DNA of 39,166 nt from Flavobacteriales bacterium. Lineage in GTDB: Bacteria > Bacteroidota > Bacteroidia > Flavobacteriales_D > Sanyastnellaceae. The notes under the pieces are model-generated. The model did not search any database. It was not told the DNA's origin and saw only the letters and a list, made by a program, of their open reading frames with translations. The position numbers and the translations under genes are program-made. Below, one piece after another: positions 1 through 39,166 of the stretch. The stretch spans positions 1 through 39,166 of the forward strand of contig JAQWFN010000032.1 of the NCBI GenBank assembly GCA_029238785.1, read 5' to 3'. Every line of letters starts with the position of its first letter. Within the stretch, counting starts at the first letter, position 1.

Positions 1-7
1 CTCAAAA

Positions 8-346
8 ATGACAGTCATGAATATCGAAGAATATCTATCCAAATGGAAATCCGATTCTCTATTTGGCGAACGTCAATTCAAAAAACTTGACCATACTTTG
101 ATTGTAGGACAATCATTGTATTTATTAAGCTATAAAACAGAGGTTTCTGTAGATGGGGCGAAAGAGACTATTGAAAAAAATAGATTCTTTCAAACGAGAG
201 CTCAAGGATTGAATGAAAATGACGACATTAATCATAACGGAGATTACTATGTCTGCCAACAAATACTTAATCAACTTGAGTCAGAATTTTTTAAAGATTA
301 TAACGACTTCATTGATGGTGAAGCAAGAAAGAAAACCAGCCCATAA
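8..346 (+). CDS. Hypothetical protein, lone cassette-like gene
   Basis: I do not recognise this 112-residue protein. It is hydrophilic and acidic, with no signal peptide or membrane segment, and looks like a small soluble cytoplasmic protein. ATG codons at 8 and 17 are both possible starts; the frame stays open to the window edge, so the true start could lie outside. The stop codon (344-346) falls inside the left arm of a long imperfect palindrome (342-473), as is typical of integron cassette genes, whose stop often overlaps the attC site. Base composition is AT-rich compared with the genes from 3182 onward, which fits acquired DNA. Coding is supported by an uninterrupted frame and plausible amino acid usage only. 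Confidence 0.6.
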   Translation: MTVMNIEEYLSKWKSDSLFGERQFKKLDHTLIVGQSLYLLSYKTEVSVDGAKETIEKNRFFQTRAQGLNENDDINHNGDYYVCQQILNQLESEFFKDYNDFIDGEARKKTSP

Positions 347-473
347 CATTGTATATGCGATAATTGCGGGGTTTTGTGGTAAATTTAAGTTTTGTGTAAG
401 TATCAAAGGTTTGTGCAAAATTGAAACTATAGTACCTTAAAATCCCGCAACTACGCATATACTAACCGTTATG
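342..473. repeat. attC-like imperfect palindrome 1
   Basis: Nested complementary blocks are arranged as in an integron attC site. CATAAC (342-347) pairs with GTTATG (468-473), TATATGCG (352-359) with CGCATATA (454-461), and TGCGGG plus flanking T residues (365-375) with the A-rich CCCGCA block (439-449). The unpaired spacers differ in length between the two arms, and a central loop of about 60 bases remains. The outer AAC/GTT core matches the attC core-site triplets, but the flanking bases deviate from the classical RYYYAAC/GTTRRRY. The element directly abuts the stop of the upstream gene. Its function is inferred from form only; no integrase is visible. Confidence 0.5.
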
Positions 474-493
474 TACATTTAATTACAAAACAA

Positions 494-601
494 ATGATGA
501 CTAAAACAAAAGACCAATTAATATTTCCAATTATTGTTTTTGGGATATCTCTACTCAATTTATTTTTTTTTAGGCTAGCCCCAACTTCTAGAGTTAAATA
601 A
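494..601 (+). pseudogene. Truncated small membrane-protein ORF (N-terminal fragment?)
   Basis: A 35-codon frame opens with ATGATG only 20 bases after the GTT of palindrome 1, the usual place for a cassette gene to begin. It encodes a short charged N-terminus followed by one hydrophobic segment (roughly residues 10-28), then runs through an 8-9 base T tract into an unrelated-looking tail and stops at 599-601. A second open stretch in another place (about 1605-1670) ends with a stop 6-7 bases before palindrome 2, where the same cassette gene would be expected to end. I infer that these may be the two ends of one gene split by the T9SS cargo gene. It could also be a genuine miniprotein. Confidence 0.3.
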
Positions 602-615
602 ACGTATAAATTAAT

Positions 616-1539
616 ATGATGTTAAAATCCTTGTTCTCTTTATCATTCGTATCGCTCTTCGTTTCTTCTTCAATGTTAGCGCAAACATTTGAGGGAATCT
701 GCTCAACAGGAACTTGGGTGCAACAAGATGTATCCATTACACAGGTTTGGGACCCTAACTCAAATACATACGTTATGGTAGGTGAAACGAAATACTTCTA
801 CTTCACAGTTACGGGTGACACCACAGTGAATACATTAACTTACCATAAGCTGCAGAGCACAGAGGTTAACTACGATCTCACAACAGGGTTAATTTCTCCA
901 ATAAGTGCGCCAAATCTTGCGTTGATTTTTAGAAATGGAACAAACAAGGAGACCTATAAAATGTATCCTAATCAGTCCACCGAGACCTTATGGGCCGACT
1001 TTAATTATATAACTGGCGAAACTCAAACTTTTTCAAATATTTTCAATACAACTGATCTTTACTTAAATGAAATTGTAGATACAACATGGTGCGATACTGT
1101 ATTAAACCAGCACAATTACACTTGGTCTTCTGCGGGAGGTTTGACGATGCTCGAAATAGTTGAAGGTTTAGGTTCTCCTCAAAACTTCATTCATATTTAC
1201 GGAACAGATGTAGAATATGATAAAGTTTTATTCTTTTGTCCTACATTGACACCAATAGTGGACGTACAGCTCGAAATACTCAGTGCTGTTGATGTTCCTG
1301 TTATTACGAAGAATAACCTTATTGTTGCTCCTAATCCACATAGTAATAGCTTTAGAATAGATCATTTGGCATATGACGTTAATACTTTGGCTAGACTCTT
1401 TGATCTTCAAGGGAGACAAGTAGTGGATGGTATTGACCCTTACAATGAAATCATCACAACTGACTTACTTCCAGGTCGTTATATTCTCAAAATATACTCA
1501 AACAATCAAGTGAGTACTGTTTCTGTTGTAAAGATATAA
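616..1539 (+). CDS. Secreted T9SS type A sorting domain protein
   Basis: The 307-residue protein begins with a signal peptide (hydrophobic stretch about residues 4-20, Ala-Gln near 22-23 as likely cleavage) and ends with a T9SS type A sorting domain (about residues 235-307). The domain carries the APNP motif, the LFDLQGRQV strand and the L-x-GRYILKI strand typical of this tail. It should be exported by Sec and then moved across the outer membrane and anchored or released by the type IX system. The middle region (25-230) matches no family I can name; it is rich in Thr, Asn and aromatic residues, consistent with a beta-rich extracellular fold. The gene lies between two attC-like palindromes and is not obviously co-transcribed with anything. 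Confidence 0.85.
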   Translation: MMLKSLFSLSFVSLFVSSSMLAQTFEGICSTGTWVQQDVSITQVWDPNSNTYVMVGETKYFYFTVTGDTTVNTLTYHKLQSTEVNYDLTTGLISPISAPNLALIFRNGTNKETYKMYPNQSTETLWADFNYITGETQTFSNIFNTTDLYLNEIVDTTWCDTVLNQHNYTWSSAGGLTMLEIVEGLGSPQNFIHIYGTDVEYDKVLFFCPTLTPIVDVQLEILSAVDVPVITKNNLIVAPNPHSNSFRIDHLAYDVNTLARLFDLQGRQVVDGIDPYNEIITTDLLPGRYILKIYSNNQVSTVSVVKI

Positions 1540-1676
1540 CAGAGTCTAGCCAAAGCAGTAATCTGGACACTCTCAATTGGATTTGTACTACAAATGGGGG
1601 GGGGATAAGCGATAAATTAAAAAGAGAAAAAAGAAATGATTTCTTAAACTATTCTATTAGCCAAAATTGAAAGAGT
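1540..1676 (+). other. Intergenic stretch with G9 tract and cassette-end remnant
   Basis: After the T9SS gene there is one frame without stops from about 1540 to a TGA at 1668-1670. Its last part (1605-1667) is Lys/Arg/Glu-rich and coding-like, and it has no convincing start. A run of nine G residues (1596-1604) stands out in this AT-rich DNA and could be prone to slippage. I read the 3' part as a possible C-terminal gene remnant that ends just before palindrome 2. Confidence 0.3.
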
Positions 1677-1812
1677 GTGCATAACATCGGCTACACACAA
1701 TGCGGATTGATTTCTTCGAAAAATCGATCCTAGCTAACTCGTAAATCCGTACCTTAAACAACAAACTTGGTTAAGATACGCACAGTGTATAGCCTTGACC
1801 GTTGACGTGCAT
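1677..1812. repeat. attC-like imperfect palindrome 2
   Basis: Same architecture as palindrome 1 with different sequence. GTGCATAAC (1677-1685) opposes GTTGACGTGCA (1801-1811), GGCTACACAC (1689-1698) pairs with GTGTATAGCC (1785-1794) with one mismatch, and TGCGGATT (1701-1708) pairs with AATCCGTA (1744-1751) with one mismatch. The conserved points are the outer AAC/GTT triplets and the block order, not the sequence itself, which is how attC sites of one array usually relate. The next gene starts 15-20 bases after the GTT core. Confidence 0.45.
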
Positions 1813-1826
1813 TAAAAAAACCGAGA

Positions 1827-2540
1827 TTGAAAATTATAACTTGGAACTGTAATATGTCTTTTAGGAAAAAACTGGAAGTAATTCTAGAAGAGAAACCTGA
1901 CATATTAATAATTCCCGAAAGTGAGAATCCAGAAAAATTCAAACTAAAAAAAGGAATACCTGAACCTGAAGACTCGTTCTGGTTTGGAGACAATCCAAAC
2001 AAAGGAATTGGTGTTTACACTTATAACGGTTACAAAATTCAAATTTTAAAAGACCACAATCGTGATTTTAGATTCATTGTCCCATTATTAATATCAAACC
2101 AAGAAATTGAATTTATACTGTTTGCTACCTGGTGCCAAAAACCAGAAAAAAGTGACAATTATGGAACACATACTTGGAACGCAATAAGTTATTACGCTGA
2201 ACTTCTAAAAAATGATAAAGTCATTATTGCCGGAGACTTAAACAGTAGTTCAATATGGGATAAACCATATAGAGAAGCAAATCACACAAATATTGTAAAT
2301 CGACTAAACGAAAAAGGAATTAAAAGCACATATCATATTTACAATAATGAAGACCAAGGAAAAGAAAAATCTGCAACCTTATATTTGCACCGAAAAATTG
2401 ACAGACCTTATCATATTGACTTTTGTTTCGCTTCTGACTACTTCATTAAAAAACTTGAAAAAGTAGAAGTTGGTGAATATGAAAAATGGACTAACTATAG
2501 TGATCATAAACCAGTTATAGTTGACTTTAAAATAAAATAA
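1827..2540 (+). CDS. Endonuclease/exonuclease/phosphatase-fold protein (TTG start)
   Basis: The 237-residue protein has the hallmarks of the Mg-dependent EEP superfamily (DNase I / ExoIII / inositol phosphatase fold). It has ITWNCN at residues 4-9, the catalytic Glu region in IIPESE (E31), GDLNS at 136-140, HIDFCF around D198, and the C-terminal SDHKP at 225-229 with the Asp-His pair. No signal peptide is present, so it should act in the cytoplasm; the substrate (DNA, RNA or a phosphoester) cannot be told. The start is TTG at 1827, because family members begin right at the first beta strand and no ATG precedes it. It follows palindrome 2 by 15 bases and precedes palindrome 3, with no partner gene. 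A ribosome-binding site is not evident. Confidence 0.8.
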   Translation: MKIITWNCNMSFRKKLEVILEEKPDILIIPESENPEKFKLKKGIPEPEDSFWFGDNPNKGIGVYTYNGYKIQILKDHNRDFRFIVPLLISNQEIEFILFATWCQKPEKSDNYGTHTWNAISYYAELLKNDKVIIAGDLNSSSIWDKPYREANHTNIVNRLNEKGIKSTYHIYNNEDQGKEKSATLYLHRKIDRPYHIDFCFASDYFIKKLEKVEVGEYEKWTNYSDHKPVIVDFKIK

Positions 2541-2545
2541 CGACA

Positions 2546-2608
2546 CGCCAACAATTAAGCTCTAACAAAACGCGGTAAGGCCGCGGTTCTTTGGAGCAGG
2601 TGTTGCAC
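2546..2608. repeat. attC-like palindrome 3 (short)
   Basis: Five bases after the EEP stop there is CGCCAAC (2546-2552), close to the classical attC core form. It is followed by GCTC (2559-2562), which pairs with GAGC (2594-2597), a strong inner hairpin CGCGG/CCGCG (2571-2575 / 2581-2585), and GTTGCAC (2602-2608). It is about 63 bp, shorter than the other two palindromes, and the GCTC/GAGC stem is weak. The attC reading is less certain than for palindromes 1 and 2. Confidence 0.35.
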
Positions 2609-3050
2609 CCTTCCTACGGTAGCGTAACACTGCTGCTGGCTATGGGGATTCAATAAGGTTTTTCTTTTCTAAGGCAGCTTACAAAGATTTGATGCAAGCA
2701 AAGTTGGAGGACCATACAGGAGAAAACGCCGATTGCACGAGCATAAAACGGGGCAAAAAGGTGCATTTTTGAGTGCAATATGCTGCCTCTTGCCTTGCTT
2801 TTCAAAAACAGGACATAGCAAGATCGCATCCGCAAAATGATGGTATTGCAGCGTGGTGTTTTCATGGAGCTAAGAATTGGGTGTTTGGTTTCATTTTGAG
2901 CAGTGGCGGTCCTCGTTGTGGCAAGCAGGTTTCTGCCAGGAGGTGGGGGAGAGAGGGCCCGCCAGGGCTTTCGTTCGTTCGAGAAAAAAAAAAAATCGAT
3001 TCCCCCGTGCTTTTTCAATCCCCCCAATCAACACCCTACCTTTCTCCGTA
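2609..3050. other. GC-richer apparently non-coding element
   Basis: About 440 bases with no convincing gene. Composition changes sharply from the AT-rich cassettes to GC-richer DNA. It contains a hairpin-forming part near 2600-2630 (GTGTT...AACAC with inner complementarity), a G/C-rich block (2926-2970) and a run of twelve A residues (2984-2995). Frames on both strands are open by chance but give cysteine/histidine/arginine-rich translations unlike real proteins. From memory, sequence of this kind recurs between genes in marine Bacteroidetes, which would make it a multi-copy intergenic element; I cannot verify that here. The remaining 130 bases to the next gene are AT-rich upstream region. 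Confidence 0.35.
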
Positions 3051-3181
3051 AGTGTCCAACATTTGTCCACCAATTTTCAGCACTCATCACGGAATCTCCC
3101 ATTTTTCGAATCCTTTTCGTGATATTTTCTTTGGAGATTGCCCCCAAATGAAAATCATACTATTCACTTAAATAGCTAAAG

Positions 3182-6100
3182 ATGCTGAAACGGACATTTA
3201 CACTCGCCCTTTTCTCGCTCATCATTCAAATGAGCTTTGGGCAAATTGTCATCAACGAATTTCTTGTTGATGCGAATACAGTAGAACTCAAAAACCTCGG
3301 AACAGAAGACGTTGACGTGAGCGGATACTTCCTCTGCTCCTTCCCTGCTTATAGCCAAATCGGAAACCTCACACTTTTTGGTGACGATTTTGTGCTTCAA
3401 CCAGGAGAAATCATCGCAGTTGCTGGTCACCCGCTGAGCAATGACGATGAATTGGGACTATATACCCTCCCACAATACACCAATTCAGCGGCCATTATCG
3501 ACTACGTTGAGTGGGGAAGCTCCAATCACCAGAGAGCAATGATTGCACAAAGCGCTGGAATATGGACAGTTGGTCCTTTCCTCCCTACTCCAGAAATTGG
3601 CCAATCTTACGCTTACGATGGCGATGGTGACACGGTGGAGGATTGGTACCAAGCCAACCCCAGTTTTCAAAGCGAAAACCCCGGCGATTGCGGAAATGTT
3701 GGCGGTATAATTAGCACTACTGATCCTACCACCATTTGTGCTGGTGACGGACAAGAAGATCCCATCAACGTGAGCCTCATGGGCAATGTTGGAGCAAACT
3801 CTGCCTGGGTGATTACTGATGCCAATGGAAATATTCTTGGTTTACCAGATGCTCCTCCTTTCGACCTAGAAGCTGCTGGAGAAGGCATCTGCTTGATCTG
3901 GCATATCAGCTATGAAGACGATTTCGAAGGACTAACCCTCGGAAATGGTTTACCCGATTTTGTTGGTTGTTATGAACTCTCAAACCCAATCACCGTGGTA
4001 AGAAACGGCGTTGCTGGTGGAACAATTTCAACAAACGACCCAACGGAAATTTGCGCTGGAGATGGGATGGCCGATCCAATCAACGTCACGCTTTCAGGCA
4101 ATACAGGAGAAAACAGCGCTTGGGTCATCACTGATGAAGCAGGCAATATTTTAGGACTACCACAAGCTCCACCTTTCGACCTTGAAGGCGCTGGAGAAGG
4201 CGTATGCCTGATTTGGCACTTGAGCTTTGCCAACGGTTTAACAGGTGCCGAAGTTGGAATGAATGCTAACGACCTCGAAGGTTGTTTCGATTTATCAAAC
4301 CCAATTAGCGTTACAAGAACTGGAGTTGATGGTGGAACCATTAGCACCAACGACAACACAGAAATCTGCGCTGGCGACGGAATCGATGATAGCATTGAAG
4401 TGATTCTAGGTGGAAACATCGGTCAAAACAGTGCCTGGGTAATTACAGACGAGGCAGGAAACATCCTAGGCTTACCCGAAGGTCCCGTTTTCAACCTCGA
4501 AGGCGCTGGAGAAGGTGTTTGCCTTATCTGGCACCTCAGTTTCGAAGACGGACTATCAGGCGCTGAAGTGGGTATGAACGCCAACGATCTTGAAGGTTGT
4601 TTTGACCTATCCAACCCGATTGCTGTAACAAGAACTGGTGTAGACGGTGGTACAATTGCTACCGATGACAATACCGATGTATGCGTAGGCGACGGTCAAG
4701 AAGCAATCGTAAGCGCTAGCCTCGAAGGTGCTTTAGGACAAAATAGCATTTGGGTATTGACAGATGAAAATGCCACCATTCTTGCGCTTCAAGCGAACGG
4801 GAACTTCGATTTCTCGGGAGCACCAAGCGGTGTTTGCTTGATTTGGCATTTGAGCTTCGAAGACGGACTAGAAGGCGCGATGGAAGGAGCTAACGCCAAT
4901 GATTTGGTGGGCTGTTTCGACCTTTCAAACCCCATTACCGTCAACCGCACGGAAGTGAGTGGAGGAAGTATTTCTACCAACGATCCTTTAGTGATTTGTG
5001 CTGATGACGGTATCGACAATCCGATCGACGTTTCGCTCGAAGGCGAGTTGGGTGCCAACAGTGCTTGGGTGATTACAGATGAAAACGGAGAAATCCTCGG
5101 TTTACCTGCCGCTCCCCCATTCGTGCTCGAAGGCGCTGGAGCTGGAATTTGTTTGATTTGGCACTTGACCTTTGAAGACGGATTAGTAGGAGCCGAAGTA
5201 GGTTTGAACGCCAACGACCTCGAAGGCTGCTTTTCTTTGTCGAATGCATTAGCCGTAACTCGACTAACAGGAGACGATTGCAATTGCGTAGTTGATGGCG
5301 GACTTATTGAGACCGAAGACCCCTTATCTATCTGCGCTGGAGATGGTGAAGCAGACCTCATCAACGTAACTTTAGCCAATGCTACTGGAAGCAATTCAGC
5401 ATGGGTGATTACCGATGTTCAAGGAAATATCTTGGGCTTGCCGACCGGTTCTCCTTTCGATCTTGAAGGAGCAGGCGACGGCGTTTGCTTGATCTGGCAC
5501 TTGAGCTTCGAAGATGGACTCCTGGGAGCCGAAGTAGGCATGAACGCCAACGACCTCGAAGGCTGCTTCGATCTTTCCAATCCAATTGAAGTGGTAAGAA
5601 CAGGCGTAATTGGTGGCGTGCTCAGCACTGAAGACGATACCAATATTTGTGTGGGCGATGGTGAAAGTGATGCCATCGACGTGAACTTAGAAGGAAACTT
5701 TGGTAGCAACTCCGCTTGGGTGATTACCGACGATCTTGGAAACATTCTTGGCCTTCCAAATAACCCTCCTTTCGAATTAGAAGGCGCTGGTGGAGGAATT
5801 TGCTTGATCTGGCACTTGAGCTTTGAAGATGGATTAACAGGCGCCGAAGTAGGCTTGAACGCCAACGATCTCGAGGGCTGCTTCAGTCTTTCGAACCCTA
5901 TAGAAGTGGTCAGAACGGCAATTAACGGCGGTGAAGTAAGCACAACAGACAATGAAACAGAAGTGAGCATTTTTGTGGGTGATGGTTTGGCCGATGTGAT
6001 CGATTTCCAGGTTGAAAACAACGAAGGCACGAACTACACCTACATCGTAACAGATGGCGATGATCAAATTTTGGCCGTACTCGATGGAAATTCAAATGAT

Positions 6101-6511
6101 TTTGAAGACGCTCCAGAAGGTCAATGTCACCTTTGGGGAATGGCGCATGAAGGCGACCTTGTTGTTCCTGAAGCGGGAAGTGTATTTGATATTAGTGCTG
6201 ATGGATGTTACGACTTATCAAGCAACTTTGTCATCATCGATCGCTTAACGATTGGTGTGGATGAATTGGCTTCGCGAAGCGTAAACATCTTCCCAAACCC
6301 GAGCGAAGGCATCGTGAATATCAGCTTTGAGCAAGTTCAAGATTTTACAAGCCTACGTTTAATGAGCGCAAGCGGACAAGTGATTTCAGAGCTTCAACTC
6401 ACGCAAAGCAACACCCAAAAGCTTGATTTAAGCACTTTGGCTGCCGGGACCTACTTTTTGATTTTTGTTGGTGATGATCGCATTGAACACCATCCTCTCC
6501 TAATCAAATAA
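3182..6511 (+). CDS. Giant secreted repeat protein: lamin-tail-like N-terminus, 8 repeats, T9SS tail
   Basis: 1109 residues. A signal peptide (about 1-20, cut before Gln-Ile-Val) is followed by a lamin-tail-like domain (about 22-150, INEFLVD...VELKN, typical of secreted Bacteroidetes proteins). From residue 174 there are eight tandem repeats. Seven have a period of exactly 105 codons or that plus a seven-residue insertion; the eighth is degenerate. Each repeat has a GG-x-IST opening, an ICAGDG motif, an NSAWVITD strand, CLIWHLSF and a GCFDLSNP end, with conserved cysteines that could form one or two disulfides per repeat. The last 85 residues are a T9SS type A sorting domain (FPNPSEG, AAGTYFLIF). 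It is probably a long cell-surface or adhesin-like protein; ligand unknown. It is a single-gene unit with a terminator-like hairpin downstream. Confidence 0.9.
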   Translation: MLKRTFTLALFSLIIQMSFGQIVINEFLVDANTVELKNLGTEDVDVSGYFLCSFPAYSQIGNLTLFGDDFVLQPGEIIAVAGHPLSNDDELGLYTLPQYTNSAAIIDYVEWGSSNHQRAMIAQSAGIWTVGPFLPTPEIGQSYAYDGDGDTVEDWYQANPSFQSENPGDCGNVGGIISTTDPTTICAGDGQEDPINVSLMGNVGANSAWVITDANGNILGLPDAPPFDLEAAGEGICLIWHISYEDDFEGLTLGNGLPDFVGCYELSNPITVVRNGVAGGTISTNDPTEICAGDGMADPINVTLSGNTGENSAWVITDEAGNILGLPQAPPFDLEGAGEGVCLIWHLSFANGLTGAEVGMNANDLEGCFDLSNPISVTRTGVDGGTISTNDNTEICAGDGIDDSIEVILGGNIGQNSAWVITDEAGNILGLPEGPVFNLEGAGEGVCLIWHLSFEDGLSGAEVGMNANDLEGCFDLSNPIAVTRTGVDGGTIATDDNTDVCVGDGQEAIVSASLEGALGQNSIWVLTDENATILALQANGNFDFSGAPSGVCLIWHLSFEDGLEGAMEGANANDLVGCFDLSNPITVNRTEVSGGSISTNDPLVICADDGIDNPIDVSLEGELGANSAWVITDENGEILGLPAAPPFVLEGAGAGICLIWHLTFEDGLVGAEVGLNANDLEGCFSLSNALAVTRLTGDDCNCVVDGGLIETEDPLSICAGDGEADLINVTLANATGSNSAWVITDVQGNILGLPTGSPFDLEGAGDGVCLIWHLSFEDGLLGAEVGMNANDLEGCFDLSNPIEVVRTGVIGGVLSTEDDTNICVGDGESDAIDVNLEGNFGSNSAWVITDDLGNILGLPNNPPFELEGAGGGICLIWHLSFEDGLTGAEVGLNANDLEGCFSLSNPIEVVRTAINGGEVSTTDNETEVSIFVGDGLADVIDFQVENNEGTNYTYIVTDGDDQILAVLDGNSNDFEDAPEGQCHLWGMAHEGDLVVPEAGSVFDISADGCYDLSSNFVIIDRLTIGVDELASRSVNIFPNPSEGIVNISFEQVQDFTSLRLMSASGQVISELQLTQSNTQKLDLSTLAAGTYFLIFVGDDRIEHHPLLIK
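3701..6250 (+). repeat. Eight tandem 315-bp coding repeats
   Basis: Repeat starts, set at the codon pair for Gly-Gly, are 3701, 4016, 4331, 4646, 4961, 5297, 5612 and 5927. All spacings are 315 bases except the fifth unit, which is 336 because seven codons (with two extra Cys) are inserted at its end. Units 2, 3, 6 and 7 are the most alike. Unit 4 has lost part of the motif set, and unit 8 is strongly diverged yet keeps GDG, IVTD and GCYDLS. The near absence of indels suggests duplication by unit-register recombination under structural constraint. Confidence 0.92.
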
Positions 6512-6532
6512 GCAACTCTTTTTTAAGTACGG

Positions 6533-6574
6533 AAGCGCCTCAGGGAAGCAGCAATGTGACTCTGGGGCGTTTTA
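6533..6574 (+). terminator. Probable intrinsic terminator after the repeat protein
   Basis: AAGCGCCTCAG (6533-6543) pairs imperfectly with CTGGGGCGTT (6562-6571), with an 18-base interior, and is followed by TTTAT. It lies 22 bases after the stop of the 1109-residue gene and 37 bases before the end of the convergent Lrp-type gene. Confidence 0.55.
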
Positions 6575-6610
6575 TATTCTAATGATTTTAAAGACAAAAG
6601 CCCACGTGCC

Positions 6611-7090
6611 TCACTCCCGCCCTTCAATCGACCTTTCAACCAAAGTGTTTAATGCAAAAGAGGTTTGAACGTTACCCACATTGTCCATCACCGCTAATTT
6701 TTCCATCATAAAGAGCTGATATTCTTGCATATCGCGAACTGCCAATTTCAAAAGATAATCATACACTCCTGCGAGGTGGTAGCACTCCAAAACTTCAATG
6801 TGTTCGGCAATCTGAGCTTCAAACTTTTTCAATAAGGGTCTTGAGTGTTCTTTCAAATTAACATGACAAAAAGCCATTAGCGGAAAGCCCATCTTCTCTC
6901 GATCGAGCTGTGCACGGTAGCCTTGAATGAAGCCCTCCTTTTCTAGTTTACGAATGCGTTCAAAAGTTGGCGTCTTGCTCAATCCGATCATGTCAGATAA
7001 GTCTTGAACCGTGTACTTTGCATTTTCCTGAAGCAATTTCAGCAAGTGTTTATCCTGCTTATCTAGTAGGGTATAAGAACGAATTTCCAT
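6611..7090 (-). CDS. Lrp/AsnC family transcriptional regulator
   Basis: 159 residues, the usual length for the family. The N-terminal winged helix-turn-helix (about 12-60) contains LLKLLQENAKYTVQDLSDMI and the recognition helix region GLSKTPTFERIRKLE. The C-terminal ligand-binding RAM/AsnC domain (about 70-150) has the typical YHLAGVYDYLLKLAVRDM segment. Such regulators sense amino acids and bind upstream of the gene they control. This one is transcribed away from a PLP-dependent sulfur amino acid enzyme starting 134 bases off, so I infer it controls that enzyme and itself. The ATG at 7088-7090 is chosen for the family's usual N-terminus and sits 24 bases after a good -10 box. Confidence 0.92.
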   Translation of the reverse strand: MEIRSYTLLDKQDKHLLKLLQENAKYTVQDLSDMIGLSKTPTFERIRKLEKEGFIQGYRAQLDREKMGFPLMAFCHVNLKEHSRPLLKKFEAQIAEHIEVLECYHLAGVYDYLLKLAVRDMQEYQLFMMEKLAVMDNVGNVQTSFALNTLVERSIEGRE

Positions 7091-7113
7091 TGGACTTGGT
7101 TTTTACAGCTCTT

Positions 7114-7141
7114 CAAAACTACAATATTCTAATAACTGCAA
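7114..7141 (-). promoter_or_regulatory. Promoter of the Lrp-type regulator
   Basis: Read on the minus strand: TTG (7141-7139), 17 bases, then TAGTTTTG (7121-7114). This matches the Bacteroidetes housekeeping pattern TTG-N17 to 23-TAnnTTTG exactly. The gene begins 24 bases downstream. Confidence 0.55.
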
Positions 7142-7186
7142 GTAATTTAGTCGATTATTCTTATTTAAAAGCTCATAATAGAAATC

Positions 7187-7211
7187 TTGACACATATCTC
7201 GATATTTGACA
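7187..7211 (+). promoter_or_regulatory. TTGACA direct repeats ahead of the PLP enzyme
   Basis: TTGACA occurs at 7187-7192 and 7206-7211, 19 bases apart, i.e. about two helical turns, on the same face of the DNA. A weak -10-like GATATTTG (7201-7208) overlaps the second copy. The spacing suggests an operator for the adjacent Lrp/AsnC regulator, but this is inference from position and repetition. Confidence 0.3.
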
Positions 7212-7224
7212 AAACGATGTTCTC

Positions 7225-8469
7225 ATGATGAAAGATATGCGCCCAGAAAGTTTAATGATGTCTCACGGTTACGATCCAAAATTGTCCGAAGGCGCCATTA
7301 AGTGTCCGATTTTCCAAACATCCACCTTCGTGTTCAACACAGCTGAAGAAGGAAAAGCCTTTTTTGAATTGGCCTATGGCTTACGTGAGAAGGAAGAAGG
7401 CGAGCAAATGGGCTTGATCTACTCTCGTTTGAACAATCCAGATCTCCAAATCTTGGAAGAACGTCTTTGTTTGTGGGATGGGGCTGAAGAATGTGCTGTT
7501 TTCGAAAGCGGAATGAGCGCCATTTCTACGGCCATTTTGTGTTTCTGCAAACCGGGAGACCTGCTCGTATACAGCAACCCAGTATATGGTGGAACAGATC
7601 ATTTCATCAACCACGTGATGACCAAATTTGGCGTTCACGTTATGGGCATCGATCCTACAGATTCCTTGGAAGAACTCAAAGCCGCAATTGGAGCGCATCC
7701 AGCCGCAAATAAACTCTCGATGATCCACATCGAAACCCCTGCCAACCCTACGAATAAACTCATTTGCATCAAAGACATGCGCGCTTTAGCTGATCACTTC
7801 AAACAAGAAGATCGCAGCGTAGTATTGTCTGTTGATAATACTTATTTAGGTCCGGTTTACCAGCACCCACTAAAGCACGGTGCCGACCTCGTTTTATATT
7901 CTGCAACCAAGTACATTGGCGGTCATTCCGATGTGATTGCCGGAGCTTGCATGGGTAGAGCTGATTTAATGATGGAAGTAAAAACCATGAGAACCTTCCT
8001 AGGAAACATGGCCGGACCATGGACCGGCTGGTTGCTCATGCGTTCATTGGAAACCTTACAAGTTCGTATGGAGCGTCAGGCCAAAAACGCCAAGCATGTT
8101 GCCGAAGCACTGGCCAAGCATCCTGCAATCGAGCGGGTAGGTTATCTTGGCTTTTTAACCGAAGCAGATGGGAAACAGTTTGAGATTTTCAACTCTCAGT
8201 GCGATAGTGCCGGTGCCATGATTTCCATCTACGTTAAAGGTGGAGAGAAAGAAGCCTTTGCCATGCTCAACAAAATGAAGCTCGTTAAATTAGCCGTAAG
8301 CTTAGGTTCAACAGAATCATTGGCACAGCACCCCGCTACCATGACGCATGCGGATGTTGACCCAGAGACCAAGAAGAAGTTCAATATTTCTCCAAATTTG
8401 GTAAGACTTTCGGTTGGTGTTGAGCATTATGAAGACCTTATTGCAGACCTCACCCAAGCCCTCGACTAA
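7225..8469 (+). CDS. PLP-dependent methionine gamma-lyase / cystathionine gamma-synthase family enzyme
   Basis: 414 residues of the Cys/Met metabolism PLP-enzyme family (fold type I). Visible features: the tyrosine loop YSRLNNPD near 72-79, the phosphate-binding SGMSAIS segment near 97-103, SNPVYGGT near 118-125, VDNTYLGP near 208-215, and the Schiff-base lysine in SATKYIGG (K229 from this start). The C-terminus has the SLGSTESL and HPATMTH motifs. The family includes methionine gamma-lyase, cystathionine gamma-synthase/lyase and O-acetylhomoserine sulfhydrylase, and sequence alone does not settle which. An Lrp/AsnC gene in divergent orientation argues for amino-acid-responsive degradation (gamma-lyase). 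ATGs at 7225, 7228 and 7237 are all possible starts. Confidence 0.9.
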   Translation: MMKDMRPESLMMSHGYDPKLSEGAIKCPIFQTSTFVFNTAEEGKAFFELAYGLREKEEGEQMGLIYSRLNNPDLQILEERLCLWDGAEECAVFESGMSAISTAILCFCKPGDLLVYSNPVYGGTDHFINHVMTKFGVHVMGIDPTDSLEELKAAIGAHPAANKLSMIHIETPANPTNKLICIKDMRALADHFKQEDRSVVLSVDNTYLGPVYQHPLKHGADLVLYSATKYIGGHSDVIAGACMGRADLMMEVKTMRTFLGNMAGPWTGWLLMRSLETLQVRMERQAKNAKHVAEALAKHPAIERVGYLGFLTEADGKQFEIFNSQCDSAGAMISIYVKGGEKEAFAMLNKMKLVKLAVSLGSTESLAQHPATMTHADVDPETKKKFNISPNLVRLSVGVEHYEDLIADLTQALD

Positions 8470-8530
8470 TTGAAGAGTTCTTCAAGTGCCCTCGGTCAAA
8501 ATTTTGTAATTTCGACACTTAAGATAAGCC

Positions 8531-8773
8531 ATGGCCAAAGAAAAACTCAGTTACGAAAGTGCATTTGAAGAATTGCAGTCGATAGTGAACGCCATCGACA
8601 GCGAAAGCGTGTCTGTAGACGAACTCGCAACAAAAGTAGAACGCGCTTCGGAGCTCATTAAATTCTGTTCGAAGAAACTTCGCGACACCGAGAGTGCTGT
8701 TGATCGGATCATTCGCGACATGGATGATGAGAGTCCGAAACCCGAAACCAAGGACGGCGATTTACCTTTTTAA
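8531..8773 (+). CDS. xseB: Exodeoxyribonuclease VII small subunit
   Basis: 80 residues, the normal size for XseB. It carries the family signature: SYESAFEELQSIVNAI near the start, the second helix VDELATKVERASELIKFC, and a C-terminal helix with LRDTESAVDRII. XseB forms a helical coat on the XseA catalytic subunit, and the complex trims single-stranded DNA from both ends. The large subunit lies 0.8 kb away on the opposite strand, so the two are not in one operon here. A -10-like TAATTTCG (8507-8514) precedes the ATG. The thioesterase gene begins 2 bases after the stop and is probably co-transcribed. Confidence 0.93.
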   Translation: MAKEKLSYESAFEELQSIVNAIDSESVSVDELATKVERASELIKFCSKKLRDTESAVDRIIRDMDDESPKPETKDGDLPF

Positions 8774-8775
8774 AC

Positions 8776-9186
8776 ATGGCGAAATCATCAATAGTTGACC
8801 GCATGTTTGAAAAAGATGCCTTCAGCCAATGGCTGGGTATCGAGCGCATTCAAGATGGACCTGGTCAATCACACTTAAAGATGCTCATCCGTAAGGAAAT
8901 GCTGAACGGATTTGGAATTGCTCACGGCGCTATCACCTATGCCCTTGCAGATAGCGCCTTGGCTTTTGCGTCAAATGCCCACGGCAGGCACAGCGTAAGC
9001 GTGGAAACCTCCATTTCGCATCTACTTCCCTTAAAAGAAGGCGACAGTATTGAAACAAAAGTGAAAGAAATCTCCTTGAACCACCGCATTGGCTTGTACC
9101 ACATTGACCTATTGAATCAAGATCAAAAACTTGTGGCCTCTTTCAAAGGCACGGTCTATAGAAAGTCCGAAGAGTGGCAAGTATAG
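8776..9186 (+). CDS. PaaI-type hotdog thioesterase
   Basis: 136 residues with the hotdog thioesterase signature. MLNGFGIAHGAITYALADSALAFASN holds the HGG-like turn and the acidic residue on the long helix that serves catalysis in PaaI/PaaD enzymes. VETSISHLLPLKEGDSIE is the following strand pair. The family hydrolyses acyl- or aryl-CoA thioesters in the cytoplasm, usually as a tetramer. No phenylacetate pathway genes are near, so the substrate stays open and a general CoA housekeeping role is as likely. It sits 2 bases after xseB, which implies translation from one transcript. Confidence 0.88.
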   Translation: MAKSSIVDRMFEKDAFSQWLGIERIQDGPGQSHLKMLIRKEMLNGFGIAHGAITYALADSALAFASNAHGRHSVSVETSISHLLPLKEGDSIETKVKEISLNHRIGLYHIDLLNQDQKLVASFKGTVYRKSEEWQV

Positions 9187-9230
9187 GCGCTTTTCAAATT
9201 ACGCTTCAAGCAAAAAGAATTCACCAAACA

Positions 9231-9516
9231 GGCTATAGGCTTAGGTCTCAAAGCACCGTCAAAGCTCACCTTCCGCCAACACTTCCATTTTTGAGACCTA
9301 AGTATATAGCTCCCAAAATACACATCACATCCACACCTATCTAGTTAAGTCTCAAAGCAGCATAAAAGCTCACCTTCCGATCCTAATCTCATTTTTGAGA
9401 CCTAAGTATATAGCTCCAAAACACACTTCGTTTCCACACCTATATAGTTAAGTCTCAAAGCAGCATAAAATCCCACCTTCCGCTAACACTTCAATTTTTG
9501 AGACCTAAGTATATAG
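9231..9516. repeat. Three tandem 77-bp hairpin units, period about 103 bp
   Basis: Units at about 9233-9309, 9337-9413 and 9440-9516. Each has a left arm of the form CTATATAGTTAAGTCTCAAA and a right arm TTTTTGAGACCTAAGTATATAG, complementary over about 20 bases with two or three mismatches, around a loop of about 35 bases that keeps CACCTTCCG. They fill the gap between two convergent genes (thioesterase and xseA). No open frame crosses them. Arms are more conserved than loops, which suggests that the fold matters. A fourth copy is at 20251. Confidence 0.9.
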
Positions 9517-9554
9517 CTCCAGAAATCCATAATTCGAAATTCAAAACTCCCAAT

Positions 9555-10967
9555 TCACTCCCCTTTAACAACAGCTCCTCGCTTCCCATCCTTTAACTCC
9601 ATCTCAATCTCTTCTCCCTTTTTAAGTTGATCTACTGAAGTAATGATTCCATCCTCATTTCGAAGCAAAGCATAGCCCCTCTGCAAAGTGCGTTTAGGAT
9701 GAACGAAATCTACCAATTGCTGAAGGTGCTTCAACTCAGTTTCTTGGTTTTTAAGTAAACTTTGAATCGCTCTTGGGAGTTGATCCTCCTGCTGCTTCAA
9801 GCGGTTTCTTGCCGAATTGGTCTTGAGCTCTGTTTTATGGCTGATGTTTGTTTTTGCTTCGCGAAGCGCCTCCTTCAAGTGTTCAAATCTGCCACCAAGC
9901 GCCTTCGTAAGTGCGCGATGAAGTTTAACCTGAAGGTGCTTTTGTGCTGCAATTTTTTGAGGCACTTTTCCGGTAATCATCAAAGAAGCCCGACCAAGAA
10001 GGCGCTGATGCTTGTCGAGCAAGTGCTTCGTTCCTTGCTCTACCTCTTCCCATCGCCCCAAAACAGCTTGTTCAAATTCCATGTTGTGCTCAATAATGGC
10101 AGCTGCCACGGCTGTAGGTGTTTTCAAACGGGTGTGGCAGAACAAGTCGGCAATGCTTTGATCTTTGTGGTGACCAATTCCCGTGAATACCGGCACCGCG
10201 CAACGGGCTATCTCTAAATTCAATTCATATTGATCGAAAAGCATCAAATCAGTTTGGGCTCCTCCTCCTCGCACAATGACCAACAAATCATAATCGTCAA
10301 ACTTCTCGTTAATTTCTGCAATCCGCGATGTGATCTTTGGCCAGCTTTGAATTCCTTGAACAGGAGTGTAGTAATAATCGATCTTAAACGTGTAGCCAAA
10401 ACGATTGTCTTTAAGCGAGTGCAGAAAATCATCGTTTCCAGCTGCCTGACTAGAAGTTACCAAAGCAATGCGCTGAATGACCTTAGGTATGGGCCGATCT
10501 TGATTGAAGGTGCGGTAATTTTCGCCAATCTTTCGAACAACTTGCGGGTGTAGGGTCCGAAGTTTCTCTAAGGTTTCTCTTCGGTGCTTTTCCATTTGCC
10601 CCAAAGTGAAATGCTCGTTGATGTCCATCACCGTCAACTTCAATCCATATTGGGCGTGAAAACTCACTTCAACTTGAAGCATCACTTCTAAACCATTGGT
10701 GAATGCTTGTCCGGTTGTGCGCTCAAAATCCTGAATGCGCTGCCCCACATTCCCCCATGAGATGGCTTGCATTTTCGCGGCAATATGGTCTCCCCCTTTT
10801 TGCTTTTCTATGAGGTCGAAATAGTGTCGGTTCGACTTTGCATAATACTTGTGCGAGCTGATTTCGGCAATGACCCAGACCGGTCTGTTACTGAACTTTT
10901 TCTGAAAAAAAGCCTCCAGAGCCGTGGTTAACTCGGATAAACGAAGCGCTTGTGGAGAATCTGACAT
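9555..10967 (-). CDS. xseA: Exodeoxyribonuclease VII large subunit
   Basis: About 470 residues from the ATG at 10965-10967; an in-frame TTG 21 bases upstream is less likely because family proteins begin just before the LRLSEL segment. The N-terminal OB-fold (about 5-110) has VWVIAEISSHKYYAKSNRHYFDL, the single-strand DNA binding part. The catalytic core follows, with ALVTSSQAAGNDDF near 172-185, VRGGGAQTDL, and GIGHHKDQSIADLFCHTRLKTPTAVA. The C-terminal third is a long coiled coil where XseB docks. Together with XseB it degrades single-stranded DNA to oligonucleotides in repair. The promoter region is shared with the divergent nuclease-fusion gene, 57 bases away. Confidence 0.95.
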   Translation of the reverse strand: MSDSPQALRLSELTTALEAFFQKKFSNRPVWVIAEISSHKYYAKSNRHYFDLIEKQKGGDHIAAKMQAISWGNVGQRIQDFERTTGQAFTNGLEVMLQVEVSFHAQYGLKLTVMDINEHFTLGQMEKHRRETLEKLRTLHPQVVRKIGENYRTFNQDRPIPKVIQRIALVTSSQAAGNDDFLHSLKDNRFGYTFKIDYYYTPVQGIQSWPKITSRIAEINEKFDDYDLLVIVRGGGAQTDLMLFDQYELNLEIARCAVPVFTGIGHHKDQSIADLFCHTRLKTPTAVAAAIIEHNMEFEQAVLGRWEEVEQGTKHLLDKHQRLLGRASLMITGKVPQKIAAQKHLQVKLHRALTKALGGRFEHLKEALREAKTNISHKTELKTNSARNRLKQQEDQLPRAIQSLLKNQETELKHLQQLVDFVHPKRTLQRGYALLRNEDGIITSVDQLKKGEEIEMELKDGKRGAVVKGE

Positions 10968-11024
10968 GCTACGAAGATAAAAAGCCAATCATTGGTTGTA
11001 CTTTAATGGCCGTAAAAATTATTC

Positions 11025-12512
11025 ATGTCAGTACGCATTAGTAAGTCGGCTTTCCTCAGCGCAAGGCAATGTGAAAAGCGATTGTATCTTCAAAAACACC
11101 AAAGAGAACTGGCCACTCCACGAGCGGAAGATCAGCTTGCCATGATGCAAATGGGCATTGAAGTTGGCGAACTTGCTCGCAAACGGTACCCCGGTGGAGT
11201 GCTTGTAGAAGTATCAGCAGAACTGCACGGAGAAGAGCGAAAAGCAGCTCAACTTGCCCTTACTCAATCGCTAATTGAAAGCAATGTACCGGCCATTTTC
11301 GAAGCTACATTTGAATATCAAGGTTTATTTGTTCGGGTCGATATCATGGTTAGGCATCCAAAAGGCTGGGCGGTTTATGAAGTGAAAGCCAGTACCAATC
11401 CTAAAAAGAAACACTTGGATGACCTCGCTTTGCAGGTTTTTGTGTTGAAAGGACTAGGCGTTCATCTCAAAAGAGCTGGCGTGATGCTCTTGAATAATCG
11501 CTATGAAAAATCGGGCGACATCAACTTAGAAGAGCTGTTTAAAGTGAAAGACTTCACCAAGAAATGCTTGATGCAACGCGAAGAAATAGCTTGGGATTTA
11601 AAGCACTACCAAGAACTCATCGAAAAAGAAAGTGTTCCCGAAATTAGCATCGGTGCGCATTGTACTTCGCCCTATGAATGCGAGTTTCGCGAACATTGCT
11701 GGGCGGGTATCCCAAGAGATTCCATTTTATCTTTATCTGGAAACAAAGCTGTCGCCTGGTCATTTTGGGAGAAAGGAATCAAGCGCATGGAAGACATCCC
11801 CGAAGAAGACCTCGAGGCACTTTCACCCATGCAAAAACTTCATGTACAAGCGCAGAAAGACCAACTGGTTCATCTCGACCGAATTGCCTTAAGTGCTTTC
11901 TTGGACGGATTAAACGGTCCTTTGCATTTTCTCGATTTCGAGACCTTCGCCAGCGCCATTCCGATGTACGATGGTAGTGGTCCGTACGAACAAATCCCCT
12001 TCCAATTTTCACTGCACATCCAACAAGGGGAAAAATTGCTTCACCGTTCTTTTTTGGCCGATGCGACTTTGGGAGAAGATCCGCGCAAAGCTTTTACCGA
12101 AGCTTTATTGGAGTCCATTTCACCCGAAGGCGACATCCTGGTTTACAACATCAGTTTTGAGCGAAGAATCATCCAACACTTAGCGCATCACCTTGAAGAA
12201 TATGCTGTTCCGCTGAACAAGCTCATTCACAGAATGAAAGACCTCATTGATCCTTTTTCTGAGCGCATGGTCTATTTCCCTGAAATGAAAGGAAAAACCA
12301 GCATCAAAAATGTACTTCCCGCCTTGGTTCCTGAGATGAGTTACGCTCATTTAGACATTGCCAACGGTGCCACGGCCAGCTTCGAATTTGCACAACTGAT
12401 GCAAAAAAAGTCTCCTGACAATGAAGCTGAAATCAGACAGCAGCTCTTGAATTACTGTGAGCAAGACACCCTTGCTATGGTAGAGATCCTTCACGTTTTG
12501 CAAAGCCTTTAA
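11025..12512 (+). CDS. DUF2779-type fusion: Cas4/RecB-like Fe-S nuclease plus DEDDy exonuclease
   Basis: 495 residues in two recognisable halves. The N-terminal half looks like a PD-(D/E)XK nuclease of the Cas4/RecB type, with D106 in FVRVDIMV and E119-x-K121 in VYEVKAS. Four cysteines suit an Fe-S cluster: C16 near the start and C213, C219, C225 in a C-x5-C-x5-C pattern. The C-terminal half reads as an RNase H-fold 3'-5' exonuclease: D304 and E306 in FLDFETF, N375 to E379 in NISFE, and Y477-x3-D481 in YCEQD. The second motif carries Glu where Asp is usual. I associate the overall form with the DUF2779 family, whose biological role is unclear to me. It is divergent from xseA. Confidence 0.8.
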   Translation: MSVRISKSAFLSARQCEKRLYLQKHQRELATPRAEDQLAMMQMGIEVGELARKRYPGGVLVEVSAELHGEERKAAQLALTQSLIESNVPAIFEATFEYQGLFVRVDIMVRHPKGWAVYEVKASTNPKKKHLDDLALQVFVLKGLGVHLKRAGVMLLNNRYEKSGDINLEELFKVKDFTKKCLMQREEIAWDLKHYQELIEKESVPEISIGAHCTSPYECEFREHCWAGIPRDSILSLSGNKAVAWSFWEKGIKRMEDIPEEDLEALSPMQKLHVQAQKDQLVHLDRIALSAFLDGLNGPLHFLDFETFASAIPMYDGSGPYEQIPFQFSLHIQQGEKLLHRSFLADATLGEDPRKAFTEALLESISPEGDILVYNISFERRIIQHLAHHLEEYAVPLNKLIHRMKDLIDPFSERMVYFPEMKGKTSIKNVLPALVPEMSYAHLDIANGATASFEFAQLMQKKSPDNEAEIRQQLLNYCEQDTLAMVEILHVLQSL

Positions 12513-12635
12513 ATTCAAACACGGCTATTTGGATACCAAAAAGATGTCGCTCATTCTGCATAAATGAACAGCACTCAAATTACAAAGCTCAAAAAGCAAT
12601 GTAACGAAGCACTACCCTATTCCGTCTCAAGAATG

Positions 12636-12643
12636 TATCTTTG
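12636..12643 (+). promoter_or_regulatory. -10 box of the bamD operon
   Basis: TATCTTTG is a perfect TAnnTTTG match and ends only 6 bases before the bamD ATG (12650). Transcription should start at or next to the start codon, so the message would be nearly leaderless. No clear TTG is seen at -33. Confidence 0.5.
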
Positions 12644-12649
12644 CCACCT

Positions 12650-13468
12650 ATGAAAAAAATTGCGTGTCTTTTGTTGCTTGTTTTGAGCACATTTGCTTTC
12701 TCCTCTTGCAGCGAGTACAACAAAGTGCTGAAGAGTTCAGATCCAGATTACAAATTCACTAAAGCAGTAGAATACTACGAAGACAGTAGATGCTATCAAG
12801 CCTTGCCTTTGTTTGAAGAGCTTATTGCTAGTGTTCGAGGGACACAGCGGGCTGAAGAGGCTTACTACTATTTTGCCAAAACGCACTACTGCGTTAAAGA
12901 TTACTATATCGCAAACTACTACTTAAAGAATTTTGTAAAAACCTTCCCTACTAGTCAGTATGCAGAGGAATGTTTGTTTGAATCTGCCATGTGTAGCTAC
13001 AATTTATCTCCTATTTACAGCTTAGACCAAACGGATACACGAATTGCCATTGATGAATTTCAATTGTTCATCGATCGTTACCCCAACTCACAACTTCGTG
13101 ATAGTTGCAACCGGATGGTTGATCAGCTTCGCCAAAAACTAGAAAGAAAATCATTCGAGGTCGCTAAACTCTACGTTACAACCGAACGTTACCGCTCTGC
13201 CAGCAGTGCTTTGGAGAACGCCTTGAAGGAATATCCAGACACTCCTTACCGTGAGGAGATCTTGTATTTGATGGTTGAAGCCAATTATTTGTATGCTGAA
13301 GGCAGTATTGATGAGAAGAAAATTGCCAGATACATGGAAACTATCGATAGTTATTATAAATTTGTAGCCAATTTCCCCGGAAGTAAGATGCTTAAGAAAG
13401 CTGAAACTTATTTCATTGAGGCGGAAAAGGAAATCGAACGATTGAAGAAAGCTGGATATGAGTTATAA
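12650..13468 (+). CDS. bamD: Outer membrane assembly lipoprotein BamD
   Basis: 272 residues. A lipoprotein signal peptide ends in FSSC with the lipidated Cys at residue 20. The mature part is made of TPR-like helix pairs (YKFTKAVEYYEDSRCYQALPLFEELI, AEEAYYYFAKTHYCVKDYYIANYYLKNFVKTFPTS, AIDEFQLFIDRYPNS), which is the BamD/YfiO scaffold. It is anchored in the inner leaflet of the outer membrane and helps BamA insert beta-barrel proteins. The start is ATG 12650 rather than the in-frame TTG at 12641, which overlaps the -10 box. The omega gene starts inside its last codons, so the two are coupled. Confidence 0.93.
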   Translation: MKKIACLLLLVLSTFAFSSCSEYNKVLKSSDPDYKFTKAVEYYEDSRCYQALPLFEELIASVRGTQRAEEAYYYFAKTHYCVKDYYIANYYLKNFVKTFPTSQYAEECLFESAMCSYNLSPIYSLDQTDTRIAIDEFQLFIDRYPNSQLRDSCNRMVDQLRQKLERKSFEVAKLYVTTERYRSASSALENALKEYPDTPYREEILYLMVEANYLYAEGSIDEKKIARYMETIDSYYKFVANFPGSKMLKKAETYFIEAEKEIERLKKAGYEL

Positions 13469-13784
13469 AAATTCAAAAGCCGAGCGTACGACCATTACAC
13501 GTGATACACACGCTTTGGACTCGCAGGTAGAAGGAAATCTTTTTGAAACACTTGTTGTTCTATCAAGAAGATCAAACCAAATTGCTAAAGAGATGAAAGA
13601 AGAACTCAACTCTAAGTTGGATGAGTTCGCAACACATCAAGATAACCTTGAAGAGGTATTCGAGAACCGTGAGCAAATTGAAATCTCTAAATTTTACGAG
13701 CGTTTGCCTAAGCCACACAGCATAGCTATGCACGAGTTGCTAGAAGGTGAAGTATACGTTAGAAAACCAGAAGCAGAAGCTTAA
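13458..13784 (+). CDS. rpoZ: RNA polymerase omega subunit (Bacteroidetes type)
   Basis: 108 residues with the Rpb6/omega-like core: an N-terminal TITRDTHALDSQVEGNLFETLVVLSRRSNQIAKEMKEEL helix pair and a conserved tail with FYERLPKPHSIAMHELL. Omega supports folding and assembly of the beta' subunit. The gene overlaps the end of bamD by 11 bases, and a terminator-like hairpin follows. This position between bamD and coaBC is the usual one in Bacteroidetes, which supports the call more than the weak match to proteobacterial RpoZ does. Confidence 0.85.
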   Translation: MSYKNSKAERTTITRDTHALDSQVEGNLFETLVVLSRRSNQIAKEMKEELNSKLDEFATHQDNLEEVFENREQIEISKFYERLPKPHSIAMHELLEGEVYVRKPEAEA

Positions 13785-13804
13785 TGCTCCTATAGATATT
13801 GATT

Positions 13805-13834
13805 AAAAAGATGGTTTGCGCCATCTTTTTTTGT
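13805..13834 (+). terminator. Intrinsic terminator after omega gene
   Basis: AAAAAGATGG (13805-13814), a six-base loop, CCATCTTTTT (13821-13830), then further T residues. The ten-base stem is perfect. coaBC begins 10 bases later, so coaBC expression depends on read-through or on a promoter within this structure. Confidence 0.8.
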
Positions 13835-13844
13835 TTCTTATCCT

Positions 13845-15047
13845 ATGCTCAAAGGAAAAAAAATCATCCTCGCAATTACAGGAAGTATTGCTGCTTATAA
13901 AGCGGCAGAACTGCTTCGCGCATTTGTTAAACGCGGCGCAGAGGTGCGCGTGGTCTTAACAAAAAGCGCGCACGACTTCGTCACCCCACTTACACTTGCC
14001 ACACTAAGTCAGCACAGGGTATATTCTGATTTCACCGAGGATGAAGACCAAGGCACGTGGACCAACCATGTTGATCTTGGCTTGTGGGCTGATTTGATGA
14101 TTGTAGCTCCGGCAACAGCGAACACCATCGCCAAAATGAGCCAGGGGATTTGCGATGAGTTTCTATTAGCTGTTTACCTTTCAGCAAAGTGCCCCATCGC
14201 TATTGCACCAGCCATGGATTTAGACATGTATGCTCATGAAAGCACACAGAATAACCTCCAAATTTTAGAAGAACGTGGCCACCTCCTTATCGATAGTGAA
14301 AGCGGATTTCTCGCTAGTGGTTTAGAAGGAAAAGGCAGAATGGCCGAACCTGAAAACATTGTTAAAGCTATCGACGAGTTCTTCAATTCCAAGGCTCCTT
14401 TACGAGGAAAAAAATGCTTGGTAACTGCCGGACCAACCTATGAAAAGATTGATGCTGTTCGTTTTATCGGGAACTATAGTTCTGGTAAAATGGGCTTTGC
14501 AATTGCAGACCAACTCGCGAGTATGGGGGCCGAGGTTGTACTTGTTTCTGGTCCATCTTCAGAACAAGTTCAGCAAGAAAACATCACTCGTATTGATGTT
14601 GAATCAGCTGCCGAAATGCTTGAAGCTTGCCTCATCCACTTCCCCGGTTGCGACATCTTGGTGAAAAGCGCAGCGGTTGCAGACTATAAACCCAAGCACC
14701 GTGCAGACATCAAACTCAAGAAGCAAGACCAAGACTTGAGCATTGAACTTAGTCCTACGGTTGATATCCTTGCTCGCTTGGGTGAAATGAAAAAAGCACA
14801 TCAAATTACCATTGGTTTTGCCTTAGAAACCAATAACGAATTGGAACACGCCAAGTCCAAGATTCAACGAAAAAACCTCGACCTCATCGTGCTCAATTCG
14901 CTTCAAGATACTGGTGCGGGCTTTGGTCATAGCACAAATAAGGTCACCTTCATCGATAAGCACAATAAAATCGCTAATTTTGAGTTGAAATCTAAGCGCG
15001 ATGTTGCCTTAGACTTATCCAAAAAGATCCTCGAACTATGCTCTTGA
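13845..15047 (+). CDS. coaBC: Bifunctional phosphopantothenoylcysteine decarboxylase / phosphopantothenate-cysteine ligase
   Basis: 400 residues. The N-terminal flavoprotein (CoaC, about 1-180) has ITGSIAAYKAAELLRAFVKRGAEV, the catalytic His in NHVDLGLWAD, VAPATANTIAKM and PAMD. The C-terminal CoaB part (about 185-400) has VTAGPTYEKIDAVRFIGNYSSGKMG, KSAAVADYKP and the lysine-rich turn IKLKKQ. The enzyme makes 4'-phosphopantetheine from 4'-phosphopantothenate and cysteine in coenzyme A synthesis. Two E. coli catalytic-loop positions differ: the PAMN Asn is Asp here, and the Cys of the substrate flap (ACGDIG) is Ser in LASGLEG. This may be a trait of the lineage. The stop overlaps the next start. 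Confidence 0.95.
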   Translation: MLKGKKIILAITGSIAAYKAAELLRAFVKRGAEVRVVLTKSAHDFVTPLTLATLSQHRVYSDFTEDEDQGTWTNHVDLGLWADLMIVAPATANTIAKMSQGICDEFLLAVYLSAKCPIAIAPAMDLDMYAHESTQNNLQILEERGHLLIDSESGFLASGLEGKGRMAEPENIVKAIDEFFNSKAPLRGKKCLVTAGPTYEKIDAVRFIGNYSSGKMGFAIADQLASMGAEVVLVSGPSSEQVQQENITRIDVESAAEMLEACLIHFPGCDILVKSAAVADYKPKHRADIKLKKQDQDLSIELSPTVDILARLGEMKKAHQITIGFALETNNELEHAKSKIQRKNLDLIVLNSLQDTGAGFGHSTNKVTFIDKHNKIANFELKSKRDVALDLSKKILELCS

Positions 15048-15934
15048 AAAAAGCGTTCCTCGCTATTACTTGTTTACTGTCCATTTCTGCTCTAGCTCAG
15101 GAATTGAACTGCAGTGTAACCATCATCGCCCCACAAATTGCTAACGTTGAGGCTTCGAGGATTGAGAATATCGAGAGCAGCATTCAAGAATTCATGAATG
15201 GTCGTCGTTGGACAGAGGATTACTACGACCTGGATGAGCGCATTGAATGTAGCATGCAGATTACGATCAATGAAGCTCCTAGCCAAACGACTTTCAGAGG
15301 TTCAATTCAGATACAGAGCAGCCGACCAGTTTACAACTCGGATTACAAAACACCTGTTTTTACTGTAAACGACAACGATTTTACCTTCACCTTTGCCGAT
15401 AATCAAATCATTCAATGGTCGAACGATCAACACCGCGATAACCTATCAAGTGTTCTAGCCTACTACGCTTACATTATGATCGGTTCAGATTACGACACCT
15501 TTTCAGCTCAAGGTGGCACTGATTACTACCTGCAAGCGCAAACCATAGTAGCCAATGCCCAAAACGCAGGAGAAAGCGGATGGAGAGCTAGTGAAGGTCA
15601 GCGTAACCGTTTTTGGCTCGTGGAAAATATCCTCTCTCAAACCTTCGCCCCTCTTCGCAATTGTTTGTACCGTTATCACCGCCATGGATTCGATAAACTG
15701 TACACCGATGCTACCGCAGGTAGAAACGAAATCATCGAAGGTTTACTTGGTTTGAATGAAGTTCACAAAGTAAGGCCTGCCAGTTACAATATTCAGCTCT
15801 TTTTTGTTGCAAAAGCCGATGAAATTATCAACCTTTTCAAGGCCGCTCCAGCTGAAGAAAAAGAAAGGCTTATTTCTTTGCTCCGACTTTTGGACCCGGC
15901 GAACATACAGAAGTATGACGGTATGATGAGCTAA
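15038..15934 (+). CDS. DUF4835 family secreted protein (T9SS-associated)
   Basis: 298 residues with a signal peptide (about 1-20, SISALA-QE cleavage). The mature part matches the DUF4835 family by several features: ELNCSVTIIAPQIANVEASRIENIESSIQEFMNGRRWT near the start, AYYAYIMIGSDYDTFS in the middle, and the RNRFWLVENILSQTFAPLR segment. Some annotation schemes label this family PorD and link it to type IX secretion; I recall that label but cannot confirm it. It is likely periplasmic or on the inner face of the outer membrane. The start ATG lies inside the end of coaBC in another frame, so translation is coupled, and recN follows 28 bases later. Confidence 0.85.
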   Translation: MLLKKAFLAITCLLSISALAQELNCSVTIIAPQIANVEASRIENIESSIQEFMNGRRWTEDYYDLDERIECSMQITINEAPSQTTFRGSIQIQSSRPVYNSDYKTPVFTVNDNDFTFTFADNQIIQWSNDQHRDNLSSVLAYYAYIMIGSDYDTFSAQGGTDYYLQAQTIVANAQNAGESGWRASEGQRNRFWLVENILSQTFAPLRNCLYRYHRHGFDKLYTDATAGRNEIIEGLLGLNEVHKVRPASYNIQLFFVAKADEIINLFKAAPAEEKERLISLLRLLDPANIQKYDGMMS

Positions 15935-15962
15935 TAAAGGTTCATCTTTAAGCAACTCAGAC

Positions 15963-17624
15963 GTGTTAAGGCATCTTACAATTCGCAACTACGCGCTTAT
16001 TGCGCACATTGATACAGATTTTACTCCAGGACTAACAGCGTTAACTGGAGAAACGGGGTCTGGTAAATCCATTATTCTTGGTGCTCTGGGACTTATTCTT
16101 GGTGAAAGAGCTGATAGCAGCGTGCTTCGAAATCAAGAAGAAAAGTGCATCATTGAAGCCATATTCAAAATCGACGAAGAAATTAAGAGCTTCTTTGATG
16201 AGCACGATTTGGACTTTGAAGTTCAAACTGTTTTGAGAAGAGAGATAACGCCGAAAGGGAAATCAAGGGCTTTTATCAACGATACTCCTGTTACCCTCAC
16301 TCAAATGAAGCAACTCGGCGGAATGCTGGTTGACATCCACTCTCAGCAGGAACAGAGCAGGTTTAGGGAGATGAGCTTTCGTTTTTCAATCCTCGATCGC
16401 TTTGCACAACAAGACGAAACCGCTACTGCCTACTCTAAAGACTTTTACCTTCTTAAATCAGCGCTCAGCAGCCTTGAGGAGCTGCAAGATCGTGAAGCCA
16501 AATCGAAGAGTGATTTGGATTATTATCAGTTTCAATACAAAGAACTCGAAGAAGCCAATTTGGATGGCTTAAATGTTCAGGAACTCGAAGATCAATTGAG
16601 TGCCCTTGAAAATGCCGAGAGCATTCAACACAGCTTGCAACAATTACAAATGCTCTTAAGCGAGCAAGACGAACCCATTGTTGCACAATTGAAGCAAGGA
16701 CTTCAGTTGCTCAGCGCTTTGAAAGATAAACATCACGGTATTGCTGCTTTACATGAACGTTTAAGCAGCGCCATGATTGAACTCGACGACATTTCTTCTG
16801 AGGCCGGTGTAGAGTCGGACAAAACCCAAATGGACCCTGAAGCGCTTCAACAAATCCAAGAGCGTTTAGACGAGTATTACCGTTTACAAAATAAGCACCG
16901 CGTTGCTGATTTGGCAGAACTGCTCGAACTACGAGAAGAATTGAGCGTTAAAATTGATGCCGTATCTTCTTTGGAACACGACATTGCAGATCAGGAGAAA
17001 CTCATTGCATCAGCCCGAAAAAAACTCATTGAAATGGCAGATCAACTGCAATCAAAGCGGGAAAAGGCGGCTGGTCAATTAGAGAAAAAAATCCAAGAAC
17101 ACTTGTCGCACTTAGGAATGCCACATGCTCAATTGAAGTTTGAATTCAACAAAGTGGAAGAGCTCAATCGCCATGGAAACACCGAAGTAAAACTAATGCT
17201 CTTGGCCAACAAAGGTGGTGAATTTAAGCCTTTGGACAAGGTGGCTTCTGGTGGTGAGACCTCTCGTGTAATCTTGGCCTTGAAAGCGGCTTTGGCTGAA
17301 CAACAGATGATTCGCACCATCATTTTTGACGAAATCGATACTGGTGTGAGCGGAGAAATGGCTTTAAGAATGGCCGAGATCATGAAACAGATGAGTGAGA
17401 AACTTCAGCTCATCAACATCACTCACCTTCCTCAGGTTGCAGCTAGGGCAGATCAGCAGTTCAAGGTGTATAAGACTAGCGACAAAAACGCCACCTTCAC
17501 GCACATTGAGAAACTCCCCGAGCAAGAGCGTGTTATTGAACTAGCCGAAATGCTCAGCGGTAAGGACTTCGGGCAAGAAGCATTGGCCAATGCAAAAGCG
17601 CTTTTGGGATTAAAGCCCAACTAA
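15963..17624 (+). CDS. recN: DNA repair protein RecN (GTG start)
   Basis: 553 residues, a normal RecN length. Walker A GETGSGKS is near residues 29-36, a long coiled-coil middle runs from about 150 to 390, the ABC signature region is LDKVASGGETSRV, and Walker B is IIFDEIDTGVSG, followed by NITHLPQVAA with the switch His. RecN is an SMC-like ATPase that brings broken DNA ends or sister chromatids together early in double-strand break repair. The start is GTG at 15963, directly before the conserved LRHLTIRNYALI. It is the last gene of the bamD-omega-coaBC-DUF4835-recN run and ends at a hairpin before a convergent gene. Confidence 0.95.
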   Translation: MLRHLTIRNYALIAHIDTDFTPGLTALTGETGSGKSIILGALGLILGERADSSVLRNQEEKCIIEAIFKIDEEIKSFFDEHDLDFEVQTVLRREITPKGKSRAFINDTPVTLTQMKQLGGMLVDIHSQQEQSRFREMSFRFSILDRFAQQDETATAYSKDFYLLKSALSSLEELQDREAKSKSDLDYYQFQYKELEEANLDGLNVQELEDQLSALENAESIQHSLQQLQMLLSEQDEPIVAQLKQGLQLLSALKDKHHGIAALHERLSSAMIELDDISSEAGVESDKTQMDPEALQQIQERLDEYYRLQNKHRVADLAELLELREELSVKIDAVSSLEHDIADQEKLIASARKKLIEMADQLQSKREKAAGQLEKKIQEHLSHLGMPHAQLKFEFNKVEELNRHGNTEVKLMLLANKGGEFKPLDKVASGGETSRVILALKAALAEQQMIRTIIFDEIDTGVSGEMALRMAEIMKQMSEKLQLINITHLPQVAARADQQFKVYKTSDKNATFTHIEKLPEQERVIELAEMLSGKDFGQEALANAKALLGLKPN

Positions 17625-17673
17625 AAAGCGCCTGCATTCCGGTCGATCATCACCCCGAAAAAGCAAGCGCTTT
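17625..17673. terminator. Possible bidirectional terminator between recN and the TonB receptor
   Basis: AAAGCGCCTGC (17625-17635) and GCAAGCGCTTT (17663-17673) are complementary with one mismatch, around a 27-base interior. The arm ends are A- and T-rich as in a two-way terminator between convergent genes. The large loop lowers confidence. Confidence 0.45.
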
Positions 17674-17710
17674 CAATTTATTCTAGACCTCAATCTAAGC
17701 TACAGCTCAC

Positions 17711-20020
17711 TTAGAAAGAGTAATCAATACCGATTGAAGGAAGGAAAGGAAGTTGATCTACACGATCGTTCGTTACACGATTGATGTAGAACACGTTTCT
17801 TCTTGAATAAACATTGGTGACACCAAAATTCAATTCCAGTTTTCTTGTTTCTGTGAATTCGATGGTTTTACGAACTGAAATGTCCAATCTGTGGTACCAA
17901 GGAAGTCGCCCTTCATTCAGTCCGGCATAATCGATACCAAGTTCATTCGCATTTGAGTTGATGTAATCTGAGCCAATTCCATCTCCAACGTTCACCGGTT
18001 GGTAGAAACCTTGGGTTTGAGTGAATGGGAGTCCAGAACCTAAGTTCCAACGAAGACTTGCTTCCCAAGAGTGCTCCTTACCAAAGGCTTGACTTGCAAC
18101 AAAGTTGATGTTGTGTCGACGATCAAATACAGGATCGTAGTACTTAAAACCATCCCAACGATCTACGTTACCAAGAGAGTAAACGAACCAGAGGTAGGTG
18201 TATTTCTCTTCATATTTCATAACGAAATCTACACCTTGAGCGAATCCTGTTTCAACGATAAAGTCTTTTTTGAAAACGTCTGGAACATCGATTTCTGGAT
18301 CGTCAGCAAAAAGCTTGTTCCTGTTGATGTTGGTTAACTGGGTGAAGTTTTTGCGGTAACCTTCAATGTTCACGTTGATTTTTTCTGTGAGGTCGAATTC
18401 GAAACCAAAGATCAAGTGATTTGCCGTTTGAAGGCTGTGTCTGATTTCTTTAGTGTCTCCGTTGGGAAGGATAAATTCATCTGGAATGTTCTGAGGTCCG
18501 TTCAAAAAACCATAGAACAAGTTCACCACATCTCTATCAGAATTAGCTGCGATCAAGTTTTGAGAGTAGAGTCCTGCAGCACCTTTCAATCTTAATCTTT
18601 GCGACACTTTCCACTTCATCCCGATTCGCGGTTCAGGGGAAAATTTACTAATTGAGCTGTAATACTGCAGCCTCATACTTGGCTCGATGATGAGGTCTCC
18701 TGCTGAAATTTTATAAGAATAATAGGCACCTAGTTCGGTTGTGTTTTCTGCTTGGGCTACTTTAACCTGGAGAGCATTGAAGGTTTCGAAATTGGTGTTC
18801 ACTCCTACGACATTAATTCCGTAGTTCATTTCATTATCGCCTTCGATACGTTTGAAATCCAAACCGAAGTTAAACCCTCCTACTTCAGAAAAGCGATCTG
18901 CAAGGCCTTCTTCTTCCAGGTTGATGCGGTAAGTTGAGGTCGAGAAGTTACCTTGAATAAGCATTGATGATCCTGATGGAACCACCACGAAGTTAGCTCC
19001 ACCACCAAAATTTTGCCAATTCAAATTTGAGAGTGCCAAGTAGCGCACATCATCATTAAAACTAAAACCAAAAACATTCAATTTCGAACCACTAGCACCG
19101 CTAAAGCTCACCTTTCCATAAAGGTCGGTAAAGTTGAAAGGCAAACCGTCTTCATCGATATAGTCGTAAAGCAATTTAGAAGATTGTTCGAGGTAAGATC
19201 TTTTAGCTGAGAGGATGTATGAGATACCACCTCCTTTTTCGCTCAATTTTTTCAACGGACCTTCGATCATCACCTTCGAACCAAAAGGGCTCGCGCTTAA
19301 TTTTCCCGAGAGACGAGATTTATTACCGTCTCGTGTTTTAATGTCCATCACAGAAGAAATACGCCCACCGAATTGTGCATTAAATCCACCAGTGTAGACG
19401 TCAGCATTAGAAATGATGTCGGAATCAAATACGGAGAATAGTCCGATACTGTGGAAAGGGTTGTAGATGATCATTCCATCGAGAAGCACTTTATTCTGCA
19501 CTGGAGAGCCACCACGAATGTATAATTGTCCACCTTGATCTCCTGTGCTTACAAAACCAGGCAAAACTTGCAAAGCTTGAACGATATCTGCTTGTCCGCC
19601 AATTGACGGGATTTTTTTAATGTCTGCTGGTCGGATCGTTTCTACTGAGGTATTAACTTCCGACTCTTGTTCGGCTCGATCTGCGGAAATCTCTGCCCCA
19701 GCGAGTTCAACTACTCTAGGTGCAAGGAGAACGTTTCTCGTAATGATTTTAGTTCCCTCAATCGTCACTTCAACAGTTTTATCTTGATACTCGAGATTTC
19801 CCACATTCATGGTGTAGGTGCCTGGCGGTATTTTCGTGAGGGAATAATATCCGTTCAAATCTGTAGACACTCCAAAACTTGTTCCTTTCAGTGTTACCGA
19901 GGCGAACATTACCGGTTCTCCTGAATTTTTATCCTTCACAAATCCTTTGATTGTTCCTTGTCCGAAAACACTTGCCGAAAACAGGAGGAACAAAATCACA
20001 CCTAAAACATGTTTTGTCAT
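17711..20020 (-). CDS. TonB-dependent receptor with carboxypeptidase-like N-terminal domain
   Basis: 769 residues from the ATG at 20018-20020; a GTG two codons earlier is also possible. A signal peptide (about 1-21) is followed by a carboxypeptidase-regulatory-like domain (about 23-105: GTIKGFVKDKNSGEPVMFASVTLKGT, NGYYSLTKIPPGTY). The plug domain (about 130-240) has GGQADIVQALQVLPGF, GQLYIRGGSPVQNKVLLDGM and GGFNAQFGGRISSVMD. The rest is the 22-stranded outer membrane barrel, ending in Phe. Such receptors import siderophores, vitamins or oligomers using the TonB motor. No SusD-like or uptake partner is adjacent, so the substrate is unknown. It is a single-gene unit with its own promoter. Confidence 0.93.
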   Translation of the reverse strand: MTKHVLGVILFLLFSASVFGQGTIKGFVKDKNSGEPVMFASVTLKGTSFGVSTDLNGYYSLTKIPPGTYTMNVGNLEYQDKTVEVTIEGTKIITRNVLLAPRVVELAGAEISADRAEQESEVNTSVETIRPADIKKIPSIGGQADIVQALQVLPGFVSTGDQGGQLYIRGGSPVQNKVLLDGMIIYNPFHSIGLFSVFDSDIISNADVYTGGFNAQFGGRISSVMDIKTRDGNKSRLSGKLSASPFGSKVMIEGPLKKLSEKGGGISYILSAKRSYLEQSSKLLYDYIDEDGLPFNFTDLYGKVSFSGASGSKLNVFGFSFNDDVRYLALSNLNWQNFGGGANFVVVPSGSSMLIQGNFSTSTYRINLEEEGLADRFSEVGGFNFGLDFKRIEGDNEMNYGINVVGVNTNFETFNALQVKVAQAENTTELGAYYSYKISAGDLIIEPSMRLQYYSSISKFSPEPRIGMKWKVSQRLRLKGAAGLYSQNLIAANSDRDVVNLFYGFLNGPQNIPDEFILPNGDTKEIRHSLQTANHLIFGFEFDLTEKINVNIEGYRKNFTQLTNINRNKLFADDPEIDVPDVFKKDFIVETGFAQGVDFVMKYEEKYTYLWFVYSLGNVDRWDGFKYYDPVFDRRHNINFVASQAFGKEHSWEASLRWNLGSGLPFTQTQGFYQPVNVGDGIGSDYINSNANELGIDYAGLNEGRLPWYHRLDISVRKTIEFTETRKLELNFGVTNVYSRRNVFYINRVTNDRVDQLPFLPSIGIDYSF

Positions 20021-20055
20021 GTACACTTTTTATTACTGTTAGCCCTTGGGGAGGT

Positions 20056-20063
20056 CAAAAGTA
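20056..20063 (-). promoter_or_regulatory. -10 box of the TonB receptor gene
   Basis: On the minus strand the sequence is TACTTTTG, a perfect TAnnTTTG box, 35 bases ahead of the ATG. No convincing -33 TTG is visible. Confidence 0.45.
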
Positions 20064-20250
20064 CCATTTTCACTTGACTGAAGCGAAGAAAACTTTTGGC
20101 TTGCGGTGCAAATCTAGATTAGTCTTTGAATCCCATGCTGATGTGAGACTTAATATTGTGTGATAAATTACATGTCTATTGGGGTGATGAGTTTTGCATG
20201 GGATTTTTATGGCATTTTTGGCGATTTTAGTTAAGGTCTTTGAATTACAT

Positions 20251-20328
20251 CTATATAGATAAGTCTCAAACCCCTGTTTTAGCCGCAGGTTCTGCTTCGA
20301 AGTTCACTAATGAGACTTAAGTATATAG
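20251..20328. repeat. Fourth copy of the 77-bp hairpin unit
   Basis: CTATATAGATAAGTCTCAAA (20251-20270) and TGAGACTTAAGTATATAG (20311-20328) match the arms of the units at 9231-9516, with compensating changes (GACC becomes GACT opposite AGTC). The loop sequence is different and lacks CACCTTCCG. It lies between the helicase stop and the TonB receptor start. The rest of the 20064-20344 gap shows nothing else. Confidence 0.88.
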
Positions 20329-20344
20329 CCCCATAAAAACACAG

Positions 20345-22777
20345 CTAGTCATTCGCTAAGGTCATCTTAGCAATTCGATCAGACAACTTCTCGGAACTGA
20401 TCTTCTCCCGCAAGCGATCGACCATTATTGGGAACGACAAAGGTGTTGGTTTACCTGTATTCATCACTACCATCTTCTGCGCTTGAATCCGTTTTAAAAC
20501 AGTCCTAAATCGTGTAATCTCCAACTGGTGGTAAATCACCTCATCAAAAGCCTGTCTCAACAATAAATTCTGTGGATCATAATCAGCAAAAACATCAAAA
20601 ATCAAGGAGCTTGAACTTTGAAGGTGTCGGTCTTTCACATACTTCCCCGGAAAACCAGTAAACACCATCCCCGATATCACAGCAATATCTCTAAATTTTC
20701 GCTTGGCCATCTCTGCACTATTAATACTAGCTTCTATATCTGCCATCAAATGATCAGTACTGAAAAAGTCATTCTCTAAAGCTGCCTCAAGCGGTATTTC
20801 CTGATCAGAGAGTAACTCAAAACCATAATCATTATAAGCTAGGCTAAAGCTGATGGGCTGAAGCAAAGACATTCGATAAGCTAATAAACTGGCTATTCCC
20901 TCATGCACCAACCTCCCTTCAAAGGGGTACATGAAAAGATGGTAGCCCTCCTTGGTCTGAAACTGCTCAATCAAAAACTCATCTCGTGAAGGTAAATGCG
21001 ACCTTGAGCCCTGAAGCTCTAAAATGGGAGCGAGCTTTTGTAATTCAGGATCGAAATGCTGCTTGGTAGAAAACTCCTCAAGTTTCAAGCGAAGCATGTC
21101 CGACATCTTGGAAGAAAAATTCAAACGCCCCCCCTGCCACGACGGGATTTTGCCTTTATCCTCCTTGGAATTCTTCACCTGTACAACCAAATCCTTCAAT
21201 CGAATAAACTCCAAACATCGCCCAGCAAACCAAAAAACATCACCTTCATTCAAAGAAGAAACAAAGTACTCTTCTACGTGTCCGATTGCCCCGCCACGTT
21301 GATATTTCACCAAAAGCATTTTATCTGAGACAATGGTTCCTATCGACATTCGATGACGCATGGCCACACTGCGTTTTTGCACGGTATAAAAATCACCCTC
21401 GCGTTCTACTTTCTTGTATTCATCATAAGCCTTAAGTGAGTCTCCTCCAGTTGTAATAAAGCGCAAGCACCATTTCCATTCATCCAGAGTAATGCTTTCG
21501 AAGCAAAAGGTATCCCTCACCTCTTTATAAATTACATTTGAATCAAAGCCATCACCAAGCGCAAGTGTTGTTAAATACTGAACGAGCACATCAAAAGACC
21601 TAATGTGCGGCTCTCTGTTCTCTAAATAATTATCCTCTATGGCTTGCCTCAAAGCAGCTGCTTCAATGAGTTCTAGTGCATTGGTAGGCAAGAAAAAGAT
21701 CTTACTCTCAGCTCCTGGTTGATGTCCACTTCTTCCAGCTCTTTGAACAAAACGCGAAACGCCTTTAGGTCCGCCCACCTGAACTATAGCGTCTACTGGT
21801 CGGAAATCAACACCCAAATCTAGACTTGAAGTACAAACAACAGCTTTTAACTGTCCGTGATACAAAGCATCTTCCACCCAAGCTCTTAGGTCTCTCGAAA
21901 TTGAACTGTGGTGCATGGCCATTACTCCTGCGAACTCTGGATAGGCATCGAGAATTTGATGGTACCAAATTTCCGATTGAGCGCGAGTATTGGTGAAGAT
22001 TAATGTGGATTGATTTTTTCTGATGATATCCACCACTTGATCAATCAGCTTTATGCCAAGATGACCAGCCCAAGGCAAATTGTTTACCTCCTCCGGCATC
22101 AAGGTTTCAAGGCTGAGCTTCTTTTTTAAAGCAGAACGAATGAGCACGGCACTGGAAGCGTTTGACTTCCCCTGCAATACCTTCATGGCTTCATCCATAT
22201 TTCCAATTGTGGCAGAAATACCCCAAACTTGCAAAGAAGGCAACATTCCTTTTAAGCGACTTAAAGCCAGTTCAACCTGAACTCCTCGCTTGCTCCCCAA
22301 TAATTCATGCCATTCATCAATCACTACAGTCCTTAGACTTTTAAACAAACGCTCATTCTTTTTCTGGGCGAAGAGGATATGCAAACTCTCGGGGGTTGTA
22401 ATGAGAATCTGAGGCATATTTTTTTTCTGAGCTTGCCGATCTTTGGATGAAGTATCTCCCGTGCGGATACCTACTACAGCTTTCGCTCCCATGCCTGCAA
22501 TTGCCGCATTGGCAGAAAGCTCAATCTCCTTGGCTAAAGCACGTATTGGAGTAATCCAAATAGCGAAAAGGCCTTTCTGATGTTCTTCTGCGATCATCGC
22601 CTCCACAATGGGAACCATTAGAGAATAAGTCTTTCCACTTCCTGTAGGAGCGTTAACAATTCCACTTTTCTTTTGAGCAAAAGCTTTCCATGTTTTTTGC
22701 TGAAAGGGAAAAGCGTTCCAGTTTTTTATATTGAACCATTCTTCGGCTCGCTCGTATGAGATCTCAGTCTTTGGCAC
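20345..22777 (-). CDS. Lhr-like DEXH helicase, ligase-associated type (GTG start)
   Basis: 810 residues of a superfamily 2 DNA helicase. It has FPFQQKTW (Q-motif-like) at 24-30, Walker A APTGSGKT at 43-50, TPIRALAKEIE, TTPESLH, the DEWH box at 154-157, SATIGN, TNTRAQSE, SSLDLGVDF and VQRAGRSGHQPG (motif VI). The C-terminal third is the Lhr-core winged-helix and DUF4145-free extension seen in the form linked with bacterial ATP-dependent DNA ligases. Relatives are thought to unwind DNA or RNA-DNA hybrids in damage repair. The start is GTG (22775-22777). Its usual partners, the ligase and MBL exonuclease, are at 36937-39166 on the same strand and not beside it. I see no PdeM-type phosphoesterase next to it. 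Confidence 0.9.
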   Translation of the reverse strand: MPKTEISYERAEEWFNIKNWNAFPFQQKTWKAFAQKKSGIVNAPTGSGKTYSLMVPIVEAMIAEEHQKGLFAIWITPIRALAKEIELSANAAIAGMGAKAVVGIRTGDTSSKDRQAQKKNMPQILITTPESLHILFAQKKNERLFKSLRTVVIDEWHELLGSKRGVQVELALSRLKGMLPSLQVWGISATIGNMDEAMKVLQGKSNASSAVLIRSALKKKLSLETLMPEEVNNLPWAGHLGIKLIDQVVDIIRKNQSTLIFTNTRAQSEIWYHQILDAYPEFAGVMAMHHSSISRDLRAWVEDALYHGQLKAVVCTSSLDLGVDFRPVDAIVQVGGPKGVSRFVQRAGRSGHQPGAESKIFFLPTNALELIEAAALRQAIEDNYLENREPHIRSFDVLVQYLTTLALGDGFDSNVIYKEVRDTFCFESITLDEWKWCLRFITTGGDSLKAYDEYKKVEREGDFYTVQKRSVAMRHRMSIGTIVSDKMLLVKYQRGGAIGHVEEYFVSSLNEGDVFWFAGRCLEFIRLKDLVVQVKNSKEDKGKIPSWQGGRLNFSSKMSDMLRLKLEEFSTKQHFDPELQKLAPILELQGSRSHLPSRDEFLIEQFQTKEGYHLFMYPFEGRLVHEGIASLLAYRMSLLQPISFSLAYNDYGFELLSDQEIPLEAALENDFFSTDHLMADIEASINSAEMAKRKFRDIAVISGMVFTGFPGKYVKDRHLQSSSSLIFDVFADYDPQNLLLRQAFDEVIYHQLEITRFRTVLKRIQAQKMVVMNTGKPTPLSFPIMVDRLREKISSEKLSDRIAKMTLAND

Positions 22778-22885
22778 AACTCTTGAACAATTGAGGTCAG
22801 GAAGGGTTCACTATTTTTTGTGAAGCCCCTAAACTAAATTATCTTAGAGCCATATTTGCAAACCGAAGCACAAAAATTGAAACTT

Positions 22886-23611
22886 ATGAAGAAAGTACTA
22901 CTTCTATTAATAGCTATCCTCAGCATTAACGCAGCAACTGCGCAACGTGATTATGATGACTTACTAGAACTTATCGTAGATGAAAAATACGAGCGCTGCC
23001 TGATTAAAGCAGACAAGTACATTTATGCAGACGATACGAAAAAAGATCCACTCCCATACTTATATTCGGCTATTGCCATGTTTCGTATCAATGCCTCAGA
23101 CGATGAAGCAGTAAAGGAGAAATACCCAAAAGCCTCTAAAGAAGCACTGAAGTTTGCATCAAAGTATGCTAAAAAAGACAAGGAAAGTGAGTTCTATGCA
23201 GAGTTTACCGACTTCTTTGTTGAGTTAAGAGCAGCAACTTATGAAGAAGCTGAAAATTACGATGCTGAAGAAAAATACACCAAATCGAAAGGACTATATA
23301 AATACCTTACAGTTATTGACCCTAACGACCCTGCTGCGGCCATTTATCAAGGATTTACGGAATGGGCTTTGCGTTCAAAAAGAGAAGCTGAAGTTTCGTT
23401 TGAAGCTGCAAAAACCATTTTGAATGAAAAAGGAATCGATCACTTAGAAGACGACCAAGTAAGTCGCTTAAGAATCGGCATTATTATGATTGCTGAATAT
23501 CTTGAAGCAAACGGAGAAAGAACTCTTGCTGTTGAATGGATGAAAATCGGTCAAAAGTACTTTGCTGACAACGACGCATTCAGCATCACTTACAAAGAAA
23601 TTGTAAGATAA
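22886..23611 (+). CDS. Secreted helical (TPR-like) protein of unknown function
   Basis: 241 residues from the ATG at 22886, which gives a clean signal peptide (MKKVLLLLIAILSINAATA-Q). An in-frame codon 30 bases upstream would spoil that. The mature protein is highly charged and helical, with repeated alanine/tyrosine helix pairs (PYLYSAIAMFRI, ALKFASKYAKKDKESEFY, KGLYKYLTVIDPNDPAAAIYQGFTEWAL, LAVEWMKIGQKYF) that look like degenerate TPRs. I do not recognise the family. Periplasmic location is inferred. A -10-like CATATTTG (22851-22858) precedes it, and a strong terminator follows, so it is its own transcription unit. Confidence 0.8.
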   Translation: MKKVLLLLIAILSINAATAQRDYDDLLELIVDEKYERCLIKADKYIYADDTKKDPLPYLYSAIAMFRINASDDEAVKEKYPKASKEALKFASKYAKKDKESEFYAEFTDFFVELRAATYEEAENYDAEEKYTKSKGLYKYLTVIDPNDPAAAIYQGFTEWALRSKREAEVSFEAAKTILNEKGIDHLEDDQVSRLRIGIIMIAEYLEANGERTLAVEWMKIGQKYFADNDAFSITYKEIVR

Positions 23612-23629
23612 TTCCTACAAAAGAATTAG

Positions 23630-23660
23630 AAAAAAGAAGGCCCCGCGCCTTCTTTTTTTT
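23630..23660 (+). terminator. Intrinsic terminator
   Basis: AAAAAAGAAGG (23630-23640) and CCTTCTTTTTTTT (23648-23660) form a perfect stem with a GC-rich seven-base loop and a T-tract. It ends the TPR-like gene and separates it from the signalling genes. Confidence 0.88.
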
Positions 23661-23693
23661 GCTTATTTCGTGAGTCTTACTAACTGCGAGAAA

Positions 23694-24149
23694 ATGACAA
23701 GTTCACCGAAAATACTTTTGATCGAAGACAACGAAGACGATGCAGAACTAACCAAAATCGCCTTAAGAAAAACCAAACGTAACGACTTGGTTTTTTGGGT
23801 GAAAGACGGTGCTGAAGCGCTTGACTTCCTTTTGGGACGAGGCTTATATGAGGCCGAACATTGGAGAGAAGATTTAAAACTCATCTTCCTCGACTTGAAG
23901 CTCCCAAAACAAAATGGCTTTGAAGTACTTGAAGTACTTAAATACACTGTCAATAATTTTGTCATCCCTATTTGTGTATTGACTTCCAGTAATGTTGAAA
24001 GCGATATTGAAAGGGCTTATCAGTTGGGCGCTAATAGTTATATCGTCAAACCAATTGACTTCAAAGAACACCTTGAATCGGTAAACAAAGCTGTTAACTT
24101 TTGGCTGAGATATGCTGACCAACAGAATCACTTAGCCGCAGTATCATGA
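23694..24149 (+). CDS. Stand-alone response regulator (Rcp1-like receiver)
   Basis: 151 residues, a single REC domain and nothing else. The acidic pair is in LIEDNEDDAE, the phospho-acceptor Asp is residue 67 in IFLDLKLP, the Thr/Ser switch is in LTSSN, and the conserved Lys is in IVKPID. The pattern with DDAELTKIAL and the long LVFWVKDGAEALDFLLGRG insert resembles the Rcp1 type that pairs with phytochrome-like or PAS kinases. With no output domain it probably acts as a phospho-carrier or binds a protein partner. The ATG at 23694 is preferred to an in-frame GTG at 23670. The stop overlaps the start of the kinase gene by four bases (ATGA), so the two are co-translated. Confidence 0.9.
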   Translation: MTSSPKILLIEDNEDDAELTKIALRKTKRNDLVFWVKDGAEALDFLLGRGLYEAEHWREDLKLIFLDLKLPKQNGFEVLEVLKYTVNNFVIPICVLTSSNVESDIERAYQLGANSYIVKPIDFKEHLESVNKAVNFWLRYADQQNHLAAVS

Positions 24150-25630
24150 GCAATGATAACAAAGAACAGAACAAGCTAAACCTTCTACTTCTCGAAGATC
24201 TGCAAAGTGATGCGGACATCATTAAACTGCAACTTCGAAAGTATGAACGCGGCATCAATGTTCATCATGTGATGAACAAAGCCGACTTTCTTGCGGCGCT
24301 AGAAAACAATAAATTTGATATCATCATCTCTGACTACTCTTTACCGCAGTATACAGGAATGGAGGCCGTTAAACATGTTAGATTACATTTCGAACACCTT
24401 CCTTTCATCATTTGTACGGGGTCAATGAACGAGGAAACGGCAGTTGCATGCCTAAAAGCAGGTGCAGATGACTATGTGCTCAAGGAAAGTCTTGGAAGGT
24501 TGCCTTCCGCTATTTCGGCGGCCATCGAGGCAAAAAAAGTGTTGTTCGAAAAACAAGAGGCGGAACAAAACCTCATTGCGAGTGAAGAAAACTTCAGAGC
24601 ACTGGCTGAAAATGCTCCTGACAACATCTATAAGATTGAACGTAGTGGTACCATCCTCTACGTAAACAGAGATATTCAAGGCCACACAAAGGAAAGCCTG
24701 ATAGGTGAAAATATCGTTGACTTGGTTAAAGGTCATAATAAAGAGATCTTGTTAAGCAACTTTTCAAAAGCCTTTGATGAAGGAATTAAGATCTCAGTAG
24801 AAATTGAAGGTGATGCATATATCGAGGATGACCAATGGTACTTATGCAGGATCGGTCCAGTGCTTAAAGATGGAAAAGTTGAAAGCTTGATATTTATCCC
24901 AAGCAACATCACTACTCGGAAAAAAGCAGAATTAGAACTGCTCTACCTGAACGAAAAATTATCTCATCTCACTCAACACCTCGAAAATGTGCGCGATGAG
25001 GAAAAAAAGAAAATTGCCATGGAGATTCACGATCAACTCGGTCAAGAACTTACTGGCAATAAACTGGGCCTGTTTTGGATTCAACAACACATCAAACAAA
25101 ATGGTTTAGCTAAAGCCAATGAAGCAGAAGTGCTTGATAAAATTGCATACCTCGTTGACCTCACCACACAAACCATTGAAACAGTTAGAAGAATTGCACA
25201 CGAGTTAAGGCCTGTAGTTCTTGACGACATTGGCCTCATTCCAGCAATAGAATGGCATGTTGAAAACTTCAATAGAAATCACAAGTGCTCCTGTGATTTG
25301 ATTATTGATACTGGAAATTGTATCTTCGATAAAGACCTTTCAACAGCTATATATAGAATTACTCAAGAAGCACTTACCAATATCAACAGGCACGCAAAAG
25401 CATCAAAAGCCAAAGTAGCCTTGTTTACCGACAAAGAGTTCCTCCATCTTAACATCGAAGATAATGGTGTTGGCATCAACAAAGAACTCGCCATGAAATC
25501 AAAAAGTTTAGGTCTCTTTGGTATTCATGAACGTCTGAAAGCGTGGAAAGGTGAAATTGAATTGGACGGCGCTCCTGGGAACGGAACACAAATAAAAATA
25601 CGCATACCTCTCAAAAACCTAACTGTATGA
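24146..25630 (+). CDS. Soluble REC-PAS-HisKA_3 histidine kinase
   Basis: 494 residues with no membrane segment or signal peptide. The domains in order are a receiver (about 10-130, phospho-acceptor D63 in IIISDYSLP), a PAS domain (about 145-265, NFRALAENAPDNIYKIERSG), a HisKA_3 dimerisation helix (about 280-345) with the phosphorylated H295 in IAMEIHDQLGQEL, and an HATPase domain (about 375-492, TQEALTNINRHA, DNGVGI, LGLFGIHERL). HisKA_3 kinases of the NarX/DesK type phosphorylate NarL/FixJ regulators, and one starts within the stop of this gene. An N-terminal receiver lets another kinase or the upstream REC protein tune it. The signal bound by PAS is unknown. Confidence 0.92.
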   Translation: MSNDNKEQNKLNLLLLEDLQSDADIIKLQLRKYERGINVHHVMNKADFLAALENNKFDIIISDYSLPQYTGMEAVKHVRLHFEHLPFIICTGSMNEETAVACLKAGADDYVLKESLGRLPSAISAAIEAKKVLFEKQEAEQNLIASEENFRALAENAPDNIYKIERSGTILYVNRDIQGHTKESLIGENIVDLVKGHNKEILLSNFSKAFDEGIKISVEIEGDAYIEDDQWYLCRIGPVLKDGKVESLIFIPSNITTRKKAELELLYLNEKLSHLTQHLENVRDEEKKKIAMEIHDQLGQELTGNKLGLFWIQQHIKQNGLAKANEAEVLDKIAYLVDLTTQTIETVRRIAHELRPVVLDDIGLIPAIEWHVENFNRNHKCSCDLIIDTGNCIFDKDLSTAIYRITQEALTNINRHAKASKAKVALFTDKEFLHLNIEDNGVGINKELAMKSKSLGLFGIHERLKAWKGEIELDGAPGNGTQIKIRIPLKNLTV

Positions 25631-26265
25631 CCAAAATTGCCATCTGTGACGATCACAAAATAGTTCGAGAAGGACTCAAACAAATCATCAATGGATTTAA
25701 TGACTTTGAAGTTATTCTTGATGTAGAAAGCGGTGAGGCTTTGATTAAAGAGTTGCGTAATTCTGAAGTTGAAATTGTTGTTCTTGACGTTTCTCTTCCA
25801 GGGAGAAATGGATTAGAAGTGTTAAAGCAAATTCGTTCGATGTATGAGCACCTCAAAGTGCTGATGTTGAGCATGTATCCCGAAGATCAATTCGCTATAC
25901 GAGCTTTAAAAGCAGGCGCCTCAGGCTACCTTCACAAAGACTCTCAACCAGACATTCTTGTAGAAGCCCTCAGAACCATTGCCAAAGGAGGAGAATATCT
26001 CAGCCCTGCAATCACTTCTTTGCTCTTTAAAGAAGTGAATTCAGACGGAAACGGTTTGCCTCATAAAATACTTTCTGACAGAGAATACGAAGTGCTCTTA
26101 TACATCGGTGAAGGTAAAAGTATCTCTGAAATTGCTAATCAACTCTCGCTTAGTGTCAAAACCATCAGTACTTATAGAAGTCGGATTCTCGAGAAAATGA
26201 GTTTAGACAACAACTCAGATCTTGTGAAGTACATTCTCATGCACGACCTCGCACCGAGCGTTTAA
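25627..26265 (+). CDS. NarL/FixJ-type response regulator, copy 1
   Basis: 212 residues. Receiver about 1-120, with CDDHKIVREGL, phospho-acceptor D54 in VVLDVSLPG, LSMYPEDQF switch region and HKDS lysine. A linker is followed by a LuxR-type helix-turn-helix (about 145-210) with LSDREYEVLLYIGEGKSISEIANQLSLSVKTISTYRSRILEKM. The ATG overlaps the kinase stop (ATGA), so it is the cognate regulator of that kinase by operon logic. It should bind DNA as a dimer after phosphorylation. A near-duplicate follows 116 bases downstream. Confidence 0.93.
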   Translation: MTKIAICDDHKIVREGLKQIINGFNDFEVILDVESGEALIKELRNSEVEIVVLDVSLPGRNGLEVLKQIRSMYEHLKVLMLSMYPEDQFAIRALKAGASGYLHKDSQPDILVEALRTIAKGGEYLSPAITSLLFKEVNSDGNGLPHKILSDREYEVLLYIGEGKSISEIANQLSLSVKTISTYRSRILEKMSLDNNSDLVKYILMHDLAPSV

Positions 26266-26343
26266 TATTACTGCTCTGAAGTGTGGGAAATGTCCTACGC
26301 ATCCCTCAGCGGCAATCCTATAAGGCTGACAGCAAGAGTAACA

Positions 26344-26351
26344 TACATTTG
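26344..26351 (+). promoter_or_regulatory. -10 box of the second regulator
   Basis: TACATTTG is a perfect TAnnTTTG match, 30 bases ahead of the ATG at 26382. It suggests that the second NarL-type gene can be transcribed apart from the kinase operon. No clear -33 TTG. Confidence 0.45.
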
Positions 26352-26381
26352 GCTTAACGAAAACAATTAAAATACTAAGCC

Positions 26382-27023
26382 ATGATACAAGTTGTACTCT
26401 GTGATGACCACAAAATAGTTCGTGATGGACTAAGTAAAATTATTGGAAGCTTTAACGACATCGACGTCATCGCAGACGACATTGCGAGTGGTGAAGAGTT
26501 GTTGCAGCGACTTAGAAAAACTCAGCCTGATGTTATCATTCTTGACGTTTCATTGCCTGGAAGAAGCGGACTAGAGGTGTTAAAACAAATCAAAATCTTC
26601 TATCCAGACATTAAAGTGCTTGTTTTGAGTATGTATCCTGAAGATCAATTCGCCATTCGCATGCTAAAAGCTGGTGCGTCTGGATACCTTCACAAAGATT
26701 CTGCTCCAGAAGTACTTATTGAAGCAATCAGAACAATTCAAAATGGCGGTGAGTACCTTTCACCTCAAATCACCAAATTGCTCTATAGAGAAATGAACAA
26801 CAAAAATCAGGACTTGCCACACAAGCAATTGTCTGATCGCGAATTCGAAGTATTCTTGGCTATTGGCGAAGGAAAAGCAAACAATCAGATTGCCAACCAA
26901 TTGTCTTTAAGTGCGAAAACCATTTCTACATACCGTTCAAGAATCCTAACTAAGATGACCATGGATAACAATTCAGAAATTATCAAGTACATTCTCTTGC
27001 ACAACCTTATTCCCTCTGCATAA
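26382..27023 (+). CDS. NarL/FixJ-type response regulator, copy 2
   Basis: 213 residues and, by eye, identical to copy 1 at most positions through both domains. It has CDDHKIVRDGL, phospho-acceptor D55 in IILDVSLPG, the same LSMYPEDQFAIR and GASGYLHKDS stretches, and a LuxR-type HTH with LSDREFEVFLAIGEGKANNQIANQLSLSAKTISTYRSRIL. Differences cluster in the linker and at the start of the HTH. The shared kinase-facing surface suggests both copies receive phosphate from the same kinase, while DNA targets may differ. It is a tandem duplication with its own likely promoter. Confidence 0.93.
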   Translation: MIQVVLCDDHKIVRDGLSKIIGSFNDIDVIADDIASGEELLQRLRKTQPDVIILDVSLPGRSGLEVLKQIKIFYPDIKVLVLSMYPEDQFAIRMLKAGASGYLHKDSAPEVLIEAIRTIQNGGEYLSPQITKLLYREMNNKNQDLPHKQLSDREFEVFLAIGEGKANNQIANQLSLSAKTISTYRSRILTKMTMDNNSEIIKYILLHNLIPSA

Positions 27024-27044
27024 ACTTGCCTTGTAAGCTATTTC

Positions 27045-27106
27045 TTCAGGCACCTCAGTACTATATCCTACAGCTCAATGAGGTGCCTGAATTACAATGG
27101 CACCTC
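27045..27106 (+). promoter_or_regulatory. Alternative-hairpin RNA element ahead of the REC-SpoIIE gene
   Basis: TTCAGGCACCTCA (27045-27057) and TGAGGTGCCTGAA (27079-27091) form a perfect 13-bp stem with a 21-base loop. The same central GAGGTGCC (27080-27087) can instead pair with a second copy of GGCACCTC at 27099-27106 (11-base loop). The two structures exclude each other. No T-tract follows the first stem, so it is a weak candidate for a plain terminator. It may be an attenuator or a protein-binding leader. Confidence 0.45.
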
Positions 27107-27159
27107 CCCGTCTATTGTATTTTTACAGCGTTCGGTATGTACCTAACTTTTGCCCTATA

Positions 27160-28896
27160 ATGAATTACGATACTCCACTCAAAGTTCTTCTTCTGGAAGA
27201 CTATGACCTCGACGCCGAAATGGTTAAGAGTCAGCTTAAACGTGTTCACCCAAACTGGGAAGTGGAACATGTTACGAATAAAACTGACTTCGAAAAGTTT
27301 CTTGTGAATAGTCATCCAGACATCATCTTGAGCGATTATAACATGCCGAGCTATAATGGTATGGAAGCCTTCCTCACAGTGAAAGGACTAAATCTTCAAA
27401 TTCCATTTATTATTGTTACAGGTGAACTCCCTGAAGAAGTTGCCATCGAATGCATTAAAGAAGGCGTTGATGATTATATCATTAAGAACTCCTTACTACG
27501 CTTAAATGTAGCTATTCAAAAGGCATTGGAAAAACGTATAATCTCAAACAACCTCGAAGTAAGCCAACACAGATATCATCAGATTTTTCAAAACGCAGGA
27601 GTTGCAATTGCCGCCTTCCAAGCTCCGCTAATGATGAGCAGGTTCATTGACAATTTGAACAAAAAGGGAAGTAAGGAAATCTCGGTCAAGGACTTACAAA
27701 AGGTATTACAATTGCTTACGATGATAGATGCAAATAAGCATGCTCTCAAACTTTTTAAGGCCAAAAACCTTGAAGATCTCAAAAGCAATTTCCTCTCGCT
27801 TTTTAGTAAGGACGTCTATCAATGGATGGAACAATGCCTTCTAAAATACGGTCAAGAAACTGAAATCGAATCCGTGGTAAAAGCCCGAACCCTTGAAGGA
27901 AGTCACCTCTATTTAAGAATGACGATGTCTTTTGACCCCAGCGATCCTGAAAGATTTAACGTGAGTATGGTTGACCTCACCAAAATGCGCGAATCAGAGC
28001 AGCGATTAACGAAGGTGATGCAACGCCTAGAGTCTACCGTCGAACATCGCACAAAAGCGCTGACACAACTGAATATTAAACTGCAAAACCAAGCTCAAGA
28101 CCGTGAGCGAATTAATGGCGTTTTAAGAGATAACTACATTCAAATGACCGAGAGCATTATTGCTGCAAAACGCATTCAGCAATTAATGCTTCCCAAAATT
28201 CGAGATATTGCTAATGCCTTCGAAGATGCCTTCGTGTACCTTCGTCCAAAAGATATTGTTAGTGGCGACTTTTACTGGTTTCACCGCACCGAAACTAAAG
28301 CTTGGATTGCTTGTGTTGATTGTACTGGGCATGGAGTACCAGGGGCTTTCATGTCGATGATAGGATCTAAAATCTTGAACCGAATTATCATTGAAGATTG
28401 TGTTGAAGATACCGCTCAAATCTTGAATAATGTTGACGACTACATCGTAAAAGAGCTAAAACAACACGATACAGAAACACAAGTCAGCACAGGCATGGAC
28501 ATCTCCCTATGCTGTGTTGATTTCGAAGCCAATACCGTTCAGTTCTCAGGAGCATTTCAAAACCTATACTGCTTTCAAAGCGGTGAACTAAAGATGATAA
28601 AAGGTGATCGTTTCTCTATTGGAGGTACCTTCAAAATCGAGAACAAAACCTATGCTTCTACAACACTTCAGCTTTCTAAAGGCGACACATTCTATTTACT
28701 TTCAGACGGTTATGCTGATCAATTTGGCGGACCACAAAATAAGAAGTTCACACGTAAAAGATGGATTGAAGAACTTGAAGCGGCTCAAGGCATGAGTATG
28801 TATGAACAAGAAATGAAGCTAAAAAGTGCGCTCCAAGATTGGAAAAGTACCAATGAACAAGTAGACGACATCCTTGTGATGGGCATGCGGCTTTAA
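27160..28896 (+). CDS. REC-SpoIIE (PP2C-type) phosphatase
   Basis: 578 residues from ATG 27160; in-frame ATG 27097 would add an atypical 21-residue lead lying in the RNA element. The N-terminal receiver (about 6-125, phospho-acceptor D59 in IILSDYNMP) closely resembles the receiver of the kinase at 24146. A degenerate PAS-like region (about 135-280) and a coiled coil (about 285-350) follow. The SpoIIE/PP2C phosphatase (about 350-578) shows the metal-binding acids D370 (SGDF), D387 (DCTGHG), D516 (SDGYAD) and D569-D570 (VDDILV). Such enzymes dephosphorylate anti-sigma-factor antagonists or signalling proteins in partner switching. No anti-sigma or STAS gene is in the window. It ends in the stop codon of the convergent gene. 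Confidence 0.9.
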   Translation: MNYDTPLKVLLLEDYDLDAEMVKSQLKRVHPNWEVEHVTNKTDFEKFLVNSHPDIILSDYNMPSYNGMEAFLTVKGLNLQIPFIIVTGELPEEVAIECIKEGVDDYIIKNSLLRLNVAIQKALEKRIISNNLEVSQHRYHQIFQNAGVAIAAFQAPLMMSRFIDNLNKKGSKEISVKDLQKVLQLLTMIDANKHALKLFKAKNLEDLKSNFLSLFSKDVYQWMEQCLLKYGQETEIESVVKARTLEGSHLYLRMTMSFDPSDPERFNVSMVDLTKMRESEQRLTKVMQRLESTVEHRTKALTQLNIKLQNQAQDRERINGVLRDNYIQMTESIIAAKRIQQLMLPKIRDIANAFEDAFVYLRPKDIVSGDFYWFHRTETKAWIACVDCTGHGVPGAFMSMIGSKILNRIIIEDCVEDTAQILNNVDDYIVKELKQHDTETQVSTGMDISLCCVDFEANTVQFSGAFQNLYCFQSGELKMIKGDRFSIGGTFKIENKTYASTTLQLSKGDTFYLLSDGYADQFGGPQNKKFTRKRWIEELEAAQGMSMYEQEMKLKSALQDWKSTNEQVDDILVMGMRL

Positions 28897-29861
28897 AATT
28901 CGTTCCGCTTTTTTAGTTTGAGTATGGCTTCAATTAGCAAAGGGGCCTTGCTTACAGAATAATAGGGCTGCAAATCGCCACCGAATTTGCGAAAATAACG
29001 CTCGATATCTGGCAGCATTGAACCTTCAAAATCGAATATTCGTGCACCAGCTTCCTTTGCTTTTTTAATCGCTTCCCAAATTAAGAATGGACCTGCGCCA
29101 TTGTGGCCTTGCGTTCGTTCAAAGCCACTGAAGAGGTAATAATAAACTCCTTCATTGGCATATACCAAGGCTGCTGCTTTCAGAACGTCTCCAAGGTAGG
29201 CCTTGAGAAACCAGGCATTTGGGTCGCTACTGGCTTGATTTAACCTGTCTTTTAAAAGCCTTTGTTGTTTGGAACCGAGCATTGAGTTGGATTCCAAAAT
29301 CATTGCAGTGGCTTTGTCTTCATCTTTCGAGCTGAGGTCGCAGTGCATTCCGTCCTTTTCCGCCTTTCGAATCACATTTCTCAACTTCGATTCCATCCGA
29401 GATAAGAGCTCATCTTCTGTTTGTGAAAGATGAGTACGGTAAGTGTACCTCGTTGTAATCTTGTACTTCTCCCAATAGAAGGCTTGGAGATCTATTATTT
29501 CTGGAGGAAAGGAGAATTGTTTCACCACGTGCCGTTCTTGCTCAATTGCACTCACGAATGCTTGCATCAGTTTCTTTTGATCGATCGTTTTTGCTTTAGG
29601 GTGATGATTGTTGATCGAAAAAGCATTATTTGGGGCGAAGGGAGGATTAATTAGTGCCGAAAACACTTTTAACTTCCCTTCATAAAGGCAAGCTGAAGCC
29701 AGTTCTTCATCATCCAAGAAAGCCTGAAAAACCAGAAGGGCATCGCCATAAACCTCATTCCAAATAGCTGAATAAAAGGCATTAGCATGAGGTCGCGCTA
29801 AGAAATCTGCTTTCTCCGTCTTGCTTAGCTTGTGCCATTGATATTTCTGTTTTGCACTCAA
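28893..29861 (-). CDS. FemAB-like GNAT acyltransferase
   Basis: 322 residues of the peptidoglycan-bridge/BioF2-like GNAT superfamily. The N-terminal part has PHANAFYSAIWNEVYG; the C-terminal acyl-donor half has LRNVIRKAEKDG, the strand YYYLFSGFE, and GPFLIWEAIKKAKEAGARIFDFEGS, which is diagnostic. Relatives transfer amino acids or acyl groups to cell wall or exopolysaccharide precursors. It is the last gene of a coupled minus-strand glycan operon; its start overlaps the stop of the glycosyltransferase (ATGA), so it probably decorates the same polymer. Its stop overlaps that of the convergent phosphatase gene within TTAA, leaving no room for a terminator between them. Confidence 0.85.
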   Translation of the reverse strand: MSAKQKYQWHKLSKTEKADFLARPHANAFYSAIWNEVYGDALLVFQAFLDDEELASACLYEGKLKVFSALINPPFAPNNAFSINNHHPKAKTIDQKKLMQAFVSAIEQERHVVKQFSFPPEIIDLQAFYWEKYKITTRYTYRTHLSQTEDELLSRMESKLRNVIRKAEKDGMHCDLSSKDEDKATAMILESNSMLGSKQQRLLKDRLNQASSDPNAWFLKAYLGDVLKAAALVYANEGVYYYLFSGFERTQGHNGAGPFLIWEAIKKAKEAGARIFDFEGSMLPDIERYFRKFGGDLQPYYSVSKAPLLIEAILKLKKRNEF

Positions 29862-30991
29862 GAGAGGTATGGCTGATAAATGGCTTGAAGTTTCTTTTCT
29901 TCATTTTCCCATTGAAAATGATCTTTCGCCTTTTTTAAACCTTCACTGTAAATACTCAAGTCTTTTTCGGCCATTTCTCGCACAGCTTTTTCTAAAGAAC
30001 GCTCAGAATACTCTGGAATAAGCTCTCCAATATTCCATTCCTTAACCACCTGCCTGCAATCGTGCAAATTATTCGTTAGAACAGGTATTTCGGCTTGAAT
30101 ATATTCAAAAAGCTTATTGGGCATACAAAACCAGTTATTCAAGCATAGGTTTTGAGTTGAGATCACTCCCACGTCAACACTTGAAGTGTATGGAATAAGA
30201 TCGTGGTATTGTACAAAGGGATGAAAGTGAACGACTTCAGATCGCGCAGCAACTTCTTCAATAAGCTTTTGGTATGTTCCAGAACCCATCATCACCAAGT
30301 GTAATTTAGGGTCGTTCATTTTTTCAAAAGTTTCAAGCAACAACTCCATACCCCTACTCACTGCAAAACCACCTTGGTAAAGAAAGAGTTTAGCATCATC
30401 AGGAATACCTAGTTTGGAACGAAGGATGTCCTTTTTCTCAATTGGGACAAAATGAGGAGAATTGTAAATGATAACTGGGTTTTTAATTCCATACAAGCGT
30501 TTATACTCTTCAGCAATACCTTTGCTTACAGTAATGAAATGGTCTGCTTTTTTTATAATTCGCTTTTCAACAAACTGAACAAAACGTTTTTCAATCCCAC
30601 TCCTTCCATATCGTTCTGCTTGGTACTCGTGAGAATCATATACCAAACGCAACTTTGGTCTTGTAAACTTTGCAATGGCCCCCATGAGTAGCATTTCAAA
30701 GTCGTTGCAATGCCATATATCTGATTTTCTATAGTTGATTACAACACGAAATATGATTTCTAAGTACTTTATTGCACCAAAAATCTTTCCTTCTGGCAAT
30801 GCCATGGTTCTTATTCTTACTCGATGAACGGGTATGCCATCTGCCTCATCATGTTCTTTTACATCTCCTTTGAGCAAGCCAACAATTTGAACATCTAAGC
30901 CCATGTCTCTCAGACTTCGGGAAGTTTTGTACACCCGGTTGTCCGAGGTAAAGTTATTCAATACCAGATTGGCTACTTTCAATTTCTTCAT
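29858..30991 (-). CDS. GT4-family glycosyltransferase
   Basis: 377 residues with the GT-B fold. The acceptor half has NLVLNNFTSDNRVYKTSRSLRDMGLDVQIVGL and DIWHCNDFEMLL. The donor half has LFLYQGGFAVSRGMELLLETF and the nucleotide-sugar site MPNKLFEYIQAEIPVLT with the family Glu. It should move a sugar from a nucleotide donor onto a lipid-linked glycan at the inner face of the cytoplasmic membrane. It is coupled by four-base overlaps to the flippase before it and the FemAB-like gene after it. Sugar specificity cannot be read. Confidence 0.9.
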   Translation of the reverse strand: MKKLKVANLVLNNFTSDNRVYKTSRSLRDMGLDVQIVGLLKGDVKEHDEADGIPVHRVRIRTMALPEGKIFGAIKYLEIIFRVVINYRKSDIWHCNDFEMLLMGAIAKFTRPKLRLVYDSHEYQAERYGRSGIEKRFVQFVEKRIIKKADHFITVSKGIAEEYKRLYGIKNPVIIYNSPHFVPIEKKDILRSKLGIPDDAKLFLYQGGFAVSRGMELLLETFEKMNDPKLHLVMMGSGTYQKLIEEVAARSEVVHFHPFVQYHDLIPYTSSVDVGVISTQNLCLNNWFCMPNKLFEYIQAEIPVLTNNLHDCRQVVKEWNIGELIPEYSERSLEKAVREMAEKDLSIYSEGLKKAKDHFQWENEEKKLQAIYQPYLS

Positions 30992-32256
30992 ACTGCTGGA
31001 TTACTCAGTTTTCTTAAGGTTACTAGCACATTTATACTCAGGTAAACTACTTTCATCACTACGAATGCAATAAGTGCATCAAATTCGTCTCCGCCCAAGA
31101 AGTAGGTTCCCAGCAAAGCTACAAGTACTAATGAGAAATGTAATGCATCAAGAATCAAAATGGTTTTTTGTGATCGGAGACGATGAAGAATAAACGACAA
31201 GGAACCTACAGCAAAATTGGCTGAAAACCAAAACACCAATACCCTCAAGTACTTCAATACACTGCCCCAATCATCTCCAAAAATAATGGTCATAGTATTC
31301 TCTGGAAGCACCCAAACAAAAGCAATCATCGCTAGGCCAATCAACAAGAAAAGTCTTAGCATTCGCACGTAATACGCTTTGAGTTTCTCATTATCTATTT
31401 CAGTCAAACGCTGATAAAACACTTGAGAAAAAGAAGCTCCGAACGTATTAAGCGGTGTCATAACAATTCTTCTGCACAGCCCAAGAAACCCAACAGCAAT
31501 GAGTCCTGCAGAACCAAACAACATCCCAAATAAAGCAATGTGCAACCATTGTGCTAAGCGACTCAACAAGCTAGATGGAATGGCGTATTTCGGGTAATCT
31601 TTATAGTCTTTCGCAACGGCTTTCATCCCTTCCTTTTTAATATCTTTGAACACGCTAGGGGTGAGTTTCTTAAGCCTTAAATACAAGAATATTGAAGTCG
31701 CTAAATGCCCTAATCCTACGCTATAAACCAAGCCGTCCGGACCACTTTTGAAATAGCCATAAATTACTTTAGCAGGCTCACTTGTAAGTGAGAATACTGC
31801 TTTTGAGCTCGCTGCGGGTTTGTATTTTTTGAGCCTGCTGAACCAAAAGCCAACAGCTGTTGTAAACACAAACAGAAATGATGTTGGACCAATAAGCCAG
31901 AGGTACTTGTTCAAGTCTGGATTCCCCAGTGCATTACTGAGTTGCTTTCCGAATAAAAAAGACAAAACCATAAGAACAAACATCGAAAAACCCGAAATTC
32001 TGATGATATGTGCCAAGAGGTGTTTGGCATCTTTTTCTTTTTTGGGAAGCATAATAGCGGGCTCATAGCGCCCACCAACAAACACACTCAATATTCCAAG
32101 AATCATCGAAAAATGCTCCAGAGAGGCGAACATCTCTGGAGTATATAATCTTGTCACGAATAGTGAAAGAAGCAGAGAAACCACCTGTCCCGCTATGGTA
32201 CCAAACATCAATGTGGCAACATTCTGAAGGAACTCAGATTTCCAAATTTTCTTCAA
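30988..32256 (-). CDS. Oligosaccharide flippase (Wzx/MATE-like)
   Basis: 422 residues with about twelve hydrophobic segments spread over the whole length, as in polysaccharide exporters of the MOP superfamily. The start MFGTIAGQVVSLLLSLFVTRLYTPEMFASLEHFSMI is typical of Wzx-type proteins, with the charged first loop. The C-terminal part has GSAGLIAVGFLGLCRRIVMTPLNTFGASFSQVFYQRL. It should flip a lipid-linked repeat unit across the inner membrane. The operon gives it a glycosyltransferase, an acyltransferase and a sugar-modifying oxidoreductase as partners. The gene starts 6 bases after the oxidoreductase stop. Confidence 0.9.
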   Translation of the reverse strand: MKKIWKSEFLQNVATLMFGTIAGQVVSLLLSLFVTRLYTPEMFASLEHFSMILGILSVFVGGRYEPAIMLPKKEKDAKHLLAHIIRISGFSMFVLMVLSFLFGKQLSNALGNPDLNKYLWLIGPTSFLFVFTTAVGFWFSRLKKYKPAASSKAVFSLTSEPAKVIYGYFKSGPDGLVYSVGLGHLATSIFLYLRLKKLTPSVFKDIKKEGMKAVAKDYKDYPKYAIPSSLLSRLAQWLHIALFGMLFGSAGLIAVGFLGLCRRIVMTPLNTFGASFSQVFYQRLTEIDNEKLKAYYVRMLRLFLLIGLAMIAFVWVLPENTMTIIFGDDWGSVLKYLRVLVFWFSANFAVGSLSFILHRLRSQKTILILDALHFSLVLVALLGTYFLGGDEFDALIAFVVMKVVYLSINVLVTLRKLSNPAV

Positions 32257-32262
32257 GGTAGT

Positions 32263-33318
32263 TTAGGATTCGTGACTTGCGGTCTCCGCTTGCTTTAGCA
32301 CCTTTTGAATGCGCTTTTCACAAGCATAAATTCGCTCAATAATATCGACTACTTTGAGCCCTTCTAAGGCATTTGTGGTAATGTTTGACTTACCGTTTAG
32401 GGTATCAATCACATTTTCAATAACGTAACCGTGATTGGCGGCTGAACCTTTGTAAGCACCGTAATCATTTGCCGGATTCGAAGGAGGAAGCTCAGGCATT
32501 TCGTAATCTTCAACATGGCAGTACTCTACTTCATTCATGTACTGTCCGCCTATTTTCACTGTTCCTTTTTCAGCGATGATGGTCATGCTTGATTCAAAGT
32601 TTTGATCTTTAACTGCTGTTGAGAAATTGATGGCTCCCATTCCTCCGTTAACGAAATCGAAATTAACGAAACCGCTGTCTTCGAACTCCGTATTGTTTTG
32701 GTGGTTGAAGTCTTTAAACTTGGCTTGAATATTATCAATATCGCCAAACAACCAATACATAATATCTAAAAAGTGGGAGAATTGAGTAAAGAGTGTTCCT
32801 CCGTCCAATTCCATCGAACCTTTCCAATGAAGCTTCTTATAATAACGATCATCTCGATTCCAATAGCAATTGATTTGGACCATATAAATTTCACCCAGCT
32901 TACCTGAATCCACCATGTCTTTAATCCAAACTGAAGGTGGGCTATATCTGTTCTGCATAACGCAGAATACTTGTCGAGAAACGTTCAAAGCACTGTAGAT
33001 TACTTGCTCACAATCAGCTTTATTCAAGCCCATTGGTTTTTCAACTACGATGTGTTTTTTATGAGCTAGAGCGATGAGTGAATGCGCTGCGTGTAAACCA
33101 TTTGGGGTACAAATACTCACCACATCAACATCTGGATGATTTCCGAGCATGAGTTCCGGATCTGTATAAAAAGGAACATCGAAAGGAGCTTCACACTCTT
33201 CTTTTGTTCTGCGATCGCACATGGCAACTAGTTCCGCGTCTTCATGACGAGAAATCATTTCTGCGTGGCGCTTTCCAATGTGTCCACTACCGATAACGGC
33301 AAATCGTACTTTTCCCAT
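32263..33318 (-). CDS. Gfo/Idh/MocA oxidoreductase, likely sugar-nucleotide (WlbA/WbpB-like)
   Basis: 351 residues. The N-terminal Rossmann fold has VIGSGHIGKRH (5-18 region), VVSICTPNGLHAAHSLIAL and VVEKPMGLN with the family EKP lysine. The C-terminal alpha/beta domain carries WKGSMELDGGTLFTQFSHFLDIMYWLFGD with the conserved His. The WKGS and TQFSHFLD stretches recall NAD-dependent UDP-N-acetylglucosaminuronate 3-oxidases (WlbA/WbpB), which begin the route to 2,3-diamino sugars. That assignment is inferred. It is the first gene of the glycan operon and has its own -10 box. Partner aminotransferase or acetyltransferase genes of the diamino-sugar route are not in the window. Confidence 0.88.
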   Translation of the reverse strand: MGKVRFAVIGSGHIGKRHAEMISRHEDAELVAMCDRRTKEECEAPFDVPFYTDPELMLGNHPDVDVVSICTPNGLHAAHSLIALAHKKHIVVEKPMGLNKADCEQVIYSALNVSRQVFCVMQNRYSPPSVWIKDMVDSGKLGEIYMVQINCYWNRDDRYYKKLHWKGSMELDGGTLFTQFSHFLDIMYWLFGDIDNIQAKFKDFNHQNNTEFEDSGFVNFDFVNGGMGAINFSTAVKDQNFESSMTIIAEKGTVKIGGQYMNEVEYCHVEDYEMPELPPSNPANDYGAYKGSAANHGYVIENVIDTLNGKSNITTNALEGLKVVDIIERIYACEKRIQKVLKQAETASHES

Positions 33319-33338
33319 AATAGTTTAATTCAAGATGG

Positions 33339-33346
33339 CAAAGTTA
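33339..33346 (-). promoter_or_regulatory. -10 box of the glycan operon
   Basis: On the minus strand TAACTTTG is a perfect TAnnTTTG box, 20 bases before the oxidoreductase ATG and just after the stop of the upstream patatin gene. It makes the glycan genes an independent unit. Confidence 0.5.
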
Positions 33347-33362
33347 GGAATTTAAGAGATGC

Positions 33363-35654
33363 TTAGATGTTTCTTACTGAACGATTAAATAAGAGGTATC
33401 CAAAGTTCAATACAGCACTCCACTGGTTCTCCTTTTGGTCGTAATAATTTACGGCAAAACTAAGCGGACCTATTGGCGAATGGTAGATAATGGAACTGGA
33501 AGCGATAAAGTAAACCTCTTCATCCCAATTATAATTGGTAAGTCCATCATCACGCTGTTCTAAACGGCCTAAAGGTCTGAAAGCATAGGCTTCTGCTCTT
33601 ATATCGATGTTTTTACCAATATCACCAACCAGCATCAATCCACCGGCAACATAATTGTGTGCGCGATACTCTTTAATGAAGAAGGTTTGACTTTCTGGTA
33701 TAGGTTGAAAAGCGGGCGCAGCAATTAAGGTGGAAACATGATTGCGCATAAAGGGCTGAGTAGAGGCTACAGCTTCTCCCATCATCCCAATTCTAAGTCT
33801 ACCCATTTTTTGAAAATAGTTGATGTATTTCAGTTTACCCACCAACCACTCTCGTTGAGCATTTAGGGTGTCTATGGATGTGAACGTTGATCCTGGAATG
33901 GTAATTTCATCTCCTCGCAAATACTTCGCTTGAATAGAAAGGAAGGTTCCCTTTTTTGCAAATTGCTTCCGATTCAAGGTGTTTCGCTCGTATTTTAAAT
34001 CGGCAATCCCTGCGGTAATTCGAGTTCGGTCAGCGGTATCTGTGGCCAGAAAAGATGGGGTTTGATAATAATCATCGTTGATCACCGCAAAGTCGGTACT
34101 CAACTCAAGTTTACCTTGGCTTCGAACTGGAAAGCGGAATCTCAAGCCTCCAAAGCGTTCGTTAATAACAATAAACGAGGGTTGAACATCTTCAAAAAAC
34201 GTGGCAAAACTGGTAAAGTAATCCCAACGATTGAACACCATATTTGGTTCAATAGAAAAGGGCAATCGTTCGGCAAAATCAATTCGAGCACTCAAGAGCA
34301 AAGAACCATAGAACTTTCCGAAATAGCTTTTGGCCTCCAGTGTGGAGCTGGTTCGCCCAAAAAGATTGTACTTCAAGCCAATAAAACCGGTGTTAATGGG
34401 CCTGGATGAGAACAAGCCTCCTACCGACAGGAAAACATCTTTTTCCTTTTTCACATCGAGGTTCAAGAGGTATTTATTCTTTTGCCCGTTGTAAACCGCT
34501 GTTGGGAATATACTTCTTACTTTATCGTCGGCAAAGGCACGGAAATAAGTGGTTTTAAGTCGGTCTAAACTTACCTCTCCGTCTTTTTTCGAAATCATCC
34601 TTTTGACGTAACTCTTTTGGGTTTTATCTAGACCCGTGATGGTAATTTCATCAAAAATTAAAGGCTGTTTTCCAGCATGAAAAGCAGCTCTACCTGCATT
34701 TCTCTCTTCCGCAGTTACTCTTCGAGGAATGATGGATTTGATTTCTTCTATTTTCTCGATGCTGGCCTCGTAGCCCTTTTCAATAGCTATATGAAGGTCT
34801 TCAAAATCGAAGGTCCCAACTTGAACTTCAGGCTCTATGATGATCATTTCATCGCAGAGTTGCTCGAAATTGGTTTTGTAGGTCACCATATTGGTGAGTT
34901 GCGACAAAAAATCATCTTCTTGTGGCGGATCTGCATTTTCAGAAACATTACAACCTAGAATAACATCGGGAAGGAAATCATTATAGCAGATGTTCGAAGG
35001 GAAGTTGTTATACAAACCTCCATCAAAAAGCAAGCGTCCATTTACGCGAATTGGCTCAACAAAAAAGGGATAGGTCATGCTTGCCCTGATGGCAGTAGCA
35101 AGACTCCCATTTCTAAAAATCACCTCCTCTTTGGCCTCGATATCAGACGCATTACATCTAAAAGGAATATACAGCTTATCGAAATCGTAGTTGGCTGCTC
35201 CTGCTGCCTGAGCATAATACTCCATGAGTTGAAAATCGAGCTGAACTGGGTTATTGAGGTTGGTTGGAATGCTGGAAGTAATGAACTTCCCCTTTGCAAA
35301 TTTGATGGTCCCCATACTGGCATCGGCATCGAACTTCTTGAAGTAGTAGGTATAATCGTCGTCCAGCTCTCCTTCGGTCATCTCAATAAAGGCTTTCGAC
35401 GAAAGAATGGAATCGATTTGATCAACACTGTACCCAGAGGCATAAAACCCGCCTATCACCGCTCCCATTGAGGTTCCGCAGATATAATCAATGGGTATTT
35501 CTGCTTCTTCAAGGGCCCTGAGGAATCCTACATGCGCACCTGCTGTTGCTCCTCCGCCAGATAGCACCACACCCACACGCTGCGCTTGGACCATTGTTCC
35601 AAGGCAGAGGACTGTAAGAAGTGTGAAAAGCTTAAGCTGTTTTAGTTGCTTCAT
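33363..35654 (-). CDS. Patatin-like phospholipase with outer membrane beta-barrel
   Basis: 763 residues from ATG 35652-35654; an in-frame TTG lies 24 bases upstream. A signal peptide (about 1-25) is followed by the patatin domain (about 26-310), with SGGGATAGAHVG, the nucleophile S62 in GTSMG and the Asp of the dyad (D211) in DGGLYNNFP. After a POTRA-like link (about 335-400, ITGLDKTQKSYVKRMI) comes a 16-stranded BamA/Omp85-like barrel to the C-terminus. This is the PlpD-type layout (type Vd-like autotransporter). It may be an outer-membrane lipase with the hydrolase in the periplasm or at the surface. The oxyanion-hole basic residue found in most patatins after GGGA is Thr here. A -10-like CAACTTTG (35683-35676) precedes it. 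Confidence 0.88.
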   Translation of the reverse strand: MKQLKQLKLFTLLTVLCLGTMVQAQRVGVVLSGGGATAGAHVGFLRALEEAEIPIDYICGTSMGAVIGGFYASGYSVDQIDSILSSKAFIEMTEGELDDDYTYYFKKFDADASMGTIKFAKGKFITSSIPTNLNNPVQLDFQLMEYYAQAAGAANYDFDKLYIPFRCNASDIEAKEEVIFRNGSLATAIRASMTYPFFVEPIRVNGRLLFDGGLYNNFPSNICYNDFLPDVILGCNVSENADPPQEDDFLSQLTNMVTYKTNFEQLCDEMIIIEPEVQVGTFDFEDLHIAIEKGYEASIEKIEEIKSIIPRRVTAEERNAGRAAFHAGKQPLIFDEITITGLDKTQKSYVKRMISKKDGEVSLDRLKTTYFRAFADDKVRSIFPTAVYNGQKNKYLLNLDVKKEKDVFLSVGGLFSSRPINTGFIGLKYNLFGRTSSTLEAKSYFGKFYGSLLLSARIDFAERLPFSIEPNMVFNRWDYFTSFATFFEDVQPSFIVINERFGGLRFRFPVRSQGKLELSTDFAVINDDYYQTPSFLATDTADRTRITAGIADLKYERNTLNRKQFAKKGTFLSIQAKYLRGDEITIPGSTFTSIDTLNAQREWLVGKLKYINYFQKMGRLRIGMMGEAVASTQPFMRNHVSTLIAAPAFQPIPESQTFFIKEYRAHNYVAGGLMLVGDIGKNIDIRAEAYAFRPLGRLEQRDDGLTNYNWDEEVYFIASSSIIYHSPIGPLSFAVNYYDQKENQWSAVLNFGYLLFNRSVRNI

Positions 35655-35791
35655 GTTTAAACGCTGAAGAGGCTTCAAAGTTGATAAATTAGGAAGAATC
35701 TTTTACTGGGGCAAATGTCTGATTATTCCATCGTTTTCAAAGGAAAAAGCAAAATACGCTATGTTAAAAAAATACGAATGCACCTCATCAA

Positions 35792-36568
35792 TCAAAGCGC
35801 CTGACTGAGTGCTTCAAATGCCTTTACTGCGGAAATCATTCTTGTGCCATACCATGAGAAAGCTTCTCCATCTACCAAAACAACGCGCGCTTGGGGCAAT
35901 AAGTATTGAAGCTCTTCACAATGCTTGTCTTTAAAAGGAAATGGCTCTGATGAAAGGAAAACCCAATCGAGATCTAGGCTTTTTAGTGCTTCAGTTTCAA
36001 TAATTGGGTAACGTGCTTCTTGGGCTGTATTCACTAGTCCAAGTCGATTTATAAGCTCATCAATATAAGTGCCTTTGCCCGCTGCCATGAAAGGATCTTT
36101 CCAGATCAGATAGAGGCACTTTCCTCCTCCAAGTTGGGGTAAGTTGGTCCAAAGCGAACTGATTTTCAAACAAGTATTTTCTGCTTTCTCTTGTCTATCG
36201 AGCAAGACGCCTAAGTGCATCATCATTTCAAGCGCACTATCTAAACCCACTACTTTACTCACGTAAACCGGAAATTCCTTTTCTAAAGCTTGAATATCTT
36301 CTAAACGGTTCTCCTCTTGATTGGCGATAATTAAGTCGGGCTGAAGCGCAATGATCTTCTCTATTTTTGGATTCTTGGTACCGCCTATAACTGTGCTCTT
36401 TTTCCGAGCTTCAGGCGGATGAACACAAAACTTTGTAAGCCCAATAACTTCAATACCTAAGTCCCAAATATATTCGGTAATGCTGGGCACCAAACAAATG
36501 ACCTTACGCGCTGGTTTGTTGAGCACGATTGTTCTGTCAATTTGATCTTGAAGCTGTAATTCAGGCAT
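35792..36568 (-). CDS. BtuF-like helical-backbone metal receptor without signal peptide
   Basis: 258 residues matching the periplasmic-binding fold of class III (BtuF/FepB type). The N-terminal lobe has RKVICLVPSITEYIWDLGI, VIGLTKFCVHPP and LQPDLIIANQEEN, and the rigid linking helix follows (about 105-140). The C-terminal lobe has AAGKGTYIDELINRLGLVNTA and LDLDWVFLSSEPFPF. Members bind cobalamin, haem or iron chelates for an ABC importer. Here no signal peptide or lipobox is present and no permease or ATPase is near, so a cytoplasmic role is implied unless the true start is different. It is the last gene of the ligase operon, 6 bases after the TerB-like gene. Confidence 0.85.
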   Translation of the reverse strand: MPELQLQDQIDRTIVLNKPARKVICLVPSITEYIWDLGIEVIGLTKFCVHPPEARKKSTVIGGTKNPKIEKIIALQPDLIIANQEENRLEDIQALEKEFPVYVSKVVGLDSALEMMMHLGVLLDRQEKAENTCLKISSLWTNLPQLGGGKCLYLIWKDPFMAAGKGTYIDELINRLGLVNTAQEARYPIIETEALKSLDLDWVFLSSEPFPFKDKHCEELQYLLPQARVVLVDGEAFSWYGTRMISAVKAFEALSQAL

Positions 36569-36574
36569 GATGTT

Positions 36575-36934
36575 TTATTCGAGAATGGTGTTCAACTCTT
36601 CGTCCGTCAAGGGGATGGCTCCGTTTTCATGACTGAGTTCAATCACCTGTCTGAGTGCCAATGGTTCCAATCCCATGTTTGCGCCTATCTCCATGAGGAT
36701 TGCCGATTCTTTCGAACTGATTTCTCCATCTACCAAAGAAGTGTAAAGCAGGTGGTACCACGATTTCAACTTTTCCGAACTTGCCGTTTCTGGCACTGAG
36801 GCATTGATTGCTTCTTCGATTGAAAGTTGATATTTATCGGCATAGGCTTCGATGAGTTCGAGCTCGGCTGGATCGATATTTTCATCTGCTTTTACCAGTT
36901 GCACGAGATGAATGAGGTGGACTTTTGGATTCAT
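36575..36934 (-). CDS. TerB-like small protein
   Basis: 119 residues, all-helical and acidic. It has two helix-loop-helix halves, VHLIHLVQLVKADENIDPAELELIEAYADKY and LLYTSLVDGEISSKESAILMEIGANMGL, each with an acidic D-x-x-I-x-x-x-E loop. This is the TerB/DUF533 pattern, in which these acids bind metal. Function in bacteria is not settled; TerB proteins are tied to tellurite resistance and membrane or DNA stress. The gene begins 2 bases after the DNA ligase stop, so it is made with the ligase. No other ter genes are in the window. Confidence 0.75.
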   Translation of the reverse strand: MNPKVHLIHLVQLVKADENIDPAELELIEAYADKYQLSIEEAINASVPETASSEKLKSWYHLLYTSLVDGEISSKESAILMEIGANMGLEPLALRQVIELSHENGAIPLTDEELNTILE

Positions 36935-36936
36935 GT

Positions 36937-38538
36937 TTAGGCCTTATCTTGTCTGTAAATGTTCAACAAATTTCGCAAATCTTGGAGTGTATTGGCCTCT
37001 TGAACGGGTTTATCTTTTCTCCACCGCGACATTCGAGGAAATCTCAAAGCTATTCCGCTTTTGTGCCGGCTAGACTCGGCTATCCCTTCAAAGGCAATTT
37101 CAAACACCAATTCAGGCACAACACTCCGCACGGGTCCGAATTTATCTTTGGTGTTTTTCTTCACGAAGCGGTCAACTTCCTTGAATTCTTCGTCGCTTAA
37201 TCCAGAATAGGCTTTAGCGAATGGTACCAATTGATCATCATCCCAAACAGCAAAAGTATAATCTGTAAAAAGATTCGCCCGTCTTCCGTGTCCACGCATG
37301 GCGTAAAGTAAAACAGCGTCAATGGTGAGCGGGTCCAATTTCCATTTCCACCAATCGCCTTTTTTCCTTCCATCTCTGTAAGCACTATTCTTGCGTTTCA
37401 GCATGAAGCCTTCGGCACGGAAAGACCTACTATTTTCGCGAAGCAAAGCATAGTCTTCCCAAGATTCTAGGATAATCTTTTCTGATAGCAGCAAAGCCTC
37501 ATTGCTTATTTCAGCATGAATTTTTTCAAGTTGAATTCTTCTTTTTTCTAGGGCTGATGGGCGCAGGTCTTTTCCATCTTCCTCTAATAAATCATAAGCA
37601 ATAAATTTAACGGGAGCCTCTTGTAGCAGCTTTTTGGATAAGACTTTTCGAGCTATTCGGGTTTGAAGCAGACTGAAAGGGAGCACCTCATTTCCGTCAT
37701 GTACCACAATTTCTCCGTCAAGCACGGTACCATCTGGAAGTAATGCTCCAAGTGCTTGAAGCTCGGGGTATTTTTCACTAACGAGCTCCTCACCTCTTGT
37801 CCACACAAAACACTCTCCTCCACGTTTAACGAGCTGACCACGAATACCGTCCCACTTCCACTCTACTTGCCATTCTTGCGGACGACCTAGGTCTTCCAAT
37901 TCGTTCTCTAGCGCATAAGCCAAATAGAAAGGATATGGCCGAGAAAGGTTTTCATCCAAGTTACTTTGCATCAGGTCGAAATAACTCGTAGAAAAGGGGT
38001 CCCAATTCCCCATAAGACGATGCGCTACGGCATTTTCTTCTTGCCCTGAATAAATAGCCAGCGCTTTAATGAGGTTCTTTTTCGCCATTCCAATACGCCA
38101 GCCTCCCGTGAGTAATTTATTAAAAACGAAGCGCTCTGCTGCACTCGCATTCAACCAAGTTTGGGTGATGAACTCTTGTTGTTCTTCTTCGCTTTTCGAC
38201 TTTAAATTAGACAATTCCCTAATCCAAGTATCTAGGCCTCCTTCGAGTTCCTTTTCTTTTTGTTCGGGAAGCACCAGGGCCATGGTTTCAGCCAAATCGC
38301 CCACGATATGGTAACTCTCTTCAAAAAGCCAATCTGGTATCCCCGAAATTTCAGCAGCCCATTGGCGAAGTAGGCTCGACTTCAATGCGCGTTTTGGACG
38401 CTTAGCCGTGAATAAAGCGATGCACCAAATTTTGTCCTCATCACTTGCCTTAGCGAAGTAGTTAACCACTGCTTGAATTCGCTTATTGCTCGAAGTTTGA
38501 GCGTCGATTTCTCGTATGAGTTGAACGAATTCCTTCAC
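36937..38538 (-). CDS. ATP-dependent DNA ligase
   Basis: 533 residues in the order of bacterial and archaeal ATP-dependent ligases. The N-terminal helical DNA-binding domain (about 1-180) has LLTGGWRIGMAKKNLIKAL. The adenylation domain carries the AMP-accepting K228 in EWKWDGIRGQL, LDGEIVVHDGNEV (motif III) and EGFMLKRKNSAYRDGRKKGDWWKWK (motifs IV-V). The C-terminal OB-fold has VPELVFEIAFEGIAESSRHKSGIALRFPR. This type works in repair alongside an MBL-fold exonuclease and an Lhr-like helicase, distinct from the NAD-dependent replicative ligase. The exonuclease gene ends 3 bases before it and the TerB-like gene begins 2 bases after it. Confidence 0.95.
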   Translation of the reverse strand: MKEFVQLIREIDAQTSSNKRIQAVVNYFAKASDEDKIWCIALFTAKRPKRALKSSLLRQWAAEISGIPDWLFEESYHIVGDLAETMALVLPEQKEKELEGGLDTWIRELSNLKSKSEEEQQEFITQTWLNASAAERFVFNKLLTGGWRIGMAKKNLIKALAIYSGQEENAVAHRLMGNWDPFSTSYFDLMQSNLDENLSRPYPFYLAYALENELEDLGRPQEWQVEWKWDGIRGQLVKRGGECFVWTRGEELVSEKYPELQALGALLPDGTVLDGEIVVHDGNEVLPFSLLQTRIARKVLSKKLLQEAPVKFIAYDLLEEDGKDLRPSALEKRRIQLEKIHAEISNEALLLSEKIILESWEDYALLRENSRSFRAEGFMLKRKNSAYRDGRKKGDWWKWKLDPLTIDAVLLYAMRGHGRRANLFTDYTFAVWDDDQLVPFAKAYSGLSDEEFKEVDRFVKKNTKDKFGPVRSVVPELVFEIAFEGIAESSRHKSGIALRFPRMSRWRKDKPVQEANTLQDLRNLLNIYRQDKA

Positions 38539-38541
38539 AAC

Positions 38542-39166
38542 TTAAACTTGCTTTTTGTTTGATGCTTCCACATCTTTTGCTTCTTCTTCGTTACCATATT
38601 CTGTGCTTACCACATGGGCGTCAATTCCTTGAGTTTGAAGATAGCGGCTATAAATGGAGGTGTATCCGTGGGTCACATAAACTTTTTCCGCTCCACTTTC
38701 TTTCACAGCGGTGTTCAGGGCCTTCCAATCGGCATGATCGCTAAGAACAAAACCTTTATCTACATTATTTCTTCTTCGGGTTCCTCTCATTCTCATCCAA
38801 CCACTAGCCATTGCGGTCTCATGCGCACCAATTTTTTTAGTCCAAGCAGCGCCAATCGATCCTGGGGTTGCTAAAATCAAAGCGCCTTGATAATCAGACT
38901 TTTTGAGTGTGGCTGATAATTCTTTTCTTTCGGGAAGTTCAACAAAAGGAGCGAGCAGTTCGTTGCTTCGTTCCACCGCTGCGTGGCAATAAATGGGGTT
39001 TTCTATGTCTTTGAGTGCATGAAGAATCCGTTGGGCTTTCCCCAGGCTATAGGCATAGATGATGGCTGCTTTTTTTTCTTCGTGAAGTCGTTTGCACCAG
39101 TGCTTCATTTCACTCACCACCTGTTCCTGACTTGGCCAATCGAAAACGGGTAAGCCGAAGGTTGAT
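38542..39166 (-). CDS. Ligase-associated MBL-fold DNA exonuclease, cut by window edge
   Basis: The C-terminal 207 or so residues are present; the frame is open to the window's right edge, continuing upstream with TFGLPVFDWPSQEQ, so the start lies outside. The portion contains the beta-CASP part of an mRNA 3'-end-processing-like nuclease (SNM1/CPSF relatives): AAIIYAYSLGKAQRIL, then RRNNVDKGFVLSDHADWKAL with the metal-binding Asp-His, and VYVTHGYTSIYSRYLQTQG with the final His. The N-terminal HxHxDH metal site is not in the window. It trims DNA ends ahead of ligation in the proposed repair pathway. It is the first visible gene of the four-gene operon, with the ligase 3 bases downstream. Confidence 0.9.
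   Translation of the reverse strand, partial: STFGLPVFDWPSQEQVVSEMKHWCKRLHEEKKAAIIYAYSLGKAQRILHALKDIENPIYCHAAVERSNELLAPFVELPERKELSATLKKSDYQGALILATPGSIGAAWTKKIGAHETAMASGWMRMRGTRRRNNVDKGFVLSDHADWKALNTAVKESGAEKVYVTHGYTSIYSRYLQTQGIDAHVVSTEYGNEEEAKDVEASNKKQV

Follow-up and report, generated by a model that had tools for sequence, protein, structure and literature searches.

A conserved five-gene signalling block of flavobacterial genomes that probably links histidine-kinase signalling to a SiaA-like Ser/Thr phosphatase switch

Results and discussion

The first 39,166 nt of contig JAQWFN010000032.1 ('the window' below) carry five signalling genes in a row at positions 23694-28896, all of them intact, co-oriented open reading frames by the ORF list and Pfam, as a preliminary description of this DNA had reported. 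They encode a stand-alone receiver (RR1), a histidine kinase (HK), two NarL-type regulators (NL1 and NL2) and a receiver-bearing SpoIIE/PP2C phosphatase (PP). These genes form one conserved unit, because their order recurs across six genera and is absent as a whole from 11 of 20 further sites, and the block probably links histidine-kinase signalling to a Ser/Thr phosphatase switch. The wiring that we favour, tentatively and with a little less than even confidence, is that of a two-output unit, in which HK would act on NL1 and NL2, the SiaA-like PP would act on an antagonist, and a kinase encoded elsewhere (locus B) would feed the receivers of PP and RR1.

Anatomy of the block

The features of the block and its upstream flank are:

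22889..23611, + strand: 'up', 240 aa, no Pfam match; conserved neighbour with a hydrophobic N-terminus
23627..23661, + strand: terminator-like hairpin between 'up' and RR1 (15-pair stem, then a T-rich tail)
23694..24149, + strand: RR1, stand-alone receiver, 151 aa (Pfam Response_reg, 58.7 bits)
24146..25630, + strand: HK, soluble REC-PAS-HisKA_3-HATPase_c kinase, 494 aa (Pfam Response_reg, PAS_4, HisKA_3 and HATPase_c; His295 with DxxxQ)
25627..26265, + strand: NL1, NarL/FixJ-type regulator (Pfam Response_reg and GerE)
26382..27023, + strand: NL2, second NarL-type regulator (Pfam Response_reg and GerE)
27045..27091, no strand assigned: inverted repeat between NL2 and PP, 13 bp perfect with a 21-nt loop (sequence comparison)
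27160..28896, + strand: PP, REC - PAS-like - coiled-coil-like linker - SpoIIE/PP2C phosphatase, 578 aa (Pfam Response_reg and SpoIIE)
27184..27489, + strand: PP receiver domain (Pfam), with the phospho-Asp59 codon at 27334-27336
27532..28020, + strand: PP middle, PAS-like, no Pfam match, boundaries approximate (hhalign homology to the locus-B kinase middle)
28294..28890, + strand: PP SpoIIE/PP2C catalytic domain (PF07228; SiaA model, 201.8 bits)

In the window, 4-nt overlaps join RR1 to HK and HK to NL1, and a gap of 136 nt that holds the inverted repeat lies 5' of PP. The start of PP is probably at 27160, because the first start of the same-genus orthologue falls at the equivalent place. The receiver residues are present in the block proteins of the window. 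The inverted repeat was rejected as a conserved regulatory site, as the best stems of 10 relatives measure 4-11 bp and the sequence is not conserved; a promoter scan was uninformative (13 hits observed, 13.2 expected by chance). The protein of 'up' is likely secreted and its gene probably separate from the block: it stands 5' of every one of the 11 full blocks and of the genes at two loci of the outgroup family f5 (L110 and L111), and is still in place at all 11 block-less loci.

Conservation and distribution

Gene order, which the preliminary description had left to be checked, is conserved: RR1-HK-NL1-NL2-PP occurs in 11 of 114 family genomes, from six genera, and in every one of the 11 family genomes that have a full-length PP. 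With the order kept in 11 genomes, the arrangement is not due to chance. RR1 is found in all of these full loci, its phospho-Asp kept in each (11/11). One full block (G048) has a stop inside NL1, and in another (G043) a stop was flagged within the HK match, yet the locus holds a 502-aa open frame. A protein-level scan of a set of genome contigs gave one locus, that of the same-genus relative. Twenty further loci were examined at this site: the block is missing from 11, HK-NL-PP is present in seven, all of genus g20, and two end at a contig edge. In a tree of the neighbouring helicase, the genera with a full block do not form a single clade: g9, which has it, clusters at support 1.0 with g11 and g12, which have no block, and with g7 and g8, whose site is unreadable at a contig edge. 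Under vertical descent, this tree of a single gene would imply at least two losses of the whole block.

The phosphatase and its receiver

The catalytic domain of PP is SiaA-like as judged from its sequence. Among solved structures its best match is 6k4e (E 2.3e-33), which we take to be SiaA-PP2C, and PP has a PP2C domain of SiaA type, including the conserved Asp residues; the seven phosphatase Asp positions are kept in 11/11 full-block and 7/7 g20 sequences. PP is nonetheless no SiaA equivalog, as its score of 201.8 bits with NF038263 falls below the curated cut-off of 700 and its match spans only model residues 281-578, i.e. the phosphatase half and linker. Nor is it a member of the Pseudomonas RssB equivalog NF045505 (64.6 bits, cut-off 700). 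The SiaA model recognises five of the six SpoIIE proteins of the genome at E <= 1e-8; the phosphatase on C75 falls short.

All 11 full-block genomes join an intact receiver, with E13, D14, D59, T87 and K109 kept, to an intact SpoIIE/PP2C domain. That the PP and HK receivers are closely related, as had been proposed, is borne out by their 47% identity. A recent duplication of the HK receiver into PP is neither claimed nor rejected, as the receiver tree, which took in 18 of the fetched phylum loci, does not resolve the two as sisters. In that tree the receivers of PP, of RR1 and of locus B each form a clade of their own, as do those of the PAS-bearing HK; the PP receiver groups with Bacteroidota receivers, among them the HK-type ones, and apart from those of locus B and RR1, which we count against our proposal.

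The middle domain of PP aligns with that of the locus-B kinase at E 2.3e-19 and with the PAS domain of HK at E 0.0044 (hhalign). Among 399 genomes of the order, 11 have a full-length match to the receiver-PAS-like half of PP (E <= 1e-40), as do two of 326 genomes of the phylum (E <= 1e-30), all within the window's own family; other matches to this half are mostly to the receiver alone, G428 (positions 4-293 of 329) being an exception. An AlphaFold model of PP built from two sequences was unusable (pLDDT 44.9).

The loci of g20 retain HK-NL-PP and lack RR1 (seven loci, with HK in pieces at L130). Their PP receiver has lost D14, D59, T87 and K109 in 7/7 and E13 in 6/7, and HK and NL still adjoin the PP with this dead receiver. 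The homology of the PP and locus-B middles is established for the full-block PP only, the g20 middle giving no clear match (E 0.0031).

Histidine kinase, NarL regulators and locus B

HK is soluble, as had been described: it has no membrane-like stretch, the highest 19-residue Kyte-Doolittle mean being 1.03. It has the marks of a HisKA_3-NarL two-component kinase, namely the HisKA_3 His, DxxxQ, the HATPase domain and an adjacent NarL regulator with an intact receiver, and the His and DxxxQ motif are kept in 11/11 full-block genomes (alignments used six of the seven g20 HK proteins, leaving out that of L130). There are two HisKA_3 matches in the source genome. NL1 and NL2, called near-identical in the preliminary description, are 66% identical; NL2 is the most conserved block protein (84-97% identity in 10 relatives). 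A tree of the NarL regulators, which included three of the seven g20 proteins and left out the interrupted NL1 of G048, placed the single NL of f5 and that of g20 with low support. Available text on HisKA_3 kinases, among them DesK and NarX, has them partner NarL-type regulators (PMC5231405). Because HisKA_3 partners are of this type and only NL1 and NL2 are of that kind in the block, HK is paired here with these two, which it fits by family and position, and phosphotransfer to them is predicted.

For RR1 and PP, the stronger candidate appears to be the unlinked locus-B kinase of the source genome, a Cph1-like REC-PAS-like-HisKA protein. Locus B also encodes a short HisKA kinase. We prefer the Cph1-like kinase because it co-occurs with the PAS-bearing HK in 12 genomes, is related to the f5 kinase and has a half in common with PP. 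The 12, out of 114 family genomes (>=214 bits), are the 11 full-block genomes and G001, and the same 12 are the family genomes that matched the HK model at E <= 1e-90, in a search that sampled 399 genomes of the order rather than every family genome. This co-occurrence is confounded by relatedness and genome size; full-block genomes measure 2.6-4.6 Mb and many other family genomes are smaller. The locus-B kinase is, in its C-terminal half, a relative of the kinase beside RR1 in f5, and its N-terminal REC-PAS-like half is homologous to that of PP. At the two f5 loci, which lack PP, RR1 directly follows a Cph1-like PAS-PAS-HisKA kinase with Pfam PAS domains and no phytochrome chromophore domain, whose strongest matches in family f1 are the locus-B kinases. 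RR1-like receivers adjoin HisKA-type kinases in G025 and G026 too; in the full-block genomes, RR1 and the Cph1-like HisKA kinase co-occur unlinked only. G001 has HK-NL1-NL2 and locus B without RR1 and PP, which also counts against our proposal, and G002, of the same genus and 99% complete, has neither HK nor locus B. Because g20 has no strong locus-B match and its HK receiver keeps the Asp, some other donor would have to serve the HK receiver there.

Partner-switch proteins

No anti-sigma gene was found among the 30 Pfam-scanned ORFs of the window (the other listed ORFs, mostly antisense, were left out), in line with the preliminary description. The same 30 ORFs include no siaB, siaC or siaD, so that PP does not stand in a SiaABCD operon. 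The genome-wide search that had been suggested did find partner-switch proteins away from the window: the source genome has two SiaC matches (C95 and C55), three matches to the SiaB-type DUF6272 in two proteins, three STAS matches (one apparently within a 533-aa transporter-like protein, from a reading of its sequence) and 11 HATPase_c_2 matches, one of which is a stand-alone RsbW-like ATPase. The substrate of PP is ambiguous, because the genome holds six SpoIIE phosphatases and several SiaB, SiaC, STAS and RsbW proteins. Of the 114 family genomes, 101 have SiaC and 110 have SiaB-type domains; with these common in the family and PP being SiaA-like, the suggested tie between two-component signalling and Ser/Thr phosphatase partner switching is plausible.

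A proposed wiring and its alternatives

In the two-output wiring, HK would phosphorylate NL1 and NL2, giving a transcriptional output, and would also dephosphorylate them through its DxxxQ motif, as family, overlap and conservation suggest. PP would be a SiaA-like Ser/Thr phosphatase gated by its N-terminal receiver and PAS-like domain via the coiled-coil linker; its most likely substrate would be an antagonist of SiaC or STAS type whose gene lies elsewhere, with a kinase of SiaB or RsbW type working in the opposite direction. PP may take its input from a second kinase, encoded elsewhere in the genome, and not from the adjacent HK: the locus-B kinase would feed PP and RR1 through their receivers, and perhaps HK through its N-terminal one, one input leading to a NarL branch and a partner-switch branch. 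More speculative, and in our judgement rather doubtful, is the extension that the locus-B kinase and PP, unlinked and co-inherited, have one receiver-plus-PAS-like input half in common. A single signal would then set, in parallel, His-Asp transcription (HK-NL1/NL2) and Ser/Thr switching (PP), and after loss of the kinase locus the PP receiver would decay to a phosphorylation-dead form while the catalytic domain survives.

The preliminary description had one kinase phosphorylating four receivers. HK as a single hub for RR1, NL1, NL2 and PP agrees with the adjacency and common orientation of the five genes in 11/11 full loci, the 4-nt overlaps of RR1/HK and HK/NL1, the 47% identity of the HK and PP receivers and a block that is whole or absent at most sites read, but we regard it as quite improbable: only NL1 and NL2 are NarL-type partners of a HisKA_3 kinase, g20 keeps HK, NL and PP while the PP phospho-Asp is gone in 7/7, RR1 sits behind a Cph1-like HisKA kinase at the two f5 loci, RR1-like receivers lie beside HisKA-type kinases in G025 and G026, and the receivers of PP and RR1 share only 20-32% identity with those of NL1 and NL2, in short alignments. 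Another reading, unlikely to our minds, makes PP and RR1 passengers beside an ordinary HK-NL two-component system, with PP independently regulated at the same site. The absence of RR1 and PP along with HK-NL at all 11 readable block-less sites speaks against it, as do the matching position of PP in two distinct lineages, the full-block one and g20, and a PP middle domain common to a kinase that co-occurs with HK; yet HK-NL is the sole part common to all versions (full, g20, G001 and f5), PP has its own upstream gap with the inverted repeat and persists in g20 without a working receiver, and the occurrence of RR1 is independent of that of PP (of the two, f5 has RR1 alone and g20 PP alone).

PP could also control a classical RsbW/RsbV-type anti-sigma switch rather than SiaB/SiaC. 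The genome does hold the stand-alone RsbW-like ATPase (C97) and small STAS proteins (C102 and C35), but their genes lie on contigs apart from each other and from PP, so that neighbourhood gives no favour, and the SiaA model gives PP 201.8 bits but does not reach E 1e-8 with the C75 phosphatase; we consider this switch improbable for PP.

Relation to known systems

The preliminary description knew of no described system with this set. The five-gene set was indeed not found in the open PubMed Central literature, but a histidine kinase acting on a REC-PP2C phosphatase is known from RsfS-RsfR (PMC10950880) and partner switching from HsbR and CrsR (PMC6482189), as the available parts of these sources describe; what is new is this gene set, and the input half shared by a kinase and a phosphatase. 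In Mycobacterium smegmatis, by the same partial text, RsfS phosphorylates RsfR, which acts on an anti-sigma antagonist and whose phosphatase activity is lowered by phosphorylation (PMC10950880). As in the block, two-component and partner-switch signalling are thereby linked; that system consists of a single kinase, which senses through an extracellular domain, and a single REC-PP2C protein, and the text at hand mentions neither NarL regulators nor a stand-alone receiver (PMC10950880). PP differs from RsfR in its extra PAS-like domain and its SiaA-like catalytic domain. HsbR and CrsR have a REC-PP2C make-up and are fed by an HptB phosphorelay, and we know of no neighbouring HisKA_3-NarL pair or PAS-like domain in HsbR-HsbA and CrsR-CrsA. 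In these Pseudomonas and Shewanella systems a response regulator uses partner switching to act on an anti-sigma antagonist, as far as the available text goes (PMC6482189), a role akin to that proposed here for PP. The likeness to SiaABCD of Pseudomonas aeruginosa (PMC7647112, seen in part) lies in the phosphatase half of PP and in the SiaB- and SiaC-type proteins of the source genome. The N-terminus of PP is REC-PAS-like, unlike that of SiaA, and SiaB and SiaC are here unlinked to PP. SiaA carries an N-terminal membrane/HAMP sensor. The receiver Rcp1 goes with the kinase Cph1, and f5, where the RR1-type receiver follows a HisKA kinase, resembles this pair; the f5 kinase differs in having PAS and no chromophore domain, and in the window's family the kinase is absent from the locus. 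HK-NL1/NL2, with HisKA_3 and DxxxQ beside NarL-type regulators, resembles DesK-DesR and NarX-NarL as described in the accessible text (PMC5231405); unlike DesK and NarX, HK is soluble, has its own N-terminal receiver and PAS domain, and adjoins two paralogous regulators.

In the open PubMed Central literature we found no paper pairing 'DUF1987' or 'SiaC family regulatory phosphoprotein' with 'Bacteroidetes'. In the block, flavobacteria would offer a concrete example of a conserved gene cluster that joins two-component signalling to partner switching of the SiaA-like kind. Modular exchange between PPM phosphatases and histidine kinases has been proposed, according to the available part of the source (PMC12143880), and the common input half of kinase and phosphatase, if true, would be a natural example of it. 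The natural series of f5, full block, G001, g20 and empty site makes the kinase-receiver wiring testable against evolutionary loss.

Organization of the block

Five genes, all in the same orientation, occupy positions 23694-28896 of the window.

Genes of the block in order, with domains by Pfam for HK, NL1, NL2 and PP
RR1: stand-alone receiver; 151 aa
HK: REC-PAS_4-HisKA_3-HATPase_c; 494 aa
NL1: receiver and GerE; 212 aa
NL2: receiver and GerE; 213 aa
PP: receiver and SpoIIE; 578 aa, counted from the ATG at 27160

The receiver and catalytic residues of the block proteins are intact, and no membrane-like stretch was found in the window's HK protein. The genes overlap by 4 nt at RR1/HK and at HK/NL1, while gaps of 116 and 136 nt separate NL1 from NL2 and NL2 from PP. 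The regulators NL1 and NL2, called near-identical in the preliminary description, are 66% identical; the receivers of HK and PP are 47% identical. A terminator-like hairpin lies between RR1 and the gene 5' of the block ('up', 22889-23611), whose likely secreted product of 240 aa has no Pfam match. This gene also adjoins the block in the outgroup family f5 (L110, L111), where the other flank is different, and remains at sites without the block. The NL2-PP gap holds an inverted repeat (27045-27091) with perfect 13-bp arms, a 21-nt loop and no T-run; some relatives have stems of up to 11 bp there, the sequence itself not being conserved. Two further window proteins carry type IX secretion C-terminal sorting domains, one below the Pfam cut-off (616-1539) and one clear (3182-6511).

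Conservation, variants and probable loss

Among the genomes compared, mostly drafts, full-length PP orthologues were present in 11 of the 114 from the window's own family (f1). All 11 share the order DEAD helicase - up - RR1 - HK - NL1 - NL2 - PP - FemAB-like - glycosyltransferase, so the five-gene order seen in the window is indeed conserved. The NL1 gene of genome G048 (L046, 9980-10612) has a single in-frame stop, due either to an error in sequencing or to recent pseudogene formation; in G043 a stop was flagged inside the HK match, yet an open frame of 502 aa is present at the locus.

The same site was read in 20 further f1 genomes. Eleven have no RR1, HK, NL1 or PP match there, seven, all of genus g20, carry HK-NL-PP without RR1 (with HK in pieces at L130), and in two the site runs into a contig edge. 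In a tree of the helicase, a single gene neighbouring the block, the full-block genus g9 grouped with the block-less g11 and g12 and the contig-edge g7 and g8 (support 1.0), and g20 with the block-less g13, g17 and g18. Since g9 groups with block-less genera, the full-block genera are not one clade in this one-gene tree and, given vertical descent, the whole block was therefore lost at least twice.

The f5 locus (L110, L111) reads up - PAS-PAS-HisKA kinase - RR1 - HK - single NL, and that of the f1 genome G001 up - HK - NL1 - NL2. The constant core is HK-NL; RR1, NL2 and PP are variable. With 84-97% identity, NL2 (26382-27023; L043-L052) is conserved more strongly than any other gene of the block and than the helicase next to it (56-80%), as might be expected of a core regulator.

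We found no published description of this gene set in open PubMed Central papers, and to that extent the earlier statement that no such system is described stands. However, RsfS-RsfR is a known case of a REC-PP2C phosphatase targeted by a histidine kinase (PMC10950880, in excerpt), and HsbR and CrsR act through partner switching (PMC6482189, in excerpt). Input-domain exchange between PPM phosphatases and histidine kinases via coiled-coil linkers has been proposed (PMC12143880, in excerpt). All functional readings of the block are ones that we infer.

Candidate phosphate donors

HisKA_3 kinases, DesK and NarX among them, pair with regulators of the NarL type (PMC5231405, in excerpt), and the window's genome has two HisKA_3 matches. 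HK keeps its His and DxxxQ in all 11 full-block genomes, and NL1 and NL2 are nearly identical in the first-helix and SMYPEDQFAIR segments. The conservative reading is that HK would phosphorylate NL1 and NL2.

In g20, the middle domain and linker still identify PP (hhalign E 5.9e-16), and the seven phosphatase Asp positions are kept in 7/7 genomes. Of five receiver positions, D14, D59, T87 and K109 are gone in all seven and E13 in six; the alignment is weak in this region, where the g20 protein has no match left to the receiver of PP (E 0.15). HK and NL remain there nonetheless. A receiver needed only for phosphate from HK should not decay where HK persists, so the evidence on PP's donor points away from HK, and from the earlier suggestion of one kinase for four receivers. 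Receivers without the Asp are a recognized class (PMC4395418; PMC12632262, both in excerpt).

Another candidate donor lies at an unlinked locus (locus B) with a Cph1-like kinase of about 720-777 aa (n = 12); in the window's genome Pfam finds receiver, HisKA, HATPase_c and a sub-threshold GAF. Within f1, the RR1-adjacent kinase of f5 is matched best (at least 214 bits) in 12 of the 114 genomes, namely the 11 with the full block and G001. These are also the 12 f1 genomes that gave a match to the PAS-bearing HK (E <= 1e-90) in a search of a sample of the order that covered part of f1. The next-best scores, 192 (G026) and 185 bits (G025), come from another kind of locus, where an RR1-like receiver adjoins a HisKA-type kinase. 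A related arrangement at a different site, with a large REC-kinase in addition, occurs in genus g8 (L177 1-4062; L178 1-9000). A short receiver and short HisKA kinase precede the locus-B kinase in 9/12 (by similarity; Pfam was run for L173), the short kinase without the short receiver is seen in G045 (contig start) and G001, and in the window's genome the locus is cut off by the contig end. On the opposite side a gene of 558-603 aa adjoins in 12/12.

The middle part of full-block PP, a region with no Pfam match, is homologous to the middle of the locus-B kinase (E 2.3e-19, receivers excluded). From this homology and the co-occurrence, we propose that the locus-B kinase may be the donor for RR1 and PP. 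PP's middle has no clear homology to the HK PAS (E 0.0044). At the thresholds used, HK and the locus-B kinase are both missing from G002, a 99% complete genome from the genus of G001. Against the proposal, the co-occurrence is confounded by relatedness and genome size, and a tree of receivers places that of PP among HK-type and other Bacteroidota sequences rather than with those of locus B. Moreover, the g20 PP middle gives no clear match to the locus-B middle (E 0.0031), G001 carries locus B without RR1 or PP, and g20, which lacks a strong match to locus B, keeps the Asp of the HK receiver in the six sequences aligned. A 520-aa frame from a different family in the phylum (G428:C1:3931607-3932512) matches the receiver and PAS-like half of PP (positions 4-293 of 329).

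The phosphatase and its possible substrates

Phosphorylation of the RsfR receiver lowers phosphatase activity (PMC10950880, in excerpt). We found no published description of SiaC/DUF1987 with Bacteroidetes in open PubMed Central papers. The SiaA model is matched (E <= 1e-8) by five of the six SpoIIE proteins of the window's genome, the exception being on contig C75. The closest solved relative of PP is 6k4e, a 'putative serine phosphatase' (E 2.3e-33), which we take to be SiaA-PP2C.

A genome-wide search did recover potential partners: SiaC on contigs C95 and C55, SiaB-type proteins on C95 (tandem) and C79, small STAS proteins on C102 and C35, and an RsbW-like ATPase on C97. At L164 (15261-16754), a locus of the window's genome, SiaC lies directly 3' of a protein with two tandem DUF6272 (SiaB-type) domains. 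Across f1, 101 of the 114 genomes have SiaC and 110 have SiaB-type domains. As a first guess, the substrate of PP would be a SiaC-type protein, with a STAS protein as second choice.
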